Below, piece after piece: positions 1 through 64,000 of a DNA stretch of 64,000 nt; position 1 is the first letter of the stretch, and each line of letters opens with the position of its first letter. The position numbers and the translations under genes were made by a program. The stretch is from contig CAJNDT010004635.1 in assembly GCA_905221615.1 (NCBI GenBank), positions 62,001 to 126,000 of the forward strand, in the 5' to 3' direction. Under the pieces are notes generated by a model, which ran no database searches, was not told the DNA's origin, and saw nothing but the letters and a program-made list of their open reading frames with translations. This stretch comes from Symbiodinium sp. CCMP2592 (lineage: Eukaryota; Sar; Dinophyceae; Suessiales; Symbiodiniaceae).

Positions 1-600
1 AGGGTTTAGGGGTTTGGGTGTTTCGGTTTAGGCTTTAGGGGTCTCGGATGTGCATGCACAGCATGGCATGTTAGGTTCTAGTGATTTTAGTGCTTTAGGG
101 CTTCTGGTCGGACTTTTGTGGGTTTTGGGTTTAGATCATGTGTGTCTGCATGCCATGTCATGTTTCGGTTTAGGGTTTCGGGGTTTAGGATGTGCATTAC
201 ACACATCATGCCATGGGATTTGTGTGTAAATCCTGAACCCTGAACTCTAATCCCTAAAATGCTCCAGCCGGTCTCGGGATTTAGTTATAGAAGTGCAAAA
301 ACAATTGAGGATTTTGAGTTCGGTTGGAACATGTTCTGAGAAGTGCTCTGGTACCCTTATCCCCTTTTTGGGGACCCCACCTTTAAGGCTTAAAGCACAC
401 AATCAAAAAGAGTGCCCTTATTCTAAACCCATTGCCTAACCCCGAAACCCTAAACCATCCTAAACCCCTAACGATACCCCGAGCCCTTGAAACCACACAA
501 CCATAAACCCTAAACCCCAAACCCCCGGGTTTAGGGTAGGGTTGCCATGTCATGTCAGGCCATGTTCCACTTGTGGTTTAGGGATTCCGGTTTAAGGGTT
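1..600. repeat. Degenerate interstitial telomere-word DNA
   Basis: The stretch is filled with TTTAGGG and its complement CCCTAAA, mutated and out of register, mixed with CATGTCATGTC-type words. It is not a clean telomere array, so it is interstitial or subtelomere-derived. No gene is visible before about 850. Similar DNA recurs at 17.3-18.0, 20.7-21.0, 22.6-23.0 and 59.7 kb. Confidence 0.7.
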
Positions 601-869
601 TAGGATAGTTGTGTCTTCTCGAAGTGCATGGCTTTGCTTGGAGATTAAGTTAGACCAAAGGAACGTGTCGAGTTCCGGACCCATGTGAAAACAGTCTTGG
701 CCGGGGCCTCGCATTTCTGATCTTCAGCAGTCTATCTCTTCTTCGAGTGCAGCATCCGCGCTGAGCTCTTCAAAAGCACGATTGCATGTTGAGCTGATAT
801 GGTCTGGGTAGTGTTTTGCTCAAGTGAGATCAATTTTGGACGGCTTCCAAGTGTTTGCATTTTGCAAGC

Positions 870-1829
870 ATGATCGCTGAAGGCGTGATGGAGGCCTTCA
901 TGAACGGCAAAAGGAAGGCATCGTCCCCGCAGCAAGCTTCGCGACAGATCAGGTTCACAATGCAGATGCCTTCGACTCCTTCCTCGGAGTATTCCTGCAC
1001 TCCAGAAAAAAAGCAGAAGAAGTCTGATGGTGTTGCATTGCAAGAGGCCGGGAGCCACATGGAGCTGGATGCAGCATCCCCTGGCATGGCTGGAGACTCG
1101 ATGGGTGCGGAGAATGGGCTTGGCCCTTTCTTGTCGGCCCCTGTGGCGCGGCCGCTTTTTCCGTCATCGGCCTTTGGCACTGCTGGCTCTGTGAAGGTCT
1201 TTGCGACCAAGGACACGGCCGCTGATGAGGAGAAGCCTCGCAAGTTGCCGCCAGCAGATCCTCTGGAGCAACAGGCAGGAGAGTCTCAGCAGACTCAGCT
1301 TGATGAGGAGAAGCCTTGGAAGCTGCCTTCAGCAGATCCTCTGAAGCAACAGGAAGGAGAGTCTCAGCAGCCTCAGCAGACTCAGCTCGATGAGGAGAAG
1401 CCTTGCAAGTTGATGCCAGCAGATCCTCTGGAGCTTGATGAGGAGCAGCCTCAGAAGTTGCCTTCAGCAGAGTCTCTGGAGCAGGAGGAAGGAGAGTCTC
1501 AGCAGCCTGAGACTCAGCTTGATGAGGAGAAGCTTCACAAGTTGCCTTCAGCAGAGTCTCTGGAGCAGGAGGAAGGAGATTCTGCAGCAGTTCCGTTGGA
1601 GCAGCCGGGAGGAGTCATTTGCGAGCCTGAGAAGAAGCTTGATGGGGAGAAGCAGGAGAAGCATCGGAAGTTGCCTTCAGCAGATCCTCTGGAGCAGCAG
1701 ATGGAGAAGAAACCCTTGCCTGCTGACCTCGAGGCTGCCCTGGCCGAGTTGCGCACTTTCCTTCCTGTGCCAGACTACATTGCAGAGCAGAAGTCAAAGA
1801 CGCTCGGCATCTTTGGCCCCAAAGCTTAA
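870..1829 (+). CDS. Hydrophilic repeat-rich protein of unknown function
   Basis: An open frame of 319 residues runs from the ATG at 870 to a TAA. The sequence just before this ATG (TTTGCATTTTGCAAG) looks like a pyrimidine-rich acceptor ending in AG, as expected for a spliced-leader or intron acceptor, so I prefer this start to the non-ATG start at 855. Residues about 1-115 are low in recognisable structure. Residues about 119-278 hold six imperfect repeats of roughly 17-35 residues with the core DEEKPxKLPSADPLEQQ, rich in Glu, Gln, Lys and Pro. The last 40 residues are unique and more hydrophobic. No catalytic motif, signal peptide or membrane segment is seen. The repeats suggest an extended scaffold, but that is inference. 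The frame could also be the first exon of a longer gene, because short exon-like segments follow. Confidence 0.6.
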   Translation: MIAEGVMEAFMNGKRKASSPQQASRQIRFTMQMPSTPSSEYSCTPEKKQKKSDGVALQEAGSHMELDAASPGMAGDSMGAENGLGPFLSAPVARPLFPSSAFGTAGSVKVFATKDTAADEEKPRKLPPADPLEQQAGESQQTQLDEEKPWKLPSADPLKQQEGESQQPQQTQLDEEKPCKLMPADPLELDEEQPQKLPSAESLEQEEGESQQPETQLDEEKLHKLPSAESLEQEEGDSAAVPLEQPGGVICEPEKKLDGEKQEKHRKLPSADPLEQQMEKKPLPADLEAALAELRTFLPVPDYIAEQKSKTLGIFGPKA

Positions 1830-1887
1830 ATCGCAAACTGCGTAAAGCCTACTTGCACTAAGTGGTAAACCCGAAACCCTGAACCTT

Positions 1888-3230
1888 TGTTGACATTGGT
1901 TTCCTCAGGTCCTGGACAGTCTATCTGCCGAAGTGTGCTCCAATACAGGTGCTCTTTTCCAAGAAAGCGTTCTATGTGACCAGCCTGGCGACATGTCACA
2001 AGGGCAAGGCAGGCAGCAAAACCAAAGCAACATGAAGCAAGTAAGCACCGTTCATTGCAGTCCTGATGTTTTGGGCAGGTTAAGACGAACTCCAGCGGAG
2101 CGATCCATCTTGGCTGGGGTAGGTTCCAGAACTTGCGCAAGGCATGGGCTGAGGCAGTGCGGCTGGGCACAGAGTGATTTCCGAGAGCAAGCATTGTGTG
2201 CCACAATGCTTTGATGTGGCTTGTAGGTTTGCTGAGCACAGCAGAGGATGCAGATGACAATCCAAATTATCGGGGAACTTTGCAGCCCAAGGATCATCTG
2301 CTTGGATTTTAAACCCCCAAGCTTCAACCGAAGCTGAGCTCAGCAAGGGGTGTTGTGCACTGTCGGCCCAGGGCCACCTCGGTGTACACAGGGGAGTGGA
2401 CTGTGCAGCTCTCACCTCTTGTATAGAAAATGCATGGGTCCTGAAGCCGAGTATCCGAATTATAGGCCGTCTAGTTGGACCTTAGACACCTGCTCGACAA
2501 CGGACGTTGTGCACTTCCAGGGCCACATGCATGCACAAGGGGTGAGTGGACTGTAGAGCCCTCACATCTATCGTGCCAGACGAGCAGCAGAGACAAGAGG
2601 CCTTTCTGCAGAGATCTTGCAATGTACCCAGGTTGAGCTACTTGCGATCTGTCCAAGTTTTCTGGTCTCCGAGGTCAGACCGCCCGTGGGCACCCATCGG
2701 TGGCTCAGCAAGACCGCCATGTTTATCAAAGCCTGCAGTCTGAGAGTGCACACAGTTTGCTTTGCTGACTTCATGAGGCATGTGCCTTTTGTCAATACTT
2801 GAAGTGTGTGATGCTTTGGCTTCCTCGAAGATTCTTTCGGCTTGGAGTGTAAGCCTCCCTTTTGGGAGCGGCTTGGACTGCATTGGCAGTAATTTCCGGA
2901 GCCATGGCCGAGACAGGTTGTGCACTCTTGAAGCAGTGGATGCTGGCAGAGATAGACCAGGTGCAGAACGAGTCTGGCCTGCAGTAGAGTTTCGAGGGAT
3001 AGAAGACCAAAGCGTGAAAGCAGAAGCTGCAACTTCAGCCAAGGAGCTTGGCCAGAGCAAGGCATCCTTGAGGGATTACATCGATGGCTTGCACTGCCGC
3101 TCCCCGGATGCTGCAGCCGAGCTGGAGCATGTCTCCAGGGCTGTGTTTGGTTACCCTTGTGTGGCTTCGGTGCTTCTCAGTACAGAAGGGACGAATCTCG
3201 GAAGCAAGCAGCAGCAGTGCACAGTCTAAC
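1888..3230 (+). CDS. Candidate small exons downstream of the repeat protein
   Basis: No long frame is convincing here, but several short segments have an AG acceptor, coding-like content and a plausible donor. They are about 1909-1947 (acceptor TTCCTCAG, donor ACAG|GTGCTC), a Gln-rich piece ending at 2040 before GTAAGC, about 2080-2118, about 2568-2605, and about 3040-3137 (Ala/Glu-rich, containing the stretch SKASLRDYIDGLHCRS). They could belong to the gene starting at 870 or to a separate gene. Order, phase and completeness were not proven, and no family is recognised. Confidence 0.3.
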
Positions 3231-3670
3231 AATAACACATCTATCCTCTGTTCAGGACCACAACGGTTCTGAACTGGCGGTTCGACAAGGCCAGCTGTTG
3301 GGCAGGCGAGCCCGAGGCGTGGAAGATCTGTGGCATTGCCACTTGCCATACTAAAGGTTGTGTTGCTGTTCTTGCTGGTATTGACTAGAAGCTGAAGCTG
3401 AGGCTCGTAGCATCGTCAACAGTGGGTGGATGGCAGGCGAGCAGCTCTCCGTGCGTGAGAGGCCTGCCAAAACAGCTGCCAGATCCCTGCTGTTCTCCGA
3501 TGGTGTGAAGCGGGGAATGGCTGCCATGTGGGTGTGCCTGGGCAAGAACTACTCGGGTGACTGAGCATGACTGTGTGGGAGTCAGGCGACTGTGTGTGTG
3601 GGATTTGGGGTGACCGCTGGGGTCGTGCTGCACATCTGGGATTTGGGCCTCGGATGGTGTCCTCTTGTGT

Positions 3671-3799
3671 GGGATTTGGGGTGACCGTGCGCACAGGATT
3701 TGGGGTGGCCGCGCGTGCAGGATTTGGGGTGACCGCGCGTGCAGGATTTGGGGTGACCGCGCGTGCAGGATTTGGGGTGACCGCGCGTGCAGGATTGGG
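3671..3799. repeat. 24-bp tandem repeat
   Basis: Five near-identical copies of a 24-base unit beginning GGATTTGGGGTGACCGCGCG. Longer imperfect relatives of the unit extend to about 3590 and 3840. The array reads open in several frames, which creates spurious long ORFs on both strands. Confidence 0.85.
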
Positions 3800-3869
3800 G
3801 TCGTGCCGCGCATCTGGGATTTGGGCCTCGGATGGCGTAGTCTTGGATTAGTAGGGACAGGGAACCCAG

Positions 3870-4245
3870 ATGCTCGGCAACTCTCAGTGGCCGCGCTTCC
3901 GGGATCTGGGGTGACCGAGCGTTTGGGAGGGTTAGGCCCTAGAGGCCCCAGATGCTCGGCAACTCTCAGTGGCCGCGCTTCCGGGATCTGGGGTGACCGA
4001 GCGTTTGGGAGGGTTGGGCCCTAGAGGCCCCAGATGCTCGGCAACTCTCAGTGGCCGCGCTTCCGGGATCTGGGGTGACCGAGCGTTTGGGAGGGTTGGG
4101 CCCTAGAGGCCCGAGATGCTCGGCAACTCTCAGTGGCCGCGCTTCCGGGATCTGGGGTGACCGAGCGTTTGGGAGGGTTGGGCCCTAGAGGCCCGAGATG
4201 CTCGGCAACTCTCAGTGGCCGAGCGTTTGGGAGGGTTGGGCCCCA
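3870..4245. repeat. 82-bp satellite array
   Basis: The word TGCTCGGCAACTCTCAGTGG recurs at 3871, 3953, 4035, 4117 and 4199, an exact 82-base period with more than four units. The unit contains GAGCGTTTGGGAGGGTTGGG. The last unit is truncated and runs directly into the inverted-repeat element at 4248, which carries related sequence internally. Confidence 0.9.
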
Positions 4246-4247
4246 TG

Positions 4248-4471
4248 TAATGATGGCTGCAACTCTATATAGGCCATCTTTGAACATAGGCCCCATTTGC
4301 TCGGCAACTCCCAGTGGCCGAGCGTTTGGGAGGGTATACAGCAAGGTCTCCATATGAAGTTTGCTCCAACATAGTTGGCCAAGAGGGGCCCAGATGCTCG
4401 GCCACTGGCAGTTGCCGAGCGTTTGGGGCCTATGTTCAAAGATGGCCTATATAGAGTTGCAGCCATCATTA
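4248..4471. mobile_element. Terminal-inverted-repeat element, copy 1
   Basis: The left arm begins TAATGATGGCTGCAACTCTA and the right arm (4424-4471) is its reverse complement over more than 40 bases. The interior carries words of the adjacent 82-bp satellite (CTCGGCAACT, GAGCGTTTGGGAGGGT). No coding capacity is seen, so it is a non-autonomous MITE-like element. Confidence 0.75.
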
Positions 4472-4496
4472 CTGTTGCCCCATAGGTCCGATCTGT

Positions 4497-4720
4497 AATG
4501 ATGGCTGCAACTCTATATAGGCCATCTTTGAACATAGGCCCCATTTGCTCGGCAACTGCCAGTGGCCGAGCGTTTGGGAGGGTATACAGCAAGGTCTCCA
4601 TATGAAGTTTGCTCCAACATAGTTGGCCAAGAGGGGCCCAGATGCTCGGCCACTGGCAGTTGCCGAGCGTTTGGGGCCTATGTTGAAACATGGCCTATAT
4701 AGAGTTGCAGCCATCATTAT
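4497..4720. mobile_element. Terminal-inverted-repeat element, copy 2
   Basis: Second, nearly identical copy of the element at 4248, in the same orientation, with 25 bases between the two. The period from copy to copy is 249 bases, so the pair may have arisen by tandem duplication rather than by independent insertion. Confidence 0.75.
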
Positions 4721-4734
4721 GGATGCATGCCAGA

Positions 4735-6174
4735 CGTTGCTGGAGGTCGTGTCTGAAACCCAGTCCCTGCACAATTCTCTGGCGGAAATTAAGGTGGGAC
4801 CTGCTTGGGAAAATGGTCGAGAAGGCCGTGCCTGGCTACGACAGCAAAACTGCCAAGGAGCTTTGTGGACTTCTTCTTGCTTTGCCGACATGTGGCCAGC
4901 TGAAAATGGGGAGTCATGTTTGCTGTATCTGATTTCCATGGGTTCCTGACACATGCTACAGGCTGGGATTCGGCCTCCGACGAGACACACGAGCAGAAGC
5001 TGATCTCTGCCTGCTACAGGCAGAACACGAGAGGGGCCATGATCCAGCCCCTCACGGTCTTTCAATGGGTCAGTGTGGCCCTGCTCTCCTGTCACCCAGT
5101 GACTTGTATGATTATGAAGCCCATCTTGTCTTTCAGCCATAGCCATGCAGCAAGGCCGGCTGCAATGAAGCGGAACTCTTCGAGACTGCCCCAGCACGCC
5201 GGGCACACTGGCTGGAGGCCTTCCACCGGATCCTGAATGGCTACAATGAGCGTGTCAGTGTGGATGGGGTCGAGAAGCAGCCCACGAATGTGAAGAAGCG
5301 GAAGCGGGCCAGCCGCCAGACCAAGCAGTCTGCTGAAGCTGCTGCCGAGCTTGACCAGAGCAGTATCAAAATCGGCACCCAGAGGCAGACTGCCATCAAG
5401 TGTGTCTTGCAGCACTTCACCCGGCCGGCCTGGGAAACTTGCACACACCACATGGCCTGGACATACTCGGCGGCCAATAGTGCTTTCAGCGATGCCTTGT
5501 TGTCCTGGACACACTTGTATCCGGGCAGCCAACCCCCGCAAAGCTGCCTGCCCACCGAAGTGCAAGTGCTTGCTGCACATGAGGCGAGGCACTTGAATAG
5601 GTTGCTTTCTGGATTTTGTGAGCCTTTGTGAGCCACCCCGTTTTGCAAGGCAACAGACTTGGCTCTGCGGATGGTTCCCTCCAAGGCTGCCTCAGCACTG
5701 ACAGACTTCACGAGTCCGCTGACAACGGACGAGTTTGAGAATCTGCTCGAGAAGATCGTGAACAGCTTTGAGAATGACACAGCCAGACTGGATGTGACAC
5801 AGTCCCGAGCGCAGTGTCCTGACGTGGGCCGAATGCTTGCATGTTGTGAAAGTGCAATGTGCTGCATCTTGCTTGCAGAACATTAACATCTATGCACCGA
5901 GATACCGTGCGGATGTGCCTAAGCTCGAGCGATTCCGGACGGTCATTTGCTGCTGGTTCCGCTGCATGCAAGAGGTTTGCAAAAAGGACCCTGCAGAACA
6001 CTTGTATTTCCTGGCATCAAAGTCGGAGTCGTTCAGTATCTAGTTGCAGCTTTCATGAAACTGTGGCCAAAGGACCTGACAGCAGACGATTTCAAGGAAG
6101 TGCAGGAGGCGATTCTACGAGGCACAGCTCTGGACCCTGCTGCATCCGGTCGGCAATTAGCATGTTCGGGCTGA
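4735..6174 (+). CDS. Unknown multi-exon gene, 5' part
   Basis: Several coding-like exons lie in one direction. They are about 4735-4915; about 4962-5069 (after CTACAG); 5155 to about 5628, the clearest, opening after CAGCAAG with a long frame containing the Lys/Arg block NVKKRKRASRQTKQ; about 5657-5834 (after TGCAAG, containing TDEFENLLEKIVNSFENDTA); about 5881-6042; and about 6030-6150. Between some of them the frame changes without a clear splice site, so the model is incomplete. The basic block could be a nuclear signal. No domain is recognised. The exons probably continue into those at 6.2-9.7 kb as one large gene, which is inferred only from strand and proximity. Confidence 0.45.
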
Positions 6175-6198
6175 TGGGCACAGAGCAAAAAAGTCTGC

Positions 6199-7018
<820 letters not shown>

Positions 7019-7316
7019 AGGAGAAAGATACTGTTACAGTGGCCGGTGCATAGCCTGATGCAGCCCTCGAGCTTGAGTGGAATGATGAACACCCAGGCGC
7101 GCAATGCATTGATCATGGAGAAGTTTCCATGCTGCAATAAGATCGAAGAGAAGTCCGTTCTCCCTTTCTCGGCTTGCTTCAAACATGTGTTGACGAGCAA
7201 GGTACCCGGCCTTTGCTGGCCACCTGGCAAAATCCCGGGGTGAGAACCGGGTAATGGTCCTGGTGACGATGCCAACCAGGCGCCCGACCATATGAGGCAA
7301 ATCTCCTGAAGCACAT

Positions 7317-8343
7317 TTGCGACTCCAGTTCTGAGGCCCAAGGAAGACTCGGTCCAGGAGCCGATCGAAGATGAGTGGAACATCGTCCAGAAAATGAAGG
7401 CGGAGGGCTTCATCAGCATCAGTGCCTCCCAGGCACCTCGAAGCATGTGTTTTGTGTGTGTGTGCCTCAGCATTGAAACGTTCATCAGGAGCTGACTACG
7501 GAAGGGCATGACATCTTGTCTTCGGATGCCTTTGCGACCCATCGCCTCTTCATGCATGCTCCTACCATGAAGCAAGCTTTGGAGAACAATCTGTGGGGCA
7601 AGAGTGCTCTTGCAGCTGAGCTGTGCAAAAGTTTCCGGCAGTGGCTTCTCAACAAAGTTCAAGCTAGATGCACACTTTGTGGTGAAAATTCGAGGTGAGA
7701 ACTGGCAAGGCACCCTGTGCAGCCTGCCCGAGCACCTCCGAGCTTGTGCATGTGGTGCACAATGCGGCAGGGTCCGAGACAGACCCTGTGAGGTTCAGGA
7801 ACTTGGCCTCCACTCGCTCCAGCCAGAGAGGCATGCAGGTCTATGAGAGCCTGCTCACCCAGCTCTTCAGCCGGGCAAGCAACTAGACTCAAACGTGTGG
7901 CTTTACCACTGTGAGCTTTGTGTCTGTTTTTATCTTTGTTCCCCAACTTTGCAAGGCAATGAAGAGCAGTTCCTCAAGAAGGAAGACTTGGTCGACATCT
8001 TGGATTGCCACATGTATGCGGCGGACCTCGCCATTGCATGCTGCCGGATGAGGGCGGCAGGCAGCCTGCCGTGCCGCCTGCGAGTCTGGAACCTCGAATA
8101 TGCGAACGGGCCAGGGACGCGATTCGGCGTCAAGCGCCTTTCGCAGTACTTAGGTGCGAGATGGCTGGCCAAGCAACTGGAACTCTGGGAGGAAACGGCC
8201 AGCGGCATCACACTCGCGGTGCCAGAAGGCAGTGAGTCGCTCTCCGAGCAGGACCTCCAAGCTTTGAAGCAGACGCCGGGCGTGTTCGAAGCGTATCAGG
8301 GGCTCGGAAAGCTCGGCCCCTCTCTCCGAGTCCTGGCTTCCTG
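7317..8343 (+). CDS. Unknown multi-exon gene, exons in the 3' half
   Basis: Four exon candidates run in one direction. About 7317-7425 encodes an acidic segment with EPIEDEWNIVQKMKAEGF, and its end at TCCCAG before GCACCT would be a GC donor. From 7491, after ATCATCAG... CATCAG, the frame resumes in phase with ELTTEGHDILSSDAF and continues to about 7665. About 7758-7880 encodes VRFRNLASTRSSQRGMQVYE. From about 7956 (acceptor TTTGCAAG) to 8343 a longer exon includes DLAIACCRMRAAGSLPCRL and ends before GA repeats. The protein looks soluble and helical, and no family is recognised. The exons are probably parts of the gene that ends at 9679. Confidence 0.5.
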
Positions 8344-8354
8344 ACCTGCAACCA

Positions 8355-8368
8355 AGAGAGAGAGAGAG

Positions 8369-8407
<39 letters not shown>

Positions 8408-8472
8408 AACAGAGAGAGGGAGAGAGAGAGAGAGAGCATGTTCTCATACCCCAAGCAAGCAAGCAAGAGAGG

Positions 8473-8514
<42 letters not shown>
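8355..8514. repeat. (GA)n-rich microsatellite
   Basis: Two blocks of GA repeats, interrupted by ACAGACAAACAG and by CATGTTCTCATACCCCAAGC. They probably lie in an intron of the unknown + strand gene. The serine/leucine-rich minus-strand ORFs here are artefacts of the repeat. Confidence 0.95.
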
Positions 8515-8515
<1 letters not shown>

Positions 8516-8640
8516 GAGGTTCTGCGTGGCCACCTGACAGTTCTGGACCCCGTCAAGGTGGCAGAGTTCCAGACAAGCCCTCCAAGTGTCCGGGGCGACA
8601 CTTTGCTGCACTTTAGGGCATCCTGCCAGCAAAGTACTCA

Positions 8641-9679
8641 GTGTCACTGTGTCCAAAGGAGATCAAGATCCTTGAGGAGGAGCATCAGCAGCTTTGGGCC
8701 AATGCTCTCAGCTGCTTCGAGGTCAAAACGACCCCAAGTGGGGAGGAGGCGACAAGTGAGGACCCACGGCCGACGGATGGGGCTGATGTTGGAGGTGGCA
8801 CCTTTGTCCAAATTAGGGTCTCTTTTTGGGTCCCTAATGTAGTACGGCACCTATTATTTAAGGTGCCCAAAAAAGGGACCCTAATTTTGATAACCACCCA
8901 GGTGGAGCCCCAGCAGACCCGGCAGCGAAGTTCGAGGTGCTGTCAGTCCCGCTTGAGGGGCCAGAGCTGGAGGTAAAGAGCTTCGACAATGCCAAGGTGA
9001 TGATTGTCAAGAAGGACAAGTGCTACTATCTGAAGGCGACCTTGGACGTGAACCTGCCTCGAGGCTTCCGCATCGCTGGAGTGGGCGGCGGCCGCATGAG
9101 CCAGCAGAAGGCCGATCCTTGCATTCAGCTGGAGATGCCCCAGGGGGACAAGACATGGGTGGATGTGTCCCATGGTGTGGAGGACGGCGAGGAGGGGGTC
9201 AAGCGAGGCACGGAGCACCGTTCCAGCCTCTACCAGGTGGTCAAAGAGCTGCACAAGAGTGGTGCCAGCAAGGAGTTGTCCTGCACGGGCTACAAGATCG
9301 GGACCAAGGCGGCCGGATCTGGTGGGACGCACGGATTTGCACTTACCAAATCCGATGACTGGTACTACATCCTTCGCGACAAGGACGAGAAGAAGCTCAC
9401 TCCCGGGAACATGGTTCCGTTGTTGCACTGGCAGTGGGGTTTTTTCACATGACTCTGTGGAATGCTGCTTCAGTCCTGTTTCTCTTCCTGTTGTGTGCCC
9501 AGGCCAGAGAGCTCGTCCTGAAGGGGTGCCGCCTGAGCTCCAATGTTGTTTGGGCCTGGAAGTTCTCTTTTGATCCGGTGCACACCAAGCTGACGGCAAA
9601 AAAGCCGATGATGATTTTGGATCAGTCGGTGCGCTTGCAGAATGGCAAGTACATCAAGCTTGCAGAAGAAAGCTCATGA
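8641..9679 (+). CDS. Unknown multi-exon gene, C-terminal exons
   Basis: Three exons join in phase. Exon 8641-8794 ends in one base of a Gly codon. Intron 8795-8901 (GT-AG) is a small inverted-repeat element. Exon 8902-9413 continues the frame exactly. A GT-AG intron, 9414-9502, leads to the last exon, 9503-9679, ending in TGA. The joined part has KVMIVKKDKCYYLKATLDV, a Gly-rich stretch near 9085-9100, TKSDDWYYILRDKDEKKLTP and, at the C-terminus, KKPMMILDQSVRLQNGKYIK. The pattern of beta-strand-like segments suggests a compact C-terminal domain, but I recognise no family. The start of the 8641 exon is uncertain because the acceptor could lie slightly upstream. Confidence 0.7.
8795..8901. mobile_element. 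Introner-like inverted-repeat element forming a 107-nt intron
   Basis: The intron is nearly all one element, with arms CAAATTAGGGTCTCTTTTTGGG and the inverse of AAAAAAGGGACCCTAATTTTG. The core TAGTACGGCACCT is shared with the intron at 30,452-30,564. AGGTGG stands at both intron edges (GGAGGTGG and CCAGGTGG), as expected for a duplicated target site used for splicing (donor GT, acceptor AG). Removing it restores the host frame exactly. Confidence 0.8.
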
Positions 9680-10702
9680 GCAGGTTCTATGGACAACTCC
9701 AGAGCTTCACATTGAGATTCTGACATATCTTAGGCCTCCCGAACAGGCTAGTCCAGAGCCTACCCATGGACTGACTTCTTGAAGCTGTTCGGACCTCCCG
9801 AGCTGTATGAAGTCATGGCTGTGGCTTGGGTCAGTTCAAGCCCAGTGATATGAGCAAAAGCTTAGTCTCTGTGACTTTACCTATGTGTTTAGCCTGGCAA
9901 GGCTTCTTTCTCTGCAGCTCCGCAGCAGGCAATTTTGACACACAGTCCATTTTGACACAGGACGATTTAAGACAGTGGTCACCACTCAGCAGAGACCACC
10001 AGTGCTGCAGAACCCCAGCTCTCTTACAGCATGCATGTAGGTAGGGGTCAGCTCATCAGGGCAGGGGGCAGGGGGCTTGCAACAGACACTGGGCAGAACC
10101 CGAGCAGATCTTTACAGGCAAAAAGCTGTTTGCATCGTCCAGGTTTACAAGATGTGTTTGAGTGCTGTAGAGAGATCCATGTGGAGCTTTGAAGAACCTT
10201 TCGTAATCTGCGTGCATGGCAAGGCTGCATTTGATCGAGTGCACACATGACTGTCTGTCGTCTTGCTTTTATCCTGCCAGGTGCTCTGCTTCGGAAATGC
10301 CGGTAGCTTACCTTGCCAAGGTTTCTTTTAGATTCGGCGTGAATGTTTTGAAACATCACATGCATTGCAGTGCTTGCATTTCTTCCGATGAGGGCAAGTT
10401 GGGGCTGCTTGCCACTGCTTGACGCCACTGATGATTTCTGGGAGGAGGCCGGACCCGCTTCGATCATGCCTTGTGGTTGTGTCGGGCATGGCTTTGAGCT
10501 ATCACGGTTCTGAGTGCGGCAAATTATCAGTATGTTCAAATCGCATGCATTTCCGACTAGAGCTGCAGTGTCATGCTTCAGGTTGCTCAAGCAGCTCATG
10601 GCAGGAGCTTCATAAGCATCTAGCTCTGTCGGTTCCCTAGATCCAAGACATCAGAGAATTTCCCGAGAGCTGTGAAAGCCTGCCTCTGCACCGGGAATCG
10701 CC
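9680..10702. other. Intergenic, no gene seen
   Basis: About 1 kb between the stop of the unknown gene and the methyltransferase locus. Short ORFs occur on both strands but none shows coding character. The 183-residue minus-strand frame at 10,048-10,599 has no recognisable motif. A 5' untranslated region or leader exon of the downstream gene may lie here. Confidence 0.5.
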
Positions 10703-13086
10703 ATGTCCGATGAATCAACCTCAGAGCCTGCAGTGCAAGAGACTGCTTCAAGGGCCAAAGGACTCCAGCTGAGCTTTGGCCGGCAACCAAAGCTCTTACA
10801 GTGTCTCAGATGCGAGCCACCAGGACAAAGGAGGTCCAGAGCATCAAGTTCCAAGATCCAGCCAGGACTTGCATGTCGTCATGTTGCAGCCTTACAGTGG
10901 CATACCTGCTGTACCAGTCAGGACACAGACAGCTTACCGGAGACGAAGCAGCCTCAGAAGTAACAACAGAACCTGAGGATAGCCCAGAAACCATTCGCAT
11001 TGAGAAAGCAGAGAAGGATTGGGCAGAGAGGCAGAAGAAGAAACGAAAGGCTGCTGCACCTCACTCAAGCTCAGACTGTGAAGAGACTGGCCAGCCCAAT
11101 CCCGGCTTCAGAAGTTCATGCTGCACTGATTTCCTGAGCTACGTGCTCGGCAATGTCCTCTCCACTGCAGAGCTGCGGAAGTTGAGATCCAGAGAAGTAC
11201 ATTTTGCAGAATTCTGTGCTGGAATGGGTACCGGTTCCCAGTCATTGGTTGCTCGTTTTGCATCGTCGCTGTGTGTTTAGTTGCAGATGCTCTTCGTCTT
11301 TGATGTATGTTGCAGCTTGACCCGAGGAGATTCTGCGCAAAGTTTTGCAGCAGGATCATGATGTATCGGTCATCCCAAAACCTTGTTTTTACACCGAGCT
11401 TGTCAAGTGGAAGCGCGATGTGCTGCAGAATATGTTGGCAGCACAGGGGCACGAGTGGGAACACATTCCCGAATCTTGGCAGGATGTGGGATGCTCTTTA
11501 GGGCTCTTGGTTGATTTGCAAAGTTCACCAATCACGAGCAGGGTGATATGATTATTGTCAGATGGTTAGTGGCCTACCAAGGTGTATGGGGCCACATCCG
11601 AACTGCAGGCAGTGCCCAGAGAATCCATGCCAGCACTTTCCCTGGCCATTGTCGGTGTGGAGTGTGATGATATCTCGTGCCAGACCTCTTCGCCGAAAAG
11701 CATTCTAGATGCTAAGGGGCACAGTGGAAGCAGCTTTCTTCAATTCCTTGAGTTCATCCAACGCTTGGAATGGTCCCAGAGACCAGTTGGCATCATGTGG
11801 GAATGTGTGAAAAACTTGGACGCTCACAGGAAGACTGTGAATGAAAAGGGGACAGAAGTCATCAAGGACCTCATGCGCAAGCAGGGGTATGTGTCGAGCT
11901 TCCAGGCAGCTTTTCCAGAATCATTTGTGCAACAAGTTGAGGCTTGCAGCTCATGTTTGCTTCAGTGGCCTGCCCTTGAGGTGGTCAACTCGAAACATTT
12001 TGCTTTGCCACATAGCAGGAACAGGGTCTATGGAATCAGCTTGAAATTGGACCTGGCGGCAACTTGGCCTGCAGAATGCAAATCAATGAAACAGGCCAGC
12101 TTGTTCTTTCATTGACCACCTTGAGATCCCAGGCTCCGGGGGCTGAGCGGAAAGCTGGAGAGAAGCTCTCGTCAGCGTGGCGACTAGTCAGACGGTGTCA
12201 AGTGCAATGGCACGAGCCTTTGGTGGATTTGTGGCAGAGAGCTACTGATAAGCAAGCAGCCTAGCTGAACAAGCATATTGCTTGGGCAGTCAGTGTGGGA
12301 TACATGTTTCTGTTCCAATTTGCTAGTGTGCAGGAACTTCGGAAACGACAGATGGCAACCGGCAGGGCAGCATCTTCTCAGAAATGGCCTGCAGACCATG
12401 CAGCTTACAAGGAGAAGCACAACATCACAGAAAAGGATCTACAAGTTCCACAGGTCAGATGGGTGCATCAGTGTTCCGGCCTCAGCATTCGGGTGGTTCT
12501 TGAACCTCAGATTGAAGGCCTTCTGCTTGCACAAGGCTTGCAGGAGCTGGATTTGCCAGAAAGAGAATTGGAAGCAACCCATCTGTCCTTTGCCAAGCTG
12601 CGCAAGACATGGGGCCATGAATCTTGCTCTGCAAAAGGTTGTAAACCATTCGGTGTCAATGTATGACCTCCTTGACTGGTCCGGTGTGACAAACCAAGGA
12701 CATCGACCAGTCTCTCCTGTGTCTTGCATTCATTTTGGCAGCTTGAAGGGGTTGCTGATCGCTGGGTGAAGTTGACATATAGTTGGCAGCAGCGGCCCAG
12801 GTTCGTCGTCCCCAGCGGAGACACTTTGCAACGACACAAATGGAGAACAGTGCACCCATGCCTTCTTCCGCAGAAGCGGTTTTTGTACTTGGACGAGAAT
12901 GGGCTGCACCTGAACAAGTCTCCGACGTTTGTGATGAGCCTGCAAGGCCTGTCAAGCCGTGAGCTCAAAGCGGCAGGCCTGACAGATCTTACAGTCAAGC
13001 AGGCCCAAGAGCTCGCTGGCAATGGTTTCACAGCCAATGTGGCTGCCAGTGTATTGGTTTCCATTCTGGTGCACATCCTGCAATAG
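10703..13086 (+). CDS. C5 cytosine DNA methyltransferase, multi-exon
   Basis: This would transfer a methyl group from S-adenosylmethionine to carbon 5 of cytosine in DNA, in the nucleus. Motif I is seen near 11,200-11,244 (FAEFCAGMGTGSQ). A conserved acidic position follows near 11,388 (CFYTELVKWKRDVLQ). The motif IV equivalent near 11,660-11,697 keeps the nucleophile as SCQ, where PCQ is usual. Motif VI near 11,790-11,818 reads WECV, where ENV is usual, keeping the catalytic Glu. A motif VIII-like Arg motif sits near 12,010-12,040 (HSRNRVYGI), and motif X near 13,018-13,068 (GNGFTANVAASVL). The clearest exons are about 10,978-11,244; 11,329-11,488 (CCGAG|GAG acceptor); 11,582 to about 12,100; 12,335-12,453; about 12,536-12,640; and 12,742-13,086. 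The N-terminal exon from the ATG at 10,703 changes frame twice and is unsure. The target-recognition region between motifs VIII and IX is not identifiable by eye. Confidence 0.75.
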
Positions 13087-13624
13087 CCAATCAGCTGCTT
13101 TGAGTTGCTGTTCAATCCGGAAAAGCAGAGCCATTGCAATTGCAAGTGTGCCGAATGCTAAACGCAGAGCTTACACAGGATCAAGGGTCTACAGATCACA
13201 TCTTCGTGAAGCAAAACTGAAGAGACCTTGTCGGAATCACCAGTCAGAGGGAATCGAGAGGCACTAGGCAAATGAACTAATGTTCCTCAGAACGTGCATT
13301 CTCGATACAGGCTGCAGCGGCGGCATGCTTCAGTTGGACCAGGTGCGTACAGCTTGCTTTGAGAGCAGCATTGTTTGATTGAAGAAAGCAGGAATGGAGA
13401 TTGTTCACGAGCATGTCCACTGCTTGCTGCCTGCGCAGCTTCGTTTCTCAAGCAGTGCACAGCAGGAGCCTGATAGCCATGAACCCGTTTAGCCCCACAC
13501 TGGTCCAAATTGCGAGTGTGAAAAGATGACGCACCACAGAAACCACTTACCCGAGCCTCAACCCGAAGACCTAAACCCTATAAATCCACCAGGACTTGCC
13601 GAAGGAAAGTAGATTGCTAGGAGC

Positions 13625-14515
13625 ATGAACTTACTCCTCATGAGTCCTATCGGAGACACCGGTAGCCATGATGAGTTTCGCAAACAAGTTCTCTGCATCT
13701 TTGCAGACATGCCGGAAGCTGCAGAAGCAATGCTTACATTGCAAGCACAGAGCCTTCTCGGCATGATAAGAAGTGAAGCTTTCCATGCCCCACACACACA
13801 CACGCAACTACCCTGCACTCATTGAGGCTGCTACGAGAAGGCGGCCCCTTATGTGAACGAGCTACAAAAGTACTCGACCCAGCTTCATCAGCTTGATCGG
13901 GCTGCAGCCGACCGAGACATCCTCTGGATTTTTAGCAGGTCTGCAATGGTATCAGACCGCGAAGAGAAGCAGAGCAATAAGAGGAAGCTGCAGTCCTCCT
14001 CGGCTGTCAGAATGGCGAAGAGAAGGAGAAGGAGCTCCTCCACCAGCCCTGCACCTCATGAATGTGAGAGGAAGGTGCAGTCCTCCTCGGCTGTCAGAAT
14101 GGCGAAGAGAAGGAGAAGGAGCTCCTCCACCAGCCCTGCACCTCATGAACATGAGAGGGAGGTGCAGTCCTCCTCAGCTGTCAGAGTGGCGAAGAAACGG
14201 AGAAGGAGCTCCTCCACAAGCTCTGCACCTCATGAAAATGTGGGCCCAGATGAGGTGACCAGTGATCCAGAAGGTACTTCTGAGCCCGGCCATGCAGATC
14301 AGGCTTGCGAATCAACTTCTGAGCCCGAATCTGATGAGTTGGACCTGCAGTCCAGCGAGGACGGCAAGCCTTCGAAGCCCCAGAAGAGGAAGCACTACAA
14401 AACAAGGATTGCTACCAAGAGGCCCTCTGTACAACTGGCAGGCATCGTCCCTGCAGATGACTTGAAAGTTTGCCTGAAGAGTGCATATGCCTTTCTTCGT
14501 GCAGCTCATCTGGAG
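13625..14515 (+). CDS. Nuclear-type protein with 29-residue basic/serine repeats
   Basis: A short exon (about 13,643-13,777, MSPIGDTGSHDEFRKQVLC...) is followed, after ATTGAG near 13,829, by a long frame through the GTG at 13,853 to about 14,515. The frame starts with a helical segment (NELQKYSTQLHQLDRAAADR). It then has three tandem 87-base repeats starting at 13,991, 14,078 and 14,165, encoding QSSSAVRMAKRRRRSSSTSP and nine more residues. An acidic Ser/Glu tract follows (EPESDELDLQSSEDG). The KRRRRSSS blocks look like nuclear localisation and phosphorylation segments, which is inference. The last piece (LKVCLKSAYAFLRAAHLE) precedes GTGTGAG, a possible donor. This could be the N-terminal part of the DUF7869-like gene that follows. 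Confidence 0.5.
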
Positions 14516-14689
14516 TGTGAGTTTCCCTGCTTAGCTTTGCCCAGGTTAGGGATACATGTCTTGATAGTCCGAGCCCTGAGCCCAGGTGGGTGCATCTCGG
14601 GTACACAGAGTTGCCAGGACTGCAACATGCAAGACGTTTGTTAGCTTCATTGACTCCTTTGTTGCTGGGCCACTTCACTGAGATCACAA

Positions 14690-17269
14690 GGTATTGCAAG
14701 GGCAGCCAGACAGGCGCCGTGAGGCAAACTCCATTCGGTCGAAGAACCCGGCCAGCTCTCCCATGCTGCGGGTTTGCAAGCTCTTTTTGTGGCATCGGTA
14801 CCAGTTCGATGCTGAAGGCATGCCAGACAAATTCAGATTCGAGACAAGCTCTGTTGGCAGCCACAGGACTACAATAGTGCATTCGTCCCTCCTTCCAACA
14901 GCTTCAGTTTGTTGTTTTTGTAATGTGACATGCTTGTAATCAAGCTTGAGTGTGGCGATGTGCTGCAGTTCTGAAGGCAGCAGCAATCGGCAGCGAGAAG
15001 TGGGTCGTCCTCCTCTTCGGATGTGGATGCTGCTGAAGATGCTGAAGCTCGTGCAGTGGCATCGTGCTCGCTTCAGTGCTGCTGTTTACTGGAAGCGCCT
15101 GAAAAGGTGCTGACCGGTCCAGGTGTCGGTGCAGGTGCAAGACGGTACCTGGGTGTGGCGCGGCCATCGATGATGTTCCTCTGGCTGCAGCAGTGGGCAA
15201 GGGAAAACAGTCACCCTGTGCCATCGTTCACAACATTCTGCCGAGCAGTCCGAGAGTGCCGTGGGTGGTTGAAGTTCAGAAAGAATGCTGGTGAACATGC
15301 GGTCTGTGACACTTGCTGGCTGCCGGGCTGCACTGCTGGCTCGGTTCATGTCCTGCCTATTGCTGTGTCAGTTCATGTCCTGCCTATCGACCAGCGACCT
15401 CAGGAGCTTCAAGCAAAGGCTCCGGCAGCATCTCAGTCCGGCTGAGAGGCAACAGCGGCTGGGCAGCCCAAAACAGACATGAGAACCCAAGTCCCAAAAT
15501 GTGACGAGTAACTTCGGTCCTGACCAAGGACCCTGGATGATTACATCAGGCACCTCATGCTACAATGGCAGGATCGGGAGGCTGATCTGCGATGGGCAGC
15601 TCTTAGTGTTCAGCTACGAACAAGTTTGAGTTCCTCGTCTTGCCATGCATGGGTTGCTGCTTTTTTGTGTACAACACTAAGCACACTTCGGTTTTCGTGC
15701 CCAGCTTTGCAAGAAAGGAATGGGGGTCCGACTCCGGGACATCCAGCGGTCCCTGAGTGTAGTCTTGATCAGGGCCGACGGCCTGGACCAGGCAAAGCAC
15801 AAGTGCCCAAGGTCTATGACAAAGACACATGGGTTTGAAGCCCTGCTGCGTCCAAGCTTGTCAGTGCTCATGCTTTGGGCCCAGGGCCATGCGCTGGGGT
15901 TCGAGATCAAGGATGCAGATGTGTACAAGAATACAAATTCCAATGTGGAGGGGATTTATCGGCTTCTCGACAAAGTCTACAACAACTGCAATCGAGCACT
16001 TCCTGTCCACATCTGCATCGTACAGGACAACTGCAGTCGGGACTGCAAAAATGGTCTCCTCCTCTCGTGGTGTGTCAAGCTCCACGTATTGCAGGTCTGC
16101 GAAAGGATCAGCCTGCAATATCCCAGCAAGGGGCACACTCACGGGCCACTTGATGGGCTCGGAGGCCAGGCTGTGACAAAATGCAGTGCCTGCGAGTTCT
16201 CCGATGCCGACAGTTTGGTGGAGATCTACGATGGGTTCTTGCAGCAGTCCACTGTGGATGGGGGAGCAAGCTTCAGAGGTGCCTGGAAGGGCAACTCGGC
16301 AGCTTAACTCAGAGGATTTTTGGATCTGTTTTGTGTCCTCAGTTGAAGTAGCAGCCATGAATGGTTTGATCGCAAGGCGATGAGCAAGCCAACTGGCAGA
16401 GCTGGTGGGAGGAGGTCGGTTTGGTCTTCTCCAACCTGACAGGCCCGAAGGCCCCCCATTCGCTACTCGAGCTGCATGGAACCTCTTTTCTGCTGGAACA
16501 ATTTGTTGAACCGGAGCAGCAGACCCTAAACCCGAAAGTGTCGGAAGCAAGGTTCGAGATCACGACCTTGAAAGATCTCGGCTACCTGCAAGTGCCTGTG
16601 ACAACATGGCCAGGTGCCCCACCGTCCCATCCTGATGATGTAGTTTGTGTGGTGCGCCAGCGAATGGCTTCACGGAGGCATTTTCAAGTCTGTCTTCTGG
16701 TACCTGGGACAGAGGTTCCGGCGCTGCGAGCCAGATTGTCAAGGCAGCCGTCAGGTGTTTACCCGCGAAAAGCTGTGAAGGACCGGGACAAAGTGGTTGC
16801 GAAAGCATTGCAGGCTCACCGAGAAGGGTGCATCAATGCCGCTGTGCTGTAAACTCTAAGTAATTGATTTTCTTTGCTTCTGGCACTGGTCTGCCAAGTT
16901 CTTCGGGAAGCCAAGGATGCTGCTCGTGATTTCTTGGTCGGCTGGGCCAAGGGCACTTTGAGACGACACCCGCGACCTGCCCAGTATGAGTTCTTGAACC
17001 ACAACAGGCCATCTCAAGAAGGGATTTGAGTCATTCCTGTTCATTTTGTAAAGCAAGAGTTTGCTGCAGCATGCAGATGAGCTGTGAATTGAGTGTGGGT
17101 TTGCGGCTTAAACTGCCCTGACAAGGCATGCGTTTGATGCTCTTGCTCCTGCAGCTGCAAGGGCTCCACTGGCACCAGAAGAGTACCGGCCGATACATGT
17201 GCAGGCAGATGGAGGAGGCAACTTGCCCCCAGGGCCTGAGGACGATGAAGCAGACGAGCTGCCGGAGTA
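14690..17269 (+). CDS. DUF7869-like, transposase-like protein, multi-exon
   Basis: The long exon from about 15,713 carries the landmarks I associate with a large uncharacterised family usually labelled DUF7869: DGLDQAKHKCPR near 15,777, DNCSRDCKN near 16,025, and GHTHGPLD near 16,132. Upstream exons fit the same family layout. They are about 14,694-14,860 (PDRRREANSIRSKN...), about 15,100-15,340 with RYLGVARPSM, then KFRKNAGEHAVCDTC (a Cys/His site), and about 15,530-15,610 with DDYIRHLMLQWQDREADLRW. Downstream exons are about 16,410-16,852, about 16,897-17,030 and about 17,140-17,269, ending in a stop. The invariant Asp and His residues suggest an RNase H-like or transposase-derived fold, but the reaction is unknown and the assignment rests on memory of the motif pattern. 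It could be a domesticated or decayed mobile-element gene. Confidence 0.55.
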
Positions 17270-17329
17270 AAAGTGTCACAGCACAGGCCTACATAAAGGG
17301 TTGCATCACTATTAAACCGAAGGGCACTT

Positions 17330-17972
17330 GACTGCATGTTGTGACAGGCCTGATGTGATCCCTTAACCAGAACATGCCTTGGGATGGCATGCATGATGCG
17401 ACCCCTAAACCAATAAAACATAACATGGTATGGGATGACATGTGTGATGCGACCCCTAAACCCCTAAACCACAACATGGCATGGCATGTTATGCATTATG
17501 TCACCCTAAGCCCCTAAAACAGAACATGACATGACATGCCTGATGTGACATGACTCACTAGCCCTAAACCATGTATGATGCAACCCCTAAACCAATAAAA
17601 CATAACATGGCATGGGATGACATGTCTGATGCGACCCCTAAACCCCTAAACCACAACATGGCATGGCATGTTATGCATTATGTCACCCTAAGCCCCTAAA
17701 ACAGAACATGACATGACATGCCTGATGTAACATGACTCACTAGCCCTAAACCATGTATGATGCAACCCCTAAACCCGTAAACCAGAACAGGACATGGCAT
17801 GTCATGCATTATGTGCCACGGTTTAGGGTTTTGGGTTTAGGGTTCCAGAACATGACATGGCATGACATGACATGCCTGATGTCACATGATACACTAGCCC
17901 TAAACCCTTAACCATGACCTCTAAACCCGAGGACCTCAACGGCCCTAGATCTCTCAACTGTTACTACGACTA
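17330..17972. repeat. CCCTAAA/ACATGACATG repeat block
   Basis: Telomere-like words alternate with ACATGGCATG and ACATGACATG words. A 182-base unit beginning GATGCGACCCCTAAACCAAT is repeated in tandem (17,395 and 17,577). The part at about 17,774-17,972 recurs almost unchanged at 20,782-20,985. Confidence 0.85.
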
Positions 17973-17992
17973 AGTGTTTTGGTACACAAACC

Positions 17993-18165
17993 TGTATTCA
18001 AGTCATCTGAATTGATGGTTTTGCCACAAATTACAGAACGCAACTGGTTGCAATCTGTTTTTTGTGGCAGAAACCTGCAACTAAGAATCATCTCAATTCA
18101 TGGCTGTCTGAGAAAACTACAGAACCCAACCGGTTGCAATCTGAGTCTTGCTACATAGAACGGTA
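17993..18165. repeat. Outlying copies of the 83-bp satellite
   Basis: One good and one diverged unit of the satellite described at 20,990-22,520. They sit at the same position relative to the CCCTAAA-rich segment and end with the same diverged terminal unit (AACTAAGAATCATCTCAATT) as the larger array. Confidence 0.85.
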
Positions 18166-18583
18166 TTAGCCTTTCAAATGTATGGATTTGGTATATAGGT
18201 GGCTATAGATGGCATTGGACCGGAGTCTAAGGATGTACTACTGTGCGACTGGGGAATTTGTCTAATGCAGCTGTGATGCAGGAAGCCTGGAGGGAAGCAC
18301 TTGACTACTTCTTCGGCAGTGCTATGACATCCAAGAAATTCCAGGCCGGGCAGGGGTCGGTGCAGCTTGGTTGAGAGTTAAGATTTGTCATGATTCGGAG
18401 GATGCAAAAGAACCCACGAGCACCTGGCAGAGCAGGATTTAAGGATGTTTGATGGTGCCCCAGGCTTTTGATTGTCCTGCATCCGCTCGGTTCACTGCTC
18501 AAAGAAACCGCTTGCCTTAGACTCGTCCCTGTGCGACTTCTCTCTGCAGCCTTAGACTCGTGCCTTCACGACTTCTCTCTGCA

Positions 18584-18859
18584 ATGACGGACCTCTCCTT
18601 ACCGAAGAGAGCGAGATTCGTGGAGAGGATGAAGCAGACACCGGAGTACAAAGTCATGAAAGCTGCAGAGGCCAAGATGTGCCCTACAAATGTGCGATGC
18701 CCAACTCCGGAAGCCATGGTATACACCCCGAAGAGACCTTGGGAGACCCAGGCATGCATTTGGCGCCGGCAGATCAGGCAGTACAGGCAGACGGACGATG
18801 AGACAAAGGGTCAGATGAAAAAGGCAACGGAGGAGCAAGTGCTCTGCTTTGTTTCCTGA
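18584..18859 (+). CDS. Histone stem-loop-binding (SLBP-type) RNA-binding domain exon
   Basis: The ATG at 18,584 opens a frame of about 91 codons. Its middle, RCPTPEA, then YTPKRPWETQACIWRRQIRQ, matches the spacing of the stem-loop-binding domain. In SLBP a TP motif is followed by Y-S-R-R-S-W-D and then a second Trp in W-R/K-x-x-L-H. Upstream, RARFVERMKQTPEY fits the Arg, Lys-x-T and Tyr positions of the same domain. SLBP binds the 3' hairpin of replication-dependent histone mRNAs and acts in their processing and translation. The short flank GACTTCTCTCTGCA is duplicated just upstream (18,534-18,547 and 18,570-18,583). The frame probably leaves the exon before the in-frame stop at 18,857-18,859, since GTGCTC follows GAGCAA. 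The gene lies between two copies of a repeat segment, so it may be a relocated or retro-inserted copy. Confidence 0.55.
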   Translation: MTDLSLPKRARFVERMKQTPEYKVMKAAEAKMCPTNVRCPTPEAMVYTPKRPWETQACIWRRQIRQYRQTDDETKGQMKKATEEQVLCFVS

Positions 18860-19468
18860 GATCCTTCATGGCCGAAAATTAAGCATAAGATGGTGTGCGA
18901 GTGTACAGTGCCGTCTACGCACACAAGATGACCCGGGGCTGGTGGGTGCAAAAGCAATGCTTTCCGAGACTCCAGCAGCAGTAGTAGTAGTGGGTCCATG
19001 TCGCTGCGGCTTGTGTGCAGTGCACTGCTGTGAATGCAGGACATAACTGCTTGACTGTGACAGTTTGTTTTGTCTGGGCAGGTCCGACCAATCTGCTTGC
19101 GACAGCCGATGCCCGGAGTTGGAGCAGGCGGGCCTGTAGTGCTCTGCCCCTTTTTGCATCAGGACTTGTGCAATCGCCTGAACACTGACTTCCACATTGC
19201 TAGTGCTCTGCCCTACACACCCTAGCTCGTAAACCCCAACAGGAAATGATGTGTATGCCATGACATGGGCACTGAAGCCGAAACCGAACTGACTGGTCTG
19301 CATCTCTTATCCCTAACCCCCAATGCCAAGCCTGCAGCCGTACCCTCACAGTCGTTTTTTTCCATGCACACTGCAGAAGCAGAGGACGAACGGAGACAGG
19401 AAGCACACAATGATCTGAACAGTGGTTGAGTCAAGTAGAGAGAACATTCCGAACTCTAGTTGCTAATC

Positions 19469-20011
19469 ATGCCGTGGCAATGCTTGCTCTGCACAACGCG
19501 CCGAACTTACCGGCGTGACAAGATGTGCAGCAGGTGCAGGCCAACAAAGCGAGGATGCAACAACAGGATGGTGCCGACGATTAGGTTACGGAGGAAGCTC
19601 AGTCTCGACGGAGTGACTCAGAAAAGACGGGCGGTGGACAACCATGTCGAGACTTACCAAGAGCACATAAACCATGTCGAGACTTACAAAGAGGCCCTCT
19701 TGAATCTCTTCAACGATCTGCGGGCTTTCCTGACAATGGCTGACTTGCATTCGATCATGTGCAATGCCCACAACATGCTCGATAACCTGAAGCCCAATCC
19801 TGGTGCTATACCTCCCTTCAGCAGAGAATCTGCTTTGGCTCTGGTTTTTGCTGGGATGGACTTGTCAGCCAGGGTTTCAAGTGACGACATGGACAAGTTA
19901 AAGAAAATCCTGCTGTGCAGCCTTAAGCAGAACAAGGCACGAGTGATTGCAGCGCACTGCCAGTGGATCAATGCCACGAACTTCATGAGGGGCTCACTTT
20001 TGGGGGATTGA
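19469..20011 (+). CDS. Unknown protein with N-terminal cysteine pairs
   Basis: A 180-residue frame from the ATG at 19,469 to a TGA. The first 30 residues have two Cys-x2-Cys pairs (CLLC and CSRC) and a further Cys in a basic context (RRDKMCSRCRPTKRGCNNR), which could form a small zinc site. A short internal duplication follows (NHVETYQEHI, NHVETYKEAL). The remainder is helical and ends HCQWINATNFMRGSLLGD. No family is recognised, and the frame may be one exon of a longer gene. The start is the first ATG after a stop in this frame. Confidence 0.45.
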   Translation: MPWQCLLCTTRRTYRRDKMCSRCRPTKRGCNNRMVPTIRLRRKLSLDGVTQKRRAVDNHVETYQEHINHVETYKEALLNLFNDLRAFLTMADLHSIMCNAHNMLDNLKPNPGAIPPFSRESALALVFAGMDLSARVSSDDMDKLKKILLCSLKQNKARVIAAHCQWINATNFMRGSLLGD

Positions 20012-20379
20012 AGATGCACAAACGATGTGTCTTTTGCTGGGGACCTGAGATGCTTCTGGGGTATTGATGAAGAAAAAAGTGAGTGCCAGGGCAGTGTTAA
20101 GCACCGAAAATCCGAAGAAACTCTTGCAATCAAATCGAAGCTGGGATGCTCCATAAACACCACAGTCACAGTCAATCCTCAGCTCAGCTCCGACTCCCCT
20201 AAACCCCCAACCCCAACCCTTTTTCACTACGAGGCTGATGGCAGTTCCCTTGCGGCCTCCCTGCCGCTCTTGCGCAGGCCGGGTTTAGACATGCATCAAC
20301 CCTCACTTTACCTGTAGTGGCTGTGGTGCGAGACATTTATGCAGAGACCTGATCTAATTGATCTCCTGCTTTGACAGTT

Positions 20380-20539
20380 TCACCCTCGGACGCATACCAG
20401 CTTGCACCAGCCGGACTTCCTGCAGGCTGTAAGAAGAGCTGGAGCCTAACATCTGGCGGTGCGGTTCTTTGCAGCCAACATGTCCGCCCATGCTTGACAT
20501 GTGACTTCCTGTGCATGCTGGCCACAAATCTGTACCAGG
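20380..20539 (+). CDS. Candidate internal exon
   Basis: Bounded by TTTGACAG at the left and TACCAG|GTGAGC at the right, both good dinoflagellate splice contexts. One frame stays open across it and is Cys-rich (QHVRPCLTCDFLCMLATNLY). It could belong to the gene at 19.5 kb. No function can be given. Confidence 0.35.
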
Positions 20540-20781
20540 TGAGCCCCAATGCTTACGAGGCACACATGGGTGGCTAGATCATGATGTGTGTGGTCTTATT
20601 CTGGAAGCCGTCCTTTTTGGATGACGAGCAAAGTTCATTAGCGTTTTCATGTATCCGGGCCTTTCAATCTTCCGTCCACGACCGTGTGCCATGAAACAAT
20701 GGCTCTTTGCAAAGGATCGTCTTGTGCGACTTCATAGGCACCCTAAACCCCAACCCCCCAACCCGAGCCGAGATGGGACCC

Positions 20782-20985
20782 CTAAACCCCTAAACCAGAA
20801 CAGGACATGGCATATCATGCATTATGTGCCGCGGTTTAGGGTTTTGGGTTTAGGGTTCCAGAACATGACATGGCATGACATGACATGCCTGATGTGACAT
20901 GATGCACTAGCCCTAAACCCTTAACCCTGACCTCTAAACCCGAGGACCTCAACGGCCCTAGATCTCTCAACTGTTACTACGACTA
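20782..20985. repeat. Second copy of a CCCTAAA-rich segment
   Basis: Nearly identical to about 17,774-17,972. Shared landmarks include CGGTTTAGGGTTTTGGGTTT and CCTCAACGGCCCTAGATCTC. Each copy is followed by the 83-bp satellite. Confidence 0.9.
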
Positions 20986-20989
20986 CGAA

Positions 20990-22520
20990 GTTACAGGTCG
21001 CAACTGGTTGCAATCTGTGTTTTGCCACAGACGCCTGTATTCAAGTCATCTGAATTGATGTTTTTGCCACAAGTTACAGAACGCAACTGGTTGCAATCTG
21101 TATTTTGCCACAGAAACCTGTATTCAAGTCATCTGAATTGATGGTTTTGCCACAAGTTACAGAACGCAACTGGTTGCAATCTGGTTTTTGCCACAGAAAC
21201 CTGTATTCAAGTCATCTGAATTGATGTTTTTGCCACAAGTTACAGAACGCAACTGGTTGCAATCTGTTTTTTGCCACAGAAACCTGTATTCAAGTCATAT
21301 GAATTGATGTTTTTGCCACAAGTTACAGAACGCAACTGGTTGCAATCTGTATTTTGCCACAGAAACCTGTATTCAAAATTCCAGTCATCTGAATTGATGG
21401 TTTTGCCACAAGTTACAGAACGCAACTGGTTGCAATCTGTATTTTGCCACAGAAACCTGTATTCCAGTCATCTGAATTGATGGGTTTTGCCACAAGTTAC
21501 AGAACGCAACTGGTTGCAATCTGTATTTTGCCACAGACCTTGTATTCCAGTCATCTGAATTGATGTTTTTGCCACAAGTTACAGAACGCAACTGGTTGCA
21601 ATCTGTGTTTAGCTACACAAGCCTGTATTGAAGTCATCTGAAATGATGGTTTTGCCACAAGTTACAGAACGCAACTGGTTGCAATCTGTGTTTTGCCACA
21701 CAAACCTGTATTCAAGTCATCTGAATTGATGGTTTTCCAACAAGTTACAGAACGCAACTGGTTGCAATCTGTATTTTGCCACAGAAACCTGTATTCAAGT
21801 CATCTGAATTGATGGTTTTGCCACAAGTTACAGAACGCAACTGGTTGCAATCTGTTTTTTGCCACACAAACCTGTATTCCAGTCATCTGAATTGATGTTT
21901 TTGCCACAAGTTACAGAACGCAACTGGTTGCAATCTGTATTTTGCCACAGCAGAAACCTGTATTCCAGTCATCTGAATTGATGTTTTTGCCACAAGTTAC
22001 AGAACGCAACTGGTTGCAATCTGTATTTTGCCACAGAAACCTGTATTCCAGTCATCTGAATTGATGGTTTTGCCACAAGTTACAGAACGCAACTGGTTGC
22101 AATCTGGTTTTTGCCACAGAAACCTGTATTCAAGTCATCTGAATTGATGTTTTTGCCACAAGTTACAGAACGCAACTGGTTGCAATCTGTTTTTTGCCAC
22201 AGAAACCTGTATTCAAGTCATATGAATTGATGTTTTTGCCACAAGTTACAGAACGCAACTGGTTGCAATCTGTATTTTGCCACAGAAACCTGTATTCAAA
22301 ATTCCAGTCATCTGAATTGATGTTTTTGCCACAAGTTACAGAACGCAACTGGTTGCAATCTGTATTTTGCCACAGAAACCTGTATTCAAGTCATCTGAAT
22401 TGATGGGTTTTGCCACAAGTTACAGAACGCAACTGGTTGCAACCTGTTTTTTTGCAGCAGAAACCTGCAACTAAGAATCATCTCAATTCATGGTTGTGTG
22501 AGAAAAATACAGAACCCAAC
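20990..22520. repeat. 83-bp satellite array
   Basis: About 17 tandem units. The word ACGCAACTGGTTGCAATCTG falls at 21,081, 21,164, 21,247 and 21,330, an 83-base period. Some units carry a seven-base insertion (period 90, for example ending at 21,420) or other small indels. A higher-order pattern is visible: the block with the insertion near 21,370 is repeated near 22,295. The final unit is diverged (to about 22,530). Short ORFs here repeat a peptide and are not genes. Confidence 0.95.
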
Positions 22521-22971
22521 CGGTTGCAAGCGAATGCCATGCCTCGTCGTCGGGCGCAAGCAGTGTTGTGCCACCGCAGGTGTAGGGTTTGGGGGTTTAG
22601 GGTGTAAAGGTTAGGGCTCTTAAAGGCCTGCAACGACAGGGTTAGAGGCGCTATAGGGTTTAAGGTCAAGGGGTTCAGGGCCTCAGGTTCAGGGTTTATG
22701 TGGTTCGGGGTTTCGAGCATAAGGTTCAGGGGTTCAGGGTTACCAGGGCTGAGGTGAAGGTTGATGGCATGTGCAAATTGGGGGCTTGGCAACTATTGCT
22801 ATGGATGAGTTTAGCCTTACAATTCAGGATGAGGCATGATGTTCAGAGCTCAGGGGAGTAGGGCTTCGGGGGTTTGGGTTTAGGGTTCAGGGTTAAAGAA
22901 TTTTGGCATTTAGGGTCTTGCTTCGGGCTTCTGGGCAAGCACTCTAAACCCCAACCCCAAAACCCGAGCCG

Positions 22972-23335
22972 ACCCCCACCAAGGCACCCTGAACAACTCA
23001 AGACCTGCATAAAGCCCCACTACCTGCCTAAGCCAAGAGGGGGCTTGTTCAACCCCCACCAAGGCACCCTGAACAACTCAAGGCCTGCATAAAACCCCAC
23101 TACCTGCCTAAGCCAAGAGGGGGCTTGTTCAACCCCCACCAAGGCACCCTGAAAAACTCCAGCACCTGCCTAAACAACCCACTACCTGCCTAAGCCAAGA
23201 GGGGGCTTGTTCAACCCCCACCAAGGCACCCTGAATAACCCTATCACCCCACTAAGCCAAGAGGGGGCTTGTTCAACCCCCACCGAGGCACCCTGAATGA
23301 CCCCGAAGACTAATATCCCTGCACCCAAAACCATC
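22972..23335. repeat. 80-bp tandem repeat
   Basis: The word CCCCCACCAAGGCACCCTGAA recurs at about 22,972, 23,051, 23,131, 23,213 and 23,275, giving spacings of about 80, 80, 82 and 62. The unit also contains GCCAAGAGGGGGCTTGTTC. The fourth unit is shortened. Confidence 0.9.
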
Positions 23336-23339
23336 TAAG

Positions 23340-25490
23340 CCCTAGCAACCAAAGAGTTCAAGACTTGGGATTTAGGGAGTCGGCTTAGGGTTTCAGAATT
23401 TAGGGTCGTGTTCATAGCTGCTGCAAAACTGTTCCATGAGTGCACTGTGTGGTGTTAAAAAACGGATTCCCATTTGATTTGCTGACAACAAGTTTGATTT
23501 GGCAAAACGACAGTTGAGCACAACAGAGGAAAACATGCAAAACATTTTAAATATGCACAAATATTTCGGTGTATGTGTGTGCCCAAAGCATGAAAACATG
23601 TGTGTTGGCTCCACAAAACTCAGCTTCAAAGCATGACATAATTGGTGTTTTTTGTGCTTTTTTTGCTTTCTTTCCACGGCAGGACTCGGAGGGTGAAACA
23701 CCCAATCGGAAATGAAAACCCCAAATGACACGATAGTGGCTTCCCTTCCGTTTGTGCAGTTCGAGAACTTTTGGGCTTGGGGTCGAGGTCTTTCGGTTTG
23801 GGATTTCAGTCGTTTTTCTTTGATCCAGGGTAGAGGGCACTGAGAGCACAGGGCTAGCTTGAAAACGGGTGTGGCGAGGGCACCGAAAGAACGCAAAACC
23901 TCGCGAACCTTCCCGATGTCGAGGCCATGGATAGCTACTTCGGGATCAAGTCTTTCTTACCATTCCCATCTTCTTGTGTGAGCCTGCGCTGGCATCCAAA
24001 AAGTCCTAATCGTCTTTCTGCATCCAGCCTGCAAAGCCTCTGCTGGGAAGTAAATGAGCGACTAAAGAAAACCCTTCAAGTCTGCCGTGCCACTCATCAG
24101 GTGTGACTTCAAAGGGTGCAGCAGTGGACAACTCCTAATCGTCTAAACCCCACACCCTAGAGTCCCAAAGCCGCATAGATGCCAAAAGCCAGAACCAGGC
24201 ATGCCACAAAGAAGCACTGCCTACCTTGATGAAGGCCAAGTTGAAAAGGATGTGGATTGAGGGGCGTGGTGGTGGCTGCTGCTGAACATGTTGTTAATCA
24301 TGCCGTCTGTCGTTGCAGCACAATTGCACAATCTCGTCCAAACTCCACGCCCTCCCGGTGCTTGGATCCCGCACTAGAATCACACGCGCTGAGGTGCACC
24401 GCCCCTTCAGAAGCGCCAGAGTTGCAGGAGGTTGAGGGGGTGTTCGTAGCTCGCGGGGTTGGGTGGGTTCGGTGTTGATGGCTGGAAGGGCAAGGTCTCG
24501 GTTCCGCGGTTTTGGGGCCTGGGCTTTGGTGCTGAGGATTCGCCTGTTGCCTTTTCTACGAGCATGACATGGCAGAACCGGAGCTTTGGATCCCGGGTAT
24601 ACGCCAAAGGGAACTCTCATGAATGACACGGAGGCAGAACGGAGCACTCGGGCTTCTTCATTCATTGCAATACATGGAGTCAATCAGTGCGGGCCACCGG
24701 GCTCGGGGTGGTATCCTGAGTTTCATGCTTGCTACATGTTCCTACTGTGGAAAAGCTGCCAAGTTCCTGAAAACATGTAACACACCATGAAACTCTCCAA
24801 TGCTCTTCTCTGCCCGACTATTCCTTAGCAGGGAACCAACCCAAACCAGCCATGGTCTCAGGCTTAGGGGTAAGGCTAATGGCTTGGTTCAGGATTCCTT
24901 CCTTTTGGGACTATTCTACAAGGTCAAAGATCGAGTTCGTTGAGAATTTCTCGTAGCGCTGAGAGGATGTACGCTTCAGGCTTCTTTTGGAGACTCGATT
25001 CTACGTGGGCGTGTAATCAGTGTGGCCTAAACACCGTAAAGACCCTAAAAGCCCTTGTGCCTTAAATCGTGGCAGGCGCTGCACCCTGAAACCCGAACCC
25101 GCCCTGAACGCCCAATTGCATCAGGCTTGCATCTTGCGACCGGCAGTGTGGAGCTAAACCCTCCTAACCCTAAAACCCAGTACTGATCCCGAAACCGTTG
25201 TCGTAGGCTTTGCAGCTGGAGCCTCCTCAAGGCTTCCCGGCGCTCCAATGCAAACCACCTCTGCCAAGGGGTCATCCCCAAGTTCTGCTCGAATTTGGTA
25301 AACACTACTGTTTTGAAAAACTCCCATGATTATCGCATACACTGTCCTTTAAAGGGCACGTTTTGGGGTCAGCGTTGCACCCTTCTGTATCCGCAACGAG
25401 TCGTTCATAGCTCACGGTGCGGCAATTTGCGGATTGCTAAAACAAACAGCAACCCTCTAGGTAAGGATGACTATTACGCATGTGCGTGTT
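23340..25490. other. Non-coding stretch, no gene seen
   Basis: Scattered CCCTAAA words and short ORFs only. The 167-residue minus-strand frame at 23,393-23,896 has no motif, biased composition and no splice context, so I do not call it. Confidence 0.5.
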
Positions 25491-25499
25491 TGTGTGTGG

Positions 25500-25893
25500 G
25501 GGGCTGTGCTTACTTGACTTGCTTTCCTGCCTTTTTGCTGCTTGCTTGCTTGTTTGCTGGTTTGCTTGCTTGCTTGCTTGCTTGCTGGTTTGCTGGTTTG
25601 CTTGCTTGCTTGTTCGTTTGCTTGTTTGTGTGATAGTTTGATGGTTTGTTTGTTTGTTTGCTTGCTTGTTTGTTTGCCTGTTCGGCAATTTGGTTAGTTG
25701 CTTGCTTGCTTGCTTGGTTGCGTGCTTGTTTGCTTGCTTGTTTGTTTGCTTGTGTGTTTGGTTGTGTGTGTGTGTGTGCGGTCGCCTTGTTGTTTGCTTG
25801 TTTGTTGGCTTGTTTGTATGGTTGCTTGTGTGTTTGTGTGTGTGTGTGGTGTGTGTGTGTGTGTGTGTGGTGTGTGTGTGTGTGGGGTGTGTG

Positions 25894-25929
<36 letters not shown>

Positions 25930-25960
25930 TGTTTGCTCGTGTGTGCATCTACCCGCGTGC
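25500..25960. repeat. TTGC/TTTG tetranucleotide and (GT)n low-complexity tract
   Basis: GCTTGCTTGCTTG and TTTGTTTG repeats grade into a long GT run. All frames on both strands stay open for long distances (Cys/Leu/Val-rich on +, Thr/His/Lys-rich on -), which explains the several overlapping ORFs. Confidence 0.95.
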
Positions 25961-26269
25961 GCCTACACATGCAAGCAACATGCATGTGTTCTGGTGTTCA
26001 CGGGCAGACAAATACCGTTTGCATGTGAAACAACTAAGCCGGGTGGCCCTTACCCTCGATAAGCCCTTTGACTCAAGCAAGCCACTTACCTATGTTGATA
26101 TGCATATATACATATATATATATATATACACATATGTGTGTGTAACTTCTGTATACGCGTAACATTCCAACGGCAGCGCATTGCAACACAAGCGACCGAC
26201 AATTCTGAAGGGACGCCAAGCAAATCGCCTATCACAGTCAAGGTTTTGTGTTCTCTGCCGGGGTCCCAG

Positions 26270-26346
26270 GCATCGCGAACAAAGTCGCCCACGATCTCGC
26301 CGATGCCATAAGAGAGGGAGACTTCATCATGCCTGAAAATTCTCAG
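26270..26346 (+). CDS. Candidate orphan exon
   Basis: A 77-base segment with acceptor GGGGTCCCAG and donor TCTCAG|GTCTCTG. It reads IANKVAHDLADAIREGDFIM in one frame, which looks like a conserved helical segment. No partner exons were found within a kilobase on either side, so it may be a remnant or part of a gene with long introns. Confidence 0.35.
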
Positions 26347-27403
26347 GTCTCTGTTAGGACTTTGGAGTTAATCGGCCTCAAGTCCTTTCTGCTTTTGCTC
26401 CGTGGGGAGTTGAGTTTGAACACCTGGAAGCGAAAATGTATGAAAGTTGTGTTGCACAGCGCCATTGGCCAAGAGTCTTCCAGGGACTTCAATGCAGGGC
26501 TGAGCAAACCACAGCTCGAACTCCACTGGTCTAAGGGCTTGCGGCTTATCTAGCACATCCTGCTCATCTTATATAGACAGCTTGGAATTCGGCGATGTTG
26601 TTTGTAGCCATTTACTGCCGAAGAGCTGCAACGACTTGCACACAGACGCTGAAATCTGAAAACCGAAGCACCAAACAGAACCAATACACATAATTATCTG
26701 CACGCTGCAGGAATAGAAAGCCTCGTTGTCGAGACCTGAGGAAACCTGATGTACCCCTGCAAGGATGAGGGACTACGGTGCTTCCACTGTTGTCTTGCAG
26801 ACTAAACCACTCAGAATTTCATCCTAAGGCACTCAAGCACTTCTTACTTCGGCCAAAACCTGCCCGAAACCCTCTTAGGCCCCCACTCCTCGTAAACCGT
26901 TCGCAAAACAAGCTCGTAAGATTACCTTACGTCCGAGTTTGAACAGGTACATGATAAATACAGGTTAACTATATGGAGACTATCAGGGGATACTTGTATC
27001 AATTCTACACACAGCTAGATGAACCCATCAATCATTTCATAGGAAGCGGCCCCTGCGCTTGACTTGCTCGGCTGCCGTCGCTGTTGATTTCCGTCGCAGA
27101 TGCCTTAGCCGGTTGGCTTTCCGGGTTCTTAAGGGTGCGGCTGTACACAAAGATGCAGCCGCTCTAAACCCTAAACTCCACATGGCTTAGGAGTTTACAG
27201 GCTTTCAGGTACAGGGCTTCCAGGTTGCAGGGTTTCTTAAGTAAGTTCTTGGAGCGTTAGGGTTGCATGGTCCTTAAACCGTGCTTGGGCGCCTCGAAAC
27301 CGTAAACGCCCCCCCCCCCATAAAGCCTAGGAGCCTTATGAATGCAAAAGCTCAGCAGGCGGTCGTCCGAGCTAGTCCGGGGCAGACTTAAACTTTGCGT
27401 TAA

Positions 27404-27474
27404 ACCTGAAGAACCTACCTTTTTTAGGGTTCCCTATCATGACTTGTTTATGTAACAAGGTAGGTTCTTCAGGG
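27404..27474. mobile_element. TTAA-flanked MITE, copy 1
   Basis: A 71-base element with inverted ends CTGAAGAACCTACC...GGTAGGTTCTTCAG, flanked on both sides by TTAA (27,400-27,403 and 27,475-27,478). A second copy lies at 53,941. The TTAA target is typical of piggyBac-type transposition, so this may be a non-autonomous derivative. That is inference. Confidence 0.75.
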
Positions 27475-28386
27475 TTAAGGTGGGGTTTAGGATTGGGCTG
27501 CACTCGGCCCTCGTGCTCTCTCTCTCTATCTATCTCTCTCTCTGGCTCTCTTTCTCTCCTTCTCTCACCCCTGCTCTCTCCATTATCGGTGCAGGAAAGG
27601 CGTAACCGAATCTTGCGCCCCCAGACTCTTGGGCCGCTACGGACGCTATGCGGTCGAAGCGCTTGTGCTGCAAACAGACCGCATCCTATGCAGGCGGACA
27701 GATGAAAAGCTTTCGACGATTGAAGGCTTGAGGCGCTTTACTGTCCTAACAACTTTAAACTGTAAAGGGTTCAAGGCTCTTAAAGCAGGTCTTGCAGGGT
27801 AAGACCGAGTACCCCGGCACGGGTGAGAGGGAACCATCGGGTTTGGGGCAGGCTCCATCCGATAAGTTCGGCAAAAAGTGGATCACGATTGCAGGTCTGG
27901 GAGAAATTACAGCATATTCAGAAACGCGACTACAAGGATCTACAATTTACATTAATTTCAATTTTTCTTGATCCGTGCATCATAGAGTTTGCCCCCCATC
28001 TTGAAAGAAACCCTGAGGCCCCGACAATGCAACTTACACTGTCCAGCCGTCAGAACTGGAGCATCCGAAAGCCCCCTATGACAGCAGACTTGTAGGCAAC
28101 AGATCCCTTTACTGCTGAACTGCCCGGGTCGGGTCATAGCAGAGGGCAGCAGCAGAAAGTACGACCGAGGCGCACACAACTGTTCGACGTTTCTTGCTAC
28201 GGCTCACTGTCATCCGGTCAAGACGCAGGCCGCAGGCGTGGCGACCTACAACCGAATTTAAACCAGACTGGCTAGTTGCGGCCTGGATGTGTGTAAACGA
28301 TCTCGCTAGGCTGTATGCGAAACGCACCAAAATTGCGCACCCTGGCATGCGCTTTTAAATCAACTTGAACTGCATGCAGCCTCTAC

Positions 28387-31096
28387 TTACTTTGAGGCTT
28401 TGGGGAAGAGGTCGGCAAAGTCTCTGGCCGTGTAGGGCATGAAGAGCTCTCCGAAGCAATTCGGCATCTTACGGAATCGCTGTGCGCCAATGTCCTGCAC
28501 CAACATGTCGTGGTACTTGGTCATGTGAAGCTGATACAAGCTTGCGCGGGAACTCGCTGGCGGCATCCATGTTCGCTTCCATGCTTGCTCCTTCAGGTTC
28601 AGGATTATAAAGATCAGGCATAGATGAGACGTGCTCCGAAATCTTACTGAAGTCTTATTAAGGTTGGCCTACGCTGCCCTCATCTTTCTCGTATGGGACC
28701 TTTGATAGCCTTAAAGCTCCTTCTGGATCACTTTCTCCATAGAACCTGGCTTAGGCAGCCGCATCTGGCCGGAGAGAATCTTCTGAAGCCAAAGCGCCTG
28801 GAGCCCCTGCGTCAAGATATTGTTGAAGGTGGACACCTCGCAACCCACAAAGGCCACATCCGGCACCTGAGGTGGGATGACGTTGCGGTAGAGGTACAAT
28901 CCGTCCTTCTGAATGTTGAGCTTCTTCTGGATGACCTTATCGAAGATATCATAGTTCTTCGCGAAGCCTGTGCCATAAATAACCAGGTCTGCATCCAGCT
29001 CTTTCCCGTCGACGAGCACGACACCTGCGATTGCGTGAAAAAACACTCATTCGCTCGACTCTCCATTCGGTATCGATTTTTGCGGTCTTGGTTGAACAGG
29101 GCTTGGGGACTTCGCGGTTCAGCGCTCTTTTCACTCCTATCGTTTTTCACGACTTGCTAAGGACTTTGGGATGTCCTACAGGGTGGTTGTTCTTCGCGTG
29201 CGCGCCCACGGTCTAAACCACAGATCCCTTCCAGTTGTGGCTTGAACTGTTGAACATACTAGTAGCATCACAGATATCGTCTAAACTGCTTGGAGGGTCA
29301 CAATCGGCAAAGCGGTCTGACACGGGTACCGCTTTTCTGTTGCTTGTTTATTTTACAAGGCCCTGGCTTTCTTTCCCACTTAAGGACGGGCTTCCTATAA
29401 AACTTGATGGCGGGCTCTAAAATCATCCCTCACCTGTTTCGGTGAACTTGTCGATTGCACCACAAATTTGTTGAATCTTGCCGGAGCTGAGCATGTCTCT
29501 GAAGTCGTAATTCAGGATCTGCCCACCACTGAATAGGTCGGTCTCAACGCCTTCCTCTGGGATCATGCTGCTCGGGATCTGGAACTGGCCACGGAACATG
29601 AGTTCGACGGCGCGCCACCAAAGCCACTTCACCGGAGCACACGTACCATGGAGCCATGTGGCAGTGGCACCTTCTCCGTGGTGAGGATGCAAGAACCAAT
29701 GCCCGAAGCGGCTATAGGTCGCGTACTTGAAAGGGACCAAGTTCAGCAAGTAACGCGGCACTGGCCAATGCCACGACCTGCACACAAGGGTGGTTTGGGA
29801 GCCTTCCTTGGCGGCGGAAACTGCATTGTCAACTGCAGACTTGCCCCCCCCCACGACGACGACCTTCTTGCCCGATGCAACCTTGCGATCGGTGAAAGTG
29901 CACGAATGCAGGATCTGGCCCTTGAATTTCGATGCGTCTCGAGCGACGGGCATGTGTGGTGGCCAGCTGTACATCCCAGTCGCGACCACCAGGTAGTCAA
30001 AGGCTTTGGACGAGCGCTGCTTTTCCTTCTCGAAGACCACCGTCCAGCCTCGCTGTCCGCCAGACGGCTGCAGGTCGACGACCGTGGTCTTGAACTGTGC
30101 GATGTCGTACAGCTTGAAGGTTTTTGCATAAAGCTCGATATATGATTGCACCTCTGGTCCCGTCGGGAACAGATCGCACTTGAAGTCGTCGGGGTAGGGA
30201 AAGTCAGGGAACTCGAAAAGCTCTTTGGGAACTTGAAGGCCGAAGTCTGCATAGTTCTTCTGCCAACAGCCACCGACATTCTCGGACTTCTCGAAAATTG
30301 TGCATGAGATCCCAATCTCCATGAGCCTTCGGGCCACCTGCAGCCCGGCGACTCCTGCACCGATAATGGCAACGGACTTCACATGAGCAAAGTCGTTCTC
30401 GACTGCTGGAAGCACTGCTTTTGCAATGCGAGCGCGGAGCGTCTTGGCCTCCTGGGTGCTTGTCAAAATTAGTCCCTTTTTGGGCCCCTGATATAGTACG
30501 GCACCTGTTTTTAGGGTTTAAACCTTAAACCCAAGAAGGGACCCTAATTTTGGCAACCACCGTCCTGGGTGGTGGGGTGCAGGAGCTCATGGATGCCATT
30601 CACGAACTCGTCCTGATCCAGGGTCGACTCATGGTTACGTTTTTTTTTTTTTAACCCCTCTTTTCCGTCTGCCCCGAAGGTTAGCAAGATCATGGTTAAG
30701 TTTGGGCTTTAGGGCTGTCTTTTTCCCTCTGCTTTCGGGCTTTCGGGTTGGAGGCTTCGGGTTGCGGGGTCTCGCCATTCAAAGCGTTGCAGGGTTTAGG
30801 TTTAGGAAGTTGAGGGTGTTGGGTTGTAGGCGATTTAGGGCCGGGTCCTGATCGAGGATCCCGTCGTGGTTGTCGTCGATCATCTGGAAGACACGCCCGA
30901 GGATTGCGGGATCGTCCAGGCATCCGAGCTGCTCAGGGAACTCGCGGGCTAAGGACTTGCTTGCATCATACCAGGGCGTCACTGGCAAGACACCACCCTG
31001 TGCATGTTGCAGAAAAATCTCGGCCAAGACCTGCTTCTCCGTGCCATGGTACTTCGACACAGGCGCCGGCAGCTCGTCATAGATGTTGAAACCCAT
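28387..31096 (-). CDS. EF-hand / flavin-containing monooxygenase fusion, five exons
   Basis: Exons (minus strand) are 31,096-30,848, 30,612-30,565, 30,451-29,434, 29,024-28,720 and 28,590-28,387. They total 1,824 bases in one unbroken frame: 607 residues and a TAA. Residues 74-85 form one canonical EF-hand loop (DDNHDGILDQDE), split by intron 1. From residue 100 the protein is a class B flavin monooxygenase. It has the FAD site GAGVAG (130-135), ATGMYSWP (256-263), the family signature FKGQILHSCTF (275-285), the NADPH site GGGKSA (300-305) and a later YGTGF. The family uses NADPH and O2 to oxygenate soft N or S nucleophiles, or ketones in Baeyer-Villiger members; the substrate here is unknown. 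The EF-hand suggests calcium control, which is inference. Introns 1, 2 and 4 begin with GA, and intron 3 with GT. The start is the first ATG before the EF-hand region; an extra upstream exon cannot be excluded. Confidence 0.9.
30452..30564. mobile_element. Introner-like inverted-repeat element forming a 113-nt intron
   Basis: Intron 2 of the monooxygenase gene. Arms CAAAATTAGTCCCTTTTTGGG and the inverse of AGAAGGGACCCTAATTTTGG enclose TAGTACGGCACCT, the same core as the 8,795-8,901 intron. CACCCAGGA (minus strand) stands at both edges, consistent with a duplicated target site. Splicing inside this repeat gives a GA-AG intron and restores the host frame. Confidence 0.85.
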
Positions 31097-31099
31097 GGT

Positions 31100-32140
31100 G
31101 GATCCCCGCCGTCCGAAATACTATTCTCTCCTAGCCGTCCGAGACGCTGTCGGGTGGAGCCAGAATGGCTTGTACCGACAGCTGAGGTTTGAACGTTGAA
31201 CCTTTCAGTGGCAGTGTACATGTCAACGTCTGCATCACTCATGTGCAACCAGCTCTGTACCTGCTTGCCAAAGCTGAAAGGGCAAGTGTGAAACGAAGCA
31301 CGTGAAGCCCTGTGAGACAAACTCTGGGGCTCTCTTCTCATGTGCAAAAGTTCATACTATGCACAAGGCACTCAGTAACCTATGAAGCCACGTCTTTCAG
31401 TAGTAGTCAATCCGCATTCAAGGTACATCATGAGTTAGCAACAATCGACGCAAGAAGGAGGCTCAGCTGCACGAGCCTAGCCTGGCGAAGACAAGCACAG
31501 AGCCTCTGCAGTCTCCAATTTTCAAGTGTCCGAATGTGGCTCATGATGTTCAGGCAATCGGGGACCCCAAAAGCAGGATCCTCTCTATCTCCTGGTATGA
31601 GACACTCAGAGCACCTACGAACCCTTCTGTAGCCCTTTTTTTGCTGCACTCCTACACTCCTAAGCCCCTTTTGCTACTGGACTCAAGTCTAGCCGTCTAC
31701 GACCCACAGTCATCTTGACCCCTCAAACCCTAAACCCCTGAACCCCTACCCTCTATTCTCCCACCTTTCTGCAAAACCCCATGTGTGTCCTCACACGATC
31801 GGTCGGGGAGGAACAAGTGCCCCGAACCTGACCAGGTGCTCTTAAAGTAATGTAGGAACCTGATGAAGAAACATTGTGCCCTCCTTAGGGTTCCTTGTAC
31901 AAAAGAATCCTACTATTTTGGGGTTATCGGCCCAGGGTTGCTTAATCGGGCTCCTACATCAGGCATTCTAGGCTTCACGGCCTTACGGCTTTCTATACTG
32001 AACTTTGAACCCCTAGCAACAACTACAATTTTAGCTGCTTCCTAGGAGATAAAGGAAGCAAAATGTAAACACCATCTATCGGTACCCCTAGGCTTTGGGT
32101 GTTCGGGCTTCGTGTTTAGAGCTTCGGGCTGTCAGGGTTT
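31100..32140. other. Intergenic, no gene seen
   Basis: About 1 kb upstream of the monooxygenase gene. Minus-strand sequence at about 31,105-31,280 stays open and could hold a further 5' exon or leader, but no splice pair can be defended. CCCTAAA words occur near 31,720. Confidence 0.4.
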
Positions 32141-32253
32141 ACCTAGAGGGTCATACCCTACCCCTTTTTTAGGATACCTAGTTTTATGGTTGGGAACTGT
32201 TATGTAGAAGATTAGGTGCCTTAAAAAAGGGGTAGGGTATGAGCCTCTAGGTA
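32141..32253. mobile_element. MITE-like palindromic element
   Basis: Ends ACCTAGAGGGTCATACCCTA (left) and the inverse TAGGGTATGAGCCTCTAGGT (right), with a further paired CCCCTTTTTT/AAAAAAGGGG inside. About 113 bases, no coding capacity. Only one copy was seen in this window. Confidence 0.65.
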
Positions 32254-32893
32254 TGCTTTCACAACTCAGACTTGGGTACGGCCCCCACTCAGTAATAGTT
32301 GAATATTATTCATAATACAGATATATTAGGACCTTAATTTTGAACCCAGGCTCTGCTCCATCATCAGCTGGGAATCGACAGGTCCTAATAGTAGCCCTAT
32401 TATAGACTCTTACTGTAAGGGGGCAGTACCACAACTCAGACTGAAAAGGCGAGGTCTCCGGGTTCGGTGGGTCGGCCTGAGGGGGCGTCGGTGCTTAAGC
32501 TTACTTTCCTTAGTTAGTAGGGAATGTAATATGATAGTAATATGGTAGTAATATGGTAGTAATAGTAGTTATAATTGTACCCCGTTCCTCCATTCCCCAC
32601 TAACCAAACGTAAGTTTAGCAGCATTGGACGTTTTGCTCGAGGCGCAGGAACACAAACTTCCGTTGTTCCACTTCCCCACGTCCCTGTGATCTCTCTGGA
32701 TGTCCATTGCTTATGTGTAGTGGTACCTACTGCTCTGTGGGGCTTTCGTGACGTATAAGCCCTCATATAGAGTTCAGAGACACCCTGCCAAGCAAGGCTG
32801 TGGTAGACGCCACCCAAGCCCAGCCGTTTGCCCAACCCCAGCCGTTTGAATCCGTGTTCATGAGTTTCTGCAGGGATTTCTGAAGCCAGATTC

Positions 32894-33505
32894 ATGTGGA
32901 ATGGGCTCTTACCCAAGCCTGCCAGCGAAAGTCAAGATACGCCAGTGAAAATGGTTCAGGAGCTATATGTAGCCCTGAAACTTAAGGTATCGCCTATCGC
33001 GCTGTTTGTCTATATGGCTCCTGAAAGTCATTCTCACAGGCACATCTGCAGTGTCTTGACTTTTGGCTGCAGCGTGGGTTCAGAGCCTATGTTTCTTGCT
33101 TCCAGATCATCCGGGCTTGCCGAAACCCCTAGCACTGTCTTGACTGTTGTCTTAACTGTTGCTGGCAGGCGTGAGTTCATCATCTTTCACGCAAAGTTGG
33201 CGGAACCACAACGAAATCGGCCCTCCCGCCACCCTCCCACTCCCCCACCCACCCCCCGTTCCCAAAGTAAAGTTCTTGAAGCGAGCTTTCAAGCCGGAAA
33301 ATCTGCAGAAAAGCGCGCCGTAACTTGGGTGCGTGCGTGGCCATATCTACATAGATTGGGCACTGCCCCCACTTTGTACCAGTCCAAATTGCGGGTCATA
33401 TTAAGAGCGATTTACACGTACATTGAAAATTATCCAACTGTTGCACAGTGGGCAGTGTTCAATCTACAAACCGAGTTCCTATACAAAACGCCTGAAGCTT
33501 CATGA
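32894..33505 (+). CDS. Doubtful 203-residue ORF
   Basis: Open from near 32,894 to TGA at 33,505. It contains a proline tract from a C-rich run (33,225-33,260) and otherwise no domain, signal or membrane segment. Codon-like structure is not evident and the region lacks splice-site context. I keep it only because it is the longest frame between the monooxygenase gene and the retrotransposon. Confidence 0.15.
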   Translation: MWNGLLPKPASESQDTPVKMVQELYVALKLKVSPIALFVYMAPESHSHRHICSVLTFGCSVGSEPMFLASRSSGLAETPSTVLTVVLTVAGRREFIIFHAKLAEPQRNRPSRHPPTPPPTPRSQSKVLEASFQAGKSAEKRAVTWVRAWPYLHRLGTAPTLYQSKLRVILRAIYTYIENYPTVAQWAVFNLQTEFLYKTPEAS

Positions 33506-33509
33506 ACCC

Positions 33510-35130
33510 TACAATACACATACGAAGAAGTTAATTACAAACAGTTTGAGTCCCGCTAGAGTTCTAAACGGTCCCTGACATGCAGGTTTTAGATCTAAAG
33601 TTAGGTGTTCACCGTTTACATGTGTAATCGACAGGCTTGATAGTCTATAGGACTTTGGGTGTAGGGCGTTCTAGGTCTACTAGGATTAATAAGTCAGGCT
33701 TCCAGGGTAGACAGTGTTTACATCCAGGATTTAAGGTTTCGGGTCTCGGCGCTCACGGCGTCGAAGGGATCCGTCAAACAAGGTGACATCTGTAGCACAT
33801 TATTATTCGTATGACTGCTTTGTATTAATATTTCTGTTGTTATGAATATATTCTTATCATTCTAATTATCCTAATTATAAATAGTCTTAGTATTCGTGTT
33901 CTTCGTATTAATCTTAGTATTATCAAGAAACTCGTGCTTCGGCGTCGAGGTCACTCCGAATCTGCGAGGGGAAGGTAACGCAGCAACTTCAGCCCAGGCT
34001 GCGCGCCTGTGTCGAAGACGACGGTGAAATTTTGTGGCTTCGGATGGCCAACCTGTCATACAAGACGATTTGGAAGCTTCACCGAATCAGGGATCCTTAT
34101 CTAGAGCTTGACTGGTAGAAATTCTCAGCGCAAGCAGCACGGTTTCTGTTGCTACTCTTGGCACTCAGGAATATCACTATGATGCTGCTCATCTTTAATT
34201 GTTGTCGTCGCGACAGTCGTTGGCTTTGTGGTGGTGGGGGTCCCATAGGAAATACCCATCTGACGTAGTGGAAGCCTGCATGGCTGCTTTGTCTAAGAAG
34301 CATTCCATCGGTCCGGTCAGGCATGGCCAGGCAAGTGCTCAACTGGTTTAGGGTTTAGGGTTTAGTGTGCTGGACTAATCACAATGCCTGCTATTGACGT
34401 GGCGGTTTTGCGCAGGCTCATAGCGACTTTTTGCAGAGTTGGCGATTGCGCTCTGCTGGGCGGAAACAACTCAGAGAGCTTGACCACGAGGCTCCTGGCT
34501 CGGAAAGATGCGGTTCTTTCCTCGCAGATCTATGTCTCCGTTCTCACCGCTGAGGAAGTACGGAAAGAATTGTGTTTGATGGATGCATTCCTAAAGCCGG
34601 CTCCTCAAGTGCAGCTAGCACGGCGATGATGCTGCGCTCGTCTTGAGATGCGTCTCGCTCTCAAGAGTTTGGACCTCCGGCAAAGCCTCAGCAACGCGTG
34701 CTCGCGTGCGATCTTTAAAATCGGACGCGCAAGCATGCTACAGCCCAGAACGTACAGTTGTTGCTCTCACTTTGTTTCTTACTGGACTGCCATAGCACCC
34801 TTGTGAATCCTACTGCTTTTTGCTGTTCCACCCGTAGTCATCGCATACCTCGAACCCTGTATGCTGCTTAACCGCACACCAAGCGGAATGCTTCATGACT
34901 TCATGACAAATACAGCGTCTAACATGTCCGCTTCGAACCGCCTGGGTCGACCCCAGACAGCCAAACTTCCACAAAAGCAGTAGAGGCAGCATTGCTGTTA
35001 GCATCCACTTCAGCATGTTGGCATGCGCGATGTAATGAACACTGGATGGGTCTGAGTCTGACGATAAAAGACAAGAACCCTAAACCCTAAACCCTGCCAG
35101 ATCGGTGGTCGTGGCAGCTTGCAAATGGGG
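33510..35130. other. Intergenic, AT-richer, no convincing gene
   Basis: Includes an AT-rich stretch at 33,790-33,920. A short + strand frame (34,384-34,629, 81 residues, starting MPAIDVAVLRRLIATF) follows a TTTAGGG run and has some coding character, but no partner exon or motif. Confidence 0.4.
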
Positions 35131-35141
35131 AAATCAGTGAA

Positions 35142-35222
35142 ACCTGAAGGACCAAATAGGGGCCGTATACCCATATACTATGAATCCGTATATGGTATAC
35201 GAACCTTAAACCCTTTTAGGGT
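35142..35222. mobile_element. MITE family E, copy 1
   Basis: Contains CCATATACTATGAATCCGTA and TATGGTATACGAACCTTAAA. The same sequence occurs in inverse orientation at 57,058-57,151. An internal near-palindrome (CGTATACCCATATAC / GTATATGGTATACG) is visible. Confidence 0.65.
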
Positions 35223-35328
35223 TATGTCGTCCTTAAGGTACATCAAGCTGAGCGGACCCTCAAGCCTTTTTTTGATGTCCAGAACCTGTCCGACCCTTCG
35301 ACCCAGGATATGTTAACTCCCTGGATTT

Positions 35329-35405
35329 CAAAATAGCCAAAAAGCCTTCTATATTATGGTCGTTGGGCCCAAAAGCCTTAATACATGAGCCCTTGCATAC
35401 CCAGG
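35329..35405. mobile_element. MITE family F, copy 1
   Basis: Shares CAAAATAGCC, AAAAGCCTT, GGGCCCAAAAGCCTTAATA and ATGAGCCCTTG with copies at 52,080-52,163 and 60,258-60,343, the latter inverted. Outer ends CCCTGG/CCAGGG are inverted repeats. Confidence 0.7.
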
Positions 35406-35799
35406 GATTTAGGCGGGTGTCATTTCGAGTCTCAATCACGCAGCGTCTCTTCGGTTACGTACTGTCGGGAGCCGCTAAGCCTAAGAGATCGCGCTTGGAA
35501 AATGGTGAATTCGGCAACTTCTTTAAAACTCCCCAGTTTCCCCAATGCCCGACCTGGACCTCAAAAAACCAAGCGTTTCTATGGACATATCTAAAGAAAT
35601 CGTCAAAAGCCTAAAACAAGCAATCTGCTTGCCTTAAGTCGACCCGAAACCCGAAGCCTTGAACCTAAACCCTGCAGAAATACGTCGGCCCTGGCACTCT
35701 GGCCCTACACCCACCATCCCTGATAGAGGTCTCAATGAATCGAACGGGATGTGATGTTGAAAGGGGTATGTCTTGCATACAATTACAAATATTGACACA

Positions 35800-35804
35800 C
35801 ACAC

Positions 35805-35840
<36 letters not shown>

Positions 35841-35935
35841 TTATTTATATTTTATACACATACACATATTGTATACATAATTACAAAGACAGAGAGGAAG
35901 AGAGAGAAACAGAGAGAGAGAGAGAGAGAGAATGA
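35800..35935. repeat. (TA)n and (GA)n microsatellites
   Basis: A TATATA run with TTTATTTA at about 35,809-35,850, followed by GAGAGA at about 35,890-35,930. Neither is coding. Confidence 0.9.
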
Positions 35936-36526
35936 GAGGGGCGGACTATAAGGAGCATTAAGTACGATCCTAAACCCCAAATCCAACAAACCTGAATTAG
36001 CGAACTACTCAAAGCTTTAGTTTGTCTTCCTGCAGTCTGGGACGCAGCCGGCTGCGACAAAAGAGGCGCCGACACCGCTGCTGGCAGCGGCGCTGTGCGC
36101 GCTGCGTGCGCACTGCGGCCTGGCTCCAGGGCAGCATGAGAACCCCTGTGTTCAAACTCTTTTCAAAAGGGTCTAAAAAGGTATAGCATTTGGGCGCCGG
36201 GTTTGGCAGGGGTTCTACACTTAACAAACTTTCTATATAGGATTCGCGAACGCAAAACGAAACGTGAGGTTCGGATCTTCGCAGCAGGGTCCCCGAGAAA
36301 CAGTGCATGCAACAGCCATCAAGAGACAAGGCAAGCTCTGCAAAACGCACAGCAACACAGGATCAGAACACACCTGGAGACTTGGCGTGTCACAGGCATA
36401 GCTATCATCGAAGCGTGGCAATTCCAAGTACAGAGGCTATAAAGTCCTCCGACGGTATGGGAACGAAAAGAAGTGGCTCTGACAAGATGCTTCAGGAAAG
36501 GTCTTGGGTGTTCAGCGCCTGGTACT

Positions 36527-36620
36527 GTTGGTGATATAAATCCTGCATTACCCATAAAGAAAATACCATTAGTCCCATAGTCTAGGGTCCTTAAGGTAAT
36601 GCAGGATGTATATCAACAAC
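36527..36620. mobile_element. MITE family C, copy 1
   Basis: Left arm GTTGGTGATATAAATCCTGC and right arm the inverse of GCAGGATGTATATCAACAAC. About 94 bases. Related copies lie at 51,073 and 52,891. It sits about 270 bases before the 5' end of the large LINE. Confidence 0.8.
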
Positions 36621-36877
36621 CGAGTTTCTCACTGTAGATTCCATCCAAGTCTGGCAGTGCTTTTGCTTTTAGTCTTTAGCATCAACGGCTTTCCTGCACC
36701 TTGGCGCCCGCTTTTCCACACGCCTTCTCGACTTCGGTGTTTAGGGTTGCTATCGGGCTGAACCCTAAACCCAAAAGCTTCCTGCCTGTCAAGCCGGGGG
36801 CAGCAACCGTAGTAAACAAAAGCCCGAACACCGATATTCAAAACCTAAAGCCTCAGAAATCCTAAATTTTAAACACT

Positions 36878-36889
36878 AAGGCCCGAAAG
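36878..36889. repeat. Target-site duplication, left copy
   Basis: AAGGCCCGAAAG, identical to 50,763-50,774. The base after each copy differs, so 12 bases is the maximal match. Confidence 0.85.
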
Positions 36890-37066
36890 AGGGTTTTGGA
36901 TCGAGCCGAGTGCATTGCCAAAGCCCCAGTGGACGTAGCATCCACGTAGAACGGAGCCATTGCTAAATCGCCTAGCTGGCACCGCAACGCTCGACGCTCT
37001 CGGCACAGGGCCAGAGCACGCGTTCACCTTCTTCGCCTCCAAGGACTTCGACCCTGGAAGCGAGAC

Positions 37067-38434
37067 TTGAGCCTTCTTGAGGCTCATCACTCACGGCCTA
37101 GATATCGCGAAGCCGCCCGTATGGGACGAGGCCGAAACCCGGAAGCATGGCGATCGGAAGAGTCATATGGACATTCTGGGCGGCAACAGCCGTCCTGGGA
37201 AGTCTGGAAAGGCGCGAGGACACCGAAGACCGGCCAGGCCAAGAAGACCCCAGCACGGTACGACGAGATGGTCGTTCATGGATGGAAATCCTCCCAGGAC
37301 GAGACCCACGAAGAGATCCTGGATGCGGAACAACATGGGGGTTCAGAGCGCAGGCGTGCAATACAAAAGGCGCTTACACAAGCAAAAAAGGCCGAAAACC
37401 GTGCCAGGAAGATTCGCGAGGACCAGAAGTACCGAGAGCAACAATGGGAGCTATGGAAAAAGAAGGCGATAGCAGATTTCCAGCGGCAGAAGAGAGCCTT
37501 CGAGACGGACACCCAGAAAGCCCAGGAGGAACTTCGGCAAGCAATTCAGACCGGACAGCAAGCCGCTGCACTTGTCGAGCAGATTGCTGCCGGACAGCGA
37601 CTGCAGGAGGACACCTCCGAGCTGGATGCCGTTATGGCAGAACTCTCAGCCAACCCCGAGGCACCGGCACCTTCGGAGCCCTTCATGAAAGCAGCAATGC
37701 AAGCCGCCACGGCAGCAGGATTCCTAGACGGTGGACCCCTTACCAGTGGCGGCCAGGGGACGGCACCAGCTGCAGTGAGGCAGCTCAGACCAGAGATCCT
37801 GCAGCAGTTGATGGCGATGGCAGGATTGCAGCAACTGCAGGCAACAGCCGGCGGCGCTCATGTGCCCACTGTCGCCACCGGCCCAGGCCCATCCGATGCA
37901 CAGCTTGTTGGACTACTTGCCGGGCAGCAGCAAGCCAATGGCGTGCCACCACCGTCTGTGGCGCCCCCTGCTTATACTCCCACAGGCCAAGGTTCGGAAA
38001 GCCCTTTTGTAGAGGGACACCTGGGCATGTCCAAAGGTGTGCCCACTGCCGCAGCCCTTCCGACCCACGACATCACCAAGCATCCCACACCACAGCGGCC
38101 GAAGCACAAGCCACCTACGGAGGGAGAGAGGCCTCAACCTCCGAGGCAGCCTGTCAAACCAGTGGGTACGAACAGCGTGGTGCATCCAACATCCCCCTCC
38201 GGGCCATGCTTCCAAGACCGAGTGGAAGCCAAGCGAGAAGCACTACGCTCACAGTCGCAGCAGGAGATGATCGAGCAACAGGAACAGCAGGAACGGGCAG
38301 CAGCTGCGGCTGCAGCTCAGGCCGTTCACAACATTGGGGACTCCGAGGAAGAGGACCTACTGAGCCAAGAGCTGCCTCCAGATCTCGACCACGGAGGAGG
38401 TCCTCAATCACCAGGCCTGCGAACAATGGAGTGA
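37067..38434 (+). CDS. LINE ORF1, coiled-coil protein
   Basis: A 455-residue frame ending in TGA. Residues about 1-85 are basic and Trp-containing. Residues about 90-185 are a long, highly charged helix with heptad character (RKIREDQKYREQQWELWKKK, then AFETDTQKAQEELRQAIQTG), expected to form a coiled coil. The middle (about 215-330) is Ala/Gln/Gly-rich, and residues 330-390 are Pro-rich. A second Gln/Glu-rich helix (EMIEQQEQQERAAAAAAAQA) precedes an acidic C-terminus. LINE ORF1 proteins usually trimerise through a coiled coil and bind the element RNA. No CCHC knuckle or RRM is visible here, so RNA binding would rest on the basic regions. The 37,067 ATG is about 180 bases into the element; the ATG at 37,121 is an alternative. 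Confidence 0.75.
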   Translation: MSLLEAHHSRPRYREAARMGRGRNPEAWRSEESYGHSGRQQPSWEVWKGARTPKTGQAKKTPARYDEMVVHGWKSSQDETHEEILDAEQHGGSERRRAIQKALTQAKKAENRARKIREDQKYREQQWELWKKKAIADFQRQKRAFETDTQKAQEELRQAIQTGQQAAALVEQIAAGQRLQEDTSELDAVMAELSANPEAPAPSEPFMKAAMQAATAAGFLDGGPLTSGGQGTAPAAVRQLRPEILQQLMAMAGLQQLQATAGGAHVPTVATGPGPSDAQLVGLLAGQQQANGVPPPSVAPPAYTPTGQGSESPFVEGHLGMSKGVPTAAALPTHDITKHPTPQRPKHKPPTEGERPQPPRQPVKPVGTNSVVHPTSPSGPCFQDRVEAKREALRSQSQQEMIEQQEQQERAAAAAAAQAVHNIGDSEEEDLLSQELPPDLDHGGGPQSPGLRTME

Positions 38435-39800
38435 CCAACACAGCGTTCCTGAGGCAAATAGTTTCCCGAACTGAGATTGCTCTCGGCAGGAGTTCCCTGG
38501 AGGGTCCGTGCATCGGAGTTGCATTGGCGCATCTCCATGCTCTGTTACCCATCGGGTTGAGCCCTTGCTGGCAGCTCTTTCAGGACGCGGGAACTACATG
38601 CCATGGAGCCATCGCTGAGTACTGTACAGAGGCAGTAGTGCACACACTTGTTTCGCAAGGCCCCTCGTGCCCTTCCTCTTCTGCGAGTGTACGAGCCTCG
38701 CCTTTTCGTCTTTGTGGCTATCTAAGAGTAAGTCGATCATTGGGCTGCGGTCTGACTTTTACTCTAGATGGCTCCTCTCCTGCCCTGCCGGCATTGCATT
38801 GGGTTTGTGCAATTGCCAGCGACGGTAACAGAGTGCCTCTGTGCCCTCGATCCTTCTCCTTGAGAGGCCGCTTGTACATAGCTTTTGGAGTTGTACAGTG
38901 CCGCCTTTTCAGTGTGCCTGCCCTGCCTTATCCTTCTGACCTAACTGCCGCTCTTTTTAGGTCATGTGCTCTCAGGAGCCAGCGAGGCTCTACTTCTTCC
39001 GGTGTTCTCCCTGCCGTCGCCACGAGTTCTGGTCCCGGGTCTCAGCATACTTGGGTTTGGTATGCTGTATTCCCGCTTCCGGACTCCTCTTCCTCCGCCC
39101 TTGGAGATGCCGGCCTTCTTTGCCGTGCTTCCTCCTGGGCCCCGCCGACGCCTTGGTTCTCCTCGGTCTGCAAATCACGGCCTTGTCCTTCTGCAGCCTC
39201 CGGCTGCTTCAGTGTATTGCCACCGAGCTGCCCTGCTCCCAACCGGGATCTCTCCGGCTTCGGCTCTGCACATATCGGCTCAGTGATGCCACCCTTTCAT
39301 GGAGGTTTCGGATACAGCGTGCCTAACACTTGCATCGGTGGCTCTGGGGCAAGGACCTGTACCGACCTCCCCCATTTAGGCGATACTGCTGGTTTTGGTC
39401 ACGGAACTTGTAATCCCCCACCCTTTTGGGGTTTAGTCCGGTTTCCTCCCCCAGCCAATTCCTGCCATGCACAGGACGAGCACCCGTGGGTCGCTTGGTG
39501 CGCCCTGCATCTGTGCACATTTTGTGCCACAGGTGCGCTTTGCAGTCTTGGTGCCCTTCTCTGGCTTTGGACTAGTGCTCTGTTAGGACGCCGCCCTGTC
39601 AGCTCTGCTTCAGGCGGACGCTTGTGTGCCAGCCCCTTTCTGCAGCCTGTTGTCTTTCTTGCCAGGGCTGCGAATTGTGATCGCCCTCTCCTCGTTTGGA
39701 CAGGTACACGATTCCCTGCGCGCAAGTCGCGGCGCCGCCGCCCCTCAGTGTCTTCAGGTTGGCTGCCTTTTCTTTGCCAAGTCCTGCTTGGACACTCGCT
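38435..39800. other. Inter-ORF pyrimidine-rich region of the LINE
   Basis: More than 1.3 kb rich in CT and CCTT words. Because stops are depleted by composition, several frames stay open, and the frame that becomes ORF2 is open throughout. The conceptual protein here is low-complexity (Ser, Pro, Cys, Leu) and unlike the modular part that follows. I treat the region as non-coding or weakly coding; the true ORF2 start is unknown. Confidence 0.45.
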
Positions 39801-41136
39801 GCCCCACAGTGTTTGGGCAGCCCCTGGTGGTGCAGACGGTGCCGCTGCTCTTACTGCCTCCCTTGCCACCCACGGTCCCGTCGGCCATCCTAGTGACAGC
39901 GCCGCGCTGTCTCCAGCTCTCTCTTCGACTGGTGTGTCGCTTCCGGGCGTCCCTGCAAACACCATCGATGCTGCCCAGCTTGCTACAGGCTCTGCCGATC
40001 CCAATCTGCACTGTCTTGTCTTTGCGGCCGGCTATCGCACCGAGCACTTGGTCTTGGACGTACCATGCGACATCACTGCTGATGCTCTCGTTGCCCGGGT
40101 CCAGGTTGCTTCAGCCTTGGTGCAGCGGCTCTCTCCAGCCCACCTTTTCCCGGCACACCCGCAACCGGGACAGGGGTATGCCAGTTTTGTTGTTGTCCCA
40201 GATTGGGTGCCCGCCGACCGGCGTCAGGTTGTGCTTCTTGATTTTTCACGGATGCATGGCCCTGTTTTTGGACACGTCTTCCACAATCCCCTTACATACC
40301 GGGACCTTGTGACAGAGGCTGTTGCACAAACTGACGAGCTTTGGCATGCATATATACCCAACAGCTTCGAACCCCTTGCAGTTGGCTGCGAAGTCACTCT
40401 GTCGAGTGGTGATGTGATCAGCTTCTCTCCCCGGGATGTTCCGCTGGCACGGGACTCAGACCTCACCCTGCTGCTGTCCAGACCCTCGTCATGGCAGCGT
40501 GAGCCGGACCACGTCCTGCTTGAGCGGCCTACCTCTGCCTGGCTTGTTATTCTGCCACAGTCCGTGCAAAGTTTCCCCTTCTACGGAACCTTCACTGCTG
40601 ACTTGCAACAGGCCATTGCCGACCAAATGGACAGTCAGGTGCAGCACGTCAGCTTTGGGCACCCCACGGAGCCTCTCACCGACGTGGTGTATCGCGGGCG
40701 GCTCTACGATAAAATTGCTGCCGCCGATCACCGGTCGGAGAACCTGCCTCCCGGCCCCAATCTCGGGGCGTTCGTGTTCCTTGACGCGAGGCAGTCTGCT
40801 CGCGGCCTCGGCTTTTTATTCGAAGGGCATGGAGCTGTCGTCCCTACCCAGGACGGTGTGCGAGTGCTTGGCCTACGCCCTCCGCGCGGTTTCCGCACTT
40901 ACGCGGAGCACGTTTTCCTTCGACGCGAGGGCCTCCCAGTCGTCGATGGATGTGTCTTGGTTCTGGGCTATGAGTTTGATGAGGACACAGTTGGCACAGT
41001 ACCTGCATCAGCCGCCCCTGGTGTTATACTGCTCTTGCCACCGATGAGAGGCTCGATGGCACTTCTGCTGGCGCAGCCGGCGAAGCAGCTTCCCCCTCCC
41101 TCGGCTCTGCCCCGCCACCGCACATTGGGTTCCTAG
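39800..41136 (+). pseudogene. LINE ORF2 segment 1: module copy 1
   Basis: This is the reading frame of the 37,147-41,136 ORF; its coding character becomes clear from about 39,830. It holds the first copy of a two-part module. Part A (about 40,015-40,440) starts CLVFAAGYRTEHLVLDVP, passes PQPGQGYASFVVVPDW and ends TLSSGDVISFSP. Part B (about 40,540-40,985) ends VVDGCVLVLGYEFDED. The frame must change between 40,983 and 41,136 to continue into segment 2. No enzyme motif is recognised. Part of a giant polyprotein, broken in this copy. Confidence 0.65.
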
Positions 41137-43736
41137 TCCTTAGCCCTCGGGTTGCGCCCATTACTCTTGAGATTCCGCTCGAGATTCCGTGCTCCCCCCA
41201 GCACGCTTGTGAAACCCTTGCATCACATCTGCGGACAAACTTGGCCACCACGTATGAACATCTTGTGGTCGCCCAGCCACAACCGGACCGCAGGTTTTGC
41301 ACTTTTATCGCCCTCCCGTTATGGGCCACCCATGTGGTCTGTGTGGTTGTGGATGCTCGGGCTGTCGACGGGCGGCTCTTTGCCATGCACCTGGACAATG
41401 GGCTCTTTCCACGCTCCATTCTTGTCCAGATCAGCCTCCGACCATCCCTAGGATTTCGGGTTATGCATAACGACCATGTGCATCAAGCCCAAGAAGCGAT
41501 TTTTCTTTCAAAGGGAGATGTTCTCTTCATCCTCCCTGCACGCGCTGCTGCTCCAACCCCCCCCAGGCTCCCAGATATGCTGTACCAGCTCGATGGCTGG
41601 CACCTGCCGGTACCGGACTTTAAGGGATTCCTACAAACTCCCTTTTATTTGCTTACCGATGCTTGGAACACTGTTGCAGACTTCCCGGCTTCCGCTTCCA
41701 CTTCCTATACAGCGCTCCGACAGTTTGCTACCGCATTCCTGCGATACGAGGACCACAGATCCTCACTCCAGACACTGCACCCACGTGTAGCGGACTACAA
41801 CTTCCATGGCATCGTGTGTCGAGCTGTCCTGATTGCCACGGAGCAGCCTATCGGTCTCCCGGTCCCCCCTGCAAGGGCCAGGCCGCCGTGCATTGCATAT
41901 GCCGTTGATAGGCGTGCTATTCTCGCGGACATTACTTGGCACATCACTCCCACCGGCCGAGTCGACCTCGACTCCCTCATGCGAGAGTTTGAACCAGCAC
42001 CGTCCGGCTTCTACACCTCCATCACAGGCGGTCTGCCAGAATGCGAAGGTGCCAGGACCTTCTTGCGTGTTGACAATGGCCAGGTGCTGACCGTAGCATA
42101 TGAGGAGGATCTTCTTGAGCCGGACCGACACGGAGACAGCACCCCCCCCGATGACGAACCGGATGATTCCGACTCCAGCAGCACTTCTTCCGCACTGCCA
42201 GCAACCCCTAAACCAGCGCCTCGACCCATGCCCGGCGCACGTAACCGCAAGCGACGGCTCACTGACGGCACTCCGGGCGCCGGTGCTTCCAGCGGCCCTA
42301 CCGTCGCTGTCAATGTTTTCATGGGCTGCCTAGTTAGTGCCCAAGTACCAGCTGCTGCTGCCGTGCTTGCGGATACGCCTAGCCACCGACAAGGTCTTGG
42401 CATTCTCGCTACACACAGCCACCTTACCGTACTGCGGTACTCTTGGGGTTTCCTTGTCGATGTTCTCCTTTTCGTCGTACTGTGGCTGTCCTGCGGCCTC
42501 CTTGTCTGCACAGCCGCCTCTTGCCGCCAGGCCAAGCTCCTGCTCGAGCCGCGAGCCCACAACAGCCCCATGCGACACGCCCTAGCTGCCTTGCGCTACT
42601 TTGCGCCACGCCTGGGCGGTGCTTGGCGATATATTCCTGCAGCGGATGCCGAAGTCATCCCCGGTTCTAGTGGTTCTGAAGAAGGTGACGAAACACCAGA
42701 GGACGGTCTCGCCCTCTTTGCAGTGCTTGCCCCAGGCTATGCACCAGAACAGGTGGCTGTCATAGTGCAGTTCCCCGCCACCTTAACTGAGGCCCTTGAC
42801 ACTGTGCAGCTTGCCCGTCATAGTATCCATAAGCATTGGTTGCCTGTTCCTGTTCCTGTCGAGCCCCAGCCGCAGCCGGGCATCGGCACCGTCATTGCTC
42901 TTGCCGACTGGCAGAGACAGGACAGATTCGTCTGCATCGACAGCACCCAGCTCGACGGGCGCCGCTTTGTCGTCCAGGCACCTCACTATGCTGACAAGCT
43001 TGCACTCCTGCACCTTGCCGATATTCAGCTAAACCTAGGCATAGCTGTTTACATCGGGGACGATCCACAGCCACTCGGTGATGATGTCCAGGTGCAATTA
43101 TGGACCGGACTTGCAGTTTTCTTTCTGCCACCCGAGCGCCACCCACCCGTACCCTACTCTCTCGCCTGGACCCTAACAGACTGGCGTATGTGGCGCCAAG
43201 CCCTGCCGGAGGCCTTGCAACCTCCACCTGATGCATATGCCCTTGTCTACCATGACGAGGTTGCACTACACATCACTGACCCTAGGCGCCCCACCCGACA
43301 CCGTCACCAAATTGCAGCCGCCCTAGGCATCCCCCTTGCGACACTACAGCTTGTGCCCGCGGTGCCACGGCTAACCAATGCCGCACTCACCGGACTCCAC
43401 TGCAGAACCGTCCTCGCAGTCTGTGACAGCTCTGTCCAAGGACCGCTGCCCTGGTGTGTCGTCCTTTTGGATCTCCGTGCCCTACTTCGTGGGTGGAGCA
43501 CAGTTGTCGCTCCGCATCATCGGCTCTCTTGCGATAGCTTGCGCGAAGACCTAGACAACCACTCACCTCCAGGCTGGCAGGCATGCCTACACGATGTCGG
43601 ACGTGATGTGATTGATGTGCACCCGGGACAGGTACTTGTTGCATACTACCGGCCAGGCCGTGTTGCCATCCCTGCTGCTCGGGCTGTCTCGCCCTCTGCC
43701 GGTGACGCTCCACCCCAGTGCCGCCACCCCAAATGA
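40983..43736 (+). pseudogene. LINE ORF2 segment 2: module copies 2 and 3, membrane segment
   Basis: Reading frame shifted relative to segment 1 and open from 40,983. Module 2A begins near 41,128 (GFLVLSPRV) and ends LSKGDVLFILP near 41,543. Module 2B ends DNGQVLTVAYEEDLLEPD near 42,125. An acidic/Ser linker follows, then basic RNRKRRL. A strongly hydrophobic segment lies near 42,433-42,515 (SWGFLVDVLLFVVLWLSCGL), a likely transmembrane helix. Module 3A begins near 42,716 (LFAVLAPGYAPEQVAVIV) and ends LWTGLAVFFLPP. Module 3B ends HPGQVLVAYYRPG near 43,660. The frame closes at 43,736 and the next segment lies in another frame, open from at least 43,612. Confidence 0.7.
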
Positions 43737-43989
43737 GGCCGCGCCCCTCACACATCCCAGTGGCCCCCCTAGATCTTACGGTCCTGCTAGCCATCCGGCT
43801 GCGACTTCGTCGTCCACAGGGCCGTCTGCTGGCCCGACCGATGATGACACTGTAGCAGCTGCCACTGCTACACCGGCAGGTGCTGCCCAGATCGAGTACC
43901 TGCCTGGCGTTTTCCTTGTCCTAGCACAGGACTACTGTCCAGAGCCATGCACGGCTTCCGGTCGGCTGTCCGGACAGCCTTGCGCTTGA
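43612..43989 (+). pseudogene. LINE ORF2 segment 3: linker and start of module 4
   Basis: A third frame carries a Pro/Thr/Ala-rich linker and then YLPGVFLVLAQDYCPE near 43,900-43,944. That is the same opening as modules 1A, 2A and 3A (hydrophobic, then L-A-x-x-Y). A further frame change between 43,925 and 43,989 leads into segment 4. The open frame was placed by homology to the other module copies, not by transcript evidence. Confidence 0.6.
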
Positions 43990-46900
43990 CAGTGTTGGTG
44001 CAGCCAGGGCTCCTTTCTCTCGTATCTGCATGCCCAGGCTCATTGCTGCCTATCCGCAAACTATTGCAGGTGCCGCCCTCCTCCTTGCCCTCCCGTTTTG
44101 GACACCGGACGGAGTTACTGTTGCGTGTGATCTCACACGCCTCACTGGGGTCGTCTTTGCTTTGCAATTGCCCCGAGTTGTCCGACGTGACGGCCTCCTT
44201 CGTGCCTTGGGTGTCGCTACAGATGCGCGCGTCGATCTCTATCTCAGAGACCTGCCCTGGCCCATGCCCCATGGGGCGGTCTATGACCTCCGTAACGGTG
44301 ATACTGTTGTTGTCACCCCTGCAGCACAGGCCGCGCATGCACCCATCCCCACAGGCTCACTCAGTGCGCGTCTTGCCTCAGCCGCTGCCTGGGATCCCAC
44401 TTGGGGTCCCGATGCCACCTATGCAGACACCGTATGGCTCCTTACCGAAGTTGGCCATTTCACTCATGTTGTACCACCCGGCAGGCGCTCCTTCTTTCGG
44501 GATGACGTCGCCGCGTTATTGGGTGTTCGTGCTGATCGCATCACCTTTGCGGCTCCCGATCCCGCCATCAGGGATCATGCTGAAAAAGGGGTTCTGTCGC
44601 TCAACGTCATTGCAGTGCTTGGCGACGAACCCCCTGACCTCGAAGTGCGCCAGGGTGGATCCCTGTGCTTCATCGACAGTCGACCGATCCTCACTGGCAT
44701 CTCCCGCATTACTGTGCATGGAGGAGGTTTGGACACTGCACGCCTCCACCGGCGCTTTGATCCGCGCTGTCCTGTCGGATATCGACTGTGCCGTCTACAC
44801 CCCGACCATGGGCCATGCCTGCTCCCTCCTGTCTTAAATGTGCAGCATGGTGAGGTCATCGTCCTGTCGTTTATGCCAGCTGAAGCCAATCCCATTAATG
44901 TCCCTCCCGAGGACGGCCCCGGCCCTGGACAGGGTGGAGCGCCCCGTGGTCCTGCTGCTGCACCTCCCGCCGGTGATGCTGCCTCTCCTCCTGCCACCGA
45001 CAATCCGACATCGAGTACGGGGCAGACCGACGCCGGCACCGGTGGTACCCAGCGAGCCCGTGATGGCCCATCCTTCGACTGTATTGGCCTCTTTTCCGCC
45101 CGCAGGCAACCACACAGTGAACAATGTGTCAGTCGAGTTGTTACGTGGCGACAAGCTAGTTCTGTCTCCTACTTGGCGTTCACCTCTATCCTCCTGCATC
45201 TTGTTCACTGGGGCTTGTGTGCCCTGCGCGGTGCGGCTTCCACTGCAGGCTCACATCTTGTTGCCCCTGCCGTTGTGCCTCGTCGTGGCCGGCACCGCCC
45301 CTCACCCGGTCGGCGCCTCTGTCGGCCGACTGCACTCATCCTTGTCCTGATTGTTGCGGCTGCTCTGCCACTCGCCGCTGCGACCACTTCCGGTGGCACG
45401 CCTCCTGGCGCTGTATGCCACTCCTTCTGTGGCTCAGGCCTGGCCTATGCTGTTGGCCGCCTGTCACGCCCGGTTGCCACTCCTTGTCGAGCTCCTGCGG
45501 CCGTCGGGCATCCGCCAGGTACAGCAGATCCCACAGGTGCCCTTATTCGCCTGGATACTGCCACCCATGGGTTCGAATTGCCAAACGACCTGCCTACGTT
45601 GCTTGATCTCGCCGCCAGGCAGGACAACACCTGGGCACTGCGGGCCGTCACCCTGCTCGAGGGGCTCTTCCGGCACGGTGATGATGGTGATGATGGTACG
45701 CCGAGCTCGCCCTCTGTTGCACATGAGCCAGCTGCCGAAATCCCTCGGCCTTCACCCATTATCCAGCTTGCCTCAACAGTGCCACTCACTGCCTACCAAA
45801 GTAGCTGTCTTGAGTTACAGGCTCTGGTGCCTCCTGTTGCAGCTGCTACTGCTGTCGACTGGCTTGACAACGATCTCCGGCCACTGCTTACAGCACCGGA
45901 TACCTCCCCCGAGGTCCGCCATGCTATCCCAGCCATTACCAACTGGCATACCGCTGGCGGTGACGGGAGTCTTCTTCCCGCCCTCGTACACATCTATACC
46001 GACGGCTCTGCCCGCGGGACGCATGAGCCCCTCGCCAGTGCACCATGCGGCTGGGCCTTCAATGTATGGATTGAGACCGCTAGTGGTTGGTACTTCTATG
46101 GCTTCGCAGCAGGCACAGCTGTACCCCCTTTCACCCGTTTCCATCTTGGTGAGATGGATGACTCGCCTCTTACAAGCGAGCTTCTTGGAGCTGCCTGGGC
46201 ATTGGTCTGGGCTGCCGAATACGGCCCCACTTTCGCCTGCCCGCTGCATCTCCACTACGACTGTGCTGCTGCAGGTGAAGGCACCTTTGCTCAAGCAGTA
46301 CCCGCCAGTGTCCCCACGGTCACAGGGGGGCCCAGCCTCAGCCACGTCGCCGTTGCTCTCCGGCACATTGCAGCTGCCCGTGTTGCCCTTACCTCTGCAT
46401 ATGTGCCAGGGCACCGGGGCGCACTTGGCAACGAGATCAGTGATTCTCTTGCCAAGTACATCCGCCGGCAGGCCCTGCCTCTGGATGAACGTGTCCACCC
46501 CGACTGGCCAGCACACCTAGTACAACACGAGCTTCTAGACTGGGCCTGGCTCGCGCACGCCTGCGCTGCCGACCTGCCCACACTCTTTGCCTTTGAGTCT
46601 GAAGCTGGGCGCCTGCAAGCCCTCTGTCCACAGCCACGGCCCGCTCCACATTGTGGAGTTACCCAGACCGCCGACGATACCGTCGCACCCGTGCGGTATT
46701 GCATTAAGGCAGTCACGTTCAACATTCTTACCCTACTCGAAAGCACACACGCCAAGCGTCGTGTCCAGACGCATGCTGGCCTTCGAATGATGGGACGGCG
46801 ACATGTCATCCTGCGACAGTTGCAATCGCAGGATGTGCTTTTTGCGGGGCTCCAAGAGACACGAGTACAGGATACCGCTCTGCTTCCCGACCGGACCCAC

Positions 46901-49900
46901 ATACTCCTCCATTCCGGGGCAAGCGAGGCCGGACATTACGGTTGTGCCCTCTGGATCAGTAAAACTGTTCCTTATGCACATGTCAATGGCAAGCCTATGT
47001 GCATAGAACCTCGGCACTGCACTGTTTCGGCCACCTCGCCGCGGCATTTAGTTGTCTGTGTAGAGGCGCCACACCTTCGTCTTGGCGTGCTCGTTGTCCA
47101 TGCGCCCTCCGACCCCCACGATGACAAAGGAGTGCTACATGCCTTTTGGGCGGCTCGTACCCTCGAGCTTGGCAAACTGCCCAACGATGTGCCAGTTTTG
47201 CTTCTTGCCGATGCCAATTCTCGCCTCGGCAGCCTTGAGAGCGAGGCTGTTGGGCCGCACCACCCCGAAGATGAGACGCCTGCTGCGTCACATTTTCATA
47301 GCTTTCTGCTACGTAATGGTCTTTGGCTGCCAGCCACCTTCGCTGGCCTGCACAGCGGCCCGTCTTGGACCTGGCAGTCCCCACGTGGGGACCAGCATCG
47401 CCTCGACTACATCGGCCTTCCGCAATCTTGGGCCACTTTTTCCTGCCGCTCCCGTGTCTGGTACACCTTTGAGGCTTTGCAACAACGTAGTGACCATCTG
47501 CCGGTCATAATCGAGTGCTCTTTCGCGCGCGAAAGCAGCTCGCGCGCATCTGCTGCATTTCGCCGTGTTGCTTGTCGGCCTAACGACTTGGATCCCACCA
47601 TTGACAAACAGGCATTTTGCCATGCACTATCGGCTGCCCCGCCAGTCGACTGGTCTGTCAATGTGGACAGCCACTATTGCGCCTTTGTTTCCAATTGGAC
47701 GGCCGCGGGCCGTGCGCAACAGCCCCGGTCTACCCCCAAGCCGCAACAAAGCTTCCTAACCGCGCCTACCCTTGCCATTATTCGTCGACGCAAGGATACG
47801 CGCATAGCCCTACGTGCCGCCGAGAAAGAGCTGCATCGGCGCTTGCTTGTCGCTGGTTTTGCAGCCTTTACTCACCTGCATGCTGCCTCAGCCCTCAACA
47901 CCGGCTCTGCAGCAGCCACATGGGCCTGGATTAGGGGTGCCAACCACAACATTGCCTTGGCGTGGAGCCGCCTCCATCGGCTCTGTACTGAAGCCCGCCA
48001 GGCCGTCAAAGCAGACCGCTGCCACTACTTGCAGAAGCTGGTTTCTGAAGTTGGGCAAGCTGACCTCCGAGACCCGCGACATCTGTACCAGTGTGTGCGG
48101 AGGGCCTTTCCTAAAGCCGCCTCTGCCAAACGGTCTCGTTTTACCCCGCTCCCTGCCGTCGCACTTGCCGATGGCACTCTCGCCGTCACCGGGGCAGAAA
48201 GGGCAGCGCGCTGGCGTAGCCATTTTGCAGCCCAAGAAGGCGGTGTCGACATTTCTCCTGCGGACTACAGCGCCGGCTTCGCTGTCGACGCCGCCCGAAG
48301 CACTGCGCCCGCCGTCTTCGACCCACGACTGCTGCCCTCGCTCACAGAGCTCGAGACATCCGTGCTCCAACTCAAACGGGGCAAGGCTGCTGGCCCAGAC
48401 GGTGTGACATCAGAGCTCCTAAAATTAGCGGTACCCACCGCTGCGCGGCAGCTGCTGCCTCTCTTCGTCAAAAGCTTACTCACCGTCCGCGAGCCCATTG
48501 AGTTTAAGGGAGGAGCTCTAATGACGCTCACCAAGAAGGCGGCATCTGCCTTCGAGTGCGATCGCTATCGCAGCATTCTGCTATCGAGCGTTCCTGGGAA
48601 ACTCTTGCATAAGAGCCTTCGCAGACGCATCACTCCTCTGCTCCTCCAACACAGCCCTGACCTTATGGGCGGAGTCCATCCAGGGGTTGGGGTGGACTCG
48701 ATTGCGACTGCAGTACGGAGCTATCAAGCACACGTGCATGCTAGTGGAGAGCACCCCGCTGTTGTGTTTTTCGACGTTCGTGCAGCCTACTACCAAGTTG
48801 TACGCGAGACTCTCACCAGCGATGCACCGGACGACTCCATCCTTCAGTCTCTCTTCTGCAAGCTTGGGGTCCCTCCTGATGCGCTCGCCGAGCTCCGCGA
48901 CCACCTTGCCAGTTTGAATCACCTCATCGACAGCAACGGCTCCCTCCATCTCGAAGCCTTCACGCGCGAGCTCTTCAAGGGCACCTGGTTTCGGCTTGAC
49001 CAGCATGTGGATTTAGTCGCCACCTCGGCCGGCGTTAGACCAGGCGATCCGTTGGCCGATGTGTTCTTTGCCCTGAGTTTCAGCGCTTATTTGCGCTCAG
49101 TGCAAGCCTTCCTGAGACAACAGTCACTGAGTACAGTGCTGCCGCCTTGCACTACTCTCTTGCCGGTCGACGGTCTTGAAACCGAACGCGAACTCTCCCC
49201 TGCCTCCTGGGCGGACGATTTCGCTGCCATGTTGTCTGCAACCAGTCCCGCCCAGGTCGTTCGCAAGGTGCAGGCCACTACGTCTGCTTTCTTGACCCAT
49301 GCCACCGCCATAGGTATGCAGCTTTCGTTTGCCGTTGACAAAACCGCCGCTCTGCTGCCGCCTACAGTGCTTTTCGCCGATGTTTGTGACCTCCCTCCTT
49401 CTGGGGCCGCCTATGAGCATGCCATACTGGTCTACGACAGTATCGCACTGCGCACTGTTCATTTGCCTGCGGTACAGGCATACAAGCATCTCGGTGGGAT
49501 CGTCACCTGCAACGCGCCACTTCTGCCTGAGATCTATTACCGGTTCTCACAGTGCACCTGGACGCTGCGGCCGCTGCGTGGCACCCTCTTTGGCAACCCC
49601 AGCATACCCCTTCCTCTTCGGCGAGCCTTGCTCGGCTCCCTTGTTGCCACCAAGTTCACGTACGGCTCCGCCACCATGGAACTGCACGTTGCCTACCAAT
49701 GGCGGCTCTGGGCCCGCCTGTACACTTCCATCTGGAAGGCGTTGCAACCGCGATCCTCTGCCGCCGACAAAATCCACTCCTATGAAGTGCTTCGGCAGGC
49801 CAATGCCCTCGCTCCGCCACTTGCGCTTGCGAAAGCCAGGGCCAGCCTGTACCTGAGGGTTCTCGAACATGGGCCCCAGACACTCCTCCACCTTTGGTGG

Positions 49901-50692
49901 CTGCAGTGGGAAGCCACGCCGGCACGATCATGGCTCGCCATGCTACAAGGCGACCTGGAGTACGTTGCCATGTACTGCCCTGCCGTCCAGCTCCTGCTGG
50001 ACTCGCCTTGTCCACTTGTAGCACTCACTGAGACAATGCTCCAGGATCGCACCTGGTGGCGCCGGCAACTGAATGCAGCGGCCAGGATCTATTTTGCTGA
50101 CCTTGAGCGATGGGCCCAAGGCCGCCGCAATACTGCTGCCTGCCCACTGATCCCTCCTCCTTCCGCGGACGCCTACTATCGATGTCCCTTTTGCACAGCT
50201 AGTTTCCCGCTGAAGAAGCATCTCAGCGTTCACATAGCCCGCCACCATGGGTTACCTGCGCCCAAGCGGCTCTTTGCGCCCCATGCTACCTGTCTCGCCT
50301 GCCTTAAGCATTTTCACTCCATTCCCCGGCTGCAGAACCACCTCAAGAGTGTGCCACGCTGTCTTGAGCGCGTGCACCTCTTAATGCCACCCTTGGAGTT
50401 GTCTGCTGTAAGAGCTATTGAGCAAGCTGACCGGGCACACCAAAAGCGGCTTAAAACGGGCTGCTGGCAAGCTTTCGATGCTAACAAGCCAGTGCTCCAG
50501 GCGCTCGGCCCTCTACAACCTACGCGTGCTGAACTGCTCAGCGCGCTAGGAGAAGAGGCGCCACTCTCACTACTGGCACAGCCGCCACCGAACCCTGCTT
50601 TTACGGCATGGGTGTGTAACGACATCCACGGCCGCACACGTGAGCCACCCCGGGCAGGCACACGCAGTTTCTGGTGGCAACGTATCCAGTAG
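43925..50692 (+). CDS. LINE ORF2 segment 4: module 4, RNase H, endonuclease, reverse transcriptase, zinc fingers
   Basis: A 2,220-residue frame from the ATG at 44,030 (numbering below). Module 4A ends LRNGDTVVVTP near residue 104, and 4B ends QHGEVIVLSFMPAE near 286. Two hydrophobic stretches lie near residues 380 and 440. RNase H has all four acidic residues: D658 (IYTDGSARG), E717, D744 and D805 (GNEISDSLAK). AP-type endonuclease: N898, E943 (LQETRVQD), D1061/N1063 (LADANSRLG), RLDYIGL and S-D1155-H1156. Reverse transcriptase: fingers GKAAGPDGVTSELLKL (from about 1450), DRYRSILLSSVPGKLL, D1582 (FFDVRAAYYQV), VRPGDPLADVFF and the ADD motif D1729/D1730 (SWADDFAAML). A C2H2 finger (CPFC...HLSVHIARHH, from C2052) is followed by CLAC...HLKSVPRC. 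This enzymatic core appears intact. RNase H upstream of the endonuclease is not the usual LINE order. Confidence 0.9.
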   Translation, partial: HRTTVQSHARLPVGCPDSLALDSVGAARAPFSRICMPRLIAAYPQTIAGAALLLALPFWTPDGVTVACDLTRLTGVVFALQLPRVVRRDGLLRALGVATDARVDLYLRDLPWPMPHGAVYDLRNGDTVVVTPAAQAAHAPIPTGSLSARLASAAAWDPTWGPDATYADTVWLLTEVGHFTHVVPPGRRSFFRDDVAALLGVRADRITFAAPDPAIRDHAEKGVLSLNVIAVLGDEPPDLEVRQGGSLCFIDSRPILTGISRITVHGGGLDTARLHRRFDPRCPVGYRLCRLHPDHGPCLLPPVLNVQHGEVIVLSFMPAEANPINVPPEDGPGPGQGGAPRGPAAAPPAGDAASPPATDNPTSSTGQTDAGTGGTQRARDGPSFDCIGLFSARRQPHSEQCVSRVVTWRQASSVSYLAFTSILLHLVHWGLCALRGAASTAGSHLVAPAVVPRRGRHRPSPGRRLCRPTALILVLIVAAALPLAAATTSGGTPPGAVCHSFCGSGLAYAVGRLSRPVATPCRAPAAVGHPPGTADPTGALIRLDTATHGFELPNDLPTLLDLAARQDNTWALRAVTLLEGLFRHGDDGDDGTPSSPSVAHEPAAEIPRPSPIIQLASTVPLTAYQSSCLELQALVPPVAAATAVDWLDNDLRPLLTAPDTSPEVRHAIPAITNWHTAGGDGSLLPALVHIYTDGSARGTHEPLASAPCGWAFNVWIETASGWYFYGFAAGTAVPPFTRFHLGEMDDSPLTSELLGAAWALVWAAEYGPTFACPLHLHYDCAAAGEGTFAQAVPASVPTVTGGPSLSHVAVALRHIAAARVALTSAYVPGHRGALGNEISDSLAKYIRRQALPLDERVHPDWPAHLVQHELLDWAWLAHACAADLPTLFAFESEAGRLQALCPQPRPAPHCGVTQTADDTVAPVRYCIKAVTFNILTLLESTHAKRRVQTHAGLRMMGRRHVILRQLQSQDVLFAGLQETRVQDTALLPDRTHILLHSGASEAGHYGCALWISKTVPYAHVNGKPMCIEPRHCTVSATSPRHLVVCVEAPHLRLGVLVVHAPSDPHDDKGVLHAFWAARTLELGKLPNDVPVLLLADANSRLGSLESEAVGPHHPEDETPAASHFHSFLLRNGLWLPATFAGLHSGPSWTWQSPRGDQHRLDYIGLPQSWATFSCRSRVWYTFEALQQRSDHLPVIIECSFARESSSRASAAFRRVACRPNDLDPTIDKQAFCHALSAAPPVDWSVNVDSHYCAFVSNWTAAGRAQQPRSTPKPQQSFLTAPTLAIIRRRKDTRIALRAAEKELHRRLLVAGFAAFTHLHAASALNTGSAAATWAWIRGANHNIALAWSRLHRLCTEARQAVKADRCHYLQKLVSEVGQADLRDPRHLYQCVRRAFPKAASAKRSRFTPLPAVALADGTLAVTGAERAARWRSHFAAQEGGVDISPADYSAGFAVDAARSTAPAVFDPRLLPSLTELETSVLQLKRGKAAGPDGVTSELLKLAVPTAARQLLPLFVKSLLTVREPIEFKGGALMTLTKKAASAFECDRYRSILLSSVPGKLLHKSLRRRITPLLLQHSPDLMGGVHPGVGVDSIATAVRSYQAHVHASGEHPAVVFFDVRAAYYQVVRETLTSDAPDDSILQSLFCKLGVPPDALAELRDHLASLNHLIDSNGSLHLEAFTRELFKGTWFRLDQHVDLVATSAGVRPGDPLADVFFALSFSAYLRSVQAFLRQQSLSTVLPPCTTLLPVDGLETERELSPASWADDFAAMLSATSPAQVVRKVQATTSAFLTHATAIGMQLSFAVDKTAALLPPTVLFADVCDLPPSGAAYEHAILVYDSIALRTVHLPAVQAYKHLGGIVTCNAPLLPEIYYRFSQCTWTLRPLRGTLFGNPSIPLPLRRALLGSLVATKFTYGSATMELHVAYQWRLWARLYTSIWKALQPRSSAADKIHSYEVLRQANALAPPLALAKARASLYLRVLEHGPQTLLHLWWLQWEATPARSWLAMLQGDLEYVAMYCPAVQLLLDSPCPLVALTETMLQDRTWWRRQLNAAARIYFADLERWAQGRRNTAACPLIPPPSADAYYRCPFCTASFPLKKHLSVHIARHHGLPAPKRLFAPHATCLACLKHFHSIPRLQNHLKSVPRCLERVHLLMPPLELSAVRAIEQADRAHQKRLKTGCWQAFDANKPVLQALGPLQPTRAELLSALGEEAPLSLLAQPPPNPAFTAWVCNDIHGRTREPPRAGTRSFWWQRIQ

Positions 50693-50762
50693 TTATTTCA
50701 CCGTTTCACCTCGAATTCAATGCTTCGGATGCGTCTGTCGACTCTGCAATCCGCCGAGAAAA

Positions 50763-50774
50763 AAGGCCCGAAAG
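50763..50774. repeat. Target-site duplication, right copy
   Basis: AAGGCCCGAAAG, directly after the terminal A-run of the LINE and identical to 36,878-36,889. Confidence 0.85.
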
Positions 50775-51072
50775 CCTCCACTGTTCAACCTCCAGACTCG
50801 CGACCCTGAACACAAGGCACTTTGTACCACTGGGATCAGGTCTAACCAAACCTTCCACCCCACCATCCTGTTGATCAAGGAGCAGGCATGAGCACTCAAA
50901 ACCCCTAATTTTCGGAAACTCCTTTCGGATACTCTAAATCCCTATAAAGCCCCTTGAAGGAACCCTTATAGTACCCCTTTAGTTGAGTCTACAACCCCAA
51001 AACCCGGGGAAGCCTGGAGGATGCAACGGCGTCGATGAACCGCCTTCGCCTGTTTTGGGATTGTTCGTGCTT

Positions 51073-51173
51073 CGGTTGATGATATAAATCCTGCATGACC
51101 CATAATAAGGAATATGCCATACTTCCCATCGTTCAGGGTCCTTGAGGTAATGCAGGATTTTTACCATCAACCG
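51073..51173. mobile_element. MITE family C, copy 2
   Basis: Ends CGGTTGATGATATAAATCCT and the inverse of AGGATTTTTACCATCAACCG. Interior CCCATAATAAGGAATATGCC is close to copy 3. It lies about 300 bases after the LINE 3' end. Confidence 0.8.
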
Positions 51174-52079
51174 TTGCACTTGGGAAGTTCGAGTCCAGGC
51201 TTTGGGGTTTCAGGATTTGGGGCTTAGGCTCTGTATTTTGGATTCAAGTTAAGGGTTTAGGGCCAGGCAGGCCCACGCAGAGTTGGATTCGGGGTTCATA
51301 CAGGCCCTATGGCCTTACTGTAGGTCAGGACCACCAGGGTAAAAGGCCTCATGAAACTGCGAGCGCGGAGGATTTCGAGAGGGATGCCTGAGGCTAAACA
51401 ACCCTCGACCGCAAAGCGCAAATCCTGCATGAAAGCTGAAACCCTGCACTCGAACTCCTTCTACATCCTCACCCACACCCAAAAGCCCCGTTTAAAGGGT
51501 GGGGAGGGGAGGCTGCTGGCCTTCATCAGACTCAGCTCCGCCATTCGACCCTGCATGACGCTGTGCTGTTCGCTCCACTGGGCGATGCACGCCGTCATGG
51601 CCAACGAGGCACTGTCGGAGCTTCGGATTTGTGCGGTTTAGAGTCATTTGCTTAAAGGGCTTTTAGATTTAGAGCTAAAGCGGTAGAAAGAACGCCAAAA
51701 TCTCACAAAACGAAGCTTTCCAAATATCTTCTGAAATCCTTCCGGCTAGAGGCCATCTTCCCGTTTACGAGCGCAACAGCTCTAGCTGCTCGAGACATTC
51801 AACTCAAGCAAGTCTACAAGATGTGGTCAATCCGACATGTCGAACTCTTCTTGTGGATTCCGCGATGTCCTTTTGAAACGTGTGGTGCTGAAGCAAATGC
51901 CATATGACGATATTCTGTCCTTTTAGCAGAGCATCTGACATGAATCCGCATCGCTCCAGAGCCCTACTAGCATCAAGCAAAACATGTGACTGTGACCGAG
52001 ATGTGAAGGCCATTGGTCCGTGGCAGCGAGCGTCTATCAGAACCCTCAACCTGTTTTTGCAGCTTAAACACTAACCCTG

Positions 52080-52163
52080 GGCATCAAAATAGCCCAAAAG
52101 CTTGGTTAGTATGGTCTTTGGGCCCAAAAGCCTTAATATATGAGTCCTTGGATGCCTGGGGTA
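52080..52163. mobile_element. MITE family F, copy 2
   Basis: CAAAATAGCCCAAAAGC, then ATGGTCTTTGGGCCCAAAAG and CCTTAATATATGAGTCCTTG. Same orientation as the copy at 35,329; the copy at 60,258 is inverted. Confidence 0.75.
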
Positions 52164-52890
52164 AACCCTGAACCGTATCACTTGGGTGAACCCGAGGAAC
52201 GAGGAAGATCTGAGACAAACCTGCCGGAGAGGCGAAGATGCCTCGGCAAGCTCTCCAACGGAAGCTGGGTTCTTGCTAAGGGATCTAATTCAAAGTTACC
52301 ATCATGGGGATAAGGGTTCCTTCTTCTGGGTTCGGCGCTTTAAGGCTCTCTGGGCTCTAGTTTGAAGGCTTTTGGACGCAAAGCAAAGATCGCCCTTTTG
52401 CACAAAGGCTTGATTGGAGCTCGCTCGGCCCTGAAACCTAAGACCACATGCTCCCAAGAGCTTTGCAACAATGTGGAGACTTCGGGGGACGGAAGGCCAG
52501 CTCATGCCCTTTTTGCCCTGGCTTCTTCCTTGAGTTTAAGGCTCGGGGGCTCAGGATTTGGTCCAGGGTTTAAGAAGTTTACGGTTTGGGTTTAGGGTTA
52601 GAGGCCCGGACGGTTTCAGGGGTTCACTATACTTGTGCTCAAGCCCCACTTGAGTTCATCATCCATATCCAACACATCCGCTCATAACGTATCCGTACTA
52701 ACCCACTATGTTATCTAGCAGTATGTAGGTCTTCAGTCCCGTCTATCAACCGCAGAGGTTTCCTTCGGATACTAGGCAGCCCTATTGGAAGCGATTTTTC
52801 AGGGTTTGGGGTTTACGATGGCAACTGCCTGGAGCTGCCTCAGTATTGCTGGGGTGCTCGGTCGCAGGGCCCGGTACTCTTGCTGGTGTT

Positions 52891-52985
52891 GCTGTTGATG
52901 ATATAAATCCAGCATCACCCATAAAAAAGAATATGCCAGTATTCCCATAGTTTAGGTTAAGGTGCTGGAGGATTTACATCATCAG
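52891..52985. mobile_element. MITE family C, copy 3
   Basis: Ends GCTGTTGATGATATAAATCC and the inverse of GGATTTACATCATCAGC. Interior AAAAAAGAATATGCCAGTAT. It is shorter than copy 2 by a small internal deletion before AAGGTGCTGG. Confidence 0.8.
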
Positions 52986-53940
52986 CCGTAGTGCTTGGGG
53001 TGACATCTCTGGCATCCTCTAAGGTGATGGTGGCTGGTTGCCCAGCCGCGCCACACCCTCGTGTAATGGGGACATCACAGCAGCTAACAAGCTCGCGTGC
53101 GTCCACACAGGTCCAAGACACTCCGGCACTTGAAGGCGCCTAGTGACACTTCATGTTGCTACTATGAGCTCATGGCTGCTATCAATCTGTCCTTCTGTGC
53201 GTTATGACGTGGGTTTTGCACGTCCCCCAGTGAGGCTCGCCTCGATTACGGGGTTGCCTCTGGTTCTGTGAATGAGCTCGCAGGCTTACCAACTTTCAGC
53301 TGGTTTTGCTGGTCCCACACTCCCGAACCCTAAGCCCCAAACCCCCAAAGTCCTGTTAGGCCTGAGCCCTGAGTCGCACCTCTACTTGCAGATTAGGAGC
53401 TTCCATAGTATGCTGTCTTGTGCGAGACTGTCCGCCCGTCAACCTGATGGCACTTGCATTTACGCTCTCGCAACTCGGACAAGCCAGACGAGGTCTCTCG
53501 GTGCATAGTGCTTTGACTGGCCAGTTCTGGAGCTGATAAACAGTACTTGCATGTAGGGTTGGGGGTTTAGGCTTTAGGCAATTGCGGGAGTGCCGGCGGT
53601 GGTTTGGGGAGAGAGAAACCTCGTTGGCTACTCCCCCCGTACAAGAAGTGGATTCACGGTGGTCTCACGATCTGCAGCAAATCCTTTACCGTCACCATTG
53701 TGCTTCAGGCAGCGCAACGTAGTTAATATGCTACGTACGACACTGCACGGTTCCCGTCGAAGAAGGAACCGCGAGGAATGCTAATCCTAATCATTCCGAC
53801 ATTTGTATGGGCCCCTGTCATGACTGACCCCGCCTTCACCGGTACAATCTGACGGGAGAGTGGAACCGTGAAGCGGCGGCAAGAAACGACCTCGAGGGTT
53901 GAGAGTACTAGAATGGTGCAGGATGTAGGGTTTACCTTAA

Positions 53941-54005
53941 TCCTGAAGAACCTACCTTTTTAGGGTTCCCTATTATAAGTCCCTAAAAAGGTAGGTTCTT
54001 CAGGG
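53941..54005. mobile_element. TTAA-associated MITE, copy 2
   Basis: Inverted ends TCCTGAAGAACCTACCTTTT and the inverse of AAAAGGTAGGTTCTTCAGGG, preceded by TTAA at 53,937-53,940. The right flank is TTAC, a one-base departure from TTAA. It shares TTTTAGGGTTCCCTAT with copy 1 at 27,404. Confidence 0.75.
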
Positions 54006-54009
54006 TTAC

Positions 54010-55960
54010 GGTAGTTTAGGGTTTTTTGACACTCACACTCGGACAAAGCCTGGCAAGGTCTACAGCAATACTGGTCTAGGGTGCAGGGTTTACGTAGGGT
54101 TTAAGGCTTGGAGAGTAAGTAAGGTAAAGAGTTAAGGGCTTTTGGATACTAGGATTTCGAGCATTAGGATTCTTGGGGTACAACAGCCTTACACAGAGCT
54201 TTAGGGAGTCGGGGAGATGGGCTGATACAGAATTTGGGAGTCCGGTAGTCCGGCTTCCACAGTCGGGCACTTCAGCGGATCTTGGCTTAGACCCAACCCT
54301 TTCTTGCAGCTGGGCTCTTAGTATCAGCCAGCGAATCCGCCCACGCTCTGAGACCCAACCCTGAACGCTAAAACCCTAAGCTCTAAACTTACAGTCCTGA
54401 TGCTTGGAAACTTACATCGATCCCATCCCCCGGGCCTGCCACCAAAGAACGAAGAACGCTTTGAACATGTCCTGCGCAAGCCGGCATCTTCCCGATGGAG
54501 TCAGGGAACTGAGAACTACATCAAGATGGGCTCTAAGAGCAGCAAGTACCGTCGGCATGCGAGCGAATTCGTAAGCAATACCGATACCTACGGATGTATG
54601 CGCGCCGGCCCATGTGCAAATGCCTCGGCTGTCAGATGCATGCCCTGAGTGCCGCACGTCCGTTGCAATGCAATAGCTCAGTGACGGCGGGTCTTCGTTC
54701 GCCGCTGAGTTGTCTTCACAATCACAACTTGTGAAATATCGAACGACTTTCGATCTGCAGATTTCGGCTTCGTATGAAGACTATCGACTCACGCACTCGC
54801 ACAAGGCAGGCGTGGCTTCAGGCGCTAAGAAGACTTTCTGGGGGACTCCCGTGGGCCGCGTTTGGTGGTGCTGTGGCCCTCGTCGTGGAAACATGCCACC
54901 GTCGGCCCAACATCGCAGTCGGGGTAAGCAGGGATCAGGTCTGCACAAACATCACATAGCCAAGCTATACTCCAGCTCCACCGTTCCACAAGCACGAGCT
55001 AGATCCTTTGCGCTGCAGCGTGATCAACAGAACCCTTGCACTTGAAAAACGTGATGCAATGTTTCACCCTCAAACCTAGAAAACTGCTGCGAAACAAAAA
55101 CAAGACTTATGCAACGTGCCCGAATGGTACAAGTACTCGTGCAAGTACTCGGACAAAGCGTATCTTGGCCCTACTACAGGACTTCTTGGTAGGGTTTGTC
55201 GACTGGCACACTCGCATGCGGCAGGCACGGAAGGGTTTAGGGTTATTCTCCCGCCTACCTGGCAAGGACGACCGCATTGCGGGGTTTGGGTTTTTGGGGA
55301 TGTGCTTTCAGCTGTGGAACACAGGCCTGATGAGCCTCCTTCGGGCAATAAAGCCACGTTTCCTTGGCTTCGGACTTGCCGCTTTTCTTGCATGCAGAAG
55401 CGGCCCACCTACAAAATTTGTCACATGCCTCATTCACGCCAAAGCCGCAAACGCCCAAACGACAAAATCCCCTTCCCCGCCCCTGCGCCCAAAGCCCTAC
55501 CCCTGCACCTCAAAGCCAAGCCTTTGCCATCAGATCTCGGTAACTTACACCCGCCCTGCAGCACATGAATTTCGACAAGCTGTCGACCTAATTCAGAGGC
55601 CTCAACAATTAGAATACGGCTCAGGTGGTATGTCTATACCGGGACGACGGGATGTTGTTGTCGCGTACTACGCCCAGATTACATCCTTCCTGCAAGTTTC
55701 TTGGTAAATTCGGGAACGCCGCCATCCAATGCAAGAAGGACGCAAAGCTACATCAGCAATCCCTACTTGCCTCTGAAGCCATTTGGCCGCGTGCTGCCAA
55801 GATTCAATATCGAGCAATCGCCAGCCGTCCACCAAGGAGTTTCGGTGGAGGGGTGTGATTGCTTGAGCCCGGCCAATCAGCTCAACCTGTTAGGATGTGG
55901 CAAAGGCTCATTCGCTCGCACTGTCAACATATGTCATAGGCTTCATGCACCAGTCACGTG
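54010..55960. other. Non-coding stretch, no convincing gene
   Basis: Several overlapping ORFs of 60-220 residues occur on both strands. The 223-residue + frame at 55,036-55,707 has no domain, spans CCCTAAA-like words and is overlapped by other open frames. An exon cannot be excluded near 54,440-54,640. Confidence 0.45.
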
Positions 55961-55989
55961 CGTGCTTCTATACATACACACAGATGTGT

Positions 55990-56330
55990 GTGTATAGATA
56001 TATATATATATGTATACATATATATATATATATACAAATATAACGGGCATGGTCATGGACGTAGACATAACGACAGAGGCATAGGCAGAGACATGGCCGC
56101 AGGCATTGAAAGAGATGCATGCAGAGACATAGACCCAGGCATAGACATATACACATATTGGCCTACACATGGATGTCTTTGCAAAGACATGTGTTCATTA
56201 TTCTGCATGGACATATACACAGAGACTATGTATGAACATATACTATCAGGTGTAGGTGCATAAAAGGGTACATAGGTATAGACATGTACATAGACAAATG
56301 TATGCATAGACACGGACACAGCCATCCACA
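55990..56330. repeat. (TA)n microsatellite and AGACATA-type repeats
   Basis: A TA run at about 55,999-56,035, then many imperfect copies of AGACATA, AGGCATAGAC and ATACACATA. These generate Tyr/Ile- and Cys/Val-rich spurious ORFs on both strands. Confidence 0.85.
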
Positions 56331-56472
56331 TGTCCAGTTTTGCGTTTGTCGTATGCGGTCGTGCAAAACAATACATGCGTCGCGTATGTGTATTCGTGCG
56401 TGCATGCTTCGTGCTTGTCTGTGTGTGTGCAGGTCGCAGCTATGTACTAATGCACACAGTTGCACATTTGTG

Positions 56473-56582
56473 ATTTTCCGAAAATTAGGGATACCATATT
56501 GTGATGTCCTTATATTTATATATATATATAATGATCCTACTATTTAGAGTATTATATTAGGGTCCCCCATTTTCGGAAACTC
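56473..56582. mobile_element. MITE-like element G
   Basis: Inverted ends TTTTCCGAAAATTAGGGA and TAGGGTCCCCCATTTTCGGAAA flank an AT-rich core with a TATATA run. Part of the end sequence (CCTAATTTTCGGAAACTCC) also stands alone at about 50,905-50,923, perhaps a fragment of the same family. Confidence 0.6.
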
Positions 56583-57057
56583 CCATTTGTGCATGTGCAG
56601 ATTGACCAGAACCCTTACTTGCGCCGCTTGGGAACGTTGAGAAGCCCTCTGCCTCTGCTTCATCTCGTCGTAGTAAAGGCAAGAACCCAAGTTTCTAAAC
56701 CCCTAGGCCCTAACTTGAAAAAGCCCTGTAGACCCTGAAACATACTACGTAACCTAAGCTCTACAGCCCGGAAGCACAGAATCCCCCATGACCCGGGACA
56801 AGGGGGGTTCGGAGCGAGCCAGCATCTTTCTGCGACCTGGGTCTTTCGAAGAGGAGGTATGCACCTTGGGTGCAGGTCGGGCTTGTCCACGACCGATCTC
56901 AAACGGGCTCCCACTTGAGGGCTCCTGGCTATCGAACCAGATTCGCCAAGCCCTCGAAAAGGAACCGTGCTCAAAAAGTACAACTTCTACAGCCGAGCGA
57001 AAAAGGACACTGGGAGATGTGGAGTTTTTCCTGCTTCCTACCTCAAGGACGAAATGA

Positions 57058-57151
57058 ACCCTAAAAGGGTTTAAGGTTCATATACCATATAGGGATTCAT
57101 AGTATATGGGCATAGGGCCCCTACTTTTAAGGGTCGTTTGGTCCTTCAGGT
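57058..57151. mobile_element. MITE family E, copy 2 (inverted)
   Basis: CCTAAAAGGGTTTAAGGTTC, TATACCATATAGGGATTCAT and AGTATATGGGCATAGGGCCC form the reverse complement of the copy at 35,142, including the end word GGTCCTTCAGGT. Confidence 0.7.
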
Positions 57152-57159
57152 CCAGAGCC

Positions 57160-59700
57160 TGTTCCTGTCGAGACTTGAATGTACGACTTGTCCTGTTGCA
57201 TGTTTCAAAGGGGAAAAGGAGGGACCCTTAAACCGATTTTACACGTGAAATGTTGGCAAACCAAGGAGCAATAAGAGAGCTAGGATTCTAGAGTAAGGGC
57301 AAGGTTACACTAAAACCCCAAACCTTATGAGCCGTAAACCCTAAACCCAAAGCCCTTAAACCTAAAATCGACACCGCAGTAGTAGAAAGATCCATGTGTG
57401 GTGAGTTTCTGCCGACTGAGTACGCAACTGCAAGCAAAAGCCATAGGGGCCGCCATACTTCTTATGTGAGGACCGGGTATCGGGGATGTTATACTGCCTA
57501 TATACATAAATACATAAACATATCTATATATATATATATATCTGTGTGTGTGTAGTTGCAATGCCTTAACAAATCGTCGGATCGGGTCGAGGGAACGTTG
57601 TAACTACTACCGTATGCAGTTATGACGCTAGAAGCTTCTGAGGCAACACATCCCATGCCCTTGCTGGCTAACGCGCCGATGCAATTCTTGGTCTGCATGG
57701 AACGGCGTTCAAACGTGGGCTGGATCCTTGTTCAGGAGTGCAGTTTAAGTTACCCTAACGAGCGTATTATGCTTCTTGCAGTTTATCGGTACTGCGGTAA
57801 CCTAGAAGCAATCTCTTGCATGAAGCCCCATAAATGCCACTTAACACTCAAAACAGCTCCATTTTGAACAAGAAGCCAGATGTTGCTCGCTGCAGGTAGC
57901 TTGGGACAGTTTTCCCCGAATACCGTGCAGGCCCTGGTCCACCCCAAGGTTCGCAGTGAATACAGGGCACTCAGCAATTGGAGGGAGGTTGAAGGTTTAG
58001 GGCTCAAAAGGGCTTGGGTGCATGCTTTACCGAACCGAATATTGAAGCAGCAGTGAACGAAGTTGGCTGACATTTGCATTATCCGATCTCAGGGTGTCGA
58101 GAGGGTGTAAGGCCCAGCGACTCGACCTTGATCAGCCCGTCACCTACCGCGACCGAAATTCGACTGCAAGCAACACAACCAAACATCTTGTTTTGGAGAG
58201 GGCGTTCTCCTCTTTGCTGCAGACTGAAAAGCTAAAACCCAGCATCCGAAACTCCCCTAATGCCTGAAGGCTGAACCGAAACTCCACTTTTAGGACTCTC
58301 CTTTCTTTGCGGGCTTTTGTACTGTCACCACATCTTGGCCATACATCTGGAATCCTCCCTGCCCTGAGCGAGTCCTGTGATACCACGAATTACGCACGAA
58401 TCACGCAAACCCCTTAGACGTATGCCCACCCTCAAAATGCATATCAAGGACCCCGGAACCCTTCTCATGCATGAAGATCCTATATATCAGGACCATATCA
58501 AACCTTGAGCCAGTAGATTTGCAAAAGATATGTGTCACACCCACACAGACAAACACACACAGACAGACAGACGACACACACACACACACACACCCAAATC
58601 GACATGCCAGCATTGAATCAAGATAAGGGCTTTAAGAACTCCGGTACCTCGTAGCAGAGAGATAGGGGAATACACTTCCTAGTGGCGTATCAGCGCCACG
58701 CGCATCCATTGTGCAGTCTACCCTCTGCTCTGCCCGGACATTTCTCGTAAGCTTAGGGTCTCAGGGTCTTGTGGCGTTCGGGAGTCGGGGTGCGGAATGT
58801 ATCAGATTGGAAGGGGGTAATGTGCATTTCAAAGCCCTCCACGCTCAGCTGCGCTCCTTGGAGCAGTTGAAAACAGCGCAGGCCAGGTGAGGAGGTCGAC
58901 AGGTGATCGTTTTCAGAATGCTGAGGTCCTGGATAATTAAAGGGCTTAATTAGGCCTCTCTGTTCACAACACCGCAAACACCGCGGTAGAGAGAGATCCT
59001 TCACAATTTCTGTCACCTGGTACATGCCCCAAAGACAAGGCCTGTTTAACGTTCGAGCTGTTGGCACTCCCTCCACTGGCAGAGATCTTAGGGCGTTTTC
59101 AAGAGATCCTCGGGCTGGATTAAGGCCCCCCTAAGGGATCCTAGACAAGTACCAAGCCGAACATCTCATTTTTCAAAAAAAAAAATGACTGTGCAGAGTG
59201 GGGGGGTGGTCGAACACCCTCGGGGGCAGACGGCGACCGGACTAAAGATCCGACAGATTCGAAGTTGGAGCTCCTTTGTATAGGTGATACTCAGGGTTGT
59301 TGGGGCTTGGGGGGTATAGTATGGTACACGAACCAAACAAGGACTTCAGGCTTGTGCCGTATATTTTCAACCAAGCCCATGGGGCCACAGGTCAGCCGAA
59401 AACCTGTCCATAACGGGTTTGCAGCTGGTTCAGTTCAGGTTGTGGGGCTTTGAGTTTTTTGAACTGACTCATGTAGCCCTTGCTCTGCCGTGTGGTAGGG
59501 AAATGCTCCTGAAGCCTCTTCAAAGGATTACAAAAAATCAACAACAGCGCCCCGGGTCCTTCGCCCAAGTGACACCGAGTGCCGAAGCTACTAAGGTGAA
59601 AGTCTTTGGGCATTGTCACGACTTCGTTCGTGTAGCAGCGACAGTTTGAACAGCCTTGCCTGCCGTTAGCAGGCTCAAGGCCGCAGCTCCGTAACTCGAG
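57160..59700. other. Non-coding stretch, no convincing gene
   Basis: Contains a TA microsatellite (about 57,521-57,541), a CA run (about 58,575-58,592), AGACAGAC repeats, and an A-run and G-run near 59,176-59,207. Short ORFs only. Confidence 0.5.
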
Positions 59701-59707
59701 TGCTCCA

Positions 59708-59800
59708 GTGACCCCTAAACCCTAAACCCTATACCCCCTATACCCTAAACCCTATACCCTAAACCCTAAGCCCTAAACCCTATACCCTAAACCCTAAACC
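59708..59800. repeat. Interstitial CCCTAAA/CCCTATA array
   Basis: About a dozen seven-base units, mixing CCCTAAA with CCCTATA and a few CCCTAAG. This is the cleanest telomere-like array in the window, yet it is flanked on both sides by ordinary sequence. Confidence 0.9.
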
Positions 59801-60257
59801 GGGCAAGCCCTTGACCCTAAATTCTGGTGCTTCCGGCTGGGTGCTCCTTGGGTCCCGACCCTCACAAAGGAATGCGAGGCTGCTGTTCGGAACATGGAAC
59901 CATTGAAACATGCATGCAGGAAAGTGCAGTATCCGACGAAGCTACGAACCCTACCTGGTGTGCTATGTCTGCTAGGTTGACAAGCAGATCGGTATGTATC
60001 TTTCGCGTGGGTGAGGTGTTCAATGCCCGTCACCATAGACCTTACCAGCCCTAAACTCAAAACTTTTCCAAACCGCAGCGCACTTCTTCTCACACAATAT
60101 TGGTGCAGGATTCCTTATCTAATATATACAACCATCAAATCAAGGAAACACCAAAACAAGCCCGAAATCACCACAAACCTTACTGCACCTTGATGGAAGG
60201 CCGAATTCGAAACGCACAACCGAAGATCTGAAGTCGTAGGCGACATCATAACCCTAG

Positions 60258-60343
60258 TGATCTAAGGACTCATATGTTAAGGCTTTTGGGCCCAAAGACC
60301 ATACTATGTAAGGCTTTTGGGCTATTTTGATTCCTAGGGTAAG
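60258..60343. mobile_element. MITE family F, copy 3 (inverted)
   Basis: AAGGACTCATATGTTAAGGC, TTTTGGGCCCAAAGACCATA and AAGGCTTTTGGGCTATTTTG are the reverse complement of the copy at 52,080. Confidence 0.75.
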
Positions 60344-61595
60344 CCGCACAGTACTCCGTAAAGCTTGTTTTGGATTGTGGCCCCCTGAATGCATGCACTT
60401 GATTAAAAAAGCGCTGTCTTGATGTACCTACACCAGACCATGCAAGAACTAGCAATATCTCGAGTTGCCATCGCGTGATCTCTCTGGACCCTTCCTGAAC
60501 CGTTATTCCCAAAAACCTTCCATACCCCCCACTACCCTCGACATATTCATAGCCCCCCTATACACACATTCACCGCAAAGAACCATAAAAGCCTCTATTG
60601 AGGCCCTAAAATATTGGCTTTGGGGCTGAGGGTCTAAGCATTCATACCTTTACATTCGCCCCCCCAAAAAAGCCTGAAAACTCTGTTTTCCGTAGCCCTC
60701 GCACATCCTTACATCTTGTTAGGCCCTTTCTTTTGCTTGTGGGCTCCCTTGTCCATCCAACCTTAAACCCCAAATCGCTGCACCCGAGATTTGTATCCTC
60801 TCGTTGATCCCTAAACCCTTTTTTGAAACCAGACTTGATGACTGCCAGCACTGCCTCTTCCGCTGCTCTTACCCTAAACCTTGAAGCTCAAACCCTAATT
60901 TCACCCGCTCTGGCCATTCATAGGTCGACCAGCTTCAACTGAAAGCCGATAGTGCCGACCACAGCTGAAGTGAAGTACACGAACCTCAGAACGAACCCAG
61001 AAGTGAAATTCTGTACTGTATATTAGATACATCAAATACCACACGCATACCATATAGCATATTATGGTATATGATTCCCATATCGTTTGCTGTATGAAGG
61101 CACTTGATTGCGGAACATGTTGAACATACCTTAAATTTAAATCAACACCTACACTCCTTGCTAGAGGGGCATTGGGGTCTGGCTCAGCTCTGGGGTTTGA
61201 TTGCTGAAGTGGTTTAACATGCCCAGTACACGAAACCAAACTTGTAAGCACAGGGAGCTTTCAGGGCGTACGGTTTAGGGTTGTTTCAACAGTCCCGCGC
61301 TCAATGCGGCTCACTGCAGCTTTAACGAACGCTTCTGTAGGTCGTCACCCGAACCAAAATCGCAATATGGAAAGCTGAAACCTCAAAGCATGGTCTTGAG
61401 AAGCTTGGGTTCAAGGTTGACCCAAGAGCGACAGGTTCAAGCCCGTCGCAGCACAGACCCTGTGTTAAGTCCGAAACCTTTCAACAGCTTTTCAACCCCA
61501 GGCCCTGAGCCCAAAACACCCTCTATATACCTCAAACCCCATCACAGAGCTTAGACATGCTTAGACTGCTTGTCGCAGCTTCGGACACATTGGGT

Positions 61596-61727
61596 TTATG
61601 GTGATTTCTGCATATTTTCACCGCGGAGCTTTTGCAGAACCCCCAGCGTGACGCGCGTGTCCCACATGAAGAAACCAGACTCGCTGAGCGTGAGGAACAA
61701 TGCGAGGTCCATGTATGCTCCCTCTTC
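61596..61727 (-). CDS. C-terminal exon of an unknown minus-strand gene
   Basis: After CCTCCCCGCAG on the minus strand, a 132-base segment encodes 43 residues and a TAA. It contains EEGAYMDLALFLTLSESGFF and then MWDTRVTLGVLQKLRGENMQ. The acceptor, phase 0 and coherent amphipathic helix make it a convincing last exon. A possible preceding exon lies at about 61,865-61,955 (DFTQACAKKGAAKLDQDFLA). No family is recognised. Confidence 0.5.
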   Translation of the reverse strand, partial: EEGAYMDLALFLTLSESGFFMWDTRVTLGVLQKLRGENMQKSP

Positions 61728-62287
61728 CTGCGGGGAGGACAATCGCAAACAACCCAATACCCCTCATCAAGCGATATCAAAGCATTCATAAGGGGCTTCC
61801 TATAGAAGTTTAGGGTATATACTCCTCAGTCAAGTAGCATGGGTCTCTCTGGGTTCCATCACCAACGGATCTTGGAGCCAGAAAGTCTTGATCTAGCTTT
61901 GCAGCTCCCTTTTTGGCACAGGCTTGTGTGAAATCCCGCCTGGATGTGTCGCACCTGCCCTCTGAACAAGGCCAGACACAAAAAGAAGGAACTGTTCCCG
62001 CCATGTTTGCGAATCCCGTCACGAAGTCTCACACACAAACGCAGGCACCATGTGCGTCGTTCACCACTGGGGGCCTCGCTGTGTTCCCGCTGGAGACCGG
62101 ACAACATCACTTGCAACCAATTTACCACCTCCGCTCCTTAAAACCTCAACCCTACCAGGCAGGACCCCCTGGGGAGACAAAAGCCTTCGCAGCTGAGTCT
62201 GATGGAGGGCTACGGCTTAGGATTAGGGCTTACGCTCTCGCAACTCGGACTTCCCAGACGGGGGTTAGGGTTTAAGGGTTCGGACGC

Positions 62288-62430
62288 TGAGCGATTTTCT
62301 TGGGAAGAGACTCTTCAACGCTACACCCAGAAATAGGAATTCTGAGATGGTCGTCTAGTGTCCGAACTGCTTGCTCGACTGCTCGATTAAGTGTCAGCAC
62401 AAAGCAGCGCGCTCTCGTGTTCACATGCAT
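62288..62430 (-). CDS. Candidate upstream exon on the minus strand
   Basis: The minus strand reads CFVLTLNRAVEQAVRTLDDH followed by a short polar segment ending KKIAQ. It has coding-like character and lies in the same direction as the 61.6-kb exon. Splice borders were not fixed, and it could be part of that gene or chance. Confidence 0.3.
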
Positions 62431-62439
62431 TCCAAACAA

Positions 62440-64000
62440 GTGCATGTACGAAGTGTGTGCCATCTAGTAGCATCCAAGACGCCTCCTCCTCCTCTGCGTC
62501 CAGCATGCAGAGCCTCGCATTTGCTTACAGCTGCAAAGGAGGCTGTGTATCCCGACTAGCAGCTAGCAAGCCGCATGTCGAACATTCGGAATGTCAGACG
62601 GTTTGCACCCGTTTCGGGGATACCGGTAGCTTCATACTCCTCACTATGTCACTATGCGTTCTCTGTGCATCCGAGCAGACCGCGCAAAGGCAAGAGCATG
62701 CACAGGGCTTTCACAAAGCCTTTTCGGCTGAAGAACCATTCTGCGGACAAACAGACCGTCTCCAATCTAAACCCTCAACCCTAAGCCCTGAACCCTAAAC
62801 TTACAAACCATAACTCGACTTTAGGGCTTGGGGCGTTTAGGGAATTAAGGCGCTGTGAACGTAACCACGCAAACAAAATTACGAAAGCTTGGGGCAGTTT
62901 TACCCGTCCTGGGATGTCAACAGAAAAATCCATGTTGACACAACAGGTGCTATGAGGCTTTTAATCCCCAGGCACTGGTGCCATCGAACACCCGAACCAG
63001 TAGCAATTCCAACTTAGTGTACGGTCAAAGAGAAGCCCGAGAACAGGGACGGCAACCGAGTGCAATCTGCTGTCGCACAGGCAGCCACATACCTCAGCTG
63101 TTCCCCATCCGGCTTTCTGATTGCAACGAGTGGCTGTCTGTCTGCGTATGGTTCGCGCTGCAGCGGACGCTTTATGAGTCGTGCCTTCAGCGTTACATCG
63201 CGTCGAACTCGGGCAAACTTCACCCTACACTCCAATGCAACTTGTACTCTGCAGTCCTGCTTCCAAAGCAACCTGCATCTCGAATCTTAATCAATCGCAT
63301 CCCCTAAGAGTGCATGTAGAATACGACGCTCCATCCATCACACTACCCAGTTTAGAGTGAAATTCATCCAGAAACCCCATTGTCATCACCTGCTGGTTCA
63401 TCTTGAACCACAACGTCGCTTTATGCGCGGCACTAGTTATGCAGAGACTATAAAGGGATACCGTTAGTAATTGCTCTTGGCACTCAAACTCTCGGAGACG
63501 GGAAGAAGGGTGTCGGTCGCTTGGCAGACTGAAACGTAGATCCCTTCAAAAGGGCTCCCCATGAAGCATCTTACACCCTTCTTATACACTACTGGAGGCC
63601 CAAAGAGCAGAATCCCATCCATCCTACTGTACTACTACTATACTACTACTGCACGATTATAGTACTATTGTCCTACGATTACTACTATATTACTAAACTA
63701 ACTCCTGAAGCTTCCCAAAAGTTTAAGCAACCTGCTGCTTGGAGAGCGCTTCGACCAACCCGAGTTTGCAAGAGTTCGCGCCGCCGGATCGAAGTTGCCC
63801 TTGAAGGAACTCTTATCTGAGCCATTAGCCCTTAAAGGAGCCCTTATGACACCCTTCAAGAGCCGAACTCCCCCAGGAACCTACAAATGATCCCATCGGA
63901 GAGGTGCAAGGAGAAAGGCATGATCAATGCCAGGATCAAGTTGGGCACAGCATCTGCGCCGTGGCCCTGCCCAGCCAAAGTTTGGAGACTTCGAAGGCCA
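62440..64000. other. Window end, no convincing gene
   Basis: Short ORFs on both strands, and an ACT/ACTATT microsatellite at about 63,632-63,695. The 109-residue + frame at 62,978-63,307 has an overlapping minus-strand frame and no motif. Confidence 0.45.

Follow-up and report, generated by a model that had tools for sequence, protein, structure and literature searches.

The window, a stretch of 64,000 nucleotides from Symbiodinium sp. CCMP2592, contains a damaged LINE in which four A+B modules lie 5′ of RNase H, endonuclease and reverse transcriptase (RT) domains; all features described here are on the + strand. Three long stop-to-stop frames are present, designated a (37102-41136), b (40983-43736) and c (43925-50692). 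The copy is broken, as its reading frame changes between modules 1 and 2 and again near the beginning of module 4, and other copies in the genome possess long open frames of up to 5233 aa. These elements constitute a family of unusually large LINEs of coral-symbiont algae with an array of up to four two-part modules. All 12 motifs quoted in the first-pass annotation are present in the translated window, 11 of them within frames a, b and c, while VFLVLAQDY (at ~43909) occupies a separate frame just 5′ of frame c.

The enzymatic domains lie downstream of the array, in agreement with the dinoflagellate LINE setting assigned earlier. RNase H (45986..46465), recognized by a family profile of our own, sits 5′ of the endonuclease and scores 18.5 bits with Pfam RNase_H, below the cut-off of 25.8. 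The APE-type endonuclease (46712..47512) matches Pfam PF03372 at 29.9 bits (cut-off 24.5), and this match provides the APE-like endonuclease by which an APE-type LINE is recognized. The candidate LINE-type RT (48440..49621), likewise delineated by our own family profile, carries an ADD motif at 49205 and reaches 15.8 bits with RVT_1, below the cut-off of 29.6; of three relatives tested, two matched RVT_1 with scores higher than that of the window copy yet below cut-off. The stretch from RNase H to RT gave no match to PDB sequences at E up to 0.01 and hence no nearest solved RT. Near the end of ORF2, a candidate C2H2 zinc finger (50177..50248) resembles zf-C2H2_4 (22.8 bits, below the cut-off of 27; E 1.4e-4). 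No long terminal repeats were found, the longest direct-repeat families between 30 and 58 kb of the window measuring only 31-77 nt; the 61-nt family is a simple TA repeat, and families of 42-77 nt recur beyond the element.

ORF1, the overlapping ORF2 frame and its upstream features

ORF1 is an open frame (37121..38434) that begins at a likely ATG (MGRGRNPEAW...), and both its MG..W start and the position of the ATG are conserved in other copies. No Pfam family matched ORF1 above cut-off. The first part of the ORF2 frame (37147..41136, from its first ATG, a putative start) is open in the -1 frame relative to ORF1 and holds an RNA hairpin, hydrophobic segments and module 1. Across ORF1, the ORF2 frame contains 0 stops, compared with 11.9 expected from synonymous shuffles, and this stop-free frame is the strong evidence for the ORF1/ORF2 overlap. 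The first ATG of the ORF2 frame falls 11-38 nt 3′ of the ORF1 ATG in 18/18 sequences tested (a set of 20, L014 not among them, less L013 and L026, whose ORF1 starts in the other frame). Because synonymous shuffles yield an equally close ATG in 9-55% of cases, this distance alone is weak evidence for the ORF2 start. The giant, module-bearing frame described in the first-pass annotation is thus present, but it is already open near the ORF1 start, and the ORF2 protein may therefore be much longer than first thought.

The covarying RNA hairpin (39329..39353) consists of 5-bp arms (39329-39333 and 39349-39353) that enclose a loop (39334-39348), and it found no match in an Rfam search of 35-52 kb at E up to 0.1. 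Weak codon periodicity had raised the possibility that the hairpin stretch is a noncoding spacer. This explanation was dropped, since the hairpin is in frame with ORF2 in 23/23 cases whose frame was followed, and its stretch is possibly translated.

Hydrophobic segments flank the array on both sides. TM1 (39511..39567) is a 19-mer with a Kyte-Doolittle value of 1.82, followed by a signal-peptide-like segment (39760..39831) whose putative cleavage site, VWA^AP, before base 39820, was identified from pattern and conservation. Two further hydrophobic segments, read by eye, follow module 4 at ~45170-45226 and ~45329-45382, with RPVATPCR located 3′ of them at 45467. Among 56 sequences, a hydrophobic 19-mer occurs upstream of the array in 70% (19% in shuffles) and downstream in 68% (18% in shuffles). 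The beginnings of the ORF2 frame are also often hydrophobic. A VWA^AP-like putative signal-peptidase site precedes module 1 in 27/56 sequences by our own count and is absent in many relatives, some of which are spliced gene models. A loose signal-peptide pattern is weakly above expectation upstream (73% vs 53% in shuffles, best shuffle 64%), and downstream it reaches 57% vs 51%. The stretch from TM1 to the signal-like segment shows dN/dS of 0.15-0.31 where measurable. No enrichment of N-glycosylation sequons or cysteines was found, which speaks against a lumenal location.

Tandem duplication and conservation of a two-part module

Profile matches place module 1 at 40006..40974 in frame a (A1 40006-40437, B1 40531-40974), module 2 at 41121..42104 in frame b (A2 41121-41540, B2 41634-42104), module 3 at 42714..43655 in frame b (A3 42714-43133, B3 43230-43655) and module 4 at 43909..44878 (A4 43946-44323 in frame c, B4 44426-44878). 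The first strand of A4, at ~43909, lies in a different frame from the remainder. Module starts are ~1115, 1593 and 1195 bases apart, as expected from the spacing of ~1.1-1.6 kb given previously.

In the N-terminal half of the giant ORF2 protein, a single two-part module has been duplicated in tandem to give the four segments. When HHalign profiles were built with sequences from 19 other genome copies, mutual probabilities reached 99.1-99.9% for A1-A4 (6/6 pairs) and 98.5-99.8% for B1-B4 (6/6 pairs), so that every A-A and B-B pair exceeded the 90% that the first-pass annotation had named as supportive. Whole modules 3 and 4 aligned profile to profile at 100% (E 9e-42, 317 columns). In column-shuffle controls (four pairs, 30 shuffles each), real scores were 92-114, the top shuffled score was 17.8, and shuffled probabilities stayed below 1.4%. 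The window segments alone also resemble one another by BLASTP in a four-sequence database, with E of 1e-12 to 1e-4 in the better direction for each of the six pairs and up to 0.026 in the worse direction (module 1 vs 3). Instead of the lack of significant similarity that would argue against duplication, both BLASTP and profiles thus show similarity, and the reported low identity between copies is confirmed at 22-31% (BLASTP, window segments).

The relationship between A and B is closer than the proposed two-part layout implied. Four A+B copies exist, but the two parts are not independent: their C-terminal halves are homologous (HHalign 94%), which rules out that A and B are wholly unrelated. 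That view is retained for the N-terminal halves, which gave no match (score 8.7 vs shuffles up to 10.6). The common C-terminal half means that this piece is present eight times, and eight related units alternate along the array. A/B alternation holds in 345/359 adjacent pairs among near relatives.

The modules are translated and maintained by purifying selection, with dN/dS of 0.02-0.19 in module parts and 0.19-0.54 in the linkers between modules, the former where measurable. They are found in other species too, and the great age suggested for the copies is borne out. Among the matches listed, modules occur in 48/48 near RT relatives in which 600 aa or more precede the first enzyme domain and in 6/22 distant RT relatives, none being detectable in the other 16/22; the array is therefore dispensable for an RT of this type. 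In three module-less distant relatives (P0111, P0113 and P0123), no known domain was found except RNase H, RT or endonuclease matches. The count of four applies to the window element, but copy number differs between elements. Only nine columns are invariant among 16 diverse modules, and this scarcity of invariant residues gives no sign of a catalytic site.

The module was earlier described as unassignable and without counterpart in any retrotransposon, and both statements hold for the sources searched. None of the 16 module members matched Pfam above cut-off or PHROGs at E up to 0.01, the module profile gave 0 matches to PDB sequences at E up to 10, and a literature search turned up no such repeated domain. 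Membership of a known family in Pfam, PHROGs or PDB sequences was accordingly rejected.

Possible roles of the array

The anatomy of the array is secure, and a function can be inferred from it. Its preservation through evolution suggests that the module probably does a job in the movement of these elements. In our leading interpretation, to which we give a probability of about one in three, the array would be a membrane-tethered scaffold without enzymatic activity that offers multivalent docking and positions the retrotransposition complex. The flanking hydrophobic segments would tether the ORF2 protein to a membrane, most simply the endoplasmic reticulum (ER) or nuclear envelope, where the modules would bind a host or element partner; such binding would bring the enzymatic part (RNase H, endonuclease and RT) and its RNA within reach of the genome. 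Cleavage before module 1 by host signal peptidase is speculative. A more tentative extension regards the ORF2 of this clade as a giant membrane-anchored polyprotein, overlapping ORF1 in a different frame and delimited by internal signal-like segments, whose new eight-unit array would act at the ER or nuclear envelope as a docking or envelope-like apparatus evolved inside a LINE.

Several other explanations compete with membrane docking. It is unlikely, though conceivable, that the array binds element RNA or target DNA as a packaging or nucleoprotein domain working with the ORF1 protein. Its presence in the RT-bearing protein, the suitability of repeats for multivalent binding and the availability of a conserved RNA hairpin to some protein would fit such a function, whereas the module parts are poor in lysine (0.65-0.80%) and carry a net charge per 100 residues of -4.0 (A) and -2.0 (B), against +2.0 for the RT. 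Since these elements also have a negatively charged endonuclease (-1.7) and RNase H (-3.3), charge does not decide nucleic-acid binding. Chromodomains act as chromatin tethers in some LTR elements, and protein-binding repeats are a common means of tethering; clade-wide conservation with variable copy number would likewise suit an array that ties the complex to chromatin or a nuclear target-site protein, the hydrophobic segments being incidental. We also consider this improbable, because it leaves unexplained hydrophobic segments whose stretch is under purifying selection, and no related host domain appeared in Pfam or PDB-sequence searches.

Less likely still is a secretory polyprotein cut at the signal-like segments, with a lumenal or external, envelope-like array. 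The hydrophobic stretch and VWA^AP-like site before module 1 (27/56), the paired segments after module 4 and the hydrophobic beginnings of the ORF2 frame are in line with this model, but sequons and cysteines lack enrichment, the return of RT to the cytosol or nucleus is unexplained, and the early hydrophobic stretch may be no more than the reflection, in a different frame, of a conserved ORF1 motif. Chance or compositional resemblance in decaying sequence, which the broken window copy and low module identity (22-31%) might suggest, has a negligible probability and is rejected by the shuffle controls and selection: profile scores far exceed those of shuffles, open frames reach 5233 aa in other copies, and the modules are under purifying selection and occur in other species.

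LINE ORF2 proteins usually consist of a small number of enzymatic and zinc-finger domains, and here a repeated domain new to the searched libraries has been kept by a clade over long divergence under strong selection. The dinoflagellate nuclear envelope stays closed through division; if membrane docking is true, LINE access to DNA behind a closed envelope becomes testable. If the fold is new, the protein catalogue gains one more family. To our knowledge, the mode of ORF2 translation is not settled for most LINEs, and the ORF2/ORF1 frame overlap and the covarying hairpin bear on it.

Comparison with known systems

SymbioLINE-Dnmt of Symbiodinium carries a DNA methyltransferase in its upstream ORF (de Mendoza et al. 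2018, PMC5890265), and a figure legend of that paper assigns Exo_endo_phos, RVT_1 and RNase_H, along with other domains, to the elements it depicts. The text passages on this element (PMC5890265) mention no repeated N-terminal module. As far as these passages describe it, SymbioLINE-Dnmt shares with the window element its nature as a Symbiodinium LINE and an arrangement in which one ORF lies upstream of another that carries RT, but the window ORF1 contains no DNA_methylase (Pfam scan, E up to 1).

The strand/helix pattern of the C-terminal half (VYVGDxxPLxxG...GDTVxF) recalls, as a by-eye impression only, the layout of ubiquitin-like (beta-grasp) domains. Neither Pfam nor PDB sequences, however, yielded a match to the modules.

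Canonical APE-type LINEs (such as L1 and I) are organized with an endonuclease followed by RT, a C-terminal zinc finger and an upstream ORF1, and I-like clades have RNase H 3′ of RT. The window element resembles L1 and I in its endonuclease followed by a candidate LINE-type RT, its candidate C-terminal zinc finger and its upstream ORF1. However, its RNase H precedes the endonuclease, unlike that of I-like clades, and it departs from L1 and I in an ORF2 frame that is open through ORF1 and in a giant N-terminal half that bears the module array.

Homology and internal layout of the repeated module

The array at 40006-44878 (+) comprises four tandem modules (M1-M4), each formed by a part A and a part B, and was compared through profiles built from 19 further copies in the genome whose frames are open over long stretches (of 20 fetched, L014 was left out as broken). 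In part-against-part HHalign comparisons, A1-A4 match one another at 99.1-99.9% and B1-B4 at 98.5-99.8%, so that every A-A and B-B pair exceeds the 90% mutual probability that the first-pass annotation had proposed as the mark of homology among the four copies. Whole module 3 matches whole module 4 at 100% (E 9e-42, 317 columns). When the columns of the second profile are shuffled, 30 times for each of 4 of the 12 same-kind pairs, scores stay at or below 17.8 and probabilities at or below 1.4%, compared with scores of 92-114 for the true pairs; matches this far above shuffles bear out a two-part module repeated four times within the LINE ORF2. Even without profiles, the window's own four segments match one another by BLASTP.

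Single-part profiles of A and B match at 0.2-64%, while pooled profiles (139 A and 132 B sequences) reach 83.7% with a score of 35.0, against 13.7 for the best of 40 column shuffles and 12.1 for a reversed profile. The C-half of A matches the C-half of B at 94.3% (score 34.4; 30 shuffles at most 17.1), and the remaining five half pairs score inside the shuffle range. The layout is therefore N(A)-C-N(B)-C', repeated: the two parts described earlier are indeed distinct in their N-halves, but are homologous to each other in their C-halves.

A tree of 84 modules was built by a quick method with SH-aLRT support only. Besides the window it samples 10 of 19 genome copies and 12 of 24 array-bearing proteins; the tool flagged five branches as long and one join as doubtful. 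In this tree, 22 of 23 first-detected modules form a single clade (99), which also contains the second module of protein P0021; the one outside, from protein P0016, is of the module-3 kind. All 11 genome M4 rows fall in one clade (98), and all 11 M3 rows lie inside a 26-row clade (99) that also contains three M2 rows, M2 rows belonging to more than one lineage. This separation of module kinds into shared clades across elements and proteins agrees with the earlier view that the copies are old. Among three-module proteins, the first, third and fourth kinds are combined in 3 of 6 (P0015, P0017 and P0018, not P0016, P0021 or P0022). In the genome copy L024 (G000:C4953:60335-70334), modules 1 and 2 group with those of copies L016/L025 and modules 3 and 4 with those of L020/L027, a split between lineages that points to recombination between elements and suggests, from sequence grouping, that L024 is a recombinant.

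The element, its copies and its relatives

The strain, CCMP2592, is given as S. tridacnidorum in PMC8045281. Within its 1.1-Gb genome, the window (G000:C4634:62001-126000) holds one LINE copy on the + strand, in which ORF1 (37121-38434) is followed by an ORF2 spread over three long frames. The copy is damaged, its reading frame changing both between modules 1 and 2 and near where module 4 begins. Its Pfam match lies above the cut-off for the endonuclease and below it for RNase H, reverse transcriptase (RT) and zinc finger. A genome search for module 4 returned 1046 first-look candidates; among the best 123, which were scored and include the window's own, one has an internal stop and open frames extend up to 5233 aa. 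A second copy, L002 (G000:C1136:750791-754744), shares 97.6% DNA identity with the window's over 3954 aligned bases, and its module-4 protein is 100% identical. Repeats at 36520-36622, 51061-51173 and 52880-52956 are 80-86% alike and flank the LINE on either side, the third copy lying further out; judging from these stretches, the insertion target may have been a repeated region.

Protein searches yielded 2 proteins with the module-3 profile and 22 with the whole array. RNase H, endonuclease or RT occurs in the same protein as the modules in 17 of these 24; two of the other seven are short owing to the query-length filter, and five stop about 240-375 residues past the array. The RT search yielded 133 proteins, and counts cover the 120 among the matches listed, split by rank into a near set (P0025-P0109, RT identity at least 36%) and a distant set (P0110-P0144, 25-32% besides two short matches at 45%). 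With profiles iterated on the very proteins counted, and among the matches listed, modules occur in 48 of 48 near-set proteins having at least 600 aa ahead of the first enzyme domain and in 6 of 22 of the distant set. The 48 near relatives carry one A copy in 6 cases, two in 7, three in 24 and four in 11, with N-terminal ends missing in many, and A and B alternate in 345 of 359 adjacent part pairs among the matches listed. Most of the named sources are Symbiodinium (CCMP2592, CCMP2456, KB8, microadriaticum and necroappetens). The modules seem to mark one clade within a wider RNase H-endonuclease-RT LINE family. Five distant RT relatives (P0111, P0113, P0118, P0138 and P0140) have 1865-2487 residues before RNase H and no detectable modules.

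RNase H precedes the endonuclease in the window (45986-47512) and stands directly ahead of it in 101 of 118 endonuclease-bearing relatives among the matches listed; in the rows inspected for this, none was seen after the RT. In known I-like LINEs, RNase H comes after the RT.

Flanks, overlapping frame and RNA hairpin

Ahead of module 1, many copies contain two hydrophobic segments separated by a loop: the first is TM1 (39511-39567 in the window), and the second (39760-39831) ends in an LPxxVWA^AP-like site, an arrangement counted by eye in 27 of 56 sequences. Of 56 stretches upstream of the array, 70% contain a 19-mer with a Kyte-Doolittle value of at least 1.8, where 50 shuffles average 19% and peak at 30%; for the 56 downstream stretches the figures are 68% observed, 18% on average in shuffles and 30% at their maximum. 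A loose signal-peptide pattern gives a far weaker signal, at 73% upstream versus 53% in shuffles (best 64%) and 57% downstream versus 51% (best 64%). Net charge per 100 residues is -4.0 in A, -2.0 in B, -1.7 in the endonuclease, -3.3 in RNase H and +2.0 in RT, and lysine makes up 0.65-0.80% of A and B, 1.8% of RNase H, 2.5% of the endonuclease and 3.7% of RT. In the 14 measurable of 20 fetched copies (L009-L028), lysine accounts for 0 of 1127 residues in M3-M4 linkers and 1 of 1657 in A-B hinges, where arginine is present, and for 1.5-1.7% in the M2-M3 linker and the stretch from TM1 to the signal-peptide-like segment; the lysine expectation is lowered because the strand is poor in A.

The ORF2 frame, at -1 relative to ORF1, is stop-free across ORF1 in 16 of 20 rows (19 copies and the window), and the few stops in L012, L019, L020 and L028 all lie upstream of the frame's first ATG. 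Synonymous codon shuffles (200 each) average 8-22 stops in the 19 rows sharing the -1 relation and never fall as low as the observed count; the weak rows are L026, in which ORF1 is broken and the frame relation differs, and L013, whose ORF1 starts in the other frame. The window's ORF2 frame has its first ATG at 37147, 26 nt past the ORF1 ATG, and on the simplest reading ORF2 would begin close to where ORF1 starts, via leaky scanning or an early frameshift. A codon-position pattern over ORF1 is clear in 2 of 4 close pairs (L020/L021 and L011/L012), in which the ORF1 protein is the one maintained; the overlapping part of ORF2 thus stays open without itself being conserved.

Between ORF1 and TM1, a hairpin with the near-invariant loop ATCGGTNGYTCWGGG occurs in one or two copies in 20 of 21 sequences (24 hairpins), namely the window (39329-39353) and 19 of the 20 fetched copies L009-L028; it is double in L009-L012 and missing from L018. 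All 23 hairpins followed are in frame with ORF2. Across 15 different hairpins, 75 of 75 cells of the 5-bp stem are paired, with two-sided changes in all five pairs, and the covariation score is reached by 0 of 500 shuffles, the structure having been drawn from the same, related sequences on which it was scored. Slid versions are 38-53% paired. The number of pairs with two-sided changes and the number of pair types show no excess over shuffles (290/500 and 154/500). U-G pairs in 4 cells are compatible with the + sense only. A second helix, pairing GGU of the loop with a 3' flank RCC, is 97.8% paired and hardly varies, and is for that reason put forward as a suggestion. The hairpin has no Rfam match. 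In the same interval of L018, L025 and L028, a repeated peptide-like string, SSALSFGCTP, was read by eye, with three similar copies in L018; it is possibly another nucleotide-level motif.

Selection, possible function and known elements

In nine pairs of copies, for which many dS values were saturated, dN/dS is 0.02-0.19 across the eight A and B parts where dS is measurable; the M2-M3 and M3-M4 linkers give 0.19-0.54, the stretch from TM1 to the signal-peptide-like segment 0.15-0.31 and the region upstream of that stretch 0.44-0.69. The modules are translated and under selection.

For an array that is duplicated, selected, frequently flanked by hydrophobic segments, present throughout the near relatives and matched by no family in the libraries searched, we infer a non-enzymatic, protein-binding and membrane-associated nature. 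Tentatively, with a probability of roughly 35%, it would serve as a docking scaffold held at a membrane by a tether. Signals of a lumenal place conflict with the composition counts, in which neither sequons nor cysteines are enriched in A or B.

The window element is a LINE carrying a new domain family. The module has no match in Pfam, PHROGs or PDB sequences, and no mention of a repeated N-terminal domain was found in the open-licence literature searched or in the passages of PMC5890265 consulted; within these sources, the first-pass remarks stand that the module could not be assigned to a family and that no retrotransposon with such a repeated domain was known. According to PMC5890265, SymbioLINE-Dnmt elements, also Symbiodinium LINEs and the one near relative in the literature searched, carry a methyltransferase in their upstream ORF, whereas the window LINE has an ORF1 without it.
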